Assembly (NCBI GenBank): GCA_026196105.1
Contig: JAPHRK010000002.1
Span: 76,566 to 140,565, forward strand
Origin: Rhodospirillales bacterium
GTDB lineage: Bacteria > Pseudomonadota > Alphaproteobacteria > Rhodospirillales > JAPHRK01
Direction: 5' to 3'
DNA length: 64,000 bases
The notes under the pieces are model-generated. The model worked only from the letters and a program-made list of their open reading frames with translations. It searched no databases and was not told the origin of the DNA. Made by a program: the position numbers and the translations under genes. Below are positions 1 through 64,000 of the stretch, piece after piece (position 1 is the stretch's first letter; every line of letters starts with the position of its first letter).

Positions 1-77
1 GCGCAAAAAGCAGCTTAGCCTCACAGGAAATTAATGCTCTAGCAGACGAAATACTTAAAATTTTAGGAACCAAATGA
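1..77 (+). CDS. C-terminal end of an upstream gene (partial)
   Basis: An open frame enters from the left edge and ends at the TGA at 75-77, giving about 24 residues that finish in ILKILGTK. The stop overlaps the start of the Nudix gene as ATGA, which suggests translational coupling within one operon. The fragment is too short to assign a family. Confidence 0.6.
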   Translation, partial: AKSSLASQEINALADEILKILGTK

Positions 78-700
78 CCAAGAAGTTCGATACTCCAAGT
101 TTTTCCGCTGACGCCGTTGAAGTTCTAGAAAAAGATACCCCCTTTAAGGGCTACTTCCAAATTGACCACTACAATCTGCGCCACAAATTTTTTGATGGCG
201 GTTGGAGTCCGACTGTTTCCCGAGAAATATTTGAGCGCGGTCACGTAGTTGCCGTTGTTCCCTACGATCCAGTTAGAGATGAACTCGTCCTTATTGAACA
301 ATTCAGACCTGGAGCATATGCGGCAGGTTGGGAACCTTGGCTGATTGAGATTGTTGCAGGAATTATTGAACCAAATGAAGACTTAGAAGAAGTGGCAAGG
401 CGCGAAACTGTGGAAGAAACCGGGCTTGAAGTCAAAGAGCTTGAACTCCTCGGACGATATCTAAGCTCACCAGGTGGCAGCACTGAAAGTGTTGAAACTT
501 ATTGTGCAAAAATTGATGCAACTAATGCTGAAGGTATTCACGGGCTTCAAGATGAAGGAGAAGATATTCGTGTGGTGAATGTACTCGCTTCCGACGCCTT
601 TGAACTCCTTGATAACGGACGAATTACCAACGGAATGACCCTTATTGGGCTAGAGTGGTTTAGAAAAAGACACCAGGAGTTCCGAACAAATTGGAAATAA
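74..700 (+). CDS. nudF: Nudix hydrolase, ADP-ribose pyrophosphatase type
   Basis: The 208-residue protein carries a complete Nudix box at about residues 96-118: G96, five residues, E102, seven residues, then R110-E111 and the VEETGL end. These residues bind the metal and the diphosphate. Length and the upstream sequence LVLIEQFRPGAY match the ADP-ribose pyrophosphatase (NudF/TrgB) group, which cleaves ADP-ribose to AMP and ribose 5-phosphate in the cytoplasm. The start is fixed by the four-base ATGA overlap with the preceding frame. The sulfur genes that follow begin after a 120-base gap, so co-regulation with them is not evident. The exact nucleotide substrate cannot be read from sequence; another ADP-sugar is possible. 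Confidence 0.88.
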   Translation: MTKKFDTPSFSADAVEVLEKDTPFKGYFQIDHYNLRHKFFDGGWSPTVSREIFERGHVVAVVPYDPVRDELVLIEQFRPGAYAAGWEPWLIEIVAGIIEPNEDLEEVARRETVEETGLEVKELELLGRYLSSPGGSTESVETYCAKIDATNAEGIHGLQDEGEDIRVVNVLASDAFELLDNGRITNGMTLIGLEWFRKRHQEFRTNWK

Positions 701-819
701 CAAATGTTTCATGTATTTAAGTTTATTGAACAATATTTTTCGTCATTCGCTTGATTGCTTAAGTTACTAAGCTTAAGTTGCACTTGAGTAGTTCTATATT
801 TCAAACTTGGTGATTTTTT

Positions 820-1821
820 ATGGATATTCGTGAAGGCTTTATTGGCTCAATTGGCAACACGCCCCTCATTAGGTTGCAAAAAGCGTCAGAAGAAACCGGT
901 TGCAATATTTTAGCTAAAGCTGAATTTCTTAATCCTGGCGGATCTGTCAAAGACCGCGCAGCTCTTGCAATCATTCAAGATGCTGAAAAAAAAGGGTTAC
1001 TCAAACCTGGTGGCGTAATTGTTGAAGGTACGGCTGGGAATACAGGAATTGGCATTTCCTTGGTAGGCAATGCCTTGGGCTATAAGTCAATTATCGTCAT
1101 GCCGGAAACCCAAAGCCAAGAAAAGAAAGATATGCTCCGCCTTTGTGGGGCAGACTTACGGCTGGTTCCGGCAGTACCATACAAAAACCCTGAAAACTAT
1201 GTTCATGTTTCTCAGAGAATTGCTGAAGAAACCGCTGCTTCGACCCAAAATGGGGCGATTTGGGCTAATCAATTCGATAACACCGCCAACCGCGATGGCC
1301 ATTACCACACCACGGGCCCTGAGATTTGGGAGCAAACGGATGGAAAGGTTGATGCTTTTACAACATCAGCCGGAACAGGTGGCACCATAGCTGGCGTGGC
1401 GATGGCTTTGAAAGAACGTAACTCAAGCATCAAAGCCATACTCTCAGACCCCGGTGGCTCCGCCTTGCATGGCTTTTATGCCGATGGAGAACTCAAGGCA
1501 GAAGGTGATTCTATTACCGAAGGGATTGGGCAAGGCAGAATAACCCAAAACCTTGAAGGTGCCCCTATTGATGGCTCTCAACGCATCCCAGATGATGAAG
1601 CGTTACGGGTGATTTTTGATTTGCTTAAGCACGAAGGTTTATGTGTTGGTGGCTCTAGCGGCATCAATGTTGCTGGTGCTATCCGTATTGCTAAAGAAAT
1701 GGGTCCCGGACATACCGTTGTCACCATATTGTGCGATTACGGCACCCGCTATCAAAGCAAAATCTTCAATCCGACTTTCTTACAAGAAAAAGGGCTCCCA
1801 ACTCCCGATTGGTTAGATTAG
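820..1821 (+). CDS. cysK: Cysteine synthase A (O-acetylserine sulfhydrylase)
   Basis: This 333-residue fold-type II PLP enzyme makes L-cysteine from O-acetylserine and sulfide. The PLP lysine is K44 in the GGSVKDRA motif, the substrate-binding loop EGTAGNTGIG follows at about residue 68, and the phosphate-binding glycine loop TSAGTGGTIAG lies near residue 184. The sequence begins in the family style with IGNTPLIRL. There is no strong ribosome-binding site before the ATG. It is followed by sseA 41 bases downstream, so the two probably form a sulfur metabolism unit. Cystathionine beta-synthase-like activity is a less likely alternative because no CBS or heme region is present. Confidence 0.93.
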   Translation: MDIREGFIGSIGNTPLIRLQKASEETGCNILAKAEFLNPGGSVKDRAALAIIQDAEKKGLLKPGGVIVEGTAGNTGIGISLVGNALGYKSIIVMPETQSQEKKDMLRLCGADLRLVPAVPYKNPENYVHVSQRIAEETAASTQNGAIWANQFDNTANRDGHYHTTGPEIWEQTDGKVDAFTTSAGTGGTIAGVAMALKERNSSIKAILSDPGGSALHGFYADGELKAEGDSITEGIGQGRITQNLEGAPIDGSQRIPDDEALRVIFDLLKHEGLCVGGSSGINVAGAIRIAKEMGPGHTVVTILCDYGTRYQSKIFNPTFLQEKGLPTPDWLD

Positions 1822-1862
1822 TATGACCTAATCAAGTCGATTAATTATGGGAAGGGAAACAC

Positions 1863-2723
1863 ATGGATTACGTAAATCCACAAGCTTTAGTCGATTCAGA
1901 ATGGCTGGCAGCACATCTTAACGACCCTAATGTGAAAGTCATTGAGGCCACGTCTTTTCTACCGAATGTCGATAAAAACGCAAAAGTCGAATTTGAAAAA
2001 CAACACATTGCCGGGGCCCTCTTCTTCGACATTAATGACGTTGCAGACTTAAGTTCCCCTCTTCCTCATATGCTCCCTGATGAACAAACCTTTGCTGAGA
2101 AAGTAAGTGCCTTGGGCATTTCAAATGACGATAAAGTTATTTGTTATGACCTGCATGGCAGCTATTCAGCCGGGATGCGCGCTTGGTGGACCTTTAAAGT
2201 TTTTGGTCACGATAACGTCGCTGTATTAGATGGTGGCCTGCCAAAATGGCTTTCTGAAAACCTTCCCACTGACTCTGGTATGCCGTCAATCGAGCCCACG
2301 AACTACAAAACCGTTACCAAAAAAGTAAAGATGGTTCGCTCCATAGATCAAGTAAGGGCCAATATCGATAGTGGTGCTGAACAGCTTGTTGATGCGCGAA
2401 ATGAAGGGCGTTTCCATGGGTTAGAAGCTGAACCACGCCCTACAGCCAAACCAGGGCATGTACCAGGGAGCTTAAACCTCCCCTTCAATGCCCTGCTTGA
2501 TCACACAAACTTTTTTACTATGCGATCTCCAGAAGAACTTTTGGAAATTTTGGAAGAAGATAGCGTTGACCCAAAGAAACCAATAATTTCTACTTGTGGG
2601 TCCGGCGTTACTGCTTGTGTCCTTGCTTTTGCTCTCTTTTTACTTGGGTTTGAAGACATAGCAGTATATGACGGGTCATGGGCTGAGTGGGGAGAAAGAG
2701 ACGATACACCGATTGAAAAATAA
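1863..2723 (+). CDS. sseA: 3-mercaptopyruvate / thiosulfate sulfurtransferase
   Basis: The 286-residue protein has two rhodanese domains. The N-terminal one is structural and the C-terminal one carries the active-site cysteine C245 in CGSGVTA. That loop is typical of 3-mercaptopyruvate sulfurtransferases rather than of thiosulfate-specific rhodaneses (usually CRxGx[R/T]). It would transfer the sulfane sulfur of mercaptopyruvate to cyanide or thiols in the cytoplasm. A clear ribosome-binding site (GGGAAGGG) precedes the ATG. It lies directly after cysK and upstream of a small unknown gene, all on one strand, which fits a cysteine metabolism operon. Confidence 0.9.
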   Translation: MDYVNPQALVDSEWLAAHLNDPNVKVIEATSFLPNVDKNAKVEFEKQHIAGALFFDINDVADLSSPLPHMLPDEQTFAEKVSALGISNDDKVICYDLHGSYSAGMRAWWTFKVFGHDNVAVLDGGLPKWLSENLPTDSGMPSIEPTNYKTVTKKVKMVRSIDQVRANIDSGAEQLVDARNEGRFHGLEAEPRPTAKPGHVPGSLNLPFNALLDHTNFFTMRSPEELLEILEEDSVDPKKPIISTCGSGVTACVLAFALFLLGFEDIAVYDGSWAEWGERDDTPIEK

Positions 2724-2784
2724 ATTTTCGGTGAGTGATCTTTCTACCGTCCAAAATATTTAAGAGAATTCAAAGGGGTAAGAG

Positions 2785-3030
2785 ATGAGTGATACAGAAC
2801 TTGAGGGTATCAAAGCGCGATTGACAGCGCTTGAAAGAATTTTACGCGTCGATGCGATCCAAGCAACTGGGGATGCTGTGGACCAATGGTGGCATGTTGT
2901 CCATGATAGTGACAATCCTACAGCTGAAGACATTGAAAAAGCTGGTATGGAAGCTGCTAAAGAAGTCTTGAATACAAAAAATAAAGAACGCCATCGTATT
3001 CATATGGCTGGTACTGGCAAACGTAGTTAA
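2785..3030 (+). CDS. Small hypothetical protein (81 aa)
   Basis: A good ribosome-binding site (AAGGGGTAAGAG) sits just before the ATG and the gene follows sseA by 61 bases. The predicted product is a soluble, charged, largely helical protein. Its N-terminal stretch (ELEGIKARLTALERIL) looks like a short coiled coil, and there is no signal peptide or membrane segment. I do not recognise the family. Its position suggests co-transcription with the sulfur genes, but no function can be inferred. Confidence 0.6.
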   Translation: MSDTELEGIKARLTALERILRVDAIQATGDAVDQWWHVVHDSDNPTAEDIEKAGMEAAKEVLNTKNKERHRIHMAGTGKRS

Positions 3031-3045
3031 ACCCTCGTTTAGCCA

Positions 3046-3348
3046 TTAGTTTTTTTTGAAGAGGCGGTTGATTTCAGCGGCCTCTTCTTTCGTTTGAACC
3101 ACTTCCAAACCAAATTCCCCTGTCCGAACCCGAGAACCATCTGGAAGCATCCAGATTTTAGCCTTTTGTTTTACCGAGTAAGTAACCTCTGATAAGATAA
3201 CCTCACCATCAAGGGACGTAACAACTCCATCGGCAAGGCTGGAGATATCTTCAGCCAAACACGTCATTTGCCAATCAAAGCCCCATTGTCCTTGTACGGT
3301 AAGTTGGAATAGATTTAAGGCACGGAAGGCGTTATTTGTTATATTCAC
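3046..3348 (-). CDS. Hypothetical protein, start uncertain
   Basis: The reading frame is open up to 3438, but its first codons lie in what should be the metC promoter, so a later start is likely. Candidates are GTG at 3348 (100 residues, reported here) and ATG at 3267 (73 residues). The C-terminal half (VILSEVTYSVKQKAKIWMLP, then DGSRVRTGEFGLEVV) has a convincing beta-rich protein composition. No membrane segment or known motif is visible. It is divergent from metC and convergent with the 81-residue gene. An inverted repeat (arms 3058-3065 and 3080-3087) lies inside its 3' end and may help stop transcription coming from the left. Confidence 0.5.
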   Translation of the reverse strand: MNITNNAFRALNLFQLTVQGQWGFDWQMTCLAEDISSLADGVVTSLDGEVILSEVTYSVKQKAKIWMLPDGSRVRTGEFGLEVVQTKEEAAEINRLFKKN

Positions 3349-3449
3349 GTTACTTATACACCGAAGTTGATGTTGCTCCACCAACACTTTATTACCCCCA
3401 CTAGTTGTCTTAATACAATAAGCATAAAGTACTATCAAAGGTTTTATTC

Positions 3450-4613
3450 ATGAAAAAAGAAACACAGCTAATTGCAGCGGGACGCCACCCAGACAGTAAT
3501 TATGGTATCGTTAATCCGCCAGTTTATCATGCCTCAACGGTTACTTTTAAAACTGTTGCAGACATGGAAAGAATTGGCCGTGATTCTTTAAACAACGTGT
3601 ATTATGGTCGTTATGGCACGCCAACGACTTTTGCCTTTGAAGAAGCCGTCGCCACTCTTGAAGGGGGAGACAAATGCATTGCTGTGCCTTCCGGTATGGC
3701 TGCAATCGCTCTTAGCCTTCTGGCTCTATTGAAATCCGGTGATCACCTACTTATGGTAGATTCTGCTTATTTCCCAACCAGAAAATTCTGCGATGGATAT
3801 TTGAAAAATTATGGGGTTGAGACCACCTATTATGATCCGATGATAGGAGGGGGAATTTCCGAACTCCTACGCCCTGAAACCAAAGTTGTGTTCACCGAGT
3901 CTCCTGGCTCTATCACTTTTGAAGTTCAGGATATACCGGCAATCAGCGCAGAAGCCCACAAAGTTGGCGCGAAGGTCCTTTTAGATAATACCTGGAGTGC
4001 CGGATTACTTTTCCAACCCTTTGAACATGGCGTCGATGTTTCAATCCAAGCTGCTACTAAATACCTCGTGGGTCATTCAGATGCCATGCTAGGGACTGTA
4101 ACCACGACAACAGAACTTTATGAGCAACTAAAATGGGCCGCAGTTGGTTTTGGCTACAGTGCGGCACCTGACGATTGTTACCTTGGCTTACGCGGTATCA
4201 GAAGTCTGAGTCCTCGCATGGAAAGACACCAAAAAAGCGCGCAACAAATTGCTGAATGGCTGGAAAAACGCCCCGAAGTCGAAACCCTTCTTCACCCAGC
4301 TTTTGAAAGTTGTCCAGGGCATGAGTTCTGGAAAAGAGATTTCACTGGCGCAGCTGGGTTATTCGCAATTTCACTTAAAAATTACAGCAAAGATGCTGTA
4401 GCTGCGATGCTAGATGATATGGAACATTTTGCCTTGGGCTATAGCTGGGGGGGCTTCGAGAGTTTGATTATTCCGTCTTGGCCTAAAACCATCCGCACCG
4501 CGACCGAGTGGAAAGGCACAGGCCCTCTATTAAGGCTTCAAGTCGGTTTAGAAAATGCTGACGATTTAATTGAAGACTTGGATAAAGGTTTCAAGCGTTT
4601 GAACGCCGCCTAA
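3450..4613 (+). CDS. metC: Cystathionine beta-lyase
   Basis: This 387-residue Cys/Met-metabolism PLP enzyme converts cystathionine to homocysteine, pyruvate and ammonia in methionine synthesis. The PLP lysine is K204 in AATKYLVGHSD. The cofactor tyrosine/arginine motif YYGRYGTPT lies near residue 51 and the SGMAAI phosphate loop near 81. Length and the N-terminal ETQLIAAGRHP match the alphaproteobacterial cystathionine beta-lyases. The 3' end overlaps the convergent znuB by 23 bases, so the two genes share a termination region. Methionine gamma-lyase is a possible but less likely alternative. Confidence 0.88.
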   Translation: MKKETQLIAAGRHPDSNYGIVNPPVYHASTVTFKTVADMERIGRDSLNNVYYGRYGTPTTFAFEEAVATLEGGDKCIAVPSGMAAIALSLLALLKSGDHLLMVDSAYFPTRKFCDGYLKNYGVETTYYDPMIGGGISELLRPETKVVFTESPGSITFEVQDIPAISAEAHKVGAKVLLDNTWSAGLLFQPFEHGVDVSIQAATKYLVGHSDAMLGTVTTTTELYEQLKWAAVGFGYSAAPDDCYLGLRGIRSLSPRMERHQKSAQQIAEWLEKRPEVETLLHPAFESCPGHEFWKRDFTGAAGLFAISLKNYSKDAVAAMLDDMEHFALGYSWGGFESLIIPSWPKTIRTATEWKGTGPLLRLQVGLENADDLIEDLDKGFKRLNAA

Positions 4614-5382
4614 AAATTCCAGCGAGCCCAAAGAGACATATAGCCGCAACAACAATTGCAGGGCCTGTGGGGATATCGAATTCAAACGATCCCCCCAGGC
4701 CAAAGGCAACCGCCATACACCCTATTCCGCTGGCAATAACCGCCATTTGTTCTGGTGTTTTGGCAAAATATCGCGCGGCAGCGGCGGGAATAATCAATAA
4801 AGAAGTCACCAAAAGAATCCCAACAGCCTTCATCGCTGTGGCAATTACCAAAGCAATCAATAACATCAACCCAAGGCGAACCCGCTCAACAGGCACCCCT
4901 TCTACATGAGCAAGTTCTTCATGAACTGTCATAGAAAGAAGTGGTTTCCAAATAAAGGCTAAGCCCAAAAGAACGCAAGCTCCACCGCCATAAATCCAGT
5001 AAATATCTGTGAGAGTTATCGCCAGAATATCTCCGAATAAGTATGACATAAGGTCAACACGAAGGTCGCTGAGAAAAGCAAGAACGACTAACCCCATTGC
5101 AAGTGACCCATGAGAGAGAATACCCAATAACGTGTCGGAAGCCAGTTGGCGGTTTCGTTGGAGAAAACCGAGCAAGACCGCGACCGTAAATGAAACTGCG
5201 ATAATTCCAATCGTTAAATCAATACCTAACAGAAATCCTAAAGCCACACCCAACAAGGCAGAATGGGCCAATGTATCACCAAAATAGGCCATACGCCGCC
5301 AAACGATAAAACATCCAAAGGGGCTAGCAATCAGGGCGACACCAAGGCCACCAACAAGAGCACGGATTAGGAAATCATCCAT
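4591..5382 (-). CDS. znuB: Zinc ABC transporter permease
   Basis: This polytopic membrane protein of the ABC-3 family forms the channel of the high-affinity ZnuABC zinc importer. It shows about eight hydrophobic segments, with FGCFIVWRRMAYFGDTLAHSALLG in the N-terminal third being characteristic of ZnuB/MntB permeases. I chose the ATG at 5382 (263 residues) because it has a GGAG ribosome-binding site at suitable spacing; an earlier in-frame start at 5406 lies deeper in znuC. The start overlaps the end of znuC, consistent with translational coupling. It is the last gene of zur-znuC-znuB. Confidence 0.92.
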   Translation of the reverse strand: MDDFLIRALVGGLGVALIASPFGCFIVWRRMAYFGDTLAHSALLGVALGFLLGIDLTIGIIAVSFTVAVLLGFLQRNRQLASDTLLGILSHGSLAMGLVVLAFLSDLRVDLMSYLFGDILAITLTDIYWIYGGGACVLLGLAFIWKPLLSMTVHEELAHVEGVPVERVRLGLMLLIALVIATAMKAVGILLVTSLLIIPAAAARYFAKTPEQMAVIASGIGCMAVAFGLGGSFEFDIPTGPAIVVAAICLFGLAGIFRRRSNA

Positions 5383-6148
5383 GGGTATGATCTCCCTTAC
5401 AATCATCTATCACTTCACCATGAGCATTGTGATGATGGTCGTGGTGGTGATGGTAAACAGCAAAAGTTCCCGCAACTTTCTTTCCAAAAAGGGCAACATA
5501 TTCAGGATCAGCACTCACTGCCTCAGGGTGACCTGCACAACAAACGTGACCATTGAGGCAAATCACTCGGTCAGTTGCAGACATCACCATATGCAAATCA
5601 TGAGAAACCAAGAGAACCCCACACCCACGCTCTGTCCTAATATTAGCAATCAAGTCGTAAAGCTCTGCTTGTCCGGTGACATCAACCCCTTGAGCAGGTT
5701 CATCTAAAACCAATAGGTCAGGATTGCGCATTAAGGCTCTTGCCAAAAGAATGCGTTGCATTTCTCCACCAGAAACTGTTTGGATTGGATTATCCAACAA
5801 ACGCCCAATTCCAACTTCAGTAAGGACTTTGGCAAGTTGCTCTTCGGCCAATTTTCCACCGAGACTTAAAAACCGACGAACAGTAAGAGGAAGTGTGGGA
5901 TCAACGGTTATTTTTTGCGGGACATAACCTATTTTCATCCGTGGCTTTTGGGTAATTTCACCAGAATCTTGAGTGAGCAAGCCCAGGATTATTCGTAAAA
6001 GGGTCGTTTTTCCGGCCCCATTTGGACCAATGATGGTCACAACCTCTTTTGGATGAACCTCAAGATCAACGTGATCTAGAATTTGTTTCCCCCCGAGAGA
6101 AACTTTTAAACCAGATGCCTTGATCAAGAAGCCGGTATTTCCCCCCAT
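5375..6148 (-). CDS. znuC: Zinc ABC transporter ATP-binding protein
   Basis: The 257-residue ATPase energises zinc import with ZnuB. Walker A is GPNGAGKTT near residue 42, the signature is VSGGEMQR, Walker B is LLVLDEP, and the switch histidine is in LLVSHDLHM. The C-terminus ends in a histidine-rich stretch (YHHHHDHHHNAHG plus HTHG), which likely binds zinc and is common in ZnuC of proteobacteria. It follows zur by ten bases on the same strand and overlaps znuB. Expression is expected to be repressed by Zur when zinc is plentiful. Confidence 0.95.
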   Translation of the reverse strand: MGGNTGFLIKASGLKVSLGGKQILDHVDLEVHPKEVVTIIGPNGAGKTTLLRIILGLLTQDSGEITQKPRMKIGYVPQKITVDPTLPLTVRRFLSLGGKLAEEQLAKVLTEVGIGRLLDNPIQTVSGGEMQRILLARALMRNPDLLVLDEPAQGVDVTGQAELYDLIANIRTERGCGVLLVSHDLHMVMSATDRVICLNGHVCCAGHPEAVSADPEYVALFGKKVAGTFAVYHHHHDHHHNAHGEVIDDCKGDHTHG

Positions 6149-6158
6149 AACCTATTCC

Positions 6159-6614
6159 TTAACTCTTCTGGCAATTTGGGCAAATACCTTCAACTTCGAC
6201 AGTATGCCGTAAGTCAGTATAACCAGATGCGTGAGCTACATTCGCAATAACTTCAGGAATTTTAGGATCATTGAGTTCAATTGCATCGCGACATTCCCGA
6301 CAGATGACAAATTGGCCCACATGAGGAGCTCCCGGATCATTGCAGCCGATGAAAGCATTGAGGAACTCAATACGATGAACCAACCCATGTTCTAAAAGAA
6401 AATCTAAGGCCCGGTATACTGTCGGAGGAGCAGAACCTCTACGTTCGCTATTAAGTATTTCCAAAATATCATAAGCGCCGACGGGCTTATGACTAGACCA
6501 AACAAGTTCCAAAACACGTTTGCGGATTGGCGTTAAACGTGCCCCATTGTCTTTGCAAAGAGTTTCAGCCTGTTTAAGAGCGTCGTCAACGCATTGATGG
6601 TGATCATGTTGCAC
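6159..6614 (-). CDS. zur: Zinc uptake regulator, Fur family
   Basis: The 151-residue Fur-family repressor has an N-terminal winged helix (LTPIRKRVLELVW, then RGSAPPTVYRALDFL) and a C-terminal metal-binding dimerisation domain. The two CxxC pairs (CRECRDAIE and GICPNCQKS) form the structural zinc site. The GAPHVGQFVICREC region, rather than a Fur-type HHDH pattern, and the location at the head of znuCB identify it as Zur. A strong AAAGGAGCC ribosome-binding site precedes the start. It is divergent from znuA, and a Zur-like palindrome lies between them, so autoregulation is likely. Confidence 0.92.
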   Translation of the reverse strand: MQHDHHQCVDDALKQAETLCKDNGARLTPIRKRVLELVWSSHKPVGAYDILEILNSERRGSAPPTVYRALDFLLEHGLVHRIEFLNAFIGCNDPGAPHVGQFVICRECRDAIELNDPKIPEVIANVAHASGYTDLRHTVEVEGICPNCQKS

Positions 6615-6699
6615 GGCGGCTCCTTTCTTTAAAAGTTCATAGATGGGCTATATATTGCTTCATTAACTTGAACAAACAATGCTATAAATTTATAAATGC

Positions 6700-6718
6700 A
6701 ACGTTATAACATAACATT
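6700..6718. promoter_or_regulatory. Zur-box-like palindrome
   Basis: The sequence AACGTTATaacATAACATT is an inverted repeat with 8-base arms, 7 of 8 matching, and a 3-base centre. It resembles the GTTATA-rich Zur box of proteobacteria, in which a central TATA-like core is flanked by GT/AC. It lies 22 bases upstream of znuA and 86 bases upstream of the divergent zur, where repressor binding would block both promoters. Confidence 0.7.
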
Positions 6719-6740
6719 TTAGAAAGACATAAAAAATCTC

Positions 6741-7667
6741 ATGTTGAGCCAACCGAAAGCTATTCTTGCTGCTCTTTTCATCTTCACTGGGGCTTCAACT
6801 GCCGCTCAAGCTGACGTGCCAAAAGTTGTGGTTTCAATCAAACCGTTACATTCCATTGTCTCAGCCGTCATGGGTGATTTGGGTAAACCGACCCTTTTGG
6901 TCAAAGGAGCAACAACACCGCACGCTTATTCCTTAAAACCATCAGATGCGAAGGCTATAAATGATGCCGATGTGATTGTGTGGGTAGGTGAAGGTTTAGA
7001 AACTTTTCTGACTAAGCCCCTACTCTCCTTAAGCAAAAAACCAAGCATTGTCACCATGACACAAAACGACCGTATTTATACTTTGGAAATTAGAGATAAG
7101 AACGGTGAGGTACACGAAGATGAACATGCTCATAAGCATGAGAGCAGTATCGATCCTCACATTTGGATGGACCCTCGGAACATGAGCGAATTAGCTCGGA
7201 CTGTTGGACAGGTTCTTGGAGATGTCGATCCTGATAATGCAAGAAAATACAAAGAAAATGCCCAAGTTCTTATCTTTAAAACAGAGAAGGTAAGCAAAAA
7301 ATTTGAATTCGGCCTTTATGCAGAACGTGGACGCCCCTTTTTCGTCTTTCATGATGCTTATCAGTACTTAGAGCGTGGTTTTGGCCTTAATGTGGCGGGG
7401 TTTTTGGCTGTTGACCCAAATCGCAGACCAAGCGTTAAACGGCTTCACGAAGCCCGAGCTTTGATTGAGAAATCCCAAAGTGTGTGTGTTATGAGTGAGC
7501 CACAGTTTGATTCAAAATTGATGAAAACCTTGGTAGAGGGGATGGATATTAATATGGGGCAACTAGATGCAATTGGTGCAGATTTGACGCCTGGGCCCGA
7601 GATGTATATCCAAATGATGGAAATGAACTTAGTGTCCTTGAAAAAATGCCTCACTTGGAAAAAATAA
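6741..7667 (+). CDS. znuA: Zinc ABC transporter substrate-binding protein
   Basis: This 308-residue periplasmic cluster A-I metal-binding protein captures zinc for ZnuBC. It has a Sec signal peptide cut after about residue 24 (ASTAAQA). The conserved histidine ligands are in VVSIKPLHSIV, TTPHAYSLKP and DPHIWMDP, with a short His/acid loop (HEDEHAHKHE) just before the third. FHDAYQYLERGFGL is also family-typical. It starts just downstream of the Zur-like palindrome and overlaps the following hisI by one base (TAATG), so import and the two following genes are one transcription unit. Confidence 0.94.
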   Translation: MLSQPKAILAALFIFTGASTAAQADVPKVVVSIKPLHSIVSAVMGDLGKPTLLVKGATTPHAYSLKPSDAKAINDADVIVWVGEGLETFLTKPLLSLSKKPSIVTMTQNDRIYTLEIRDKNGEVHEDEHAHKHESSIDPHIWMDPRNMSELARTVGQVLGDVDPDNARKYKENAQVLIFKTEKVSKKFEFGLYAERGRPFFVFHDAYQYLERGFGLNVAGFLAVDPNRRPSVKRLHEARALIEKSQSVCVMSEPQFDSKLMKTLVEGMDINMGQLDAIGADLTPGPEMYIQMMEMNLVSLKKCLTWKK

Positions 7668-8068
7668 TGAGTACATTTACAGATACAGTCACCAGCGAAT
7701 TGACCTTCAATGCCGATGGATTGATTCCAGCAATTGCCCAACAGCATGATACAGGCGAAATATTGATGATGGCCTGGATGAACGCGGAATCTGTTGCTGA
7801 AACTCTAGAGACCAAGCAAGTTTGTTATTGGTCTCGTTCTCGTAGCAAACTGTGGCGCAAAGGGGAAAGCTCTGGGCAGGTGCAAAAGCTGATTGATTTC
7901 CGCTGGGATTGCGACGCAGACACCCTACTCCTGCAAGTAGATCAAAAAGGTGTCGCTTGTCATACAGGCCGCCGCAATTGTTTTTTTAAAGCCGCACGTG
8001 ATGGTGAAATAAAAGAAATAGCCGACGTAGAAATTAACCCTGATGAGCTTTATAGCAAAAAATCATGA
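7667..8068 (+). CDS. hisI: Phosphoribosyl-AMP cyclohydrolase, zinc-regulon copy
   Basis: The 133-residue enzyme opens the purine ring of phosphoribosyl-AMP in histidine synthesis and needs zinc. The zinc and magnesium ligands are intact: the DxDxD cluster D81/D83/D85, and cysteines C82, C98 and C105 in the pattern DCDAD, ACHTGRRNC. The start at 7667 overlaps the znuA stop (TAATG), which favours it over an in-frame ATG at 7646 inside znuA. The gene is sandwiched between znuA and a COG0523 GTPase, so it is very likely Zur-controlled. hisI paralogues are known in such zinc-starvation clusters. Whether a second hisI exists elsewhere cannot be seen here. Confidence 0.9.
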   Translation: MSTFTDTVTSELTFNADGLIPAIAQQHDTGEILMMAWMNAESVAETLETKQVCYWSRSRSKLWRKGESSGQVQKLIDFRWDCDADTLLLQVDQKGVACHTGRRNCFFKAARDGEIKEIADVEINPDELYSKKS

Positions 8069-9096
8069 CCCGCGATCTCGCCAAAGAAGCCGCCCAAGCT
8101 ATTCCGATTACTGTAATCACCGGCTTCTTAGGCAGCGGCAAAACCACTCTCCTTAACCACCTCCTCAAACATCCTGAAATGAGCGAAGCAGCCGTATTAA
8201 TCAACGAATACGGTGACATCGCCTTAGATCACTTACTCGTCCGAGAGATTAGTGAGGATATTGTTGTCCTAAATTCCGGGTGTGTTTGCTGTACAGTTCG
8301 TGGTGATTTGGTGGACTCCTTAAAAGATCTGTTCCTCAAGAGAGTTCGTGGCGAAGTTAATGAATTTACCCGTGTTGTCATAGAAACGACCGGACTTGCT
8401 GACCCCGCCCCTATCATCCACACCTTGATGTCGGACTCATTCATCGGCACACGTTATCGTCTTGATGGCATCGTTACCACTGTGGACGGGGTCAATGCCA
8501 TGGGGCAAATGGACAAGCAGCGCGAAGCAGTTAAACAAGCTGCTGTTGCTGATCGCATTGTCCTAACCAAAGGCGATATAGCTCCAGATATTAACCCTCT
8601 TAAACAAAGACTAATCGAATTAAACCCTGCCGCCCCTTTCCTTGAAGCTATGAACGGTGAGATTGAGCCCTCTAAACTATTTGATGCAGGACTGTTTAAA
8701 CCAGGCAACAAGCACCCAGATGTTGAAGGTTGGCTTCATACTGAAGCCTATAAACACGACCACAGCCATGATCACCATGACCATGATGAACATCGACACG
8801 ATGACGGTATATCCTCTTTCTGCCTCATCCTTGAAAAACCCGTTAACTGGACCGCTTTTACCATGGCTTTAGAGTTGCTTTTAGCAACAAAAGGGGAGGA
8901 CTTGTTACGGGTAAAAGGTATTCTAAATATTGAAGGCCAAGATATGCCCGTCGCTATTCACGGGGTTCAACATGTTTTCCATCCGCCTGTTGCCCTCCCT
9001 GACTGGCCTGATGAAGATAGGCAAAGTAGAATTGTCTTTATCACGCGAAATCTTGGACAACAGGCGGTTGAGCAAATTCTTGGAGCTATTTTATAA
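8065..9096 (+). CDS. COG0523 GTPase, putative zinc metallochaperone
   Basis: The 343-residue G3E-family GTPase has Walker A GFLGSGKTTLL at about residues 20-30, the diagnostic GCVCC metal motif (C73, C75, C76), a Walker B region VVIETTGLADPAP, and the guanine-specificity motif LTKGD. A histidine-rich stretch (HDHSHDHHDHDEH) at about residues 230-243 precedes the C-terminal CobW-C domain. Such proteins insert zinc into client enzymes under starvation (ZigA, YeiR, ZNG1 group). It overlaps hisI by four bases (ATGA). The direct coupling to a zinc-dependent HisI suggests HisI may be a client. CobW-type cobalt delivery is less likely given the Zur context. Confidence 0.88.
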   Translation: MTRDLAKEAAQAIPITVITGFLGSGKTTLLNHLLKHPEMSEAAVLINEYGDIALDHLLVREISEDIVVLNSGCVCCTVRGDLVDSLKDLFLKRVRGEVNEFTRVVIETTGLADPAPIIHTLMSDSFIGTRYRLDGIVTTVDGVNAMGQMDKQREAVKQAAVADRIVLTKGDIAPDINPLKQRLIELNPAAPFLEAMNGEIEPSKLFDAGLFKPGNKHPDVEGWLHTEAYKHDHSHDHHDHDEHRHDDGISSFCLILEKPVNWTAFTMALELLLATKGEDLLRVKGILNIEGQDMPVAIHGVQHVFHPPVALPDWPDEDRQSRIVFITRNLGQQAVEQILGAIL

Positions 9097-9134
9097 AGAA
9101 CAGTGCGTTAGGAAAATTGATCCTCACACATTTC

Positions 9135-9545
9135 TTAACCCGGCATTCCTGGGAACGACGGTATATTCTCATCTACAGTGTCCCAATCTTGGCCTTTAGT
9201 TGTGAACAAAACAAAGGCTGGATCAAAGAGGGTTGGGTCATCCATCCCACCAGCTCGAACCATAACAACTGCTTCATTTCCACTGCTGGTCCCATAAACT
9301 GGCGTACCACATTTAGGACAAAAAGCACGAGCCATGGTATTGCCGCTTTCGGCCTGATATTCATAGGTAGAGACTTCACCAGTCGATGAGAATGCCTCTT
9401 TAAGCAGCATCACATTTGACGCATGGCCTGTGCCTGAAAATTTTTGACAGTTTTCACATTGACAATGTCCTGCCTTTAAAGGGGCTTCAGTGCATTCATA
9501 ACGTACCTCACCACAGTGACACCCACCCGTAACTTTTGCGCTCAT
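9135..9545 (-). CDS. GFA/CENP-V-like zinc protein
   Basis: The 136-residue protein belongs to the glutathione-dependent formaldehyde-activating (GFA, CENP-V) fold. It has the expected zinc ligands: GGCHCGEVRYEC, then CQCENCQKFSG, and FCPKCGTPVYG. I place the start at 9545, where a GGGAGA ribosome-binding site lies about eight bases upstream. Members of this family are mostly of unknown function and formaldehyde chemistry is proven for few. It is convergent with the zinc operon. Confidence 0.85.
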   Translation of the reverse strand: MSAKVTGGCHCGEVRYECTEAPLKAGHCQCENCQKFSGTGHASNVMLLKEAFSSTGEVSTYEYQAESGNTMARAFCPKCGTPVYGTSSGNEAVVMVRAGGMDDPTLFDPAFVLFTTKGQDWDTVDENIPSFPGMPG

Positions 9546-9647
9546 GTAGAAATCTCCCAAATCCAAATATTTAAAAAGTGCCCTAGCATGTGGTCATAAT
9601 TAATCAAAAAGCTAGCTAAAAATATCCACAATATGTTTTCCACATTA

Positions 9648-9662
9648 TGGAAATGATTTCCA
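9648..9662. promoter_or_regulatory. IclR-type operator palindrome
   Basis: TGGAAATGATTTCCA is a perfect 15-base palindrome identical to the E. coli IclR consensus (TGGAAAT-N-ATTTCCA). It lies 75 bases upstream of the glcB start and overlaps a second, looser inverted repeat (TTCC at 9639-9642 with GGAA at 9649-9652). The IclR-family gene two positions downstream is the obvious candidate ligand. Confidence 0.8.
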
Positions 9663-9737
9663 TTTTATCTTGATTTTATATTTTTTACTGACAAAATACA
9701 CTCAACTTAATCCTAATTTTTGGCACAGGGCATAACT

Positions 9738-11888
9738 ATGAGCGACAGAATTAAAGAGGGCAATTTGCAAGTTGCAACAGAATTGCATGACCTGATTTCA
9801 AACCGAATCATTCCCGGCACTGATATTAAGTTTGAAAATTTCTGGAACGGTTTTGAATCTGTTATCAATGACTTATCGCCTATTAATAAAGTATTGATTC
9901 AAAAAAGAGAAAGCCTTCAAGAGAAAATTGATAGCTGGCACAAAGATCATCTCGGGCAAGCTCACGATGCTGAAGCCTACAAACAATTCCTGACAGATAT
10001 TGGTTACCTTGTCCCTGAAGGGGATAAATTTTCAATCTCCACAGATAATGTGGACGATGAGATTGCCACGATAGCTGGCCCGCAGTTGGTTGTCCCCGTC
10101 ATGAATGCCCGCTTTGCCCTCAATGCTGCTAATGCTCGTTGGGGCAGCCTCTATGATGCACTTTACGGGACAGACGTTATTTCTGAAGAGAATGGATGTG
10201 AGAAAGGAAGCGCTTACAATCCTAAACGGGGCGATCAAGTTATTGCCTACGCCAAAGCTTTTCTTGATCAAGCCACTCCCCTCGCCCAGGGCTCGCATTC
10301 AGACGCAACAGCTTATGCTGTGTCAGATGGGAACCTATCTGTAACTATGGGAGACGGCAGCACAACTTCCTTGGCAAATCAGGCCCAATTTGTTGGCTAC
10401 AATGGCTCGTCAGCCTTCTTGCTTAAAAACAATGGTCTCCACATAGAAATACAAATCGATAGCTCTCACCCTATTGGCAAAACCGACGCCGCCAAAGTGA
10501 AAGATATTGTCCTGGAAGCCGCTCTCACCACCATTCAGGACTGTGAAGATTCTGTTGCGGCTGTGGATGCTGAAGACAAAGTTGTCATTTACAACAACTG
10601 GCTCGGCCTGATGAAAGGTGATCTAGAAGACACCTTTGAGAAAGGTGGCAAGCCAATGACACGATCAATGAGCCCAGATCGAACTTATACCGGGGTTGAT
10701 GGTCAACCTCTCACCTTACATGGCCGCAGCCTGCTCTTGGTTCGTAACGTCGGTCACTTAATGACAACTGACGCCATCTTGGATAAAGACGGCAACGAAA
10801 TCCCAGAAGGTATTCTCGATGCTATGATTACGACCCTCTGCGCTATCCACGACTTTAAGCGTAAGGGAAACAGCCGTACGGGTAACATCTATATCGTTAA
10901 GCCAAAAATGCACGGTCCTGAGGAAGCAGCCTTTACCAATGAGCTATTCGGCCGGGTTGAAGGTGTCCTTGGGCTTGCCCCAAATACCATCAAGGTCGGG
11001 GTGATGGATGAAGAACGCCGGACAACGGTTAACTTAAAAGAATGTATCCGTGCTGTTAAGGACCGTCTTGTCTTTATCAATACGGGATTCTTGGACCGCA
11101 CAGGAGACGAAATCCACACCTCCATGTTAGCAGGACCATTCATGCGCAAAGGGGATGCCAAAGGCGAGCCTTGGATTGCTTCTTATGAAGATTGGAATGT
11201 TGATATTGGCCTGGAATGTGGCCTCAAAGGTAAAGCGCAAATAGGCAAAGGCATGTGGGCTATGCCTGATGAAATGGCTCAGATGATGGAGGCTAAAATC
11301 GGGCATCCACAAGCGGGAGCCAATTGTGCTTGGGTTCCCTCACCAACAGCCGCAACCCTACACGCTATTCACTATCACCAGCAAAATGTTGGCAAACGAC
11401 AAATTGAATTGGCAGAGCGCCAACGAGCCAGTTTAGATAGCATATTGACGGCCCCTCTTCTCAAAGGGGAGAACCTTTCCTCTGAACAAGTCCAAGCTGA
11501 GCTTGATAATAATGCTCAAGGCATTCTTGGTTATGTAGTTCGCTGGATTGATCAAGGGGTTGGCTGCTCAAAAGTTCCTGACATTAACAACGTCGGCTTG
11601 ATGGAAGACCGAGCAACTTTGCGGATTTCTAGTCAACATATTGCCAACTGGTTACACCACGGGATCTGCAATGAAGAACAAGTTCTAGAAACTCTTAAAC
11701 GCATGGCCCACGTCGTTGATGAACAAAATGCTAGTGACAAAGCTTATCGCCCTATGGCCCCAGCATATGATGGCATTGCTTTTAAAGCGGCTTGTGATCT
11801 GGTTTTTAAAGGTAAGTCACAGCCCAGTGGCTACACCGAACCAATTCTTCACGCTCGACGTCGTAAAGCCAAAAAACTTTATTCTTAA
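9738..11888 (+). CDS. glcB: Malate synthase G
   Basis: The 716-residue enzyme condenses glyoxylate and acetyl-CoA to malate, for growth on glycolate or two-carbon compounds. The length and the TIM-barrel motifs fit the monomeric G isoform: [17 protein letters not shown] near residue 270, [14 protein letters not shown], the [18 protein letters not shown] loop, and [18 protein letters not shown] chose the ATG at 9738, with AGGG about nine bases upstream, over a TTG at 9720. It heads glcB-glcG-iclR and is preceded by an IclR-type operator, so glyoxylate-responsive repression is likely. Confidence 0.95.
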
Positions 11889-11904
11889 AAACAGGAAACA
11901 AAAC

Positions 11905-12327
11905 ATGCTTACTCTTAAACGCCTCGACCAAGCAGACGCACAACTTCTTATTGCTGGTGCGCGTGAAAAATCTAAAGAAATTGGTGTGCCTATGTGCATC
12001 GCCATCGTTGATGAATCTGGCAATCTTGTTGCTTTTGAGCGCATGGATGGCGGCAAAACCACCAGCGTGATCATTGCCCAGGACAAAGCTTTTACCGCAG
12101 CAGGGGCTCGCAAAGCGACACACGAATATAACGAAGTTTGTAAACCTGGCAGTCTGGTGTTTGGTATCCACACAGCAATTGGCGGTCGTCTTTGTGTTGT
12201 TGGTGGTGGCTTCCCTGTAACAGTCGATGGTGAAGTTGTTGGTGGAATTGGCTTAAGCTCTGGCACCCCACTGCAAGACATGGAATGTGCCCAAGCCGGG
12301 ATCGATTATTTCTTGGCAAACCGTTAG
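11905..12327 (+). CDS. glcG: GlcG/HbpS family protein
   Basis: This 140-residue GlcG/HbpS (DUF336) protein shows the family features VPMCIAIVDESGNLVAF near residue 28, the DKAFTAAGA segment, and a glycine-rich GGGFPV...GGIGLSSG C-terminal region. The family is found with glycolate and glyoxylate genes and includes heme-binding and sensor-associated members, but the role of GlcG itself is unsettled. It starts 16 bases after glcB with an ACAGGAAAC ribosome-binding site and is followed closely by the IclR gene. Confidence 0.85.
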   Translation: MLTLKRLDQADAQLLIAGAREKSKEIGVPMCIAIVDESGNLVAFERMDGGKTTSVIIAQDKAFTAAGARKATHEYNEVCKPGSLVFGIHTAIGGRLCVVGGGFPVTVDGEVVGGIGLSSGTPLQDMECAQAGIDYFLANR

Positions 12328-12338
12328 GCTTCCATCGC

Positions 12339-13133
12339 ATGGAAACCAAAGCAAAAAAAACAAGTTCTGTGGGTCAGGTGCAATCCCTGACCCGCGCTTT
12401 AACCCTGCTTCAGTGCCTCTCTCATGCTGATATGGGCCTTGCTTTAACTGAGGTTTCCGAAAGCCTTGGGCTTGCTCCGTCAACAGCTCACAGGCTGCTG
12501 AATAGTATGCTACAAATGGGCTTTGTTGATCTTGATCCTGAAACGGGTCGATGGACGGTGGGGGTTAATGCCTTTTCTGTAGGCAATGCTTATCTCAAAA
12601 AGCGAGATTATATCGCGCAAGCACGCCCCTTCATGAAACAACTCATGCTGCAAACTGGAGAAACCAGCAATATGGCAATCCTTGAGGGCAGCAGTGTTGT
12701 TTTTGTCAGCCAAGTTGAATGCAAAGAAGTTATGCGCATGGTAGTCCAGGTAGGCAACCGTGGCCCACTACATGCTTCTGGCGTTGGTAAAGCCCTTCTA
12801 TCTACCCTTCCCGCAAAAGAAGCCCTGGCACTTATCAGACAAGCCGGAATGCCACAGCTAACCGGAAAAACAATAACGACACCCTCTGATTATGCGCAAG
12901 AGTTAGAAGCCATAAGAAAACAAGGCTTTGCTGTTGACGATGAAGAACAATCAATGGGCCTACGGTGTATCGCAGCAAATATCTATGATGAATTTGGGGA
13001 TGCTTTAGCGGCCATTTCCATATCCGGGCCTACTGTCAGAGTATCAGAAGCCCGAATTCCTCAACTTAGTGCTGCTGTAATTGATATTGCAAACCAGATT
13101 ACAGAAACAATTGGGGGGAAAGCTCCAAGCTAA
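12339..13133 (+). CDS. IclR-family transcriptional regulator
   Basis: The 264-residue protein has an N-terminal winged helix-turn-helix (about residues 15-70, with LTEVSESLGLAPSTAHRLL as the recognition region) and a C-terminal effector domain with the conserved GxGKALLSTLP and VDDEEQSMGLRCIAA stretches. It starts 11 bases after glcG. The operator ahead of glcB has the IclR consensus, so this protein is probably the local repressor responding to glyoxylate or a related acid. The neighbouring pathway, not the protein sequence, suggests the ligand. Confidence 0.9.
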   Translation: METKAKKTSSVGQVQSLTRALTLLQCLSHADMGLALTEVSESLGLAPSTAHRLLNSMLQMGFVDLDPETGRWTVGVNAFSVGNAYLKKRDYIAQARPFMKQLMLQTGETSNMAILEGSSVVFVSQVECKEVMRMVVQVGNRGPLHASGVGKALLSTLPAKEALALIRQAGMPQLTGKTITTPSDYAQELEAIRKQGFAVDDEEQSMGLRCIAANIYDEFGDALAAISISGPTVRVSEARIPQLSAAVIDIANQITETIGGKAPS

Positions 13134-13171
13134 TTTGTTGAACTAAATGGAGCCTTTTACTTATGTTTTAA

Positions 13172-13738
13172 TCAAGCCTTCCTAGGGTAAAAAATTAGAC
13201 AATGCACTACGGCGTTTTTAGACTCTACATTACGATACCCGTGTTCTTGATCACCAGGAAAACGTATTGATTGGCCTTTTTTAAGTTTTTGCCATACACC
13301 TTCTGCTAAAATCTCCATCTGCCCCTCAAAAACACTAATCTGTTCAAACACACCTTTTTCATGGGGTTCTGCGACACGGGAATAATCAGGAAGAAACGTG
13401 AGTTCAAAAAATTCAAATCCCAAGCGCTCGTCAAATGGAAAAATTGGCGCAACTAACATGCCTTCATTTCCTGGCTGTTGACGAATTTCATCAGCCGTTC
13501 TAATTGTAACTCCCTTGATCATCTCAGGAAATGGCTCAAGAAAAGATGAAAGTGAAACCTCAAATCCCGTCGCAATTTTCCACAATGTCGCCACTGTAGG
13601 GCTACTTTCTCCCCGCTCTATTTGACCTAACATCGCTTTACTGACACCAGTTTTCACAGCAGCTTTATCCAAGCTCAATCCTGCTTGTTGGCGGATATGC
13701 TTCAACACTTCTTGCAGATGAATTTTTGGGTCTTGCAT
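13172..13738 (-). CDS. XRE-family regulator with cupin domain
   Basis: The 188-residue protein has an N-terminal helix-turn-helix of the XRE/lambda-repressor type (LSLDKAAVKTGVSKAMLGQIERGESSP, abbreviated here as residues 19-45) followed by a cupin domain with PHEKGVFEQISVFEG near residue 127 and a C-terminal GDQEHGYRN. This architecture matches E. coli YdcN (SutR). It is divergent from a BenE/YdcO-type transporter, reproducing the ydcN-ydcO pairing, so it probably controls that transporter in response to a small ligand bound in the cupin. Confidence 0.9.
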   Translation of the reverse strand: MQDPKIHLQEVLKHIRQQAGLSLDKAAVKTGVSKAMLGQIERGESSPTVATLWKIATGFEVSLSSFLEPFPEMIKGVTIRTADEIRQQPGNEGMLVAPIFPFDERLGFEFFELTFLPDYSRVAEPHEKGVFEQISVFEGQMEILAEGVWQKLKKGQSIRFPGDQEHGYRNVESKNAVVHCLIFYPRKA

Positions 13739-13769
13739 ATCAACTCATTCATAAAATATTTAATCTGTA

Positions 13770-13818
13770 CGTTATAACGCACATCGCCTATATTCTCATT
13801 TAACCGTTATAACGCACA
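13770..13818. promoter_or_regulatory. Duplicated operator between XRE-cupin and BenE genes
   Basis: The 14-base sequence CGTTATAACGCACA occurs twice in direct orientation, at 13770-13783 and 13805-13818, 35 bases apart. Each copy contains the perfect palindrome CGTTATAACG. The pair fills the divergent promoter region between the regulator (start 13738) and the transporter (start 13854). This is the layout expected for an autoregulatory operator. Confidence 0.7.
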
Positions 13819-13853
13819 ACACCATAATTGGAATTTATTTCAGGAAAGTTAGT

Positions 13854-15008
13854 ATGCTCAAATATATCTCTCTTTCACATATTGTTGCGGGTTTTGTCTC
13901 TGTATTGGTTGGCTACACAAGCGCAGCCGCTATCGTGTTTCAAGCCGCTGCTGCAGGAGGAGCTGGCCCCGAAGAGATTAGCTCTTGGTTATGGGCTCTG
14001 GGAATTGGCATGGGTATTTCAGGCATCGCTATGTCCCTTTATTATAAAAACCCAATAATGGTCGCCTGGTCCACCCCTGGCGCGGCAATACTCGTAACAA
14101 GCTTACCTGGCATACCTATGGCTGAAGCGATCAGTGCATTTTTATTTTGCTCCTTCTTATTAACCCTTTGTGGGGTAACAGGATGGTTTGAAAAAATTAC
14201 CAACTTTGTACCTCAACCTATCGCATCAGCAATGTTAGCCGGAGTTTTACTGCGGTTTGGTTTGAATGTTTTTACATCATTAGAAAATGAAATATACCTC
14301 GTCACCCCCATGGTCATTTGTTACCTGTTAGGGCGTCAATTTTTTCCAAAATATGTAATACCGTTAACTTTCTTTCTGGGTATAGGGATTTCCTACTTTT
14401 TAGGATTGATTGGTAAAATTGATATCGAGATAGCTCTAACCCAACCAGTATTTATCATGCCTGCTTATTCTATTTCCACTTTGGTAGGAGTTGGAATCCC
14501 CTTGTTTGTCGTAACCATGGCATCCCAAAACATGCCTGGATTAGCCGTATTAAGGGCCCACGGCTACCAAACTCCTGCATCCCCCTTAATTGGATGGACC
14601 GGCTTTACAGGTTTATTACTCGCCCCTTTTGGCGGTTACGCCTTTAATTTGGCAGCCATCACAGCGGCTATTTGCATGGGTGAGGATGTAGATTCAAACC
14701 CAAAGCGGCGATACCTTGCAGCTATTTGGGCCGGTATTTTCTATATTTTAGTGGGTTTGTTTGGCGCATCAGTCGTAGCTTTATTAGCCGCTTTTCCAAC
14801 TGAACTTGTCATGTCTATAGCGGGGTTAGCGTTAATAGCAACCATTGGAAATAGTTTAAAAGCATCTTTAAGTGAAGATGATACCAGAGAAGCAGCAATG
14901 CTTACCTTTATTATAACGGCTTCCGGCATGTCACTCTGGTCAATTGGCGGTGCTTTTTGGGGATTAATCGTAGGGTTGATAACTCATTATCTTGTAAAAA
15001 AAAGATAA
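13854..15008 (+). CDS. benE: BenE/YdcO-type transporter
   Basis: The 384-residue inner-membrane protein is mostly hydrophobic with about 12 predicted segments and belongs to the BenE (benzoate/H+ symporter) family. Family signatures include MVAWSTPGAAILVTS near residue 69, FVPQPIASAMLAGVLLRFG, and the TMASQNMPGLAVLRAHGY segment near 221. It carries no N-terminal signal. No aromatic degradation genes are nearby, so benzoate as substrate is uncertain; the YdcO-like regulatory context only supports an organic-acid-type importer. Confidence 0.85.
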   Translation: MLKYISLSHIVAGFVSVLVGYTSAAAIVFQAAAAGGAGPEEISSWLWALGIGMGISGIAMSLYYKNPIMVAWSTPGAAILVTSLPGIPMAEAISAFLFCSFLLTLCGVTGWFEKITNFVPQPIASAMLAGVLLRFGLNVFTSLENEIYLVTPMVICYLLGRQFFPKYVIPLTFFLGIGISYFLGLIGKIDIEIALTQPVFIMPAYSISTLVGVGIPLFVVTMASQNMPGLAVLRAHGYQTPASPLIGWTGFTGLLLAPFGGYAFNLAAITAAICMGEDVDSNPKRRYLAAIWAGIFYILVGLFGASVVALLAAFPTELVMSIAGLALIATIGNSLKASLSEDDTREAAMLTFIITASGMSLWSIGGAFWGLIVGLITHYLVKKR

Positions 15009-15093
15009 CGTCTTAACAGAGACAACAATTTTTTATCTGCATTAGAAATTATTCTTTGATTACCCTTAGGTAGGCTTGACCTTTAGGGTCTGT

Positions 15094-15119
15094 GGCGGCA
15101 TTCTTCCGCCTTCTTTTTT
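15094..15119 (+). terminator. Rho-independent terminator or attenuator before trpG
   Basis: GGCGG (15094-15098) and CCGCC (15106-15110) form a short GC stem followed by TTCTTTTTT. A second possible hairpin (ACCC at 15062-15065 with GGGT at 15086-15089) lies immediately upstream. It terminates the benE transcript or acts as an attenuator in the trpG leader; the sequence alone does not decide, and I saw no tryptophan-rich leader peptide. Confidence 0.6.
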
Positions 15120-15173
15120 ATGGGGCATAAAGTTTGGATTGCAAAGGCTTAGCAATCACCTTAAACGTTTGAA

Positions 15174-15755
15174 ATGTTTATATTAATTGATAATTACGAC
15201 AGCTTTACCTTTAACCTTTGGCATTACCTGAGTGAATTGGGTGCTGAGGTGCAAGTTCATCGCAATGACGCCCTGACGGTAGATCAGGTGATGGAATTGG
15301 CTCCAGAAGGAATTATTTTATCCCCTGGGCCTTGTGACCCTGACAAAGCAGGCATCTGCCTCGACCTCGTTACTAAAGCCGCTGGCAAGCTCCCTCTCTT
15401 TGGGGTGTGCCTTGGTCACCAAACTATTGGGCAAGCCTTTGGTGGTGATATTATTCGCGCCCCTGCCCCGGTTCATGGCAAAGTGGCAGCGATAAAACAT
15501 ACCAGCAAGGGCGTGTTTGCAAATTTACCTGCCCCATTAAAGGCAACCCGCTATCACTCTCTGGTTATTGATAGAAACACTTTGCCGGACTGCCTTGAAG
15601 TCACGGCAGAAACTGATGACGGACTGATAATGGGTGTTCAACACAAAGAACTCCCATTCCACGGGGTTCAATTCCACCCAGAGAGCATCGCCTCTGAATC
15701 AGGCCATGATCTCCTTAAAAACTTCCTCGAACTCGCAGCAAAACAAGGTAGCTAG
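15174..15755 (+). CDS. trpG: Anthranilate synthase component II
   Basis: The 193-residue class I glutamine amidotransferase releases ammonia for anthranilate synthesis with TrpE. The catalytic cysteine is C79 in GVCLGHQ and the His/Glu pair is in FHPESIASE near residue 166. The N-terminal LIDNYDSFTFNL and the LSPGPCDPDKAG oxyanion region are typical. It could also serve as the p-aminobenzoate synthase subunit. trpE is not present immediately upstream, where a transporter lies instead. It is three bases from trpD. Confidence 0.94.
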   Translation: MFILIDNYDSFTFNLWHYLSELGAEVQVHRNDALTVDQVMELAPEGIILSPGPCDPDKAGICLDLVTKAAGKLPLFGVCLGHQTIGQAFGGDIIRAPAPVHGKVAAIKHTSKGVFANLPAPLKATRYHSLVIDRNTLPDCLEVTAETDDGLIMGVQHKELPFHGVQFHPESIASESGHDLLKNFLELAAKQGS

Positions 15756-15758
15756 AAC

Positions 15759-16799
15759 ATGAGCGACACCCTCCAAGACATGAAAACACTTATCGGTCGC
15801 GTAGCTAGCGGTGAACGCCTTGATGAGACCTCTGCTGAAAGCGCCTTTGATATTATCATGTCAGGCAATGCGACCCCTGCCCAAATAGGCGGTTTTCTGA
15901 TGGCTCTCAGGGTGCGCGGTGAAACTGTTGATGAAATAACCGGTGCAGCACGCGCCATGCGCAATAAAGCCTTAAGCGTTGCCGCACCAATCGATGCCAT
16001 TGATGTTGTCGGAACAGGTGGTGATGCTTCTGGGACTTTTAATATTTCAACCGGTGCTGCCATTGTAGTTGCGGCTTGTGGCGTTCCGGTCGCCAAACAC
16101 GGCAACAAGGCTCTTTCCTCAAAATCCGGGGCTGCTGATGTATTGACATCCTTGGGTGTTAACATCGAAACCCCCATGGAAAATGTTGAGAAAGCTATGA
16201 AAGAAGCCAACATCGGCTTCATGATGGCTCCACGCCACCACAGCGCTATGCGTCACGTCGCTGGCCCACGTGTAGAGCTCGCGACCAGAACGATCTTCAA
16301 TCTTCTTGGTCCCATCTCCAACCCTGCAGGCGCTAAACGCCAATTAACAGGTGTATTTGCTAAGGAATGGGTTGAACCAATGGCTCAGGTCTTAAAGAAA
16401 CTGGGAAGCGAAAAGGTTTGGATCATGCATGGCTCTGATGGCCTTGATGAAATGACCACAACTGGTTCAACGTTCATTGCTGAGCTTAAAGATAGTGCCG
16501 TAACAACATTTGAAGTCACCCCCGAAGATGCAGGGCTTCCTTTTGCCAAACCTGAAGAACTCAAAGGCGGTGACGGAGCCACCAATGCAAAAGCCATTTG
16601 GGATATGCTTGACGGTCAAAAAAGCGCCTATCGGGATATCGTTTTGATGAATGCTGCCGGGGCTCTTATCGTTGCTGACAAAGCTTCTGACCTTAAGCAA
16701 GGCGTTGAAATTGCAGCAAAAGCAATTGATTCAGGGGCAGCAAAAGCAACTTTAGAAAAAATGATTGCCCTTACTTTAGTTGAAGGAAGCGAAGGTTGA
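15759..16799 (+). CDS. trpD: Anthranilate phosphoribosyltransferase
   Basis: The 346-residue enzyme joins anthranilate to PRPP, the second step of tryptophan synthesis. The PRPP-binding motif [16 protein letters not shown] lies near residue 83, [17 protein letters not shown] near 113, and the anthranilate-site [14 protein letters not shown] region (here APRHHSAMR) near 156. ATG follows the trpG stop by three bases, and the stop overlaps the TTG start of trpC (TTGA). The fusion form seen in some enterics is absent. Confidence 0.95.
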
Positions 16800-17590
16800 G
16801 CGACGTTTTAACCAAAATTTGCGACGATAAACGTGTCCACGTTGCTAAATGTAAAGAGCACACATCCTTAAACGATGTTGAAGCGAAAGCTAAAGAAGCA
16901 TCAACTCCACGCGGTTTTTCAGCGTCCTTAGAACGCTCTATCGCAGATGGTCGGTACGGGCTTATTGCTGAAGTCAAAAAAGCCTCCCCTTCCAAGGGCC
17001 TTATTAGAGCAGACTTTAACCCAACCCAGTTGGCACAGGCTTATGAGCGTGGTGGGGCAAGCTGCATTTCTGTGTTGACCGATGTTCCCTACTTCCAAGG
17101 AGCTGATAGTTATTTGGTAGAGGCTCGCAGTGCAGTGAACCTCCCAATCTTGCGCAAAGATTTCATGGTTGATCCTTACCAGATCGTTGAGGCACGAGCC
17201 TTGGGAGCTGATTGTATTTTGCTGATCATGGCTGCCTTGGATGATAATCTGGCGAAAGAACTTGAAGATACCGCTATTCAATATGGCATGGATGTTCTGG
17301 TCGAGGTTCACGACGCAGAAGAGCTTGAGCGTGCTCACAAGCTTCAATCTCCTCTGCTTGGAGTTAACAACCGAAACCTCAAAACCTTAGAAGTCAGCCT
17401 GACAGCTACAGAAAAACTAGCGCCGTTAGTTGCCAAAGATCGCTATATTGTCTGCGAGAGCGGCCTTAACACACCTGAAGACCTCGCCCGCATGTCTAAG
17501 ATTGGAGCTGAGCGCTTCCTGGTAGGGGAATCATTGATGCGGCAAGATAACGTTGAAGAGGCGACACGCACTCTTATAGCCAAAGGATAA
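16796..17590 (+). CDS. trpC: Indole-3-glycerol phosphate synthase
   Basis: The 264-residue TIM-barrel enzyme closes the indole ring. Catalytic and phosphate-binding motifs are in order: [14 protein letters not shown] near residue 59, [14 protein letters not shown] near 119, [13 protein letters not shown] near 182, and the terminal [12 protein letters not shown] and [10 protein letters not shown]. The start is TTG, overlapping the trpD stop as TTGA, so translation is coupled. It is a stand-alone TrpC without a fused TrpF. Confidence 0.94.
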
Positions 17591-17596
17591 GGCCAA

Positions 17597-18076
17597 ATGA
17601 GCGGATTTACACATTTCGACCAAGACGGAAACGCGGTCATGGTCGATGTTTCGGATAAAGACACCACTGAACGCACCGCAACTGCCGCCGGAAGCATTTA
17701 TATGCAGCCCGAAACCATGAAACTGATCATGGATGGAGGGGTTAAGAAAGGCGATGTGCTAACAGTAGCTCAATTAGCGGGTATCATGGGGGCTAAAAAA
17801 ACCCCTGACTTGATCCCCTTGTGTCACCCTCTCGCCCTGACTTCGGTTAAAGTGGACTTAGTTTGCGATCCAAAACGCAATGCGGTCGACATTACGGCGA
17901 CTTGTAAACTCAAAGGCATGACAGGCGTTGAAATGGAAGCTCTCACAGCCGTCTCTATTGCTGGCTTAACCGTTTATGATATGTGCAAAGCCGTTGATAA
18001 AGGCATGCAAATTACCGATATCAGATTGAAACATAAGGCCGGAGGTAAATCCGGCACATTTGAGGCCAAAGAATGA
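17597..18076 (+). CDS. moaC: Cyclic pyranopterin monophosphate synthase
   Basis: The 159-residue enzyme makes cyclic pyranopterin monophosphate with MoaA, the first step of molybdenum cofactor synthesis. Signature residues are in [32 protein letters not shown], and [22 protein letters not shown]. It follows trpC by six bases. The placement of moaC-moeA at the end of trpGDC is a common alphaproteobacterial order. MoaA is not in the window. Confidence 0.95.
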
Positions 18077-19287
18077 TTTCCCTTGAAGAAGCCCTAGACC
18101 GGGTTATTGGCGGCGTTGATATCCTCCCTGCCGAAGTCGTTTCCATTACCGACGCCTTAGGACGGGTTTTGTCAGAAGATGTTACCTCACGGGTAACACA
18201 GCCACCTGCCGCAGTATCTTCCATGGACGGCTATGCGGTTAAAGCTGCTGATGTAACTTCATGCCCAGCAACCCTCAAACTTGTTGGTGAGTCAGCCGCA
18301 GGTGGTGGGTTTGACGGCACACTAGGCCAAGGTGAATCTGTCCGTATTTTCACTGGCGCTCCTGTACCTGCGGGTGCTGACGCCGTGATCATGCAGGAAA
18401 ACACTGGAAAAGGTGACGGCGAGGTTAAAATTCTTGAAGGGGTCGAAGTCGGCAACTTTATTCGCCCAGCTGGAATGGATTTCAATCATGGTGATGTCCT
18501 CCTACCAAAAGGACGAGTGATGTCTGCGCGTGATATCGGCCTTGCTGCCGCCATGAACGTTCCCTGGCTCAAAGTTATTCGCCGCCCTCGCATTGCCATC
18601 CTTGCCACTGGTAATGAAGTTGTCATGCCAGGAGACCCTGTTGGCCCGGCTCAAATCTTGAGTTCGAACAGCCTTTCTCTTTCTGCCATGGTTAAAGCCT
18701 TTGGCGGTGAAGTGATTAATGTTGGCATCGCGCAAGACGACGAAAACTCTTTACATATGATGGTTGAAGGCGCTCAAGGTGCCGACCTTCTTGTGACAAT
18801 CGGCGGAGCTTCAGTTGGCGATTATGACCTCGTTCAACAAGTACTTGGCAAAGAAGGCCTTGAATTAGGTTTCTATAAAGTCGCCATGAAACCCGGGAAG
18901 CCTTTAATTTTTGGTACTGTAAAAGGAACCCCTGTCCTTGGCCTTCCTGGAAATCCTGTTTCAGCCAATGTCACGGCATTGATATTCCTCCGCGCTGCAA
19001 TGGAAACCATGCTTGGCCTACCAGCCCACGATATTGTCACAGGGACGGCCCTGCTCGGCGTTGATGTTCCTAAGAATGGCCCTCGTAAAGAATTTATGCG
19101 CGCAACAACGACTAAACGTGAAGATGGTGAAGTGATTGCTAATCCCTACGAAGAACAGGATAGCTCTCTCTTGGCCCGATTAGCCGCCGCAGATTGCCTC
19201 GTTATACGAGACCCTAATGCAGAACCAGCAAAGGCCGGAGAACGGGTGAAAATTGTCACCCTAACTCACAGCCTTATTTCCGCTTGA
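18073..19287 (+). CDS. moeA: Molybdopterin molybdenumtransferase
   Basis: The 404-residue enzyme inserts molybdate into adenylated molybdopterin. The MoeA N-terminal domain carries [12 protein letters not shown] near residue 52, [13 protein letters not shown] near 98, the MoeA/MogA-like domain has [14 protein letters not shown] near 238, and [13 protein letters not shown] and [10 protein letters not shown] follow. The start overlaps the moaC stop by four bases (ATGA). The lexA gene often found next in related genomes is absent; a convergent secretion operon follows. Confidence 0.94.
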
Positions 19288-19304
19288 AAAAATCAAAAGG
19301 TTAT

Positions 19305-19327
19305 CCCTCCCCCTTTACCGGGGAGGG
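19305..19327. terminator. GC hairpin between convergent moeA and HlyD genes
   Basis: CCCTCCCC (19305-19312) and GGGGAGGG (19320-19327) form a perfect 8-base stem in the 47-base gap between two convergent genes. There is no clear T tract on either strand. It may stop transcription from both sides, or it is one copy of a REP-like CCCTCCCC/GGGGAGGG repeat of the kind scattered in many proteobacterial genomes. Confidence 0.45.
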
Positions 19328-19334
19328 TATAAAC

Positions 19335-20726
19335 TCACCGCTCGTGGAACGACCCGGAGAGAGAAGTATAGATTGGCTTCAAGAGATATTGGATAAGGGT
19401 TTTCTTACCCGTATTAACGTCAGCTTGGACAGTCATACCTGGAAGTACTTTATTTTTTTCAGGATCAAAACCGACATAATTGCGATCAAGCATAACGAGC
19501 CCTTTGTAATAAGGATCGCCTTTTTCGTCAGCAAAGGTCGTTGCTGAAATTGATTTAAGCTCTCCCGTAATCCCGCCATAACGTGCAAAATCAAAGGTGG
19601 TTACTTTCACCTGAACTTTTTGGCCAACATGAACATGACCAACATCACGTGGATTAATCCGACTTTCTACGACGAGCTCTTCCTTCATCGGAACAACTTC
19701 AAGTAAAATAGCTCCAGCGGCAACCACACCGCCTACTGTATGAATCTTAAGGCCTTTAATAATACCGTCAACAGGGGATCGTATTTCCAGGCGTGTAGAA
19801 CGGTCTTGGAGCTTTGCAATGGACTCTCGTACTTGCGCTAACTCACCGATAACCCCACCCATTGAGGAAAGAGCCTCTTCTCGAGATTTTGCATCAGCTT
19901 CAATAAGCCGGCTACGGATTTCAGCTAACGAATTTGTAATACGGCGTTTTTCACCAATGAGCTTCGCTAAATCACCTTTGACTTGGTTAACATCACGCTG
20001 GACATTAAAGAAAAGAATTTTTGAACTGAGACCCTTTTTGAACAAATTCTCCCGCATATCTCTTTCTTCCTCAAGAATAGCAAGTTGTTCGTTTAAGGTT
20101 TTTCTCTGCTCCTCAAGTTGAGAAAGCTCTGCTTTGCGTTGCTCAATCTGATCGAACAGAACCGTATTTTGGCTATTACGAGCTTCTTTTTGAATTTCAT
20201 GAATAGAAATTTGATCCGTAATCAGGTCTTTGTAGTTGCTGCTGACAAAGGAAAAATCGGGTTCCCTACCAGTACCAAATGCCCGATACCGTTCTGCTTG
20301 GAGTTCCAGTGAGGCTTTACGCGCTTTCATCTGTTCCAGTTCAGCAGAAGCAGAAGCAGCACTCAGAGTAATCAATACCTGCCCTTCTTTAACAAGCGTG
20401 CCTTCTTCAATCAAAATTTCTTTAACAATACCACCTTCAAGGTGTTGAATTGTTTGTACTTGTCCAGCAGGAATAACTTGGCCAAAGCCGGTTGAAACTT
20501 CATCAACTTCAACCATAATGGCCCATATAATGAAAAGGACAATTACAGCTGAAACAAAATATAAGGCCGACCGAACAAGAGCCTTATTCCCACCCTCTTC
20601 AAGAATAACTGATTGAGACAAGAACTTAGTTTGACGTCCGCCCGCCTTAATTTTTGTTGTCGTTGGCACCGCATGGGCGATATTTTTTCCTGTGCCATCG
20701 GTAGGAACAAGACTGCCAGTACTCAT
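19335..20726 (-). CDS. Type I secretion membrane fusion protein, HlyD family
   Basis: The 463-residue adaptor has a cytoplasmic N-terminus, one membrane helix (ALYFVSAVIVLFIIWAIMV near residue 50), a lipoyl half-motif (VQTIQHLEGGIVKEILIEEG), a long coiled-coil hairpin (about residues 140-300), and the C-terminal beta-barrel with the HlyD family signature. It would bridge the ABC exporter and a TolC-like channel. The ATG at 20726 follows a GAGGAA ribosome-binding site and overlaps the preceding ABC gene by four bases. It is the last gene of a three-gene exporter unit. Confidence 0.92.
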   Translation of the reverse strand: MSTGSLVPTDGTGKNIAHAVPTTTKIKAGGRQTKFLSQSVILEEGGNKALVRSALYFVSAVIVLFIIWAIMVEVDEVSTGFGQVIPAGQVQTIQHLEGGIVKEILIEEGTLVKEGQVLITLSAASASAELEQMKARKASLELQAERYRAFGTGREPDFSFVSSNYKDLITDQISIHEIQKEARNSQNTVLFDQIEQRKAELSQLEEQRKTLNEQLAILEEERDMRENLFKKGLSSKILFFNVQRDVNQVKGDLAKLIGEKRRITNSLAEIRSRLIEADAKSREEALSSMGGVIGELAQVRESIAKLQDRSTRLEIRSPVDGIIKGLKIHTVGGVVAAGAILLEVVPMKEELVVESRINPRDVGHVHVGQKVQVKVTTFDFARYGGITGELKSISATTFADEKGDPYYKGLVMLDRNYVGFDPEKNKVLPGMTVQADVNTGKKTLIQYLLKPIYTSLSGSFHER

Positions 20727-22942
20727 AAGAAATTCCTCGGAAGATGTTTTTTCACTTCTTCTGCAGGCCCGGACATACGTAAATGTCCATTCTCGAGCCA
20801 CACAATTTTATCGGCTAACTTAATATGACTAGGCCTATGGGTCACAATAAGAACCGTCGTTTTGCCACGCATCTCACCCACTGTATTCATGAAAGCTTTA
20901 TCGCCTTCAAAGTCTAAACCATTACCTGGTTCATCAAATAGATAGATTGGGGCTTTTTTCAGATATCCTCGGGCAAGATTGAGCCTTTGAACAAAACTGG
21001 TCGGTAGTTGCTCAATATTTGAATCACTTAAACGTGCCTCAAACCCTGTACGCATCCATTTACCATCACCGGAAGTCATGTTCTCAATATCTTCAAGACA
21101 TCCAGCCTGAGTTGCTGCCCAAATTAGATCATCATCAGTAGCCGTTGGTTTCGATAGGCGCATATTTTGGGCGACAGTGCCGTAGAAAAATTCTGGTTGT
21201 TGGGGGATATAAGCAACGGTATGGCGTAACTCTACCGGATCCATTTGCCTGATATCCATATTATCAATACGAACATTACCACCTTGAGGGTGATACATAC
21301 CGTTTACCAACTTCAGGATTGTGGATTTACCCGCACCGTTCCCACCTAGAACAACGACGACTTCTCCAGGGTTTACTTCAAAACCAACACCAATCAAAGC
21401 TGGATCAGAATCTGACCTATAACGCAATGAAACCCGAGAGAACGTAACCCTGCCTCTGATATTTTTCAGGGGTGTTACTTTGGAATAAAAATCCCGTTCT
21501 GCCTTGATATTCATAAGGTTATCAAGCTGTCCAATACTAGCCCGAACCTGCTCAATCCTTGATAAGGTCATAAAACCTGTTTGTAAGGGGGAGAGCACCC
21601 GCCAGACCAAGATCATTGAAGCGACCAGACCACCAGTGGTCATTTCACCATCAAGAACCCTAAACACGCCAAAGGCAATGGTTGAAACACCTGCACCCAC
21701 CATCAAAACATGAGAGATGGTCATCACCAGAGCGCTATATTGTGAGGTTATAAAATTGTTATAGGAAGCTTCGGCTGACATTTCACGATAACGTTGGTAC
21801 CAGCGTTCTTCAGAACCCGTATAGCGAACCGCCCGCATATGAGACAAAGCCTCAACTAAAAATTCTTGTCGTCTGGATGTTGCTTTAGCGGCTTTCGCGA
21901 CACTGCCTTTAATGAGTGGTGTAATAACTAAACCAAGAAGCACAAAAAGAACCAACATAACAATCGGAACAAAGGCAACCGGACCACCTAAGATCGCAAT
22001 AACGACAATGAAGATAACAACAAAAGGCAGCTCAAAGAGAACAAGGGCCATTGGTCCTGTAAAGAAATCTCGGACAGATTCAAAATCTTTAATTCGTGAA
22101 ACCTGCGCACCAATAGTTGCTCTTTCTGTAAGCGCTGGTGGTAGGAACAAAATACGTTCAAATACAGCATTCCCAATTAGATTATCTAATCGAGCGCCTA
22201 CATAGGCTAATATTTTTGTTCGAATAGTCCGCAAAACAATATCGCATAACAAGGCAATCCCCACGCCAACACCAAAATATATCAATGTAGAAATTGACCC
22301 AGTAGCCACCACTTTATCATATACAGCCATGATAAAGAGCGGTGTCGCCAAGGCTAAGATATTGAGCAGGAATGTAATACCAAGAATTTGATAGACTAAC
22401 GGGCGGAAACGATCAGAAATGGTACGGAACCAGCCACGTTTCTGCTGTTGCATCTGCATTTCATCAGGGTCAACTTTACTGAAGAAATAAGCTGTCCCAG
22501 GCCAGTTTACTTTGTCGGTTAATGCCTCATAGCTCCCTGTTTCACCATTGAAAATAGAGATGATATTGTTTTCATTACCGATGGCAATTACAGCCGGTTT
22601 TTTATCTGGAACGAAAAGGCAGGGCATAAGCCTTGGGTCAATACGGTCAAGTTTACAACGCAGAGGTTTGCTCGTGTACCTCAGATTAGCCATCACATCA
22701 CGAAGGCCTGATAAATCTAAAGTTTCGGCAAAGTGAGGTAGGGCCTCAGCAACATGGCGTGAATCACCTCGCCATCCTAGCGCCCCCAAGAGTGGCATCA
22801 CACAAGCAGCAAAATCAGTTACGGCTTTAAAGCCACCAAGCGATGGCATTTCCATCGTTGTTGTACCAGCAGACTTCCTAATTGAACCAAGAGAGTCACC
22901 CGTTGGGACAACTTTTTTATTTTCCATTACAGCTTCACTCAT
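20723..22942 (-). CDS. ABC exporter subunit with C39-like domain and altered signature motif
   Basis: The 739-residue protein has an N-terminal domain of about 170 residues resembling the inactive C39-like domain of RTX exporters (no catalytic Cys-His pattern), six membrane helices, and an ATPase domain. Walker A is intact (GGNGAGKST), Walker B reads IYLFDEP, and the switch histidine is kept (H702 in VTHRP). The signature is not LSGGQ: it reads QLPTSFVQR at about residue 645. The gene overlaps both neighbours by four bases. It is likely one half of a heterodimeric exporter with the product of the next gene upstream. Substrate is unknown; no RTX protein is in the window. Confidence 0.88.
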   Translation of the reverse strand: MSEAVMENKKVVPTGDSLGSIRKSAGTTTMEMPSLGGFKAVTDFAACVMPLLGALGWRGDSRHVAEALPHFAETLDLSGLRDVMANLRYTSKPLRCKLDRIDPRLMPCLFVPDKKPAVIAIGNENNIISIFNGETGSYEALTDKVNWPGTAYFFSKVDPDEMQMQQQKRGWFRTISDRFRPLVYQILGITFLLNILALATPLFIMAVYDKVVATGSISTLIYFGVGVGIALLCDIVLRTIRTKILAYVGARLDNLIGNAVFERILFLPPALTERATIGAQVSRIKDFESVRDFFTGPMALVLFELPFVVIFIVVIAILGGPVAFVPIVMLVLFVLLGLVITPLIKGSVAKAAKATSRRQEFLVEALSHMRAVRYTGSEERWYQRYREMSAEASYNNFITSQYSALVMTISHVLMVGAGVSTIAFGVFRVLDGEMTTGGLVASMILVWRVLSPLQTGFMTLSRIEQVRASIGQLDNLMNIKAERDFYSKVTPLKNIRGRVTFSRVSLRYRSDSDPALIGVGFEVNPGEVVVVLGGNGAGKSTILKLVNGMYHPQGGNVRIDNMDIRQMDPVELRHTVAYIPQQPEFFYGTVAQNMRLSKPTATDDDLIWAATQAGCLEDIENMTSGDGKWMRTGFEARLSDSNIEQLPTSFVQRLNLARGYLKKAPIYLFDEPGNGLDFEGDKAFMNTVGEMRGKTTVLIVTHRPSHIKLADKIVWLENGHLRMSGPAEEVKKHLPRNFL

Positions 22943-24663
22943 GCCGATTTCACCTGAGCCTGTGAAGATTTAGGAGGTGTTTGTTTTTCAACACGGGGAA
23001 CAAGGCGTCCCTCCTCCAGATTATAAACCCGATCACATAAATTGAGCATTGAAGGACGTGGCGTCACCATAATAAGGGTACGATGCCCTTTTAGTCGAAC
23101 CAACACATCTCTCAAAATTGCATCGCCAGCACTATCCATTGCTGAGTTAGCCTCATCCATTAAAACTACTTGAGGGCGGTCGAGCAAAGCTCGGGCAATA
23201 GCAATCCGTTGTTTAATGCCACGCGGCAAGGCATCCGTTGCGCCATCACCGACTTTTGTTTCATAGCCAAGTGGCATATGCGCAATTACAGAATCAAGTC
23301 CGAGGATATTCGCAATTTCTTTAGCCTCATCGACCATTCCATCACGGAACATGGTGATATTTTCCATAATCGTGCCATTAAACAAAACGCCATGTTGAGG
23401 AAGATAAGCGATTTGGCCTTCGAGCGATCGGGTATTTATTTCTTTCGTAGAAACCCCATCTAAAATTACATCACCTTTATCAGGAAGAAGAATTCCCATA
23501 ATAGTGTAAAGAAGAGTAGATTTTCCACTCGCGTTTCCACCAGTTATTCCGACTGATTCTCCCTGACCGACTTCAAGATCAATCCCTTTAAGAATTTCAC
23601 CTTCTTCAGTGTGGTCATAGGCAAAATGAACATCTTTAAGCTCAACGTTGCCACTAAATTTTTCTAAATTTGCCAGTGTCTCACTTGTTTCAACTTCATT
23701 GGCAAAAATTGTCTGCACCCGATCACGGGCTAAAGAAATAGATTGGAAACGAGCCCAAATCCCAACGGCTCTTTGTAGAGGCTGCATGGCACGACCAGCC
23801 AGCAAAGTACAAGCAGCCAAGCCACCAACAGTCAATTCACCGTTTATGACAAACAAGCTACCAAAACCAACAACACAAAATAGGCTAAGCTGTGAAAAAA
23901 GAGCGCCAACACTCATGGCCGATGAGCTGTGTTGTGCAACGTTATACTCTGCCTCAGCACAGCCTTCTTGAAGTTTTTCATAACGGCGAAGCATTTGGGT
24001 TTCCATAGCTAAAGCCTTAACCGTATGAATCCCCCCCAGCACCTCGATAATAAAATTAAACCGCCGATCATCTGCCCCCATGCGTTCTTGAAGCGATGAC
24101 TTAAGATATCTCCCCACAACATAAGCTGACAGGGCAAAGAGTGTAATGAGAGTAATAGGCACAAAAACCAAAGGCCCAGCGAGATAAGCAATAACGGCGA
24201 GAAAGACCACTGCAAATGGTAAATCAAAGAAGGTGAGAATAGCTTGTCCAGCATAGAAATCTTTGAGTGTGCCTAAGGCAGAAAGGCGCTCCATATGCAC
24301 GCCAGCACCATCTTTCTCAAAGTTGGCTAAGTTTGTACTCAACAGCCTTTCAATAGAAAAACAACCCGCAATATGCTCAAAACGCGCGCTAATCCATCCG
24401 CTTGTATAAGACCGGACCAAACGAAGTATCATTTCAAGCAAGAGAGCTAAAACGACACCGCTGACCAAAAGAAACAAAGTGCTCCTGCCTGAATTCGGCA
24501 AAATTCTATCATAAACCTGAAGCAAAGTGATAGGCAGAGCTAAAGATAAGACATTGATAAAAAAGGAAGAAATGACCATATCGGACATGTTCCAGGGTAG
24601 GCGAGCAGCAACCCCTAACCGCCCAACCCAGTCCACTTTCTTTTTTCTTTTTTCTTCGGTCAT
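22939..24663 (-). CDS. ABC exporter subunit lacking the switch histidine
   Basis: The 574-residue type I exporter has six membrane helices and an ATPase domain but no C39-like domain. Walker A is GGNASGKST and Walker B VVLMDEA, both usable, but the signature is LPRGIKQR (about residue 479) instead of LSGGQ, and the H-loop histidine is replaced by proline (P535 in VTPRPS). A subunit with these changes cannot form two normal ATP sites as a homodimer. It is the first gene of the exporter operon and overlaps the 739-residue gene by four bases, which supports a heterodimer. Confidence 0.88.
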   Translation of the reverse strand: MTEEKRKKKVDWVGRLGVAARLPWNMSDMVISSFFINVLSLALPITLLQVYDRILPNSGRSTLFLLVSGVVLALLLEMILRLVRSYTSGWISARFEHIAGCFSIERLLSTNLANFEKDGAGVHMERLSALGTLKDFYAGQAILTFFDLPFAVVFLAVIAYLAGPLVFVPITLITLFALSAYVVGRYLKSSLQERMGADDRRFNFIIEVLGGIHTVKALAMETQMLRRYEKLQEGCAEAEYNVAQHSSSAMSVGALFSQLSLFCVVGFGSLFVINGELTVGGLAACTLLAGRAMQPLQRAVGIWARFQSISLARDRVQTIFANEVETSETLANLEKFSGNVELKDVHFAYDHTEEGEILKGIDLEVGQGESVGITGGNASGKSTLLYTIMGILLPDKGDVILDGVSTKEINTRSLEGQIAYLPQHGVLFNGTIMENITMFRDGMVDEAKEIANILGLDSVIAHMPLGYETKVGDGATDALPRGIKQRIAIARALLDRPQVVLMDEANSAMDSAGDAILRDVLVRLKGHRTLIMVTPRPSMLNLCDRVYNLEEGRLVPRVEKQTPPKSSQAQVKSA

Positions 24664-24820
24664 TTTTTATACTTTTTTGCAGATTTATCTACAGAATAAC
24701 TTTTTACGCGACCTTAGATGAACAAACAAACATTAAAATTGGGTTAGGACTATGACTCTACAAGATATTTTTTGTCTCTATTTGTAGACAATTCAAATAA
24801 ACCCACGACCGAAAAAAAGA

Positions 24821-25927
24821 CTATTGGGGAACAAAAGAACTAAGCATCAACGCTGCCCTTCCTTCAAATTCGCTGAACAGTTTTTCTGGTGCTGTATATG
24901 TCCAAACATATAACGTTGTACGGCTTGGTCTCGGAATAATCGCGAACCACTGGCGATAAGCTTCACCCTTATAAAGAAAATTAACCGTAATTTGTTTATA
25001 CTTATCAGCGAGTTGAGAGTTATTTCCTCCCCTCTTAACAATCGATACTTTCTGCCATGAATTGTGAATTTGTTTTGTTAAATCACTCATAACAAGTTCA
25101 ACGCTAGATTGTTCTCCAAAAGTTGGAGGGGACACAACACTTTGCACATCCACAAATACAGGAAATTCGCGACTGCCTTTTTTCCCACCAAACTCAATTT
25201 CAGTTTGTTTCACTTTTGCCACATCCCAATTATTTGGATAGGACATAAAAAATCCCAAATCTTTTTCAGTGTGAGGCAATAACTGCGATAATTTTTCAGA
25301 ATGAGGGCGGGAGGTTTGCTTTGACGTTTTTTGTACAGGTTTTCTTGCTTCAATAATTTCCATTAATCTGATGTTATCAACAAAACGATCAAAATCTATG
25401 GTCAATCTTTCAAAAGACTCATGGGAGGCAAAGAACATAAAAGTATAAGCTTGAGAACCTTTAATCCAAAGTAAAACCCGGTCCGTTGTATGGGGTCCTT
25501 TGTAAAGTAAATCAAAAGCAGAGGACGAGTGGATCGGAAAGGTCCTATAGGCTAATTTTTGTTCCCATCTTTTCCCTGGTCCTAAAAATTTTCTGTCTAA
25601 TTCTTGTTCAAGCTCTTCAAGAGTGCGTCCCTCCGGGATATTCTGAGAATCAATCGTGATAACATACCCCTTCGAGGACTGTATCAAGAGATCAGCTCCT
25701 TCCCCCGACATCTTTACAATTTCCGAACTCTTAGGAATTTCAAAAGTTAAATTTCCCAGATCAAATACCTGAGATTTCTTTTGGGATTTTACTTTTGGCG
25801 TAGCTTCAGGTGTAGAGGTCGAAAGGGTTTGCCCTGCACACCCCGCAGTCAAGAGAGCGCATAACATCCACAAAAAAAGCGGACGCCTCCCCCTATTCCA
25901 CCAGTCTATAGAAATTCTAAAAAGCAA
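24821..25927 (-). CDS. Predicted lipoprotein upstream of exporter genes
   Basis: The 368-residue protein has a lipoprotein signal: basic start, hydrophobic LFLWMLCALL, then the lipobox LTAGC with C at about residue 29. The mature part has a Ser/Lys-rich spacer and two similar-looking alpha/beta segments (about 50-190 and 215-368) separated by a polar linker; both contain KxYxxT/F-like beta strands, hinting at an internal duplication. I do not recognise the family. The start is TTG at 25927; an ATG at residue 21 is too close to the lipobox to be a better choice. It precedes the exporter operon on the same strand with a 157-base gap. Confidence 0.65.
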   Translation of the reverse strand: MLFRISIDWWNRGRRPLFLWMLCALLTAGCAGQTLSTSTPEATPKVKSQKKSQVFDLGNLTFEIPKSSEIVKMSGEGADLLIQSSKGYVITIDSQNIPEGRTLEELEQELDRKFLGPGKRWEQKLAYRTFPIHSSSAFDLLYKGPHTTDRVLLWIKGSQAYTFMFFASHESFERLTIDFDRFVDNIRLMEIIEARKPVQKTSKQTSRPHSEKLSQLLPHTEKDLGFFMSYPNNWDVAKVKQTEIEFGGKKGSREFPVFVDVQSVVSPPTFGEQSSVELVMSDLTKQIHNSWQKVSIVKRGGNNSQLADKYKQITVNFLYKGEAYRQWFAIIPRPSRTTLYVWTYTAPEKLFSEFEGRAALMLSSFVPQ

Positions 25928-26029
25928 TATTCAAAGACACCTAACAAACAAGATAACTTTTCATTTAGGCTATTTTAACTCATGATGCGCCTTATTTATA
26001 CAATTACTCAACAAGGAAAAGGCAAACAG

Positions 26030-26563
26030 ATGGCTCAGACAGTACTGCTTTCTGTATCTTGTGCAGATCGAACCGGGTTGGTTGCTGACGTTGCGGGGGA
26101 ACTCTTTAATCTAGGGGCAAACTTAGGTGACACAGCATTTTCGGTTCTGGGGACAGGTGCTGAATTAACCTCTCTTTGCGATTTGCCAGATGACGTCACT
26201 TCATCAGAAGTTGAGGAGAAATTAAAGTCGCTTGACCACATGAAAACGGCCGAAGTCTCCGTCACACCTTTTGATTTAAGCACTATGGCCGGCCCTGAAG
26301 GCGATATTACTCATATTATTTCTGTCAAAGGCGGTGACCGACCAGGCTTAATAGCTCGACTTTGTGAAGTTTTTGTCCAATTTAAAGTTAACGTTGTTCG
26401 ACTCAATTCACGCAAAACACCTGGGTCAAAAGCCCCAAAATACGAAATCATTTTTAGTGTCTCTATTCCCGATAAAGCAGAGAACTCTTGCCTTGCAACC
26501 GTTACTAATACAGCAGGCGAACTTAGCCTTAGCTGCCAGTGGGAAAAACTAGAAACGGGCTAA
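26030..26563 (+). CDS. Tandem ACT-domain protein, GcvR-like
   Basis: The 177-residue protein consists of two ACT domains: VLLSVSCADRTGLVADVAG at the N-terminus and THIISVKGGDRPGLIARLCE near residue 95. This is the layout of GcvR-type glycine cleavage regulators and related amino-acid sensors, which act by protein contact rather than DNA binding. The ATG at 26030 has an AAGGAAAAGG ribosome-binding site; the frame extends 16 codons further up. No gcv genes are adjacent, so the regulated pathway is unknown. Confidence 0.8.
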   Translation: MAQTVLLSVSCADRTGLVADVAGELFNLGANLGDTAFSVLGTGAELTSLCDLPDDVTSSEVEEKLKSLDHMKTAEVSVTPFDLSTMAGPEGDITHIISVKGGDRPGLIARLCEVFVQFKVNVVRLNSRKTPGSKAPKYEIIFSVSIPDKAENSCLATVTNTAGELSLSCQWEKLETG

Positions 26564-26710
26564 TCCTAACGATATCTTAATTTGATTAGTTCTTCTCTTA
26601 GGATTCGAAAGATTGATTGGGGTGCTTGATGAACGATACTCAATCGCCTAGTATCTCGCGCCTTCAACGACATTTCGTTGAATGGTTTTGTTGCTTGGGG
26701 GATAGCAATT

Positions 26711-28924
26711 TTGGCGAATGTGACTTTTAAATCAATAATCTATAGCGTAGCGATAGGTGGCTTAACATCTATCCTCAGCATAACGCCTAGCTATCAAGCT
26801 ATGGCGAACACAGCCGCGCAAATAAGTCCTGAAATTAGCCAAGCAAGCAATGACGATGAAAATATACAGTTTTCTGCAGATAATTTAATACACGACAAAG
26901 ATAATTCACTAACGATTGCTAGGGGAAATGTTGAAATTTCCTACCGAGGCGAAGTGCTTCTAGCAGATGAAATCACCTTTAACCGAGCTGCAGAACAAAT
27001 ATCAGCTAAAGGTAATATCAGCTTTTTACAAAAAAACGGTGATGTTCTTTTCTCAGACAATCTTGCTCTTAAAACTGATTTTATGTCAGGAGCAGCTGAA
27101 AACGTTAGAGTCTTAATGTCAGATGATTCAAGAGCTGCAGCCGCCAAAATGAGGCGAGAGGGTGGCCGTTTCACTATCTTTGAAAAAGGCGTCTATTCTC
27201 CCTGCAAACCTTGTGAAGAAAACCCAAAAAAACCTTTAGTCTGGCAACTAAAAGCCAATGAGATAAGGCATGATACGAAGCAACAAAGAGTAGAGTACAA
27301 AGACGCCTATATTGAGCTGTTTGGTATTCCAATTGCTTATACGCCCTATCTATCTCATCCTGATCCAACGAGGAAAAAGGCAACAGGTTTTCTTTCTCCA
27401 AATTACGGAAGCAACGGTGATTTAGGAACCTTTATCGAGACACCTTACTATATTGATACATCACCTTCCTCAGATTTTATTCTTTCACCTCTATGGTACA
27501 CATCAGAGAACCAGTTTCTATTATCCGGAAAATATCGTAGACAAACATCAAATGGCCAATTTGAAGTATCTGCCAGCGGAACACAAACAGATGGCATCGG
27601 GTCTTATACAAGTGGCGAAGAGGAGTTTAGAGGGCATCTTACAGCTGACGGCCTGTTTGATATCGACAGTACTTGGCGTTGGGGAATTGATGCCGCAAGA
27701 TCAACGGATAAAACCTACTTAAAACGCTATAATTTTGAAGGCCACGACACCACACTCACAAGCAATATTTTCATGGAAGGCTTCCGCCATAAAAACTATA
27801 TGGCCGCAAATGCTTACACTTTCCAAAACTTGCGAAGTTCGCGTGACGATGATGAAGTTCCTGATTTTGTAGGGACTGGAGAATATAATTTTGTAGGCGA
27901 GCCCTCTCGACATGGGGATTACTGGACACTTGATGGCTCTTTTTTATCGATCATGCGATCGAATAGTAATGATACTCAAAGAGTTCATGGCAAGGCCGCT
28001 TGGAATCTCCCAACAACACTTGATACAGGTGAAATATATACCCTTTCAGCCTCCCTTCAGAGCAGCCTCTATTATGTATCTTCCCAAGATGTAGGATCAA
28101 CAACTCCGAAATATTCAGGTGTTAGAGGACAATATATGCCTCAAGTATCTCTGAAATGGCAATATCCTCTCGCCCGCAAACACGGTACGGTTACTGAGGT
28201 TTTTGAACCGATAGCGGCTTTTTATGTTGCCCCAAACGTTGGAAATAGAACAAAAATACCTAACGAAGACAGTCTTGATTTTCAGTTCTCTGATTCAAAC
28301 TTGTTTACTGAAAACAAGTTTGATGGTGTAGACCGTTTTACGGGTGGGCATCATATTGACTATGGCTTTAAGTGGAGTGTGCAAGGAGCCTCAGGTGGAA
28401 GTAGTCACTTTTTCATAGGGCAAAGTTACCGCCTGAGAAAGGATAGTGCTATGCCAGAAAAATCTGGTTTAGAGGACCATTTTTCTGATTATGTCGGTCG
28501 GGCAAGAATCTCTCCAAATAACTTTATTGACCTCCTCTACCGTTTTCGCTTAGCAAAAGAATCTTTTGAACCACGCCAAAGTGACTTTGATCTCACGATT
28601 GGTCCCGAATCTCTCCGCTTTAATCTCGATTACAATTTTATCGGGCGTGAAGCCGATACCGGAAACTTTGGTGATCGTGAACAGGTTGGCGCAACAATAT
28701 CAACCAAGCTTTCTAGGTATTGGTCTTCACAACTTTACGGCACTCATAGGTTAAGCAACCCAAGCGGGATGATGACGGCTGGAACTTCCTTTAAATATGA
28801 AGATGAATGCTTCACATTTAATATCGATTTCAAGCGTAGCCGCTTCGAAGATCAAGATGTGACAGCAAACGATTCAATCAAAGCTACTATAACATTTAAA
28901 AATCTTGGGGAAATCAGCCTATAA
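26711..28924 (+). CDS. lptD: LPS assembly outer-membrane protein LptD
   Basis: About 737 residues: a signal peptide (hydrophobic SIIYSVAIGGLTSIL, cleavage near AMA), an N-terminal OstA-like beta-jellyroll (LTIARGNVEISYRGEVLLADE) and a long C-terminal beta-barrel (LPS_assembly domain) ending in phenylalanine-containing beta strands. Four cysteines or fewer are present, including the CxxC-type pair SPCKPCEE. It inserts LPS into the outer leaflet with LptE. The start is uncertain: TTG at 26711 has a GGGGGA site eight bases upstream; TTG at 26678 and GTG at 26720 are alternatives. The usual neighbours lptF, lptG, surA, pdxA and rsmA are missing. Confidence 0.85.
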   Translation: MANVTFKSIIYSVAIGGLTSILSITPSYQAMANTAAQISPEISQASNDDENIQFSADNLIHDKDNSLTIARGNVEISYRGEVLLADEITFNRAAEQISAKGNISFLQKNGDVLFSDNLALKTDFMSGAAENVRVLMSDDSRAAAAKMRREGGRFTIFEKGVYSPCKPCEENPKKPLVWQLKANEIRHDTKQQRVEYKDAYIELFGIPIAYTPYLSHPDPTRKKATGFLSPNYGSNGDLGTFIETPYYIDTSPSSDFILSPLWYTSENQFLLSGKYRRQTSNGQFEVSASGTQTDGIGSYTSGEEEFRGHLTADGLFDIDSTWRWGIDAARSTDKTYLKRYNFEGHDTTLTSNIFMEGFRHKNYMAANAYTFQNLRSSRDDDEVPDFVGTGEYNFVGEPSRHGDYWTLDGSFLSIMRSNSNDTQRVHGKAAWNLPTTLDTGEIYTLSASLQSSLYYVSSQDVGSTTPKYSGVRGQYMPQVSLKWQYPLARKHGTVTEVFEPIAAFYVAPNVGNRTKIPNEDSLDFQFSDSNLFTENKFDGVDRFTGGHHIDYGFKWSVQGASGGSSHFFIGQSYRLRKDSAMPEKSGLEDHFSDYVGRARISPNNFIDLLYRFRLAKESFEPRQSDFDLTIGPESLRFNLDYNFIGREADTGNFGDREQVGATISTKLSRYWSSQLYGTHRLSNPSGMMTAGTSFKYEDECFTFNIDFKRSRFEDQDVTANDSIKATITFKNLGEISL

Positions 28925-29006
28925 CAAACTCTTTCACTTGACCCATCCCACATTCTCGTCAAAATAGAAACATTAGATTAACTTCTCAACATACAGGGCG
29001 TGTACC

Positions 29007-29651
29007 TTGCGCATTTTAATCGCTGACGATCATCACTTAGTAAGGGAAAGTTTGAGGTTTTATGTCGAAAAACTTTCACCCAACACTAAAGTGTACGAAG
29101 CGGAAGATTTTGAATCAGCTCTTAAAAATGCCCATAAAATCAAGAAACTCGACCTAATCTTACTCGATCTAGTTATGCCTGGGATGAATGGCTTTGAAGG
29201 TCTTGAGATTATGCAAACCAATTTTCCAAACATTCCAATTGCACTGCTTTCAGGAACGCCGATTGAAGAAGAGAAGAAAGAGCAACTTTTTTCTAATAAA
29301 ATCAGTTATATCGCTAAAAACCTAAAAGGTGAAGAATTGCTCTTTGCGGTTCAGGAAACAGCTGCGGGAAGAGTTTATAGCCCCAAATCAAGCTTTGAAG
29401 GTGAGGAACATGCTTTTCCAAATTTTACCAACAGAGAATCATCGGTTGTAAAACTTCTCGCTCAAGGTTTAAAAAACAGTGATATCGCGGCTCAGTTAGG
29501 TATTACAGAAATTACGGTTAAAATTCACATGGGGCGAATCTTTAAAAAACTGAAAGTAGACAATCGCTTACAGGCTTCGAAAAAGGCAAATGAGCTTGGA
29601 TGGCGCGCCTTGCTTCTTCTTGATAAAACCGAGAAAACTGCCAATAAATAA
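29007..29651 (+). CDS. LuxR-family response regulator (orphan)
   Basis: The 214-residue protein has a receiver domain (acidic pair ADDHH, phosphoacceptor Asp in LILLDLVMPGMNG near residue 54, Ser/Thr in LLSGT, Lys in SYIAKN) and a C-terminal LuxR helix-turn-helix (FTNRESSVVKLLAQGLKNSDIA, ITEITVKIHMGRIFKKL). The start codon is TTG at 29007 with AGGG upstream. No sensor kinase is adjacent. It closely resembles the second LuxR regulator at 42.9-43.6 kb, including the MPGMNGF loop, so the two are paralogues. Confidence 0.88.
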   Translation: MRILIADDHHLVRESLRFYVEKLSPNTKVYEAEDFESALKNAHKIKKLDLILLDLVMPGMNGFEGLEIMQTNFPNIPIALLSGTPIEEEKKEQLFSNKISYIAKNLKGEELLFAVQETAAGRVYSPKSSFEGEEHAFPNFTNRESSVVKLLAQGLKNSDIAAQLGITEITVKIHMGRIFKKLKVDNRLQASKKANELGWRALLLLDKTEKTANK

Positions 29652-29738
29652 CCATCCGCAAAATCTTTTTTAAAACTTCCTGTTACAGGGCTTGATTTCC
29701 CAGTAGAAGGCGTATAGATACTCGCCCACGCCTCCAGT

Positions 29739-29814
29739 GACCCCTTCGTCTAGAGGCCTAGGACACCGCCCTTTCACGGCGGCAACACGGGTTCGAATCC
29801 CGTAGGGGTCGCCA
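29739..29814 (+). tRNA. tRNA-Glu (anticodon TTC)
   Basis: A full cloverleaf is visible: acceptor arms GACCCCT and AGGGGTC, D arm around CTAGAGGCCTAGG, anticodon stem CCGCC/GGCGG with loop CTTTCAC (anticodon TTC, glutamate), and T arm CGGG-TTCGAAT-CCCG. The discriminator is G and the 3' CCA is encoded (29812-29814). A hairpin terminator follows 19 bases later. Confidence 0.97.
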
Positions 29815-29833
29815 TTACTTTTAAGGCGCTTAG

Positions 29834-29856
29834 AAACCACCTTCGGGTGGTTTTTT
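29834..29856 (+). terminator. Rho-independent terminator after tRNA-Glu
   Basis: AAACCACC (29834-29841), a TTCG tetraloop, and GGTGGTTT (29846-29853) form a perfect stem running into a T tract (TTTTTT at 29851-29856). It lies directly downstream of the tRNA gene. Confidence 0.92.
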
Positions 29857-29941
29857 AGTTTGTACGGAATAGTTGGTCGATTAAAGCTATAAAAAGAGCT
29901 GTATTCAAATTCAACCAATCCCTAAATAGGGAATCATAGCT

Positions 29942-30727
29942 TTGAAAAATAAAAACAACAACGCCAGTTCCGGAAAAACTATGCTTGCTCTTCGTACCTT
30001 TGGAATATCTTTTTTTTGTACAGTATTCCTTCTATCAAACACCCCACTTGCTCTTGCAAAGGACTCATCAACAAAAATCACCTTAGGGATTATGGCACTT
30101 GCTCCTTATGGATTTAAGGACACAAACGGTCAGTGGAAAGGTAACTGGCTTGAAATTTCTCATGCTTTAGCAAAGAGAAGTAATATTAAGATGGATATTA
30201 ACGTGAGACCTGTTGCACGGTTAACTCATCAGATGGGAGCTGGAACACTCGATTGTATAATAGCTGCCGAAGTACCCTTTACTGAGGAAAGATATAGCCG
30301 AGTTGCCCGGGTAGGCTATTCTCTTGAATTTGGCGTATTACCTGCTAAAGGAATTGAACTAAATAGCTATGATGACCTTAAAAACATAGCAATCGCAGTA
30401 TCCCTAGGAACGAAGATGGGGCTCCCTTTTGACGAGGACACGAGTTTACAAAAAGTCCAAACCAGAGACTATTTAACGGCGATAAAAATGCTTGAGCGAA
30501 AGAGAGTAGACGCAGTTGTTGGTGTACTGAGTAGCCTCAAGTATAGCTCAAAATTAGCCGGACAAGAAAATGTGAAATTTGGGAAACCATTTGTCTTCAA
30601 GACTTTGCCTATAAATTTTTATTGTATGCCGAACTCTCAAACAAAAATTTATTGGCCAAAAATCAAGGAAACGTTATCCGGACTAAACGAAGACGGGACT
30701 ATTCGTCGGATATTAAATCGATACTGA
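29942..30727 (+). CDS. Periplasmic solute-binding protein (family 3-like)
   Basis: The 261-residue protein has a signal peptide (hydrophobic FGISFFCTVFLLSN, cleavage after ALA near residue 39) and a bilobed binding-protein pattern: ITLGIMALAPYGFKDTNGQWKG, a central RVGYSLEFGVL, and a C-terminal LNEDGTIRRILNRY helix, as in amino-acid-binding proteins. No ABC permease or kinase gene is adjacent, so it is an orphan; such proteins can also serve as extracytoplasmic sensors. The start is TTG at 29942 with an AGGGA site upstream; ATG at about residue 14 is possible. Confidence 0.75.
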   Translation: MKNKNNNASSGKTMLALRTFGISFFCTVFLLSNTPLALAKDSSTKITLGIMALAPYGFKDTNGQWKGNWLEISHALAKRSNIKMDINVRPVARLTHQMGAGTLDCIIAAEVPFTEERYSRVARVGYSLEFGVLPAKGIELNSYDDLKNIAIAVSLGTKMGLPFDEDTSLQKVQTRDYLTAIKMLERKRVDAVVGVLSSLKYSSKLAGQENVKFGKPFVFKTLPINFYCMPNSQTKIYWPKIKETLSGLNEDGTIRRILNRY

Positions 30728-30792
30728 TTCTTAAATTTATTAGAAAACCCCTGTTGGTAACAGCCGAAACAACCTTCGTCGCCATCCGTCCT

Positions 30793-31266
30793 TTAAGAGA
30801 AGCTATCTTTAATGGCTTCCATTGCCACATAAGTTGATGTGCTAGCAACGTTGGGCAATGTGGAGATATCCTCCCCCAAAACGCGTCTGTACGATTGTAT
30901 ATCAGAGGTTCTTATTTTGAGAAGGTAATCAAATGGTCCTGCAATTAAATGGCACAGCTCGACTTCCGGAATCTTAATGACAGCTTTATTAAACTCCTGC
31001 AGTCCTTTTTCTGTCGTATTGGAAAGTTTGACCGTCGCAAAGGCAATATGCTCCAGACCGAGCTTTTTTGGATTGAGGATCGCCTGAAAACCTAAAATAT
31101 ACTCTTCATCAATCAAGCGTTTTAAACGAACTTGGCACGGACTCTTTGAAAGGCCTACCCGCTTTGCTATTTCAGTAACAGTTAAGCGGCCTTCTTGAGA
31201 AAGAATAGATAAAATTTTAGAATCAAAATGATCCAATTCACTTTTAAAGACAACTTTACCCATCAA
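30793..31266 (-). CDS. putR: Lrp/AsnC-family regulator, probable PutR
   Basis: The 157-residue protein has an N-terminal helix-turn-helix (LDHFDSKILSILSQEGRLTV, then KRVGLSKSPCQVRLKRL) and a C-terminal RAM effector domain (AFATVKLSNTTEKGL, CHLIAGPFDYLLKIRTSD). It is divergent from putA with a 120-base intergenic region. In Alphaproteobacteria such a gene next to putA is usually the proline-responsive activator PutR. The DNA-binding site itself is not obvious. Confidence 0.88.
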   Translation of the reverse strand: MMGKVVFKSELDHFDSKILSILSQEGRLTVTEIAKRVGLSKSPCQVRLKRLIDEEYILGFQAILNPKKLGLEHIAFATVKLSNTTEKGLQEFNKAVIKIPEVELCHLIAGPFDYLLKIRTSDIQSYRRVLGEDISTLPNVASTSTYVAMEAIKDSFS

Positions 31267-31332
31267 ATTTCCTTTAATATATCAATAATTAAAAATATTT
31301 CTCTCCATTAATGACTATTTAAAGAAAAACGA

Positions 31333-31376
31333 CCTTTCAAACAATGCTATTTTCCTTTTTAGAAAATCTTGAAAGG
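31333..31376 (+). promoter_or_regulatory. Inverted repeat spanning the putA ribosome-binding site
   Basis: CCTTTCAA (31333-31340) and TTGAAAGG (31369-31376) are perfect 8-base complements in the putA leader. The right arm contains GAAAGG, the likely ribosome-binding site 10 bases before the ATG at 31387. Folding of the leader could hide this site; alternatively both arms are half-sites for the Lrp-type regulator. Confidence 0.4.
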
Positions 31377-31386
31377 CTCGTGTTAG

Positions 31387-34300
31387 ATGAAATCTCTTTC
31401 CACAATCAGAAAAAATATCCGCACAACTCACTTGATGGATGAAAAAGAGTTACTTGATATCCTCTCATCTTCTTCAAAAATATCGGCTGAAAACCGCCTG
31501 CATATTTGCGAACGAGCGGTTCAACTCATCACAGATATTCGCCGTGATGACAGCCCTGCTTTGTTAGAAGTTTTTCTTGCAGAGTATGGCCTTTCAACGG
31601 ATGAAGGCGTTGCGCTTATGTGCCTTGCAGAAGCCTTGATGCGGGTACCTGACGCCGAAACCATGGATGAGCTGATTGAAGACAAAATAGCTCCCTCTTC
31701 TTGGATAGACCATCGTGGCCATTCAAACTCCTTACTGGTCAATGCCTCAACATGGGGTTTAATGCTTACGGGTAAAGTTTTAGATACAAAAAACAGTGAT
31801 GGAATGGTTTCCGTCCTGCATGGCATGGTGAAACGTCTGGGTGAACCCATAATTCGGACAGCCGTTAAACGAGCCTTGAAAGAACTCGGAAGCCAGTTTG
31901 TCTTAGGTGAAACGATTGAAGATGCCATCAGACAAGGGGCTCCCCAGGCTGAGGCTGGTTATACCTTCTCATACGATATGTTGGGAGAAGCCGCCTTAAC
32001 CCAAAAGGATGCAGATAAATTTTTCCATTCTTACAAAAACTCAATTGAACAACTCGCTACTCTTTCAAAGTCAGATAATGTTGCAGAAAACCCGGGAATT
32101 TCCATCAAACTCTCGGCTTTGCATCCACGTTATGAAGTGGGGAAAAAAAAGCGTGTCCTGACTGAACTGGTCGACAAGACGCTTGCCCTCACCTTATTGG
32201 CAAAAGAAGCCAATTTAGGCTTAAATATCGACGCAGAAGAAGCTGACCGCCTTGACCTGTCCCTTGATATCATTGAGGCCGTTCTGAGGGACGAGCGATT
32301 AGCAGGATGGGACGGGTTTGGGGTTGTTGTCCAAACTTACGGCAAACGAGCAAGCCTTGTCATTGACTGGCTTTATGCGTTAGCTGAACAGTATGACCGC
32401 AAAATAATGGTCCGTCTGGTCAAAGGTGCCTATTGGGATACGGAGATAAAGCGAGCTCAAGTTGAGGGCTTAGCGAACTTCCCAGTTTTCACCAAAAAAT
32501 CCGCAACGGACAGTGCCTATATTTATTGTGCCGAAAAATTGTTGAGAATGTCAGATAGGCTTTACCCTCAATTTGCCACACATAGCGCCAACAGTGTCGC
32601 CACGGTTTTGGAACTCGCCCCAAAGAACACCCCTTTTGAGTTTCAGCGACTTCATGGCATGGGGGAAGTCCTCCACCGTTTAACCAAGCAAAATGAAAAC
32701 GTGCCTTGCCGTATCTATGCCCCAGTAGGCCCCCATCGAGATTTGTTAGCTTATTTGGTACGACGTCTTTTGGAGAACGGCGCAAACTCTTCCTTTGTTA
32801 ATCAGATCGTGGATACCAGCATTCCTGCAAAAGATATTGCCGTTGATCCAATTGAAACCGTGGCCTCAGATTACAAACCCAATAACCCAAACATTTGCAG
32901 GCCGCATGATCTATATGGCGAAGAAAGACAAAATTCCAAAGGGTGGGACCTTCATAATGAGGATGATATCGATAAAATCGAAAAAGCACGGGCCAAATTC
33001 AAAAACAAACAATGTAACGTCACTCCGCTTCTCTTAGCTCCCCACCGAGGCGAAATGCGTGAAGCGATTGTCAACCCATCAAACCCGAAAGATATTGTAG
33101 GAACAGTTATTTACGCAACTGATGAAGATGTAAAACAAGCCCTTGATAATGCCACGAATTGGTCCTCTGCGTCAGCAATAAACCGCGCAGAGATTTTGAA
33201 CCGTGCAGCTGATCTCTATGAAGAGAATTTTGGTGAATTCTTGGCGATCTTATCCCGCGAAGCCGGAAAAACACCCGCCGACGGCATAGCAGAACTGCGG
33301 GAAGCTGTCGATTTCTTGCGCTATTATGCTGCCCAAGTGGAGAAACTAGAAACTAGGCATGCACGAGGAATATTCACCTGCATTTCACCTTGGAATTTTC
33401 CTTTGGCGATTTTCACGGGTCAAATTGCTGCCGCTCTTGCCACAGGGAATGGCGTTTTAGCAAAACCAGCCGAAAACACACCGATCACAGCAACCATTGC
33501 TGTAAACCTCTTACATCAAGCTGGTGTCCCAAGAAACACCCTCCAACTTCTTCCTGGTCTGGGTTCTCTGGTTGGCACCATGCTTGTTTCCGATCCTCGG
33601 ATAGATGGCGTCTGCTTTACAGGCTCTACCCTCACCGCCCAAACAATCAACAAAGCTATGGCATCAAGTGTCGCCCCATCCGCCCCTCTGATTGCTGAAA
33701 CCGGGGGCTTAAATGCCATGATTGTGGATTCAACCGCTCTGCCTGAACAAGCGATAAAAGATATTATTGCCTCTGCCTTTCAATCAGCAGGACAACGTTG
33801 TTCTGCCTTGCGGGTGCTTTATCTCCAAGAAGACATCGCCCCAGGCTTTATGGAAATGTTATTTGGCGCCATGGACGAACTGGTCGTCGCCAACCCATGG
33901 GAATTTTCTACCGATATAGGCCCGGTGATCAATCAGGTGTCTCAAAATAAAATAAACAATTACATTACCATAGCCCAACAAGAAGGCAGGGTAGCGAAAC
34001 AACTCCCTTGCCCTAATGAGGGAACTTTCGTTGCCCCAACGGTTATTCAAGTGAGTAGTATCTCAGACCTTAAGGAAGAAGTTTTCGGCCCCATCTTGCA
34101 TGTGGCAACATTTAAAGCTCAAGAGCTAGAAGCAGTTGTAAATGGCATAAATGCCAAAGGCTTTGGCCTCACCTTTGGTTTGCATACCCGCATTGATGAG
34201 CGCGTTAAGATGATTACCACTCGCTTAAAAGTCGGCAACATATATGTAAACCGAAACCAAATAGGCGCGATTGTCGGCTCACAACCTTTCGGGGGGGAAG

Positions 34301-34881
34301 GTTTATCCGGTACCGGCCCCAAAGCCGGAGGCCCCAACTACGTGAAACGCTTCACAAAAGAGCCAAACACGCCCCTGTTAAAACCTGTCAAATCGAGCAC
34401 TCTGCCCTTAGATAAGGTCCAGAACGCCTTGAACAAAATTCAACCTGCACCACAAGACAAATTAACCTCTCTCACCCTGCCAGGACCAACAGGAGAAAGT
34501 AACATTCTCTCCTATTATGCACGTGGTACAATTTTGTGCTTAGGCCCAACTTTGGAGGCGGCTGAAGTCCAAGCCAAAATAGCTTTCCAAAATAACTGCC
34601 CTGCCCTTATCATTACCCCCGGCGCAGAAGGCGAGAACAAGCTTTCAGGCTTCTTAGATCGCAAGCACCTGATAGAACTCCAAGGCTTCTCAGCCGTGGT
34701 TGCTTGGAGCGATGAGGCTGATTTAAGAAATATCCGTCAGGCTCTAGCAACCCGCCCCGGCCCCATCCTCCCCCTCATCACAGAAAGGGATTTCGCCGAG
34801 CGTTGCATTCTTGAAAGGCATATTTGTATTGATACAACAGCCGCAGGAGGAAATACTGCACTCTTAGCCACAGCATCATAG
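31387..34881 (+). CDS. putA: Bifunctional proline dehydrogenase / P5C dehydrogenase
   Basis: The 1164-residue enzyme oxidises proline to glutamate in two steps. The FAD-dependent proline dehydrogenase domain covers about residues 170-470 (GISIKLSALHPRYE, RLVKGAYWDTEIKRAQ, FATHSANSV). The NAD-dependent aldehyde dehydrogenase covers about 560-1030 (SPWNFPLAIFTGQIAAALA, FTGSTLTAQ, AETGGLNAMIVD with the glutamate, SAGQRCSALR with the catalytic cysteine). No ribbon-helix-helix DNA-binding domain is present at the N-terminus, in keeping with regulation by the divergent Lrp protein. The C-terminal about 120 residues form the PutA lid-like domain. Confidence 0.96.
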   Translation: MKSLSTIRKNIRTTHLMDEKELLDILSSSSKISAENRLHICERAVQLITDIRRDDSPALLEVFLAEYGLSTDEGVALMCLAEALMRVPDAETMDELIEDKIAPSSWIDHRGHSNSLLVNASTWGLMLTGKVLDTKNSDGMVSVLHGMVKRLGEPIIRTAVKRALKELGSQFVLGETIEDAIRQGAPQAEAGYTFSYDMLGEAALTQKDADKFFHSYKNSIEQLATLSKSDNVAENPGISIKLSALHPRYEVGKKKRVLTELVDKTLALTLLAKEANLGLNIDAEEADRLDLSLDIIEAVLRDERLAGWDGFGVVVQTYGKRASLVIDWLYALAEQYDRKIMVRLVKGAYWDTEIKRAQVEGLANFPVFTKKSATDSAYIYCAEKLLRMSDRLYPQFATHSANSVATVLELAPKNTPFEFQRLHGMGEVLHRLTKQNENVPCRIYAPVGPHRDLLAYLVRRLLENGANSSFVNQIVDTSIPAKDIAVDPIETVASDYKPNNPNICRPHDLYGEERQNSKGWDLHNEDDIDKIEKARAKFKNKQCNVTPLLLAPHRGEMREAIVNPSNPKDIVGTVIYATDEDVKQALDNATNWSSASAINRAEILNRAADLYEENFGEFLAILSREAGKTPADGIAELREAVDFLRYYAAQVEKLETRHARGIFTCISPWNFPLAIFTGQIAAALATGNGVLAKPAENTPITATIAVNLLHQAGVPRNTLQLLPGLGSLVGTMLVSDPRIDGVCFTGSTLTAQTINKAMASSVAPSAPLIAETGGLNAMIVDSTALPEQAIKDIIASAFQSAGQRCSALRVLYLQEDIAPGFMEMLFGAMDELVVANPWEFSTDIGPVINQVSQNKINNYITIAQQEGRVAKQLPCPNEGTFVAPTVIQVSSISDLKEEVFGPILHVATFKAQELEAVVNGINAKGFGLTFGLHTRIDERVKMITTRLKVGNIYVNRNQIGAIVGSQPFGGEGLSGTGPKAGGPNYVKRFTKEPNTPLLKPVKSSTLPLDKVQNALNKIQPAPQDKLTSLTLPGPTGESNILSYYARGTILCLGPTLEAAEVQAKIAFQNNCPALIITPGAEGENKLSGFLDRKHLIELQGFSAVVAWSDEADLRNIRQALATRPGPILPLITERDFAERCILERHICIDTTAAGGNTALLATAS

Positions 34882-34906
34882 AGAAAAATAGGCACCATAA
34901 GATAAA

Positions 34907-35980
34907 ATGAACAGACGCCAATTTTTATGTAGCAGCACAGCTTTTTGTGCAACTGGAGTGCTTGGAATGACAGGGGCTTCAAGTGCAAGTACAGGGATAG
35001 TTGTGCCACCAGAAGAACATCAGCATGAATTGACTTTCATGCAGTGGCCCGTCAGCCGCCAAGTGTATCAGGAGAAAGAGTTTCTCAGTATTTTGCAACA
35101 GGCAATAGCTGATATAGCAAATACGATTGTTGAATTTGAACCCGTTGTGATGCTGGCAGCTAAACATCACCATAAAAAAATGCGTCTCCTGCTTTCTTCA
35201 AAGGTCGTCCTTTGGGATATTCCAACAGAGGATTTATGGTGCCGTGATTCTGGCCCTCTCTTCGCCAAAAGATCAAATGGAAAGCTGGTTGTTAGCCACA
35301 TTCAATTCAATGGGTGGGGTGATAAACAGATACATAAACATGACGGAAAAATCGCGACTGCAGTTGCCAACCATCTTGGCCTAGAGGTCATCTCAAGCGG
35401 CTTAAAAGGCGAACCTGGTGGTGTCGAACACGATGGTCACGGTCTGCTCATGGCTCATGAGAGTTCATGGGTAAATAAAAACAGAAACCCAGGCCTCACG
35501 CGTGATGAAATCGAAAAGAAATTGCTCAAAGCCTATGGCGCCAGCCAGATGATCTGGTCGCCAGGTGTCTGGGGTGAAGATATAACTGACTATCATATTG
35601 ATAGCCTAGCTCGATTCACGAGCCCGGGCCGCGTACTGATCAATCTGCCCGACCAACCAGACGAGCACGACCCGTTCCACCTTGCAGCGTTAGAAACGTA
35701 TGACCGATTTCTTGCGGCCAAACTTGATGTAGAGGTTATTCCTGAACCCACCATAAGGCGCGTGAAAGATATTGATTTCGTTACTTCATATGCGAATTAC
35801 TATGTTTGCAATGGCGGTGTGATTGCGGCTCAATTCGGCGACCCAGAGACTGATGCTATTGCCTACAAAGCACTACAGAAACACTACCCTGGTCGAGAAG
35901 TGGTAATGCTTAACGTTGATGCTCTAGGGGAAGTCGGTGGCGGCATCCACTGCGCCACACAACAGATGCCTTCAACATAA
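34907..35980 (+). CDS. Agmatine deiminase / Porphyromonas-type PAD family, Tat-exported
   Basis: The 357-residue guanidine-modifying hydrolase has all expected catalytic elements: LWCRDSGP near residue 110, GEPGGVEHDG, EDITDYHIDSLARF, and the nucleophile C349 in GGIHCATQQMP. Members turn agmatine into N-carbamoylputrescine or peptidyl-arginine into citrulline. Unlike typical cytoplasmic agmatine deiminases it starts with a twin-arginine signal (NRRQFL followed by a hydrophobic, Ala/Gly-rich stretch to SSAS). It follows putA by 25 bases and may be co-transcribed with it. An exported location makes the substrate uncertain. Confidence 0.85.
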   Translation: MNRRQFLCSSTAFCATGVLGMTGASSASTGIVVPPEEHQHELTFMQWPVSRQVYQEKEFLSILQQAIADIANTIVEFEPVVMLAAKHHHKKMRLLLSSKVVLWDIPTEDLWCRDSGPLFAKRSNGKLVVSHIQFNGWGDKQIHKHDGKIATAVANHLGLEVISSGLKGEPGGVEHDGHGLLMAHESSWVNKNRNPGLTRDEIEKKLLKAYGASQMIWSPGVWGEDITDYHIDSLARFTSPGRVLINLPDQPDEHDPFHLAALETYDRFLAAKLDVEVIPEPTIRRVKDIDFVTSYANYYVCNGGVIAAQFGDPETDAIAYKALQKHYPGREVVMLNVDALGEVGGGIHCATQQMPST

Positions 35981-36031
35981 ACCATAAAAAAGGGGTATAG
36001 ATAGTAGCCACAAGGATATAAACATTCTCGT

Positions 36032-37144
36032 CTAACCACTACGTTTGGAAAGTGTCTTGCTTTTATTTAGCTCTTTTTCCAAATGCCCCCATACCTTCGC
36101 TATGGTCTCATTCAGACTAACATTATCGCTATTTTCAACCACAACATCAAATTTATCTCTTAGCTCTCCAATGTCTTTTGACAAATAGTTTATATCTTCA
36201 ATAACTTGAGTCGTTCTTTTATTTTTCTGATCACTTTCCAAAGAGCGTTGGAGTATTCTCGCTTTTAGCGTATCTATATCTGCTAAAAGGAGTATAGAAA
36301 AAACCGTAAACCCTTTATTACTTGCCGAATGCTTAAAAATATCGACTTCTTCATAAAGCCTTTGACTCACAAAAAGGAGATCACGATATTTCAAGCCATC
36401 AAGAAAAGTTTGATCCACCCCATAATAATTCCCATAACTAAATCTGACACAACCTACTAATTTCTTTGATACTTTTTCTTTGAATTCATCCTCGTTCAAG
36501 TGAATAAATGGCTCCCCTTCCGACTCTGAAACTCTTTGAGGCCTAGTCGTGTACTTTCTCAACAATTCCGGAAAGAACCCCTGCTGCCTTGCCAATTCCA
36601 AAAGTCGGCCAAGTACAACATCTTTTCCAACCGAAGATGGACCTGATATTATAACACATATTTTGTTATACGTCTTAGGTTGAGTGTCTAAAAATGGTAA
36701 TTTTACTTGCTTTGGTGATACTCCTGTAATCCCGGAAATAAGGCTTCTAAAGCCATTGACTGATGCAACTCCAGGACGAAAATCGACGTAATGCATCCTG
36801 GATAAGAACGAAGGAAGGCTCTGAACCGTCTCTTCACTCGTTCCTGGGAGAAGAATTGGAATAACCCGCTTGGCGTTATCTCTAACTCGTTTTTCGAGAA
36901 AAACCCTCATTTCTTCATTGTGCCAAGGTCCAATACCGGAAGAGCTTATACAAACTCCGCAAGTTTTACTTTGACAAATTGCATCTTCCAATGCCTCTTG
37001 CCATGGTTCTCCTGGAATAAGGTGCCATTTATCTAAGTAGGGATTAATCATCACGGACTCTAAAGATGATGCTATTTCTTCTACAATCGATTTATCAGTA
37101 CTATTATGGCTTAGAAATACGTCAAACTGATCAAATTTTTTCAC
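36032..37144 (-). CDS. TIR domain fused to PhnN/guanylate-kinase-like domain
   Basis: The 370-residue protein begins with a bacterial TIR domain (about residues 5-140): DVFLSHNSTDK, LIPGEPWQEALEDAI, and the WHNEE motif (W74, E78) where the NADase glutamate of TIR enzymes lies. Residues 160-360 form a guanylate-kinase-superfamily domain: P-loop GPSSVGKD (168-175), TTRP (199-202), and GNYYGV (238-243), the nucleobase or phosphate acceptor region. The P-loop has Asp after the Lys, as in PhnN ribose 1,5-bisphosphokinase. GTG start with a GGAG site nine bases upstream. It is AT-rich, alone on its strand between putA-PAD and modABC, and looks acquired. A role in antiviral defence is inference; no partner gene is adjacent. 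Confidence 0.85.
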   Translation of the reverse strand: MKKFDQFDVFLSHNSTDKSIVEEIASSLESVMINPYLDKWHLIPGEPWQEALEDAICQSKTCGVCISSSGIGPWHNEEMRVFLEKRVRDNAKRVIPILLPGTSEETVQSLPSFLSRMHYVDFRPGVASVNGFRSLISGITGVSPKQVKLPFLDTQPKTYNKICVIISGPSSVGKDVVLGRLLELARQQGFFPELLRKYTTRPQRVSESEGEPFIHLNEDEFKEKVSKKLVGCVRFSYGNYYGVDQTFLDGLKYRDLLFVSQRLYEEVDIFKHSASNKGFTVFSILLLADIDTLKARILQRSLESDQKNKRTTQVIEDINYLSKDIGELRDKFDVVVENSDNVSLNETIAKVWGHLEKELNKSKTLSKRSG

Positions 37145-37825
37145 GTCTATAATCTCCGCACCTATCCAATGATGAGTAAGGATAACTATATCACACTCAA
37201 ACCACTGCTCTCTGCTATTAGCCGAATATTAGGGTAGAATCTATCGTATTCCAAGAAGGTTATTTCTATGTATAGACAATATTTTCCATATTATTATATA
37301 CATTATACATTCCAAAATTATTTCTACTTCAGTTACTGGTCAATCAAACCTCCGAAAACGCTCAATTGGAGTATTTGATCATTTTTCTGGACATTCTCGA
37401 TGAGCATGGCCTCTTAAAGAAAACCAAAGAGACACTCTGGATAATTTCCAACGACCTAAATTAAACGATCTTAAACTACCATATTAGCGGTAACCTATTG
37501 CAATATATGACTTCTATGGCATCACACCCTTCCCCAGTCCTATCTTCACTCTAAGCAACCTCAGCATTTAAAATTGGCTAGACATCTTCGGCACCACGAC
37601 GCATGGTTCTGGAGCTTTTCAAGCCTGAAAAGAGTGCTCGGGATGACCATAACGTAAGGAACATGTGTGAATATCCAGGTTTCTTGGGATAAAGCTAACT
37701 AAGATCACTGAGTTACGGTGACAGTTTACTTTATTCTAACTAACTCCACACATACACGCCATTTGCTTTTCACTCCCCCGCCCTTTATTCCTCTAAGGAT
37801 GATAATTTCTGAGGTATGATCACCC
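37145..37825. other. Gene-poor stretch with possible mobile-element remnant
   Basis: No convincing gene is present in these 681 bases. One frame, 37276-37464 on the plus strand, is open without a good start and ends in a plausible protein-like stretch (LDILDEHGLLKKTKETLW), so it may be a gene remnant. At 37711-37735 the sequence TTACGGTGACAGTTTACTT resembles the sequences that border IS200-like REP-associated transposases, from memory only. Long AT-rich stretches at 37270-37330 could hold the TIR gene promoter. Confidence 0.45.
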
Positions 37826-38602
37826 ATGACACTACGCATTTATTGGGTATTAAGCTTATTTTTACTGCTCACCATTTCTCCAGTAAGAGCAGTGAAGGCT
37901 GAGGGTATTTTGGTTTTTGCGGCGGCGAGTTCGACGAATGTGGTTGATGAGCTTGTTGAGCTTTATCAGCAAAATGGCGGAGGCAAGGTCAAGGTAACGA
38001 CATCCTATGCCGGGAGTTCAATTTTAGCGAAGCAGATTTATGCCGGAGCCCCAGCCAATATATTTATTTCAGCAAACGAACAGTGGATGTCATTTCTTGA
38101 GCAAGGGGATGCGCTTGAGAAAAACTCTCGATTTAATTTGGTTGAGAATTCTTTGGTGGTTGTCGCTCCAACTGACTCGAAAATTACTTTAAAAATCGAA
38201 AGCCTCCGAACATTGGCGCAAGCTATTGGCTCAGATCGTATCGCCATTGGTGACCCTGATCACGTTCCTGTGGGGATATATACCAAGCAAGCCCTGCAAA
38301 ACTTAGGCATTTGGGAAAAAATACGCTCTAAAACAGCGAGGATGCCAAATGTTCGTGCGGTCCTTGCCATGGTCGAACGAGGCGAAGTTGCGGCGGGGAT
38401 TATCTATAAGACTGACGCCACGATCAGCGACAAGGTAAAGGTTTTAGCGGCTTTTCCAATTGATAGCCACCAACCCATTCACTATCCCGCTTCCCTAGTC
38501 AAAGGAGGCAGTACCCCTGAAGCTCAAAAGTTCTTCACATTTTTAAAATCACAAAAAGCTCTTAACTTGTTTACAAAACATGGTTTTTTGGTATCCAATT
38601 AG
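37826..38602 (+). CDS. modA: Molybdate ABC transporter substrate-binding protein
   Basis: The 258-residue periplasmic protein has a signal peptide (hydrophobic LSLFLLLTISPV, cleavage after VKA near residue 25) and the molybdate-binding elements LVFAAASSTNVVDEL, YAGSSILAKQIYAGAPANIFISAN, GDPDHVPVGIYTKQAL, and GEVAAGIIYKTDA. It delivers molybdate or tungstate to ModBC. Together with moaC and moeA at 17.6-19.3 kb it covers uptake and use of molybdenum, but the two loci are separate. No ModE gene is in the window. Confidence 0.94.
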   Translation: MTLRIYWVLSLFLLLTISPVRAVKAEGILVFAAASSTNVVDELVELYQQNGGGKVKVTTSYAGSSILAKQIYAGAPANIFISANEQWMSFLEQGDALEKNSRFNLVENSLVVVAPTDSKITLKIESLRTLAQAIGSDRIAIGDPDHVPVGIYTKQALQNLGIWEKIRSKTARMPNVRAVLAMVERGEVAAGIIYKTDATISDKVKVLAAFPIDSHQPIHYPASLVKGGSTPEAQKFFTFLKSQKALNLFTKHGFLVSN

Positions 38603-38626
38603 CTCATAAAATAGTTGGAGAGTTTT

Positions 38627-39322
38627 TTGTTTGCCCTAACGCCCTTTGAAATTGAAGCCATAAGCCTGAGCCTTAGGGTGGCGTTTTGGAGCGTTTTGTT
38701 GAGCCTGCCCTTTGGGATTGGCATTGCCTGGATTCTAGCCCGGACAACTTTCCCCGGGAAAAGCCTTATAAACGGCCTAGTCCACCTCCCCCTCATTCTC
38801 CCCCCTGTGGTTGTCGGTTACGTGCTCTTGCTGCTCTTAGGGCGTCGTGGCCCCGTTGGTGCGTGGTTGTATGAGGTCTTTGACATCACGATTGCTTTCA
38901 CCTGGAAAGGCGCAGCAATTGCGTCTGCTGTGATGGCTTTCCCCCTCATGGTCCGCGCTATTCGCCTTTCCGTCGAAAACGTAGATATCAAGCTTGAAGC
39001 CGCAGCCCGTACCCTTGGCGCAAGCCCTTTAAAGGTCTTCTGGACCATTACCCTGCCTTTAACAGCTCCAGGTATCCTGACAGGCACAATCCTTGCCTTT
39101 GCCCGTAGCCTTGGAGAATTTGGCGCCACCATCACCTTTGTATCAAATATTCCAGGGGAAACGAGAACCCTCCCCCTTGCTGTTTTCTCGCAAGTTCAGG
39201 TACCAGGAGGGGATGATGGCGCCTTAAGGTTGGTCATTATCTCTGTTATCTTGGCTATGATTGCCCTGCTTGGCTCAGAAGTCATTGCCCGTAAAATTTC
39301 CCGGGGGATGAGAGAAGAATGA
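38627..39322 (+). CDS. modB: Molybdate ABC transporter permease
   Basis: The 231-residue inner-membrane protein has five to six hydrophobic helices and the permease EAA loop LEAAARTLGASPLKVFWTITLP near residue 120. SLGEFGATITFVSNIPGETRTLPLAVF is the ModB hallmark. I chose the TTG at 38627, six bases after a GGAG site, which gives an N-terminus like other ModB proteins; a TTG at 38615 adds four residues. It follows modA by 24 bases and overlaps modC by four (ATGA). Confidence 0.93.
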   Translation: MFALTPFEIEAISLSLRVAFWSVLLSLPFGIGIAWILARTTFPGKSLINGLVHLPLILPPVVVGYVLLLLLGRRGPVGAWLYEVFDITIAFTWKGAAIASAVMAFPLMVRAIRLSVENVDIKLEAAARTLGASPLKVFWTITLPLTAPGILTGTILAFARSLGEFGATITFVSNIPGETRTLPLAVFSQVQVPGGDDGALRLVIISVILAMIALLGSEVIARKISRGMREE

Positions 39323-40428
39323 CCCTTGAAGTTAAGGTCCAAAAGAGCTTAGGCAATTTTGCTATTGATGCAGAATTTAGTGTGAACTCCCAAGGTGTGT
39401 CTGCTCTTTATGGACGCTCCGGGTCGGGAAAGACCTCCCTTGTGAATATGCTGGCAGGATTAGAAAACCCTGATCAGGGAAGTATCTCTATTGATGGCAC
39501 CATGCTGTTTGATAAAGAAAAAGGAATTAACCTCCCTCCCGAACAACGGCGCTTAGGATATGTTTTTCAAGAAGCGCGACTTTTCCCCCATCTCAGCATC
39601 GAGAAAAATTTAAACTACGGAAAAGTGGCGGCAACTCATAAAGAAAACATCGTTACCTTTGATCAAATCGTTGAATTACTTGACCTTTCCAACCTGTTAA
39701 AACGTCGCCCCTACTCTCTTTCAGGAGGAGAAAAACAACGTGTCGCCTTGGGACGCGCCCTCCTCGCCGCGCCTCGTCTTTTGCTGATGGATGAACCGCT
39801 GGCTTCTCTTGATGCTCATCGGAAAAGTGAAATCTTGCCTTTCATCGAACGATTAAGAGAAGAAGTTAAGCTCCCAATTGTTTATGTCAGCCATGCCATT
39901 GAAGAAATAGTTCGTCTCGCTGATTCTCTTATTCTGATTTCTGATGGCAAAGTTGTTGCCTCGGGTCCAATCGAAGAAGTCACCAGCCGCCTCGACCTGT
40001 TCCCCCTCACGGGACGCTATGAAGCTGGTGCTGTTGTTGCGACCACTGTTAAACAAGCAGACAATGGATTTGGCTTATCAACATTAGCTTTTAATGGCGG
40101 AGAATTATTGGTTCCCAGAGTTGATCTTCCTGAAGGGGAAAAACTACGCTTGAGGATTAGAGCTCGCGATATATCCATCGCCACACAAAAGCCAGAAAAC
40201 ACCAGCATTTTAAACACCTTACCGGGTCGTATAAACGATATCCGCGAAATTGGCGAAAGTCAGGTTGAAGTCTCTATAGATGTTGGTGTTTCCCTTTTAG
40301 CCAGAATCACGAAAAAAGCGCGTCATGATTTAAATTTGGCTCCTGGTACAGAGGTATTTGCCATGATTAAAGCCATTGCAATTGACCGCCAAACCATGGG
40401 CAGAAGAGGTTTAGATAAAAGAAAGTAG
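39319..40428 (+). CDS. modC: Molybdate ABC transporter ATP-binding protein
   Basis: The 369-residue ATPase has Walker A GRSGSGKTS near residue 31, signature LSGGEKQRVALGRAL, Walker B LLLMDEPLASLD, and the switch histidine in YVSHAIEEI. The C-terminal region from about residue 290 (LPGRINDIREIGESQVEVSIDVG) is a TOBE/MOP domain, which binds molybdate and gives feedback inhibition. The start overlaps modB by four bases. It ends the modABC operon. Confidence 0.95.
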   Translation: MTLEVKVQKSLGNFAIDAEFSVNSQGVSALYGRSGSGKTSLVNMLAGLENPDQGSISIDGTMLFDKEKGINLPPEQRRLGYVFQEARLFPHLSIEKNLNYGKVAATHKENIVTFDQIVELLDLSNLLKRRPYSLSGGEKQRVALGRALLAAPRLLLMDEPLASLDAHRKSEILPFIERLREEVKLPIVYVSHAIEEIVRLADSLILISDGKVVASGPIEEVTSRLDLFPLTGRYEAGAVVATTVKQADNGFGLSTLAFNGGELLVPRVDLPEGEKLRLRIRARDISIATQKPENTSILNTLPGRINDIREIGESQVEVSIDVGVSLLARITKKARHDLNLAPGTEVFAMIKAIAIDRQTMGRRGLDKRK

Positions 40429-40532
40429 CGATTAACCCTAGCCACACAGGATGAAATTCTGTTTTATGGTGGTAAAATTCCATAATTGTTCCAGCAAGGG
40501 CCAATAGTTAATAGGCTTGGAGAAGAGTAGAA

Positions 40533-41294
40533 ATGTCCGAAAATAGTTACGAAGCCCAAATGGCTGCTGATTTCAGCGGTGAAGCAAAAGATATCCTAGC
40601 TCAGCTTGAAGTCATGGTTCAAAACATGCAATCCGGTGCCTATTCGCTGGTAGACGGCATGCACCTCATTGCTGATAATATGAGAACCCTGCGGCTTCTT
40701 TCCATGGATGTAGGTCACCATCTCATGCAGTTGGCTTTAGAACGGGTAGATCACTACCTGTCTGGCCTCCATGAGGTCCAAGAAAACAACCTAAGTGACA
40801 TGGAAATTTTTGTTTATGTCTTATCAGATATCCTCAATGGCGAAATAGCTCCGAACGTAGACCAAGGGGAGTTTATCCGCTCTCTTCCTGTTCTTAGAGC
40901 CGTAGACGTAAGCGAAATTGTTAACTTAGATATTGAAATTTTGCTTGTTGAGCCGCAAAAATCGACAGCTAGGCTTTTTGAGCGCGAACTCCTTAATAGT
41001 GGTTACCGGGTTCACATTACCAACCGTTCCTTTTCAGCTTTGGAATGGGTTGTCAGAACTAAACCTGATTTTATTGTCTCATCTGCAATTCTGGACGAAA
41101 TGAGCGGGATTGATCTTGCTCTGGCTCTCCAAGCAATCCCTTCAACTAGCAAAGTTCCATTCGCAATTTTAACGAGCTTTGCCAAAGGTGATAAAGGGCT
41201 TGAAGGCCTCCCAGAAAATGTTGAACTTATCAATAAAGGGAAGCAGTTCTCAGCTGATATGGCGAAAGCCCTCGGAAAATTTAAAGTCATCTAA
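40533..41294 (+). CDS. Pseudo-receiver domain protein
   Basis: The 253-residue protein has a helical N-terminal half (residues 1-120; no HPt-type HxxKG motif) and a C-terminal receiver-like domain (about 134-253). The phosphoacceptor is missing: in the strand DFIVSSAILDEMSG the aspartate position is S184, and the acidic pair is reduced to E140. Conserved Thr/Ser (ILTSFA) and Lys (K235) positions remain. It should therefore work through protein contact and not phosphorylation. It starts 105 bases after modC and is followed by two small genes. The family of the N-terminal half is unknown to me. Confidence 0.75.
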   Translation: MSENSYEAQMAADFSGEAKDILAQLEVMVQNMQSGAYSLVDGMHLIADNMRTLRLLSMDVGHHLMQLALERVDHYLSGLHEVQENNLSDMEIFVYVLSDILNGEIAPNVDQGEFIRSLPVLRAVDVSEIVNLDIEILLVEPQKSTARLFERELLNSGYRVHITNRSFSALEWVVRTKPDFIVSSAILDEMSGIDLALALQAIPSTSKVPFAILTSFAKGDKGLEGLPENVELINKGKQFSADMAKALGKFKVI

Positions 41295-41316
41295 CGTTAT
41301 TTGGAGAGAGGGTTTT

Positions 41317-41625
41317 ATGCATAAAAAACTGTTCGCGTTTCTCATATGCTCAGTACTGCTCGGCGCCCCCTCCTCTTGGGCTCAAAACCAAAGTGGGCCT
41401 GAAGGGACAGAAACCGAAACGCCACGAGAACTTATTGGCGATGCTGCCCAACGTCTTGTTCGTGCATTAGAACTTATCCTGATGGCAATCCCTCAATATA
41501 GTGCTCCAGAACTCCTTGAAAATGGAGATATTATTATCAAAAGAAAGTGGCCTGAAGGGGAAACTCCAGTTCCAATGCCTCCAGAACAACCAAGAACTCT
41601 TTCAGCCCCAGAGCGGAAAATTTAA
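41317..41625 (+). CDS. Small exported hypothetical protein
   Basis: The 102-residue protein begins with a clear Sec signal peptide (MHKKLFAFLICSVLLG, cleavage after SWA near residue 22). The mature part is acidic and proline-rich at the end, with the segment APELLENGDIIIKRK that recurs in small secreted proteins of Alphaproteobacteria. A strong GGAGAGAGG ribosome-binding site lies just ahead, so the ATG at 41317 is preferred over longer frames inside the upstream gene. The function is unknown. Confidence 0.75.
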   Translation: MHKKLFAFLICSVLLGAPSSWAQNQSGPEGTETETPRELIGDAAQRLVRALELILMAIPQYSAPELLENGDIIIKRKWPEGETPVPMPPEQPRTLSAPERKI

Positions 41626-41695
41626 GCAAGCTATTCATTTTAACCTTTTAGTTTTATACTGAATTAGTAAGTCCAAACTGGGAACTGGGTGCAAA

Positions 41696-42151
41696 GTGGA
41701 TATCAAAAAAATGCTCTTTGATGCTCTTCAAGCCCAAGAGCAAAACGCTTTTGAACGAGAAGCACGGGCAAAAAATATAAACCTTGAAGTGTTTGATGAA
41801 TACAAGGCTGAGCAACTAGCTTGGTCAATTCCGCTTATTGCAGCCGCCGAAGAACTTAAAGTTGAGCTAAAAAATTTCAGTAATTTTAAGATTGAAAGCC
41901 ATGAGTTTTCAATTTCAATGACCGTCAGGCCGGAAACCAATGAGGTTTATGTCGATGATCTAGAGTTTACTGTAAGCACGCCCCTGCCGAGCGCCCAGAA
42001 CCCAGAGAAAATTTATTTATGTGAAACGATTATACCAAACGCTTCAGAGATCAACGTGAAAGCGAAAAGGGTTAGTACCGTAGAAGAGGCCATGGCCTGG
42101 CTTATAGAAAAAGCGGCCATGGGAATTAAGGGGAATTTTCAGGACTTTTAG
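41696..42151 (+). CDS. Hypothetical protein (151 aa)
   Basis: The start is GTG at 41696. The soluble acidic protein has an N-terminal helix (MLFDALQAQEQNAFEREARA), a middle beta-rich part (ESHEFSISMTVRPETNEVYVDDLEF), and a C-terminal helix (STVEEAMAWLIEKAA). I do not recognise the family. It is convergent with the next gene, with three bases between the two stop codons. Confidence 0.6.
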   Translation: MDIKKMLFDALQAQEQNAFEREARAKNINLEVFDEYKAEQLAWSIPLIAAAEELKVELKNFSNFKIESHEFSISMTVRPETNEVYVDDLEFTVSTPLPSAQNPEKIYLCETIIPNASEINVKAKRVSTVEEAMAWLIEKAAMGIKGNFQDF

Positions 42152-42154
42152 GAG

Positions 42155-42547
42155 TTATGCTGCCTTTGCTAAAATAAGACTGTCTAACTGCTCCGACCCG
42201 AAAAAAAGGTTACCAAACCTTTCAAGCAACTCTTGCAGTTCTTCAGGATATTCGCTGGCTTTAGCCGTAAACTCTTGTAAATGCTCTTCGGTTTCAGCTA
42301 ACAAAGAACTTTCTGCGGCGGCCTCTTCTGGCATGAGCAAACCTTGTAAAACAGCTTCTTGGGCTGCACCCCAGCTTTGCAAAGCAGTCAAGCTGTCACA
42401 AAGGAACATCAGCATGTTGAAAACTTCCAGGCGTTGGTCGAAAGAGCGGTCTTTGCTTCTAAGCCATGGAGAATTTTCGAGAAAATAGCGCATTTCATCA
42501 GAAAGGGCTCGAGATTGGAGTAACAAGTCTGAAAAGAGCGAATTCAT
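42155..42547 (-). CDS. Hypothetical helical protein (130 aa)
   Basis: The all-helical, acidic protein (SDLLLQSRALSDEMRYFLE at the start; TEEHLQEFTAKASEYPEELQ late) has no signal, membrane segment or known motif. An AGGAGTG ribosome-binding site four bases before the ATG at 42547 fixes the start. Its upstream region contains several strong hairpins (42577-42695), which would form its 5' leader if the promoter lies beyond them. Confidence 0.6.
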   Translation of the reverse strand: MNSLFSDLLLQSRALSDEMRYFLENSPWLRSKDRSFDQRLEVFNMLMFLCDSLTALQSWGAAQEAVLQGLLMPEEAAAESSLLAETEEHLQEFTAKASEYPEELQELLERFGNLFFGSEQLDSLILAKAA

Positions 42548-42935
42548 AACACACTCCTGCATCTTATTAGTTTCGTCCCCACCCCTAGATCATCTAGAGG
42601 TGGGGTAGAAACGAGCTACCCAGGGAGGCTCGGGTAGACGTCGCTTAAAGGGATCAGGCGAACTAGGCGAGTAAACTTCCTCTTCCCTCAAGAGGGTTAA
42701 AATCAAAGCTTATTTTTTATACTTCAAAGTTTTATTTTGTTTTTTTGAAGGTTTTTTGTCGTTTGTGCTTTGACTAATAACCCGTCTCTATGTTTCAAAC
42801 ATAACTATAGGAAAGATAAGAAACAATTTGGTGTCAGTATACACGGAGTTTCTTTTTGAATACTGCAGTATACAAAAGGATATAAATTCAATATACGAAA
42901 GTATAAAGATTGGCGCTCATGAGTAGAATCAGAGG
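42548..42935. other. Structured noncoding region
   Basis: These 388 bases hold no gene but contain three tight hairpins in 120 bases: 42577-42605 (arms CCCCACCCCTAGAT and ATCTAGAGGTGGGG, one mismatch), 42616-42637 (CTACCC/GGGTAG) and 42679-42695 (CCTCTT/AAGAGG). A T-rich hairpin follows at 42722-42756, and a perfect palindrome ATACTGCAGTAT lies at 42860-42871. The first block is GC-rich in an AT-rich setting. It may be a regulated leader of the minus-strand gene or a small RNA gene on either strand. Confidence 0.55.
42722..42756 (+). terminator. Possible plus-strand terminator
   Basis: CTTCAAA (42722-42728) and TTTGAAG (42744-42750) are complementary and are followed by TTTTTT. The stem is AT-rich and weak. 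If real, it would end a plus-strand transcript that includes the hairpin cluster at 42577-42695. Confidence 0.35.
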
Positions 42936-43574
42936 TTATTCAGACCAATTGAGCTGCAATGCAAATTTTGTTGCTTGAGTACGATTTGAAACATTAAGCT
43001 TTCTAAAAATGCTGCTAAGGCGTTTTTTTACCGTGATTTCTTGAATATTAAGCTCACGTGCAATCTCTTTATTAGAGAGCCCATCTATCACAAAAGTAAG
43101 AACTTCACCTTCACGTCCATTGAGAGTACTGAATGGGTTACTGACCCCTTCTTCAGCAGTCCCTTTAGAGCCGCCATCTTTATTAAAGATTGTTGAAGGG
43201 AAATAGGGCTCTCCAGATAAAACAAGCCGTAAGGCATTGACTAGAGCCGCCCCACCTATTGTCTTGGGAATATAGCCTTTTGCTCCATGGTTCATAGCGC
43301 CAACAACGTCCCCTCGACTTACAGAGCCAGAAAGGATGACAACAGGCACGTTAGGGTACTTAGAACACATCTGGTCAAGGCCATAGAAACCATTCATGCC
43401 TGGCATTTTTAAATCAAGAATAATAAGTTTAAGATTTTCAGCTTCTGCAGCCCGGGCAGCTGCCTCCTGAAAATTCTCAGCATCAATGATTTCAACTTCA
43501 TCATCGACACGTGAAATCATAGGCTTTAAGGCCTCACGCACCAAATTATGGTCGTCAGCAAGGACAACTTGCAC
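42936..43574 (-). CDS. LuxR-family response regulator
   Basis: The 212-residue protein has a receiver domain (LADDHN, phosphoacceptor Asp in LIILDLKMPGMNG, VILSGS, and GYIPKT) and a LuxR helix-turn-helix (LNGREGEVLTFVIDGLSNKEIA, IQEITVKKRLSSIFRKL). The start codon is GTG at 43574 with GAGG eight bases upstream. It lies 195 bases downstream of a hybrid histidine kinase on the same strand, a likely partner. It is a paralogue of the orphan regulator at 29.0 kb. Confidence 0.9.
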   Translation of the reverse strand: MQVVLADDHNLVREALKPMISRVDDEVEIIDAENFQEAAARAAEAENLKLIILDLKMPGMNGFYGLDQMCSKYPNVPVVILSGSVSRGDVVGAMNHGAKGYIPKTIGGAALVNALRLVLSGEPYFPSTIFNKDGGSKGTAEEGVSNPFSTLNGREGEVLTFVIDGLSNKEIARELNIQEITVKKRLSSIFRKLNVSNRTQATKFALQLNWSE

Positions 43575-43769
43575 GTTAAATACCTCATATAGGCCCTCCC
43601 AAGATTTTTTTTGATAGCAAACGCCATTGATTATCTTGGGTTAATTCTCGGCCCTTCCCCTAAGTTATTCAGTAATTGCCGAATGTCGACTTCCCATCCC
43701 CGGCAAACCGACTACGGATTGATCTTACTACACTGAATAATCTATCGCAATGAAGCATTGAAGGAGAAT

Positions 43770-46757
43770 TTATGAAAGAAGTAATCTTACCGTCTCTGCA
43801 AGCTCAGATAGCTCTAGAGGTTTCCTAAAAATTGCAGAAGCCCCTTTGTGTCCCCGGTCAATTTCTTCTTCAGAAATTTCATCACTGCTAAGCTTAAAAT
43901 CATCTGCTTCAAGCTGCCCTGTTGCAATGATAATTGGGAGATCAGGTGTACGCTCATGGAGATACTTCATTAATTCATTCCCATCTCGATGGGGCATCCG
44001 AATATCAGTAATCACAAGGTCTGCCGGGTCTTCCAAGTACATCTCGTAGGCCTCTACTCCATCATGAGCAAGTGTCACTCTGTATCCTTTTTGTGAGAAA
44101 AAAGATCCTAAAATTTCAGCGGCCATTGTTTCATCATCAACAATCAGTAAATGCCATTTTCCCGCATCTACATCCCCAAGATCATCATTATCAATATCTG
44201 TTTCTTCTAAGGCTATCCGCCATCGCTTAACTTCTCGATCAACAGGCATTTTGATTGTGAACTCAGCGCCTTCTTTTTTATTTTTCACATCAATCGAAGC
44301 CCCCATGCGATCAATAATGCTCATGCTGACCGATAAACCAAGGCCTGTTCCACGCCCAGCTTCTTTTGTCGTGAAAAAAGGTTCAAAAATCTTTCCAATG
44401 GCTTCTTGAGGAATACCACCACCTGTATCACCAACAATCAGGCGTAGCTGGTCAGTTTTTCGGCTATACCCACAATGAACATTGATCCGGCCCTTTATCC
44501 CCCCTGCACCTAATGGATTTTTGCTTCCAGAGGTTAAAATTGCATCTCGGGCATTCGTCATGAGGTTTAAAATAACTTGTTCAAGTTGAACTTTTCGCCC
44601 CCGAACCGGGTACCTTCTAACAGGGATTATGGCATCAATATCAACGCCTTCTGATCTGAACTGCCGACCAACCATATCCGTAACAGCTTGCACAGCATCG
44701 TAGGGATCAAAAACTTCCTGCTCCATATCGTCTTTACGACTCAAAACTTTCATATGGTCAATAATTTCAGCCATTCTTTGGGTTTGGTCACTGATGGTAA
44801 TGAACTTTTCTTTCTGACCATCAAGGGTCGCAATACCATCGTCAAAATCCATAATCGACGCATCCGAAGTCATCCGAATAATGTTGATGGGTTGGTTCAA
44901 TTCGTGGGTCATCCCAGCAGCCATCTCGCCCAAGGTTGCTAACTTTGATGCCTGAACAAGCTGATCTTCGACTTTTTTTCGCTCTGTAAGATCTAAAACA
45001 ACTCGAACAAAACCAAGTTCCCCTCCCTGACTGTCGGTAATTTTTGAAGATGTCATGAAAGCAGGGAAACTGGTACCGTCACCGCGTACAGTCATCAACT
45101 CCCCTTCGTAATAGTCATCACCAACTTTGCCCCAGCCAGAGGTTATTGATTGATCAACATTGTGAGAAATTTTCAAAACTTCATCAAACTTCTGACCTAA
45201 AACCTTTGCTCCCTCACGAAGGAAGACAACTTCCGCGAATTTGTTCCAGTAGGCAATTCGCCCATCTAAATCCGTCGCAATAACAGCATTTCTAACTTGC
45301 TCTAAGAGAGAAGCTTGAAATCTTATTTGGGCCTCAGATTCTTTTCTTTCGGTAATATCTTCTGCGGTATAGATAAAATTTGAAATTGCGCCATCATCAC
45401 TTTTTACAGGAGATATTGAGGCCGCAGCCCAGTAGGTTTCTCCATCTTTTTTACGATTATGGAACTCTCCATGCCACTCATTACCTTGAGTAACGCGCTG
45501 CCATATTTCTTCATAAAATTTCTTATTTATTTCCTGAGCCTGGAAAATTTCTGGTGATTGCCCAACAACTTCTGGTAATTCATACCCCGTAACCATCGTA
45601 AAGCGAGGGTTTACGTATTCAATAAGACCATCTGGGTCTGTGATAACAATAATTGCAGGGCTTTGTTCTACAGTACGTGAAAGCTTTTTCAGGGTATTCT
45701 CAGTCTTCATTTGTTCTGAGATATCGGCTGCCATTCCCCGATAACCACGAAACGACCCATCACTTTCAATAACAGGTTTCCCGCTAATTTTAATATAGCG
45801 CTGCTTTTCTTCAACATCCCGAATAGTAAAGGTAAAATCACGAAAAGGTTTTCTCTGGTCTAATAACTTTCTTATTTGCTTTTCCTTATTGCTATCAATG
45901 AGATTAAGACCTAAGCCGTTAACGCTTTTGCCATTTAGTGTTTCAACATTATACCCAACGATATCTTGAAACCGTTCGGAGATTCCGATGAAACAAAACT
46001 TCTCGTCGGTTTCCCAAATCCAATCTGAAGAGGCTTCTGCAACATCACGAAATCGTTGTTCTGAACTAAGCAGAGCTTCTTCTGCCCTCTTTCTTTCAGC
46101 AATTTCCACCTGGAGTTCTAAAGTCCGTTCCTGGACCCTAACCTCCAACGCATCATGGGCTCCTTTAAGAAGTTCTTCGGCCCTTATCTGTGCTGTAATT
46201 TCTGTTGCGGCTCCTCTGTAACCCTTAAAGACACCTTCTGCATTGAATAGAGGTTTGCCACTGATTCGAACATATTGCTCATCATCGGTACCAGCAAAAA
46301 GTCTGAACTCAATATCGTAAAATGGTTTTTGCGCCCATAAAATACGTTGATAGTTTTTCCAACTTTTACGTCCTCTCCGCCCAGGCTCGAAACCTTTAAT
46401 TTCCACGGGAGAGCGGTTAAGGACATCTTCAGGAGAAATATTCATACGGTCGAACAATTGACCAGAAATGTAGGTGAAACGGAGTTCTTCATCCATTTCC
46501 CAAAACCAGTCGGAGGCAACTTCTAAAATATCCCGAAAGCGTTTCTCACTATTCTGAATTTCTTCAAGTTTTTGTTTTGATTGAGTATTTTTTTTATGAG
46601 TTATGAAACGTCCAAAACCCCAAACAATAGCACTAATGATCAAAGCCAAGAACAAGTAAAATTCAGTTTGTGGGGTATTCCCTACACTTAATAAAACGAG
46701 GAGCACACTCACTGTCGCGATCAATGTGATCGTCGTCAATATCCACGGCAACGCCAT
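43770..46757 (-). CDS. Hybrid sensor histidine kinase with four PAS domains
   Basis: About 995 residues: two membrane helices at the N-terminus, then four PAS domains. PAS1 and PAS2 begin with the near-identical ASDWFWEMDE and SSDWIWETDE, a duplication. These are followed by the histidine kinase core (phosphorylated His in MAAGMTHELNQP, N box NLMTNARDAI, DTGGGIP, EPFFTTKEAGRGTGLGLSVS), and a C-terminal receiver (LLIVDDE, LVITDIRMPHRDG). It is likely the partner of the LuxR regulator downstream. The ATG at 46757, with AGAAGGGAG upstream, is preferred over a TTG at 46781. The signal sensed is unknown; no heme or flavin motif is evident. Confidence 0.92.
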   Translation of the reverse strand: MALPWILTTITLIATVSVLLVLLSVGNTPQTEFYLFLALIISAIVWGFGRFITHKKNTQSKQKLEEIQNSEKRFRDILEVASDWFWEMDEELRFTYISGQLFDRMNISPEDVLNRSPVEIKGFEPGRRGRKSWKNYQRILWAQKPFYDIEFRLFAGTDDEQYVRISGKPLFNAEGVFKGYRGAATEITAQIRAEELLKGAHDALEVRVQERTLELQVEIAERKRAEEALLSSEQRFRDVAEASSDWIWETDEKFCFIGISERFQDIVGYNVETLNGKSVNGLGLNLIDSNKEKQIRKLLDQRKPFRDFTFTIRDVEEKQRYIKISGKPVIESDGSFRGYRGMAADISEQMKTENTLKKLSRTVEQSPAIIVITDPDGLIEYVNPRFTMVTGYELPEVVGQSPEIFQAQEINKKFYEEIWQRVTQGNEWHGEFHNRKKDGETYWAAASISPVKSDDGAISNFIYTAEDITERKESEAQIRFQASLLEQVRNAVIATDLDGRIAYWNKFAEVVFLREGAKVLGQKFDEVLKISHNVDQSITSGWGKVGDDYYEGELMTVRGDGTSFPAFMTSSKITDSQGGELGFVRVVLDLTERKKVEDQLVQASKLATLGEMAAGMTHELNQPINIIRMTSDASIMDFDDGIATLDGQKEKFITISDQTQRMAEIIDHMKVLSRKDDMEQEVFDPYDAVQAVTDMVGRQFRSEGVDIDAIIPVRRYPVRGRKVQLEQVILNLMTNARDAILTSGSKNPLGAGGIKGRINVHCGYSRKTDQLRLIVGDTGGGIPQEAIGKIFEPFFTTKEAGRGTGLGLSVSMSIIDRMGASIDVKNKKEGAEFTIKMPVDREVKRWRIALEETDIDNDDLGDVDAGKWHLLIVDDETMAAEILGSFFSQKGYRVTLAHDGVEAYEMYLEDPADLVITDIRMPHRDGNELMKYLHERTPDLPIIIATGQLEADDFKLSSDEISEEEIDRGHKGASAIFRKPLELSELAETVRLLLS

Positions 46758-46843
46758 GTTTTCAAGCTCCCTTCTGGTCAATCATTTTTAGAGCTTAGCA
46801 AAACTACTCTCAGGTAAAAATTAGAAACTCGATTTATTTTTTC

Positions 46844-47734
46844 TTAGGCCGAAGGTTCAGCAATAAATTCATTAATATATTGGTTAACAATGTCAGGGTA
46901 TTCTTGCACAACCCAATGATTTGCTTGAGGGATTTTTTTTATTGTGAGGTCAGACACATAATCTTCAAGCCCATCAAGAAGTTGCGGAAGTAAGGCGGTA
47001 TCCTTCTCTCCCCATATTACCAATGTTGGGATTGATATTTTATAGGTTTCTTTATCTAAAATAATTGGCTTGGCTTGAGGATCAAAAGCTTCAGGCACCC
47101 CAATGGCACTAGCCCGATACCAATTTAAGCCACCAGTCAAAGCGCCTGGCTGTCTCCAGGCATTTATATAGGCCAATCTATCATCTTCAGTAAGCACACC
47201 AGATTTTTCTAAATCACCAAAAGCAAAATTCAGCAACCACTCACAATTCCCCTTTAGTAACTGCACTTCGGCTTCTGGGGTTCTGAACATTCTAATATAT
47301 TGGCTTGCCTCTATCTGCGCTTCATTAATACACAACTCCCGCAAAAAGGTTGCAGGGTGTGGGCCATTAAGAATAATCATTCGTTCAAGCCGCTCTTGAT
47401 GGGCTAAAGCAAAAGCCCAAGCCGCAGCTCCTCCCCAATCGTGGGCGACCAAAGTAAATTTACGATCACTAAATTGCCTCGATAAAGCCTCAATATCAGC
47501 AATTATGTTTTTGATATGATAAGCTTCGACCCCCTCTGGTTTATCCGATAGGTTATAGCCGCGCATGTCTGGGGCTACAGCATGATATTTTTCCCCAAAA
47601 TAATCTACTTGCTTTCGCCAACTATATGAAAATTCTGGAAACCCATGGAGAAAAAGGATCAAAGGTCCTTTACCTTTTTCAATATAGTGAAAGCGCAACT
47701 TATTTGCCTGACAAAAAGAGCTTTTAATTTCCAC
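46844..47734 (-). CDS. Alpha/beta hydrolase, epoxide hydrolase-like
   Basis: The 296-residue alpha/beta hydrolase has the oxyanion motif HGFPEFSYSWRKQ, the nucleophile aspartate in VAHDWGGAAAW near residue 100, the acid in VIWGEKDTAL, and the catalytic histidine in ANHWVVQEYP. Asp as nucleophile and the HGFPE sequence point to soluble epoxide hydrolases or haloalkane/fluoroacetate dehalogenases. GTG start at 47734. It stands alone, convergent with nothing close and divergent from the SCP2 gene. The substrate is unknown. Confidence 0.88.
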   Translation of the reverse strand: MEIKSSFCQANKLRFHYIEKGKGPLILFLHGFPEFSYSWRKQVDYFGEKYHAVAPDMRGYNLSDKPEGVEAYHIKNIIADIEALSRQFSDRKFTLVAHDWGGAAAWAFALAHQERLERMIILNGPHPATFLRELCINEAQIEASQYIRMFRTPEAEVQLLKGNCEWLLNFAFGDLEKSGVLTEDDRLAYINAWRQPGALTGGLNWYRASAIGVPEAFDPQAKPIILDKETYKISIPTLVIWGEKDTALLPQLLDGLEDYVSDLTIKKIPQANHWVVQEYPDIVNQYINEFIAEPSA

Positions 47735-47849
47735 AGAAATACCTATTTATAAATTCCGTTAACGTCACTATAGAAACATCTAGGATAACATGCTATCCTT
47801 ATAGATATTAATTTATTGTATTTCTTTACTACTAGATAGGAGTAATCAT

Positions 47850-48152
47850 ATGAGTCTCGATGCAGTTGAAGAAGGTTTCAAGGAAAACCTACATAAAATG
47901 GAATCTCTAGACGCAAAAGTCGCCTACGATTTTGGTGATGACGGTCTTATTTTTATTGATGCAACTGTCACTCCTCCAACCATCAGCAGAGAAGATGAAG
48001 GAGCAGATTGCACCTTAAAAATCTCCATCGATAACTTTATTAAACTTACTGATGGCGATTTAGACCCAATCATGGCCTTCACAATGGGTAAGCTCAAAGT
48101 TGAAGGAAATATGGGAATTGCCATGAAGCTTTCCTCAATTATGAATGATTAG
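47850..48152 (+). CDS. SCP2 sterol-binding domain protein
   Basis: The 100-residue single-domain protein shows the SCP2 fold pattern: KVAYDFGDDGLIFIDA, CTLKISIDNFIKLTDGDLDPIMAFTMGKLKVEG and NMGIAMKLSSIM (quoted in parts). Such proteins bind hydrophobic ligands such as acyl-CoA or lipids. A strong TAGGAG ribosome-binding site precedes the ATG. No obvious partner is adjacent. Confidence 0.88.
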   Translation: MSLDAVEEGFKENLHKMESLDAKVAYDFGDDGLIFIDATVTPPTISREDEGADCTLKISIDNFIKLTDGDLDPIMAFTMGKLKVEGNMGIAMKLSSIMND

Positions 48153-48381
48153 AAAATTTTGATTGTTTGTTAAAACTGCGAAGTAATTTTTACTCACTTT
48201 AACAACACCCAATTTTTGGGAACGATTTGTCAACTTTTTCGTTGTATAGAAGATACAGTACGGATAATTTTAGATAAATTTGGTTAATTTTGTAGCGTTC
48301 TAATGAATTGACGGTTGGTTTTCTCATCAGGAAGCGATATGTTTCCTATACAGACGACGCGCGATTAGAGGATTTTTTTGG

Positions 48382-49695
48382 GTGAAGAAGCTGTATAGAA
48401 GTGTTTTCTTAGGGTCAGCAATGGCGCTCATTTTGGGTGCGTCTGCGCCTGTCTGGGCCCAAGACTTAAAATCTGAGATCGCTGGTCTCCTAGTCGAGCA
48501 TCCTCAAATCAAGGCAACTAAGAAAACAACTGAAGCAACAAAACATGCCATTGGTGAAGCCACTGCCGCTTTCCTCCCTCAAGTCGTTGTTAATGCCGAT
48601 ACAGGTATTGAAGATATTAAAAACGCATCGCTCTATGGGACTGGCCACGACGATGGGTGGCACAGCAAAAGGGAAGTTGCGGGTGTCACCGTAACTCAAA
48701 ATTTATTTGATGGGTTTGCAAGAGTTTCTGCTGCTAATACAGCGCGGATAGCCTACTCGAGCCAAGGTGCTTCTCAAGAGACAACTCAGCAAAGCGTAAT
48801 ATTTGAAGCTGTTACCGCATATATAAACGTTTTGCGACAATCAAAACTCATTGAACTTTCTTTGTCGAAAGAAAGCAGCATTAAAGAACAGCTTGAGCTT
48901 GAAGATGAACGGGTCAAACGCGGCTCTGGTATCAGCACAGATGTTCTTGAAGCAAAACAACGCCTGCAATTAGCAAAAGATATGCGTGTTGCTGAAGAAG
49001 GCGAACTACGGATTGCTTCAGCGACTTATCAGCAAGTCTTTAATCATGCGCCTGACATTGCAGGCTTAAGCATGCCCTCACCTCCGTTAAACCTTCTACC
49101 GGAAAGCTTAGAAGAAGCTATAAAGCTAGCTCAACAAGTTCACCCGACGATTGAAGGTTCTGGCTTAGAGGTCGAAAGGACCAGAGAGCAAAGAACTCAA
49201 GTTCGCGCTGATTATTTCCCAACTGTCGATCTTGTCGGCAGCATGAATTTTGAGAGAGATAAAAACGCGACACGCGGCACCCGCAGAGATTATTCTGTGA
49301 TTGTTCAAGCAACCTGGAATGCTTTCACAGGTTTTTCTACACAAGAAGGCGAAATGAGAGCAGCCTACGAATATGGTGCAGCTCAAGATTTTCAAACCTA
49401 TAATATCCGTAAAGTCATTGAAGCAACACAAATGGCTTGGCAAAAGCTGCAAACTGTTCGTGAACGGATAACCCTTTTAGAGAATGCCGTTAACATTGCC
49501 GCCGAAATTTATGACGACAAGAAAAACCAGCGTGATGCCGGTAAAGAAACAGCTGTCACTGTGCTTGATGCTGAAACAGCCCTCTATGATCAAAGGATGG
49601 CTTATGTAAGGGCCTCTTATGATGCCCAACTCTATATATATGAATTATTATGGGCAACAGGCCGACTAACTCCAACGACGATTGGTATTCTTTAA
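48382..49695 (+). CDS. tolC: TolC-family outer membrane channel
   Basis: The 437-residue protein has a signal peptide (SVFLGSAMALILGA, cleavage after VWA near residue 26) and the two coiled-coil repeats of the outer membrane efflux family, with VTQNLFDGFAR near residue 106 and VIVQATWNAFTGFSTQEGE near 308. It forms the outer-membrane tunnel of a type I secretion system. The start codon is GTG. It is separated from the ABC/HlyD pair at 52.7-56.1 kb by a convergent adenylate cyclase gene. The style is that of the RTX or adhesin (LapE) channel group. Confidence 0.9.
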   Translation: MKKLYRSVFLGSAMALILGASAPVWAQDLKSEIAGLLVEHPQIKATKKTTEATKHAIGEATAAFLPQVVVNADTGIEDIKNASLYGTGHDDGWHSKREVAGVTVTQNLFDGFARVSAANTARIAYSSQGASQETTQQSVIFEAVTAYINVLRQSKLIELSLSKESSIKEQLELEDERVKRGSGISTDVLEAKQRLQLAKDMRVAEEGELRIASATYQQVFNHAPDIAGLSMPSPPLNLLPESLEEAIKLAQQVHPTIEGSGLEVERTREQRTQVRADYFPTVDLVGSMNFERDKNATRGTRRDYSVIVQATWNAFTGFSTQEGEMRAAYEYGAAQDFQTYNIRKVIEATQMAWQKLQTVRERITLLENAVNIAAEIYDDKKNQRDAGKETAVTVLDAETALYDQRMAYVRASYDAQLYIYELLWATGRLTPTTIGIL

Positions 49696-49714
49696 GCCTA
49701 AGAAAGAAATAACT

Positions 49715-49749
49715 AAAAAAGCCCCTCAAAAGTGAGGGGCTTTTTTTTT
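49715..49749. terminator. Strong terminator after tolC
   Basis: AAAAAAGCCCCTC (49715-49727), loop AAAA GTG-side, and GAGGGGC (49734-49740) form a stem followed by TTTTTTTTT (49741-49749). A-rich sequence on the left means it can work in both directions. It serves tolC and the convergent cyclase gene. Confidence 0.92.
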
Positions 49750-49770
49750 GTGGGTATTTTGTTTTAGCCG

Positions 49771-52275
49771 TTACTTAGTAGTAGCAACGAAGACGCCATC
49801 CCAATCTGGAGCTGGAGGATTGGCTTCATTATCTGAAATTCTTCCAAGGAAGATATCATAAAAGCCATGCATACTTGCATTTGCTTTATCAGAAAGCTCT
49901 CGACACTCATCCATCAATTCACGGGCTCTATCCCAACCTTGTGCACGATAGGTTTTGATGAATTCATCGTGACGTTCTTTTAATGCCTTAAACTCTGGGG
50001 TCTCTGCCATATCAACATCACCTTGTAAGGTATAAATGCAGACAGCATCGGTTTTACCTTTAACCTTAATAAGGTCCATTTCCAAAACGGCCATGTCGTG
50101 CACACCTTTTTCGGTGTTTTCACCAATAACAATGTCAACACCATAACCTTTTGATTGGCCTTCTAAACGAGCCGCTAAGTTAACGTTATCACCAAGTACT
50201 GAATAATCGAAACGTTGTGTTGACCCCATGTTACCTACACAACATTCACCTGAGTTAAGACCAATACCAACCTTAATTGGGACATATTTCCGCCCAACTT
50301 CTTCCGCTTCAATTTTCAGGTGCTTGTTTACCTCAACGACTGAATCCATCATGGTTAATGCTGATACACAGCCATTTCTAGCATGATCTGGATCATCTAA
50401 TGGAGCATTCCAGAAAGCCATAATGCAATCGCCCATATACTTATCAATAGTCCCTTGGCGGGCTAGAATATCATCGGTCATTGGGGTCAGGAAGGTGTTA
50501 ATCAGACTTGTCAAACCTTCAGCATCATCACCAAACGATTCAGAAATCGTGGTAAACCCACGAACATCACAAAACAACAAAGTCATGTCCCGCATAGTCC
50601 CACCTAGAGCAAGTTGTGCAGGGTTTTCTGCTAACTGCTCAACAAGGGCTGGTGATAAATACTGGCTAAAGGCCCCACGCACCTGCTCTCGCTGTTTTTC
50701 TTCCGTAGTGTAACCGTAATAAACAAGGAATGTATAAAGTAAGAGCATGGCAATGATAGCAAAGCCAACATCAAAAAGCATGAGTTCAGTATTAAACAGA
50801 TACCAAGATGTTCCAGCAGAACCACCAGCAATTACGCTGAACAACAACAATGTCCACTTCGCACCAACCACAGGAACAAGCCAAATCATTAACAAGCTTC
50901 CGATAAACAGCAAGCTAACTTCAGCCCCTATCATGTAAGAAGGGCGCTTTAGGAACTCTCCACCAAGAGCTGTCTCAATCACCTGTGCGTGAACTTCAAC
51001 TCCTGGGATAATCGCATCAACCGGGGTTGATCGAATATCGAGTAGACCAGCGGCAGATGTTCCAACAATCATCATACGGCCCTTGATTAAATCCGGATCA
51101 GCTGTTCCCGAAAGCACATCCAATGCTGACACATATTTTTTCGGGTCTGACCTCGAGAAGTAGGGCCAAACACGGCCTTTTGAGTCGGTCGGTATGGTAA
51201 TATTTTTTGGCTCGATAAGGGTCTCAAACGCCTTGACTTCAATGTCCTTTATTACCGCGACTTGTACTTTACCGGATTTATCCTTGAATTTTAACTCTTT
51301 CTCATTGGCTGGGATCATAAGCAATTGATCAGAAACAAACGCATACCCTATGGCATTTTTGGGAACCATCACAAAGCCAGTCCCCTCAATATAGGAAATT
51401 CCCTTCGCTCCCTTGGGGACCTTGATAAAGCCGACTTGATCAACAAAAGCGACATTTTTGGCAACACGAACTTCTTGAATACCCAAGTCGTTGACAAAAA
51501 CCGCCACATTGCTGCGATTAGTTGCGACCCGCAACATTTCTAATGAAAGAGAGGCAAATAATTTCTTTTCATACGCAAAAAGGGTTGGAACACGGCGCAC
51601 CACACCATCAAGTTCAGGGAGCAAGGAGAAAAAGCCGTGACCTGCAGCGGCTTTTTCCAGCTCATGGACATTACGAACCAAGGCAGGAACTGGGGGCACA
51701 AATTGATGCGGAGATATACCCTTCGGTCCCCTAACAAAAATAGGGCTCCTCATTAATTTCGCTTCTTCTTTATCAATTTTTTCCCAATAGTTGGCCTGGC
51801 CTAAAACAACACGGCCCTTCTTAATTGCCTTGGCAAGAACCGTATCGTTGCTTGGCATCGCCGCAAGTTTTGCCTGTATCTCCGGGTCAAGATCCTCAAT
51901 TGTATTTGCCACCACCCCCGGACTCATCCTATCAGGCTCAGCAAAGACAATATCGAATGCGACCTGTGCAGCCCCCATCTGCATCAGGTTGTTCACCATA
52001 TCTGCAACAATGGTTCTCGCCCAAGGCCATTGACCAATCTCAGCTAAGCTTGCTTCGTCTAAATCAATAATCGTAACGGGGCGAATGGAAACTTCACGGG
52101 GTTTAGTTTTTTGATAAAAATCAAAGAGTTTCAAACGAAGAAATTCAACAGGATAAGGGTCTACACCTCGTACACCGATGAATGCAATGAGCAAGATTAA
52201 CGCGATCCACCTCCCCTTTCCAAAAACCTTTTTAGAAATTCGAGAAAGTAAACTAGCCTTTTTGGCCTCACTCAT
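49771..52275 (-). CDS. CHASE2-domain class III adenylate cyclase
   Basis: The 834-residue membrane protein has an N-terminal helix (WIALILLIAFIGVRG), a periplasmic CHASE2 sensor (about residues 45-430), three membrane helices (about 448-520), and a class III cyclase domain (about 560-745). Metal ligands D570 and D616, adenine-selecting K612 and D696, and transition-state residues N699 and R703 are all present, so it should make cAMP. Residues 276-340 form an unusual insertion with three similar segments (GFIKVPKGAKG, GFVMVPKNAIG, LLMIPANEKE). It is convergent with tolC and divergent from the exporter pair. Confidence 0.92.
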   Translation of the reverse strand: MSEAKKASLLSRISKKVFGKGRWIALILLIAFIGVRGVDPYPVEFLRLKLFDFYQKTKPREVSIRPVTIIDLDEASLAEIGQWPWARTIVADMVNNLMQMGAAQVAFDIVFAEPDRMSPGVVANTIEDLDPEIQAKLAAMPSNDTVLAKAIKKGRVVLGQANYWEKIDKEEAKLMRSPIFVRGPKGISPHQFVPPVPALVRNVHELEKAAAGHGFFSLLPELDGVVRRVPTLFAYEKKLFASLSLEMLRVATNRSNVAVFVNDLGIQEVRVAKNVAFVDQVGFIKVPKGAKGISYIEGTGFVMVPKNAIGYAFVSDQLLMIPANEKELKFKDKSGKVQVAVIKDIEVKAFETLIEPKNITIPTDSKGRVWPYFSRSDPKKYVSALDVLSGTADPDLIKGRMMIVGTSAAGLLDIRSTPVDAIIPGVEVHAQVIETALGGEFLKRPSYMIGAEVSLLFIGSLLMIWLVPVVGAKWTLLLFSVIAGGSAGTSWYLFNTELMLFDVGFAIIAMLLLYTFLVYYGYTTEEKQREQVRGAFSQYLSPALVEQLAENPAQLALGGTMRDMTLLFCDVRGFTTISESFGDDAEGLTSLINTFLTPMTDDILARQGTIDKYMGDCIMAFWNAPLDDPDHARNGCVSALTMMDSVVEVNKHLKIEAEEVGRKYVPIKVGIGLNSGECCVGNMGSTQRFDYSVLGDNVNLAARLEGQSKGYGVDIVIGENTEKGVHDMAVLEMDLIKVKGKTDAVCIYTLQGDVDMAETPEFKALKERHDEFIKTYRAQGWDRARELMDECRELSDKANASMHGFYDIFLGRISDNEANPPAPDWDGVFVATTK

Positions 52276-52654
52276 TTGAGCCCCCTGTTAATATTTTGTT
52301 TCTATAATTTATCAGAAACTTTCTAAAACTATCTCGCCCTATGCCCTATTGCGTCAAGAGGAAACCCATAAATCTGATTGAATTTTCTCTGATTTATTAA
52401 GTAGATGATAGTCGAATTTAAAAAGACAACCCTTTTAAATTAAAGCTTTTAGCGAAAAAACTCATCAAAAAGCATTAAAAAATCTATACCAAACAACAAA
52501 CGAAAACCTTATCCTAGCTAACCTGATGGTTATGTCCATCTATTATCAGTATCCGTTATTTTTCCCATCTCTCAAAATTTTGATATACGCCCTTGATATT
52601 TAGAGGTATATTTTTATTTGTTCATAGGGAGGCTGGGTTTTACTCGGGCATTGA
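52276..52654. other. Divergent promoter region between cyclase and exporter genes
   Basis: The 379 bases are AT-rich and hold no gene. They must contain the promoters of the minus-strand cyclase and the plus-strand exporter. A GGGAGG at 52627-52632 is too far from the ATG at 52655 to be its ribosome-binding site. I see no clear palindrome or cAMP-receptor-type site. Confidence 0.4.
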
Positions 52655-54766
52655 ATGGATAAAAAAGATAACGAGCGCAGGTGGCTGCGTAATCTTCTAA
52701 AGCCTGTCATGGGGACTTTCCGTGAAGTCCTTGTCATGTCTTTTTTCGTAAACATGATGGCCTTGGCTGTTCCTGTTTTCGTTCTACAAATTTATGACAG
52801 GGTTGTTTTCCATGCAGGTATAAGCACCTTAACAGGCTTAGTTATCGGCATGATGTTTGTGCTGGTATTTGACTTTATATTGAAACAAGCTCGTTCCCGA
52901 GTTCTTCAAAAAGTTGCCCTTAGAGTGGATGTCGAACTTGGCAAAAAGCTCTTTAACAAAGTAACGGCCCTGCCTCTCCTCACACTTGAGAGTAAGCCAG
53001 CCCCCTTCTGGCAAGCTTTGTTCAGAGATGTAGAAGTGGTTCGCAATACCCTTTCAGGAAGTTCAGCAATCTTGTTATGCGACCTTCCTTTTGTTTTTCT
53101 ATTTCTTGGTCTGGTTTTTGTTATTGCTCAACCAGTCGCTTGGGTTCTAGCAATTATCTTCCCTATCTTTTTGTTTATCGCATGGCGTTCAGGTAACGTG
53201 TTGAATAAAGCTGCACAAAAAGAACGAGGCACAAGTATGTCTCGGGATGACCTTGTTGGCGGCATGATCAATGGACGGACAACCATTAAGGCTTTGGCCT
53301 TAGACAAAGCAATGCGCCCTTTATGGGAAGAAGCCCATGCATCTAGCATTGAAAACTCTGTTTATCGGGGAAGTAAAACTGATGCATACGCTTCAATGGG
53401 CCAAACCCTCACCTTAATAACGACCTTGTCGCTCACTTCGGTGGGAGCAATTGCTATCATCAACCAAGAACTCACCATGGGCGCTCTAATCGCCACAAAC
53501 ATGTTGAGCGGACGCCTCCTTGGCCCTCTTAATCAGTTAGTTAACACATGGCGCACCTATGCTAGCTTTGGTCAATCAGTTAACCGTTTAACAGAAGTGT
53601 TTGGCACTGAGTCAGAACGAGAAGAAAGTGAAGTCAGTTTAGGCCGTCCAGAAGGCGAAATCCTTTTGGATGAGGTTTCATTTTCATATTCAGGAGATGA
53701 TAAAAACCCCGTTATCGACAAGCTCAAACTTACAATCAAAGCTAAAGGCATGACAGCTTTGGTGGGACGCAATGGTAGCGGCAAAACAACCCTGATTAAA
53801 ATCATTATGGGCTTATATCGCCCCACGGTTGGTCGCGTGACCCTTGATGGCGCTGATATTGCGCAATTTACCCGAAATGAACTTTCAAGTTGGACAGGTT
53901 ACGTCCCTCAAGACACAATTCTTTTTGCTGGCACAGTGCGGGACAATATCGTCCATGGCTCTCCTGGAGCTTCTGATGAAGAAATTATTGCCGCAGCAGA
54001 AGCCGCAGGGGTTCATGAGTATATCATTGATATGCCAGACGGGTATGCTACTGAAATTGGTGAAGCTGGCCAAAGGTTATCAGGGGGACAAAGGCAGCGA
54101 ATATCTATCGCACGTGCCTTAGTCGGCAATCCACCTGTCCTCTTACTTGATGAGCCTTCAGGGAGTTTAGACCGTCAGGCGGAAGACGAACTCCGTAAAA
54201 CACTTATTCGTCTAGCAGAAGATCATACCATTATTATTGTAACTCACAGCCCAATCCTTTTGCAGTCTTGCTCAAGTCTCGTCGCTATGGATAGAGGACG
54301 AATTGCTGTTGCAGGTCCGACAGAAGATATTTTACCTCGGCTCTTTGGTCGATCTCCGAAAACCAGAAGTACACCAGCACAAGCAAAAGCACCTGCTACT
54401 CAAGGGGCTGCTAAACCAGCTCCAAAACCTGCGCCGGGTCCAGGCAAACCTCAAGCAGCGATGGCGGCACCTGTTCCTGCACCTAATCCTAATAAGGCCC
54501 GAGCCGCAGGCGCTCAACCTGCTCAAGCAATGCCCCAAACAAATGCAGGGGCTTCACAGGTCGGACAAAAACCTTTGCCAACACCTAATCCGGCACCAAG
54601 GCCTGCACCCGCTCAAGCTAAGCCCTCACAAACACAACCAACACCGAAGCCAACCAAAGGGCGACCTCAGGCAGGTTATGCTAAGGCAACAACGAAACCG
54701 GCACCGAACCCAACTAGGCCAGCAGCCACTGCGGCTCCCTCAAAAATTAAGGATGAGGGCTCATGA
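52655..54766 (+). CDS. Type I secretion ABC exporter with Pro/Ala-rich tail
   Basis: The 703-residue exporter has six membrane helices (residues 25-300) and a canonical ATPase: Walker A GRNGSGKTT, signature LSGGQRQRISIARAL, Walker B VLLLDEP, and H-loop VTHSP. It lacks an N-terminal C39 domain. After the ATPase comes a low-complexity tail of about 138 residues (566-703) made mostly of Pro, Ala, Lys, Gln and Thr. The tail is unusual for this family. The stop overlaps the HlyD start by four bases. It is likely part of a TolC-dependent system using the channel at 48.4 kb. Confidence 0.92.
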   Translation: MDKKDNERRWLRNLLKPVMGTFREVLVMSFFVNMMALAVPVFVLQIYDRVVFHAGISTLTGLVIGMMFVLVFDFILKQARSRVLQKVALRVDVELGKKLFNKVTALPLLTLESKPAPFWQALFRDVEVVRNTLSGSSAILLCDLPFVFLFLGLVFVIAQPVAWVLAIIFPIFLFIAWRSGNVLNKAAQKERGTSMSRDDLVGGMINGRTTIKALALDKAMRPLWEEAHASSIENSVYRGSKTDAYASMGQTLTLITTLSLTSVGAIAIINQELTMGALIATNMLSGRLLGPLNQLVNTWRTYASFGQSVNRLTEVFGTESEREESEVSLGRPEGEILLDEVSFSYSGDDKNPVIDKLKLTIKAKGMTALVGRNGSGKTTLIKIIMGLYRPTVGRVTLDGADIAQFTRNELSSWTGYVPQDTILFAGTVRDNIVHGSPGASDEEIIAAAEAAGVHEYIIDMPDGYATEIGEAGQRLSGGQRQRISIARALVGNPPVLLLDEPSGSLDRQAEDELRKTLIRLAEDHTIIIVTHSPILLQSCSSLVAMDRGRIAVAGPTEDILPRLFGRSPKTRSTPAQAKAPATQGAAKPAPKPAPGPGKPQAAMAAPVPAPNPNKARAAGAQPAQAMPQTNAGASQVGQKPLPTPNPAPRPAPAQAKPSQTQPTPKPTKGRPQAGYAKATTKPAPNPTRPAATAAPSKIKDEGS

Positions 54767-56055
54767 ACAGATTAAGCGAACTCGTACAAAAACACCCCCT
54801 TCCAACATGGCGTTCTCTTGCTTGGTTTGTCATGATCCTACTTACTACCCTTATGGTTTGGGGAAAGTTTGCGATGCTTGACGAGGTGACAACCGCCATG
54901 GGGGAAGTTATTCCCCAAGGAAAAATTAAAGTCATTCAGCATCTTGAAGGTGGAATTATCGAAACGATACATACTCGTGAAGGAGATATCGTTAAAGAAG
55001 GCACCCCTTTAGTCCAACTAAACTTGGCAACTGGTGGAATCAATATCGAGGAAATTAAAGTTCGTATTGATGGTCACCTTTTAGCTATTGCGCGCCTAAA
55101 AGCTGAAGCAAAGGGAGATAGCGAAATCGACTTCCCTAAAGATGTTGCAGAACGTCGTCCACGCATGGCTCAGACCGAATTAGACCTGTTTAAAGCCCGT
55201 TTAGTAGAATTCGAAAATACCGTCGCTTTACGAGAAGCTCAGGTGCGCCAAAAAGAACTAGAGGTCGAGAAGCTTACCTCCAAACTTGAAGCTGTGACAA
55301 ATAACTTAGATCTTGGTAGCCAGCGATTTGAGATGTCCAAGAATTTGATCAAACGTAAACTAACTTCAAGTATGGACCACCTCAAATTAGAGGCAGAAGT
55401 CGTCAGCTTACAAGGTGAAGAAACAAGCTTAAATTCCTCAATACCTAAGGCTGAAGAAGAAGTTTTTGAAGCTAGGAATAAAGTTCAAGAAACTGTTCTA
55501 GGGTTCCAGCGACAAGCCCAAGAAGATATTGGCACCGAAGAGCAAGCCCTTGCTGGTTTGCAAGAAACACTTATTCGTGCTGAAGACCAAGGAAGTCGCG
55601 CTCTAATTAATAGCCCTATCGACGGAATTGTTAAGAACCTTCGCTACAATACTATTGGCGGTGTTGTGAAACCCGGTGAAGCGATTATGGAGATCGTTCC
55701 TTCCGGGGAGAACCTTGTCATTGAAGCTAAACTAAACCCAGTTGACCGAGGTTACGTTGAAGAAGGTCACCCAACTGTGGTTAAAATTTCGACCTATGAT
55801 TTTGTACGTTATGGGGGCTTAGACGGAAAAGTTATTCAAATTGCTGCTGATTCAAGCACAGAGCAAGATGGTACGCCTTTTTTCCGTGTCGTGGTTAAAA
55901 CAGATAAAACCTATCTGGGGTTGGAAAATGGTCAACTTCCACTAACCCCAGGCATGGAAGCTACAGTTGATATTCATACGGGCCGTAAATCTGTATTGGA
56001 TTATTTGATCAAGCCTGTCTTAAAAATGCGCCATGAAGCATTCCGTGAAAGATAA
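54763..56055 (+). CDS. Type I secretion membrane fusion protein, HlyD family
   Basis: The 430-residue adaptor has one membrane helix (LAWFVMILLTTLMVWGKF near residue 20), the lipoyl-like IKVIQHLEGGIIETIHTREGD, a coiled-coil hairpin (about 115-270), and the C-terminal barrel with KISTYDFVRYGGLDGKV, which is a family signature. It couples the ABC exporter, whose gene it overlaps by four bases, to a TolC channel. It is clearly homologous to the HlyD protein at 19.3-20.7 kb, with the same QHLEGGI and TFDFARYGG/TYDFVRYGG motifs. Confidence 0.93.
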   Translation: MNRLSELVQKHPLPTWRSLAWFVMILLTTLMVWGKFAMLDEVTTAMGEVIPQGKIKVIQHLEGGIIETIHTREGDIVKEGTPLVQLNLATGGINIEEIKVRIDGHLLAIARLKAEAKGDSEIDFPKDVAERRPRMAQTELDLFKARLVEFENTVALREAQVRQKELEVEKLTSKLEAVTNNLDLGSQRFEMSKNLIKRKLTSSMDHLKLEAEVVSLQGEETSLNSSIPKAEEEVFEARNKVQETVLGFQRQAQEDIGTEEQALAGLQETLIRAEDQGSRALINSPIDGIVKNLRYNTIGGVVKPGEAIMEIVPSGENLVIEAKLNPVDRGYVEEGHPTVVKISTYDFVRYGGLDGKVIQIAADSSTEQDGTPFFRVVVKTDKTYLGLENGQLPLTPGMEATVDIHTGRKSVLDYLIKPVLKMRHEAFRER

Positions 56056-56180
56056 TGGGGCGTACGCTTAATAAAATTTTAGGATTACATCATCTAAGTT
56101 GTTAAAATAGATAAATATTATCTACTTAATTAATGTCTCCTTGAGGGGCTACTCTTGAACTAGGGAAACGGGGTATCTAG

Positions 56181-56978
56181 ATGTCGTTTGCGACAATCAT
56201 TGGTGTATTGGGCGCCCTGGCGCTTTTTATTGGGGCGATCGCATTCTCAACAGATCAGCCACAAATTTTTCTAAGTCTCTCAAGCTTTGTTATGGTGGTT
56301 GGAGGAACACTTGCCTCAACCTTTATCGCCTATGAACCTCGATATGTATTTCTCTCACTCAAGCTCATCTGGCGCATTGTTGCAGCTCCAAAAGTTGGGC
56401 GTAACATCCTTACCGCTGAAGTAGGACGGATGATCAAATGGGGTTATGCCGTACAACGCAACGGTATGCCAGCTCTTGAACAAGAAACCAAAAAAGCCGC
56501 TAAAGCTGATAAATTTTTAGGCTTTGGCATTGAAATGGTGATCAGTGAATACGGCGGTAAAGATGTCCGTGAGATCATGGAAAATGCCGTTGAAACCACA
56601 TTTGGCCGGAATACTGTTCCAGTAGATATCCTTAAAAATATGGGAGCCGCAGCTCCTGCTTGGGGTATGATTGGCACCCTGGTTGGTTTGATCATTATGC
56701 TTGCCGACATGGGCGACAACCCTGAAAACCTTGGAGCTGGTCTCTCTGTTGCTTTGCTGACCACCTTGTATGGTGTTCTTTTTGCCCGACTAATTTTGAT
56801 CCCTGCCGCTGCAAAGATTGAACAACGGGAACAGATCGTTCGTTTCCGCAATTATTTAGTTGCTGAAGGGCTATCTCTTTTAGCTGAACGTCAAAGCCCA
56901 CGCTATATTCAAGACCGGATGAACAGCTTCCTAGACCCCGCGATTCATTACAATATCGACAAAGCCAAAAAGAAATAA
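56181..56978 (+). CDS. motA: MotA/PomA-type stator protein
   Basis: The 265-residue inner-membrane protein has four hydrophobic segments: two at the N-terminus (IIGVLGALALFIGAIAF, FVMVVGGTLASTFIAY) and two after residue 150 (AWGMIGTLVGLIIMLADM, LLTTLYGVLFARLILIPAA), with a cytoplasmic loop between. This is the MotA/PomA layout, in which the TLVGLIIML helix lines the ion path. It probably forms the flagellar motor stator with the next gene, 20 bases downstream. The single-segment PomA-like style leaves the coupling ion (H+ or Na+) open. Confidence 0.88.
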   Translation: MSFATIIGVLGALALFIGAIAFSTDQPQIFLSLSSFVMVVGGTLASTFIAYEPRYVFLSLKLIWRIVAAPKVGRNILTAEVGRMIKWGYAVQRNGMPALEQETKKAAKADKFLGFGIEMVISEYGGKDVREIMENAVETTFGRNTVPVDILKNMGAAAPAWGMIGTLVGLIIMLADMGDNPENLGAGLSVALLTTLYGVLFARLILIPAAAKIEQREQIVRFRNYLVAEGLSLLAERQSPRYIQDRMNSFLDPAIHYNIDKAKKK

Positions 56979-56998
56979 TTCGGTTAGGAAACAGGTGA

Positions 56999-57748
56999 AT
57001 GGCCGCACGTAAGAAAGAACCGCCTAAAGAAGAGAAGGAAGACTGGCTTGTCACCTATGCTGACGCCATCACCCTTCTTATGGCGTTCTTTGTGCTTTTG
57101 GTCTCTGTCTCAAAAATAGATATGGAAGCCTACGACAAAGTTGTTTCCGGTATGAGCGAGGAAATCGTAAAAGAGAAAAAAGTTCCGAGACTCCAAAGGC
57201 TTAAGATCGATATGCAAGATATCGTATTTGCTGAAACTGCCGATAAAGTCGTAAAAGTTTCATCTGATTCAAATGGTGTCGTCTTAGAATTTGCTAGTGG
57301 CGCCTTCTTCCGAGCTGGCACTGCCGATTTAAGAGAAGCCGCCATCCCTCTCCTTGGCAGGGTTGCTCAGACCATTAACTCACCACGCTATTCAGAATAT
57401 GGTGTGATTGTTGAAGGTCATACTGATAATGATCCAATTCAAACCATGCGTTATCCTTCAAACTGGGAGCTCTCTACTGGTCGAGCGACAACAGTTATTC
57501 GGTTCTTCCTCACTCAAGAGATTGATGCAACACGGTTACAAGCTAAGGGTTTTGCTGACACAAGGCCTAAATTCCCCAATGAAACTCCCGAAGGTGTCGC
57601 TATCCCTGAGAACAAGAAAGAAAATCGTCGGGTAGTTGTTCGTATTTCTCCCTATATCGAAAAATACAAAATGCCTAACATTAAACGCCAATCTCTAGTT
57701 GATATGCCAATGACAGGTAAAAGCACAGAGAAAGAAACTAAGAAGTAA
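56999..57748 (+). CDS. motB: MotB-type stator protein with OmpA domain
   Basis: The 249-residue protein has one N-terminal helix that contains the ion-binding aspartate (WLVTYADAITLLMAFFVLL; D22), a plug-like linker, and a C-terminal OmpA/MotB peptidoglycan-binding domain (VIVEGHTDNDPI, SNWELSTGRATTVIRFF, KGFADTRPKFPN, NRRVVVRI). It anchors the stator to the cell wall. It lies downstream of motA in one operon. No other flagellar gene is in the window. Confidence 0.88.
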   Translation: MAARKKEPPKEEKEDWLVTYADAITLLMAFFVLLVSVSKIDMEAYDKVVSGMSEEIVKEKKVPRLQRLKIDMQDIVFAETADKVVKVSSDSNGVVLEFASGAFFRAGTADLREAAIPLLGRVAQTINSPRYSEYGVIVEGHTDNDPIQTMRYPSNWELSTGRATTVIRFFLTQEIDATRLQAKGFADTRPKFPNETPEGVAIPENKKENRRVVVRISPYIEKYKMPNIKRQSLVDMPMTGKSTEKETKK

Positions 57749-57752
57749 TAAA

Positions 57753-57792
57753 AAAATAGCGCAACTTCATTTGGAAGGTTGCGCTATTTTTG
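57753..57792. terminator. Terminator after motB
   Basis: AAAATAGCGCAAC (57753-57765) and GTTGCGCTATTTTT (57778-57791) form a long perfect stem followed by T residues. It ends the motAB transcript and, because of the A-rich left side, may also serve the convergent MBL gene. Confidence 0.93.
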
Positions 57793-57815
57793 TGTTCAGT
57801 TTGCTTTAAACAGTA

Positions 57816-58637
57816 TTAGATTTCTAATTCCATCCCATCCCGAGCAACAATGATTCTATCCCACGTACTCGTGGCTTCTTCTTCAAGTTTAGTCATGAAG
57901 TCGTCTTCATGGTCAGGATCATGATGAAAAATCACCATCTTTTTAACGTTTGCCTCTTTGCAAATTTTCATCCCTTCGTTCCAGGTTGAGTGCCCCCACC
58001 CGATCCGAGATGGAAATTCTTCCTCTGTGTAAGTGCTGTCGTAAACAACGACGTCAGCGCCATCAACCAGCTTTAAGATATTCTGATCTATCTCACCCAC
58101 AACATGTTCCGTGTCTGTAATGTAACAGAATGATTTATCTTTATATTCAATACGGTAACCAGTCGCTCCGTTCGGGTGATTAAGAGGAGCTGTTACGATT
58201 TTTACATCGTCAGAAAGATTAAATGATTCCCCTGCCGTAAAATCTTCAAAGGTCATGTTTGCATTCATGGCTTCTAGAGGCACAGGAAAAGTAGGGTTTG
58301 CCATTTGGTTGGCAATGACGTTTTGAATGCCACCAATAGCTTTCAAATGTCCGGCTTTAATATGAATTTCACAGTCTGGGGAAAAAGCCGGAGCAAAAAA
58401 AGGAAACCCATTAATATGGTCCCAATGAGTGTGCGTCAGAAGAAGGTGGGTTTTTTTAATCTCTCTCTGGAAAAACTTCTTACCTAATCCGCGAATACCA
58501 GTTCCAGCATCAAGGATAATATGAAGCCCATTAGCTTCAACTTCTAGGCAACTGGTGTTTCCACCATATTTAACATATTCTCTGGCGGGACAAGCAATGC
58601 TGCCCCGTACACCCCAGAACTTGACTTGTATAGTCAT
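57816..58637 (-). CDS. MBL-fold metallohydrolase
   Basis: The 273-residue protein has the metallo-beta-lactamase motif THTHWDH near residue 87 and further metal ligands in APLNHPNG, VYDSTYTEEE and GWGHSTWNEG, with a late histidine pair in IFHHDPDHED. The N-terminal WGVRGSIACP is shared with a subgroup (PhnP/RNase Z-like) that cleaves phosphodiesters and is often linked to signal transduction proteins. It is convergent with motB. The substrate is unknown. Confidence 0.88.
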   Translation of the reverse strand: MTIQVKFWGVRGSIACPAREYVKYGGNTSCLEVEANGLHIILDAGTGIRGLGKKFFQREIKKTHLLLTHTHWDHINGFPFFAPAFSPDCEIHIKAGHLKAIGGIQNVIANQMANPTFPVPLEAMNANMTFEDFTAGESFNLSDDVKIVTAPLNHPNGATGYRIEYKDKSFCYITDTEHVVGEIDQNILKLVDGADVVVYDSTYTEEEFPSRIGWGHSTWNEGMKICKEANVKKMVIFHHDPDHEDDFMTKLEEEATSTWDRIIVARDGMELEI

Positions 58638-58753
58638 TCAACTCTTCTCCGACCCCTAGGAAATTTAAGTATATCATACCATTACGCTGTTTTCAGTCCT
58701 TAATGATGCAATAAATCTTTCTCAAATGTTTCCTAAGGTCCCCTCGGTTATAA

Positions 58754-59491
58754 TTACAATATGCTTATTCGACTGCCAATTTCCAAGCCTAACTTTTGGT
58801 CTGCTCGGCCTAAATTAACAGCAATCTCAACCAACCCGTTAGAGTTCTCATACCAAAATGTTTCCCCTTTGGGAACAGATGAAAAAGTTTTAGCGTATTC
58901 AATCGTCTTATTCGCAACTTTCAAACAGTTCTTTTTAGTCAATGATTGAGCGCTTATTCCCGTAATTCCGTTTCCATAATGGTCAAAATAAACAAGTTTA
59001 CATAAGTCATTAGGCCAATTTTTACGCCTAATTTCTTCTAATTCCCTTAATTCTCCCGGAATTTTTTCTTTTTTGGCAATTTTCACAGCTACCGGGGCAA
59101 AAATATCGCGCCCATGGAATGAATTTGAAAGATTTTCAGGCTCCCAAGTTCCTCGCCACCACTGTGCATTTACAGATCGTCTTACAACTACTTCAAAAAG
59201 ACCATTATCTGGCCCTATAAACCACCGTCCATCAGCATTAAGGATACCCCAATCACGATCACTCCCAACGCCAGGGTCAACAACACACATAAAGATATCA
59301 CCCTCTTGAAACCCTTTTGTATAAGCGGCAAGCAGATAAGCAGAGGCTTCACTATCCCAGACAGGCGCGTCTGCAAACAGGTCTATGACAGGTTGTTCAG
59401 GCATACCTCTCTGCAAAACAGCCTTCATTTGCCCCGTGTAAGGGCCATTAATGCCAAAATCAGTAAAAAGTATGAACAATTTTTTCCTCAT
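58754..59491 (-). CDS. SAM hydrolase / SAM hydroxide adenosyltransferase family
   Basis: The 245-residue protein belongs to the DUF62 (SAM-dependent halogenase-like, SAM hydroxide adenosyltransferase) family, which splits S-adenosylmethionine to adenosine and methionine with water. Family motifs are FTDFGINGPYTGQMKAVL near the start, VVDPGVGSDRD near residue 75, WFIGPDNGLFE near 95, and YFDHYGNGITGI. The ATG at 59491 matches family N-termini; the TTG-started extension to 59539 adds residues not expected. The ribosome-binding site is weak. Confidence 0.88.
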   Translation of the reverse strand: MRKKLFILFTDFGINGPYTGQMKAVLQRGMPEQPVIDLFADAPVWDSEASAYLLAAYTKGFQEGDIFMCVVDPGVGSDRDWGILNADGRWFIGPDNGLFEVVVRRSVNAQWWRGTWEPENLSNSFHGRDIFAPVAVKIAKKEKIPGELRELEEIRRKNWPNDLCKLVYFDHYGNGITGISAQSLTKKNCLKVANKTIEYAKTFSSVPKGETFWYENSNGLVEIAVNLGRADQKLGLEIGSRISIL

Positions 59492-59698
59492 ATGCGTAAT
59501 TTTTAATAGAATGGCATTTTTTGTGGAAAAAATGAACAAGTACTTGAACTTTCTGCATTTTCTATGGCTTAAAGCCTCATTTCAGCAGTGATAACGATTT
59601 TCAATTGCAAATATTTTTCATTTCATCCTTGGCACCACCCCCCTTGCCTTGGTAATCAATCGCTCCTTGGTATTAAGTGTTGGGAAGCAAAAATCGCC

Positions 59699-62600
59699 AT
59701 GAATTTTAAGGGACTGCCTAGTAAACGGGGGCTATACGACCCGATTAATGAACATGACGCTTGCGGCATCGGCTTTGTAGCCGACATCAAAGGACGCAAG
59801 AGTCACAAGACCATTCAGCAAGGTCTTGAGATCTTAGCGAACCTTACCCACCGCGGTGCGGTTGGAGCTGATCCGCTCGCAGGAGACGGTGCTGGTATCT
59901 TAATTCAGATACCTGATGCCTATATGCGTGAGGAATTTGGCAAGCAAGGCGTGACCCTCCCTGCCGTAGGCGATTACGCTATTGGCATGGTCTTCCTATC
60001 CAAAGACCCTGAAGCCCGCAAAACCTGTGAAGACGCTATTGAGAAATACACCCTTGAAGAAGGGCAGACATTCTTAGGTTGGCGTGATCTTGAAGTTAAT
60101 AGCAACGTCCTCGGCGAAAGCGTCAAAAAAACAGAGCCTACAATCCGGCAATTTGCAATTTCCCGTGGAGCAAACATCAAAGAGCTAGATGAGTTCCAAC
60201 GCAAACTCCTGGTTATCCGCAAGCAAACTCACCGTCGTATCGATCTATTAGAAGATAATACCCTTGATGATTTCTATATCGTCTCTTTGGATGCCATTAC
60301 CCTTCTTTATAAGGGAATGACATTGGCAGATCGGGTTGACCTTTACTATTCCGAACTCAAAGATGAACGTATGGTGTCCGCCTTGGCAATGGTTCACCAA
60401 CGTTTCTCAACCAACACCTTCCCAAGTTGGCGCTTAGCTCAGCCTTTCCGTATGATTTGTCACAACGGTGAAATCAATACTCTACGGGGTAATATTAACT
60501 GGATGGCTGCACGTCGCCAGACCATGGAATCTGAGCTTCTTGGTGACGACTTAGAGAAATTATGGCCTCTAATTCCTGAAGGCCAATCAGATTCTGCTTG
60601 TTTTGATAACGCTCTGGAACTTTTGGTCGCAGGTGGCTATTCCCTCGCCCATGCCATGATGCTGTTGATCCCAGAAGCCTGGGACGGCAATCCCTTGATG
60701 GATGACGAGCGTAAAGCCTTCTATGAGTACCATTCTGCCCTCATGGAGCCATGGGATGGTCCGGCTGCTGTTGCCTTCTCTGACGGCCGTCAAATCGGTG
60801 CTACGTTGGATCGTAATGGCCTACGTCCTGCCCGTTACGTCATTACAGATGACGACTGCATTATTTTGGCTTCTGAAGAAGGCGTTCTGGATATTCCAGA
60901 GAAGAACATCGTTAAAAGATGGCGTCTCCAGCCTGGTAAAATGCTGCTGATTGATTTGGAAAAAGGGACCATCATTGATGATTCGGACCTTAAAACTGAA
61001 TTAGCCAAAGCCAAACCTTACAAGCGTTGGCTAGAAGAAACTCAGATGAAGCTTGAAGACCTTCCTGCAGAAGTGTCTCCCATGGCCCCTGACAACACGA
61101 CCCTTTTAAAGCGGCAACAAGCTTTCGGGTATACTCAAGAAGATATCAAATACTTCCTTGAACCTATGAGCTTAAGTGGTATGGACCCCGTTGGTTCTAT
61201 GGGCCACGATGCACCTTTAGCGGTCTTATCCAACAAATCACGCCTGCTTTATGATTACTTCAAGCAGAACTTTGCTCAGGTAACCAACCCCCCAATTGAC
61301 CCTATCCGGGAAGAGTTGGTGATGTCCTTGGTTTCCCATGTTGGCCCTCGTCCTAATCTATTAGGGATTAATGAGGCCGGGCAAAATATGCGTCTGGAAG
61401 TACGTCAACCAATTCTGACCAATGCTGACATCGAAAAAATTCGCCATATTGAAAACTACTATGGCGGTGCTTTTAAAACCACGACCCTTGATATGTGTTT
61501 TGAAGCCAACGAAGGCGCTGAAGGTCTTGAACCTGCCCTAAAAGCCCTCTGCCAACGAGCTCAATACGCGGTTAACGAAGGTTACAACATAATTGTGCTT
61601 TCTGATCGCAATGTTGGTCTCAATCGAATTCCTATTCCTGCAGCCTTGGCTACCTCTGCCGTTCACCATTACTTGGTTCGCAAAGGTTTGAGGACCAGTA
61701 CAGGTTTGGTTATCGAAACAGGTGAAGCCAGAGAAGTGCATCACTTCGCAGTACTGGCTGGCTATGGTGCTGAAGCAATCAATCCTTATTTAGCTTTTGA
61801 TACCTTAACCGCACTCCGCCCTTCTGTTGCTGATGACATGACCGATGAAGACCTGCATAACCGCTATGTGAAAGCGGTCGGCAAAGGCATGCTCAAAGTG
61901 ATGTCAAAAATGGGCATCTCCACTTATCAATCATATTGTGGCGCACAGATTTTTGATGGCGTTGGCTTGCATTCTGACTTCGTCAAAGATTACTTCACAG
62001 GCACAGCAACGACTATTGAAGGCGTTGGAATCAAAGAGATTTCAGAAGAATCTGTTCGTCGTCACCAGACGGCTTGTGATACCGATCAAGTCTATAAAAA
62101 CGCTCTCGATGTTGGCGGTTTCCTCGCCTATCGTCTGCGTGGTGAAGAGCATATGTGGACCCCAGAGTCTATCGGTACGTTACAACATGCTGTTCGCTCA
62201 AGCGACTATGGTAAATACAAAGAATACGCCCGTATGATTAACGAACAGGACAAACGCCTGATGAACCTGCGTGGCTTGTTCACCATTAAGAAGGCAGCAA
62301 AACCTGTTCCATTGGATGAGGTCGAAGCCGCAAGCGAAATCGTTAAGCGCTTTGCGACGGGTGCCATGTCTTATGGCTCAATTTCTCACGAAGCCCACAC
62401 CAACTTGGCTATCGCTATGAACCGCATTGGTGGTAAATCTAATAGCGGTGAAGGCGGGGAAGAACGGGATCGCTTCAAGAAACTTCCTAATGGCGATTGG
62501 ATGCGTTCTGCGATTAAGCAGGTTGCTTCAGGGCGCTTTGGTGTCACGACAGAATATCTGGTAAACGCTGCCGATATCCAAATTAAGATGGCTCAAGGTG

Positions 62601-64000
62601 CTAAACCTGGTGAAGGCGGACAACTACCAGGACATAAGGTTAACCAAACCATTGCGCGGGTACGTCACTCAACTCCCGGCGTGGGCTTGATCTCCCCTCC
62701 TCCGCACCATGACATCTATTCGATTGAGGATTTAGCTCAACTTATTCATGACCTCAAGAACGTTAATCCTGAGGCCCGTGTAAGTGTTAAGCTTGTATCT
62801 GAAGTCGGTGTTGGTACGGTTGCCGCAGGTGTTTCAAAAGCACATGCTGATCATGTAACTATTTCAGGTTATGATGGCGGCACAGGCGCAAGCCCTATCA
62901 CCTCAATTAAGCACGCTGGTTCACCATGGGAAATCGGCTTGGCAGAAACCCACCAAACCTTGGTTCTCAACGAACTTCGTGGACGGATCTCAGTCCAGGT
63001 TGATGGAGGGCTCCGCTCTGGGCGTGATGTTATTGTTGGCGCTCTATTAGGCGCTGATGAGTTTGGTTTTGCCACAGGCGCTTTGATTGCTGAAGGCTGT
63101 ATCATGATGCGTAAGTGTCACTTAAATACATGCCCTGTCGGTGTTGCAACACAAGACGAAGAATTACGTAAGCGCTTTACGGGCAAGCCTGAAGACGTCG
63201 TAAACTTCATGATGTACATGGCAGAAGAAGCGCGTGAGATCATGGCTGAAATGGGCTTCAGAACCTTCAATGAAATGATTGGTCGCTCAGATATGCTTGA
63301 GATGAACGAAGCCATCAGCCATTGGAAATCTGCAGGCCTGGATTATAGTAAAATTCTGCATAAACCGGAAGTCTCTGACGATGTAGCCATTCACTGGTGT
63401 GAAACTCAAGATCATGGACTGGATGCAGCCCTTGATAACGAGTTGATTAAGCAAGCTAAGCCAGCTTTGGAAAAACGTACCCCAGTCCAAATCGAAACAC
63501 CGATCAAAAACTACAATCGGACAGCTGGAGCCATGCTTTCAGGTGAAGTTGCTCGTCGGTTTGGTCTCGAAGGCTTGCCTGAAGATACCATTTCCATCAA
63601 ATTCAAAGGGATCGCCGGGCAAAGCTTTGGTGCCTTCTTGATGCAAGGTGTCACCGCAGAGCTAGCAGGCGCTGGCAACGATTATGTCGGTAAAGGTCTC
63701 TCTGGCGGTCGGATTGTGATTTACCCTGACCCAGAATGCCCTATTACCCCAACCGAAAACATTATTGCTGGTAACACCCTTCTGTACGGTGCGATCTCAG
63801 GCGAATGTTTCCTAGGGGGTGTCGCGGGTGAGCGTTTCGCCGTTCGGAACTCTGGCGCTGTTGCTGTTGTTGAAGGCTTAGGCGATCATGGTTGTGAATA
63901 TATGACAGGCGGCTGTGTTGTCGTCCTCGGTCAAACTGGTCGTAACTTTGCCGCAGGTATGAGCGGTGGTGTTGCTTATGTTCTTGATGAAGAAGGTGAT
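59699..64000 (+). CDS. gltB: Glutamate synthase large subunit (3' end beyond window)
   Basis: The frame is open from ATG 59699 (GGGAAG upstream) to the window edge, 1434 codons of an expected 1500 or so. The mature N-terminus should begin at C22 (HDACGIGF), the amidotransferase nucleophile. The synthase part has the FMN site and the 3Fe-4S cysteines in [16 protein letters not shown], with [13 protein letters not shown] and [13 protein letters not shown] ahead of it. The C-terminal glycine-rich beta-helix runs off the end. It combines glutamine and 2-oxoglutarate to two glutamates with GltD, not visible here. The 207-base gap upstream holds its promoter. Confidence 0.96.

Follow-up and report, generated by a model that had tools for sequence, protein, structure and literature searches.

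A single gene in the 64,000-nucleotide stretch of Rhodospirillales DNA analysed here (contig JAPHRK010000002.1; hereafter, the window) encodes a protein in which an N-terminal TIR domain is fused to a C-terminal domain of the guanylate kinase fold. The catalytic motifs of both domains are intact, the base-recognition site of the kinase domain is altered, and both sites are kept in a distant homologue from Nitrosomonas sp. NEU_AOB_4. Tentatively, with a confidence somewhat short of even, we regard the product as a one-gene, horizontally moving abortive-infection immune protein, whose kinase-like domain binds a ligand, thereby releasing the TIR NADase. In agreement with the earlier note on this DNA, which knew of no system with such a pairing, we found no description of a fusion between TIR and guanylate kinase in the papers searched, most subscription papers being outside the coverage. 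TIR effectors as such are known; what is new is the candidate sensor joined to this one, which is of a kind unreported in the papers searched. The features discussed below are collected in Table 1.

Table 1. Features of the TIR-kinase gene and its product (positions in the window; residues in the protein).
Feature	Position	Strand	Remarks
GGAG, ribosome-binding-site-like	37154..37157	(-)	9 nt 5′ of the GTG; read from the sequence
TIR-kinase gene	36032..37144	(-)	370 aa; GTG start at 37144, stop at 36032
TIR domain, residues 7-140	36725..37126	(-)	Pfam TIR_2; fold Z 14.4 to TIR-1, 13.9 to SARM1
E78 codon, putative NADase catalytic glutamate	36911..36913	(-)	aligned with the W-x-x-x-E Glu of AbTIR and PdTIR
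Linker, residues 141-160	36665..36724	(-)	lowest conservation in the protein; 35% identity to the homologue
Guanylate-kinase-fold domain, residues 161-365	36050..36664	(-)	Pfam, Foldseek, VIA-align Z 21.1 to 3tr0
P-loop GPSSVGKD, residues 168-175, K174	36620..36643	(-)	
TTRPQR, residues 199-204	36533..36550	(-)	R201 and R204 = Gmk Arg38 and Arg41
GNYYG, residues 238-242	36419..36433	(-)	G231 just before = equivalent of Gmk Glu69
Lid segment with R296, R300, R310	36215..36259	(-)	

The reading frame, the motifs and the residue numbering given in the earlier note were all found to be correct (DVFLSHNSTDK, WHNEE with E78, GPSSVGKD with K174, TTRP and GNYYGV). In a Pfam profile search of the whole protein, both domains exceeded the curated cut-offs, TIR_2 over residues 9-125 (3e-23, 83.1 bits, cut-off 28) and Guanylate_kin over residues 164-243 (1.1e-8, 35.5 bits, cut-off 25.2), which confirms the proposed two-domain architecture. 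A whole-protein AlphaFold2 model obtained from a 38-row alignment reached a mean pLDDT of 79.8 (about 90 in the kinase part) and a pTM of 0.63, at which the mutual placement of the two domains is unreliable and the contact between them is not resolved.

A separate AlphaFold model of residues 1-150 (pLDDT 79, alignment of two rows) was matched to C. elegans TIR-1 with a Z of 14.4 and an rmsd of 3.2 over 132 residues, SARM1 and the SPARTA TIR tying with it as fold matches (Z 13.9 and 13.8, respectively). Sequence alignment places E78 at the W-x-x-x-E position of the NADase TIRs AbTIR and PdTIR, and this glutamate is invariant in the alignment of the TIR subfamily to which the domain belongs. The earlier assignment of E78 to the NADase position is thereby supported. 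The TIR domain is thus probably NAD-destroying, and the protein would cleave NAD+ via E78. The same genome bears a second, short TIR gene (L024, G000:C21:48913-49251; TIR_2 45.9 bits, open frame of 151 aa).

The model of residues 157-370 matched guanylate kinases, among them bacterial Gmk 3tr0 (Z 21.1, rmsd 2.2 over 192 residues), and the phosphate-site residues are present: K174 in the P-loop, R201, R204, and the lid arginines R296, R300 and R310. When the kinase domain alone was compared with NCBIfam, the guanylate kinase models scored 58.9 and 52.2 bits, above PhnN with 26.4 bits, all scores staying far below the equivalog cut-offs (Gmk TIGR03263, 52.2 vs. 160.45 bits; PhnN TIGR02322, 26.4 vs. 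156 bits). In a profile comparison, Gmk (99.0%) was again above PhnN (98.1%). In both fold and profile score, this domain is therefore nearer to Gmk than to PhnN. The two TIR-linked kinases came out as a single clade (100/99) in a phylogenetic tree, at the end of a long branch of uncertain position among the other kinases; their grouping with PhnN was weak, carried a long-branch warning and was not used.

The residues by which Gmk reads guanine were found to be replaced: G231 stands for Glu69, F213 for Tyr50, and VSQRLY for DxDWQG, all three substitutions being common to both TIR-kinase members. We take the roles and numbering of the Gmk residues (Glu69, Tyr50, Arg38, Arg41, DxDWQG) to be those of the yeast enzyme. 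Furthermore, K197 replaces the Gmk Ser preceding the TTR motif. Since PhnN, too, has a basic residue at that Ser position and no Glu69, the substrate site appears to lean to PhnN, whereas the fold, Arg41 and the loop length lean to Gmk. The mixed Gmk/PhnN character claimed earlier was thus upheld, with the GKD end of the P-loop and the missing Glu69 on the PhnN side and with the fold, Arg204 and the loop on the Gmk side. At the positions that bind the base, the residues either resemble those of PhnN or are new, which makes GMP unlikely as the ligand, the substrate preference being deduced from a few residues. A canonical Gmk is encoded separately in the same genome, so that no housekeeping duty is needed of the TIR-kinase.

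In the reading that we propose, the C-terminal domain takes up ATP together with a phosphorylated ligand. GMP is probably not this ligand; the candidates are an unusual, modified or phage-derived nucleotide, a nucleotide set free as the phage breaks down DNA, or a ribose phosphate. Closure of the domain on its ligand, or the ensuing oligomerisation, would release the N-terminal TIR, and the released TIR would cleave NAD+ through E78, thereby stopping the infected cell. The cleavage of NAD+, the sensing of a ligand, the gating of the TIR domain and the role in phage defence are what we infer here, and two published ideas make such a ligand reader plausible. It was proposed that DndF, a P-loop kinase with exchangeable N-terminal effectors, senses the nucleotides of phages (PMC10853773), and NAD depletion in Kongming is triggered by a nucleotide signal that a phage dNMP kinase helps to make (PMC12948488). 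A bolder version is possible but doubtful: a new class of one-protein immune sensors, in which a guanylate kinase fold adapted to a ligand other than GMP would detect a ribose phosphate or a nucleotide altered by the phage and would directly switch on the fused TIR NADase, the gene being moved between distant bacteria as a cassette. Sequence by itself cannot separate the sensor reading from its rivals.

With every phosphoryl-transfer residue kept and a substrate site leaning to that of PhnN, a ribose 1,5-bisphosphate kinase, the domain might instead be an active kinase with the product of the TIR domain, or a metabolite akin to it (an ADP-ribose or ribose-phosphate species), as its substrate, either making a signal or blocking NAD salvage. 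However, the same residues would be retained in a sensor, and neither copy has a partner effector gene beside it to read such a signal, so we consider an active kinase unlikely. Quite unlikely, too, is a decoy, where the kinase-like domain would serve as a protein-binding bait for phage proteins, such as partners or inhibitors of nucleotide kinases. It would then resemble the guanylate kinase domains of MAGUK proteins, which bind phosphoproteins and in which the same fold has turned into a binding module (PMC3335814). Viral contigs abound in diverse relatives of Gmk (374 candidate stretches gave 337 of them), and these match PHROG 1815, but a pure bait has no need of a P-loop and phosphate-site residues, and these are conserved in the TIR-kinase. 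Many of the viral-contig guanylate-kinase-like genes (L054-L133) were seen to lack the usual Gmk P-loop end.

The setting of the window copy is accessory, as the earlier note had suggested, and the gene is indeed AT-rich (GC 38%, GC3 32%, vs. GC 44% across the window). Its neighbours are an ABC operon of the molybdate type and an agmatine-deiminase-like gene (PAD_porph), with regulators and a PAS histidine kinase farther away. None of the ten neighbours tested matched PADLOC, so that no defence neighbourhood is supported in the window. Nor did the supposed mobile-element scar at 37145-37825 stand up: this 681-base gap upstream of the gene bears no element signature, that is, no notable repeat, second genome copy, plasmid match or notable ORF. 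No attC was found next to the ORF, the only match being at chance level and 7 kb distant, and the integrase matches in this genome stay under the integron cut-off. The PAD_porph gene (34907-35980), whose agmatine/peptidyl-arginine deiminase-like product starts with MNRRQFL, like a twin-arginine signal, is present in 3 of 60 related genomes at E 1e-40, the source genome counted.

Thoeris, the retron TIR and bSEFIR were considered for the window gene and rejected. With no PADLOC match in the ten neighbours, no ThsA/ThsB pair of Thoeris was seen, the ThsB match being weak and local. The retron TIR model (Retron_TIR_antiphage) gave 44 bits vs. 600, with a match covering the TIR domain only. A PADLOC match to bSEFIR (2.5e-8) spans the kinase, but in a true bSEFIR protein the C-terminal part is without a P-loop. 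One bSEFIR-like gene (L141/L148, G362:C5:307363-308834) consists of two open frames with stop codons between them and is possibly broken or a pair.

The surroundings of the Nitrosomonas copy (JAMXAG010000001.1; L025:691-1797), judging by the features of the region, resemble an array of integron cassettes and include candidate defence genes. The array (L052 3943-9065) holds a DUF4238 gene, a DUF3024 gene matching the PADLOC candidate PDC-S43 (3.1e-30) and uncharacterised small genes; the IS-like transposase pieces within it lie just 5′ of the TIR-kinase gene. It has no integrase nearby; an integron integrase (453 bits, cut-off 265) is encoded on a different contig of the genome. Since Rfam recognised only a tRNA in the region, attC sites were judged by motif and folding. 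An attC-like site follows the TIR-kinase stop codon by 8 nt (L052 7809-7876), its single-strand fold being not significant (z +0.97), and two stronger sites are located upstream (L052 4081-4191 and 5314-5380; fold z -6.7 and -3.9 vs. shuffles). The attC 5′ motif was derived from these same sites, so its absence in the shuffles is descriptive only. Integrons carry anti-phage genes (PMC12444791). The finding of a diverged copy among what seem to be shuttling cassettes in an unrelated bacterium led us to the reading of a rare one-gene immune protein, the link to defence resting on one array because only two members are known.

Toxins, like defence genes, are found in cassettes, and the TIR-kinase gene stands alone in the window with no defence neighbours; both facts would also suit a toxin-like or stress gene that answers the nucleotide state of the host (starvation, plasmid or cassette loss) and not the phage. 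We find this improbable, as no antitoxin gene was recognised beside either copy and most TIR effectors fused to a sensor act in immunity.

To estimate the distribution of the fusion, a DNA pattern linking the TIR motifs to a GPS-type P-loop was scanned over 84,980 species. The pattern was strict, in that it had its codon start after W48, a fixed spacing from W48 to W74 and a limit on the length of the linker, and therefore its single match, the 369-aa protein of the Nitrosomonas MAG, is a lower bound. The fusion thus extends beyond one strain, confinement to which, according to the earlier note, would have spoken against its reading. The two proteins are 50% identical over 357 aa, that is, at full length, with one alignment gap; identity amounts to 56% in the TIR domain, drops to 35% in the linker and is 48% in the kinase domain. 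Against these domain averages, the listed TIR positions are identical in 20 of 20 cases, and 20 of the 22 kinase-site positions, hand-picked from the Gmk alignment, are identical as well, which points to selection acting on the kinase site, the substituted positions included. No fused relatives were found in 20 order-mates, 385 class members and 398 phylum members (kinase-only query), nor in the plasmids, phages and viral contigs searched, and no further member appeared in 125 genomes of the family of the Nitrosomonas copy or in 399 of its order. In all, about 1,300 sampled genomes yielded no other TIR-guanylate-kinase fusion: what matched Gmk in relatives and in plasmids proved to be gmk or phnN genes of the ordinary, separate kind, and TIR matches elsewhere were TIR domains joined to other domains. 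The TIR-kinase is thus conserved and rare.

Such great rarity, with two members, could speak for a fusion that arose by chance or is decaying, without a joint function under selection, but this highly improbable explanation is strongly disfavoured: at 50% identity, the two proteins share one layout, are nearly equal in length and align with one gap, and conservation is concentrated at both active sites. On the sequence comparison, a chance origin of the ORF and of its domain pairing is excluded because a full-length, 50%-identical homologue with the same domain order exists in another lineage.

If the sensor reading is true, nucleotide-kinase folds join the sensors wired to TIR NADases, and a one-gene system becomes available where the ligand, the kinase site and the NAD output are directly testable. 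The Nitrosomonas protein agrees with the window copy in its domains, their order, length and active-site residues, but lies in a cassette-like array, unlike the window copy. With the NADase TIR effectors (SPARTA TIR-APAZ, Cat1, AbTIR, Thoeris ThsB, retron TIR), the TIR-kinase shares the TIR fold and the glutamate at the catalytic position, as well as the joining or pairing of TIR with a sensor; their sensors, however, are Argonaute/APAZ, CARF, reverse transcriptase and others, none having the guanylate kinase fold. Gmk is resembled in the fold (Z 21), P-loop, TTRxxR, GNYYG and lid arginines, whereas the guanine-reading Glu69, Tyr50 and DxDWQG are missing and the score is far under the equivalog cut-off. 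PhnN is resembled in the GKD end of the P-loop, the basic residue before TTR/ITR, the lack of Glu69 and the YGV/YGI segment, but the TIR-kinase has the Gmk-like Arg204 and a longer loop, lower PhnN profile scores and no adjoining phn genes.

Phage-encoded SLOG-guanylate kinase fusions likewise combine an NAD-related domain with a guanylate kinase domain, though with SLOG instead of TIR (PMC9503650). Kongming also leads from a nucleotide signal to NAD depletion, but by means of three host genes and a phage kinase, with no TIR-kinase fusion (PMC12948488). The likeness to DndF is one of concept, namely, a kinase-like nucleotide sensor with a fused N-terminal effector; DndF, however, has its own lid of about 200 residues (the entire kinase domain of the TIR-kinase comprises about 205), works with DndG and DndH, and does not include TIR among its listed fusions (PMC10853773). 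Should the proposed reading be true, the TIR-kinase would allow the published proposal of P-loop kinase domains, as in DndF, as sensors of phage nucleotides to be tested cleanly.
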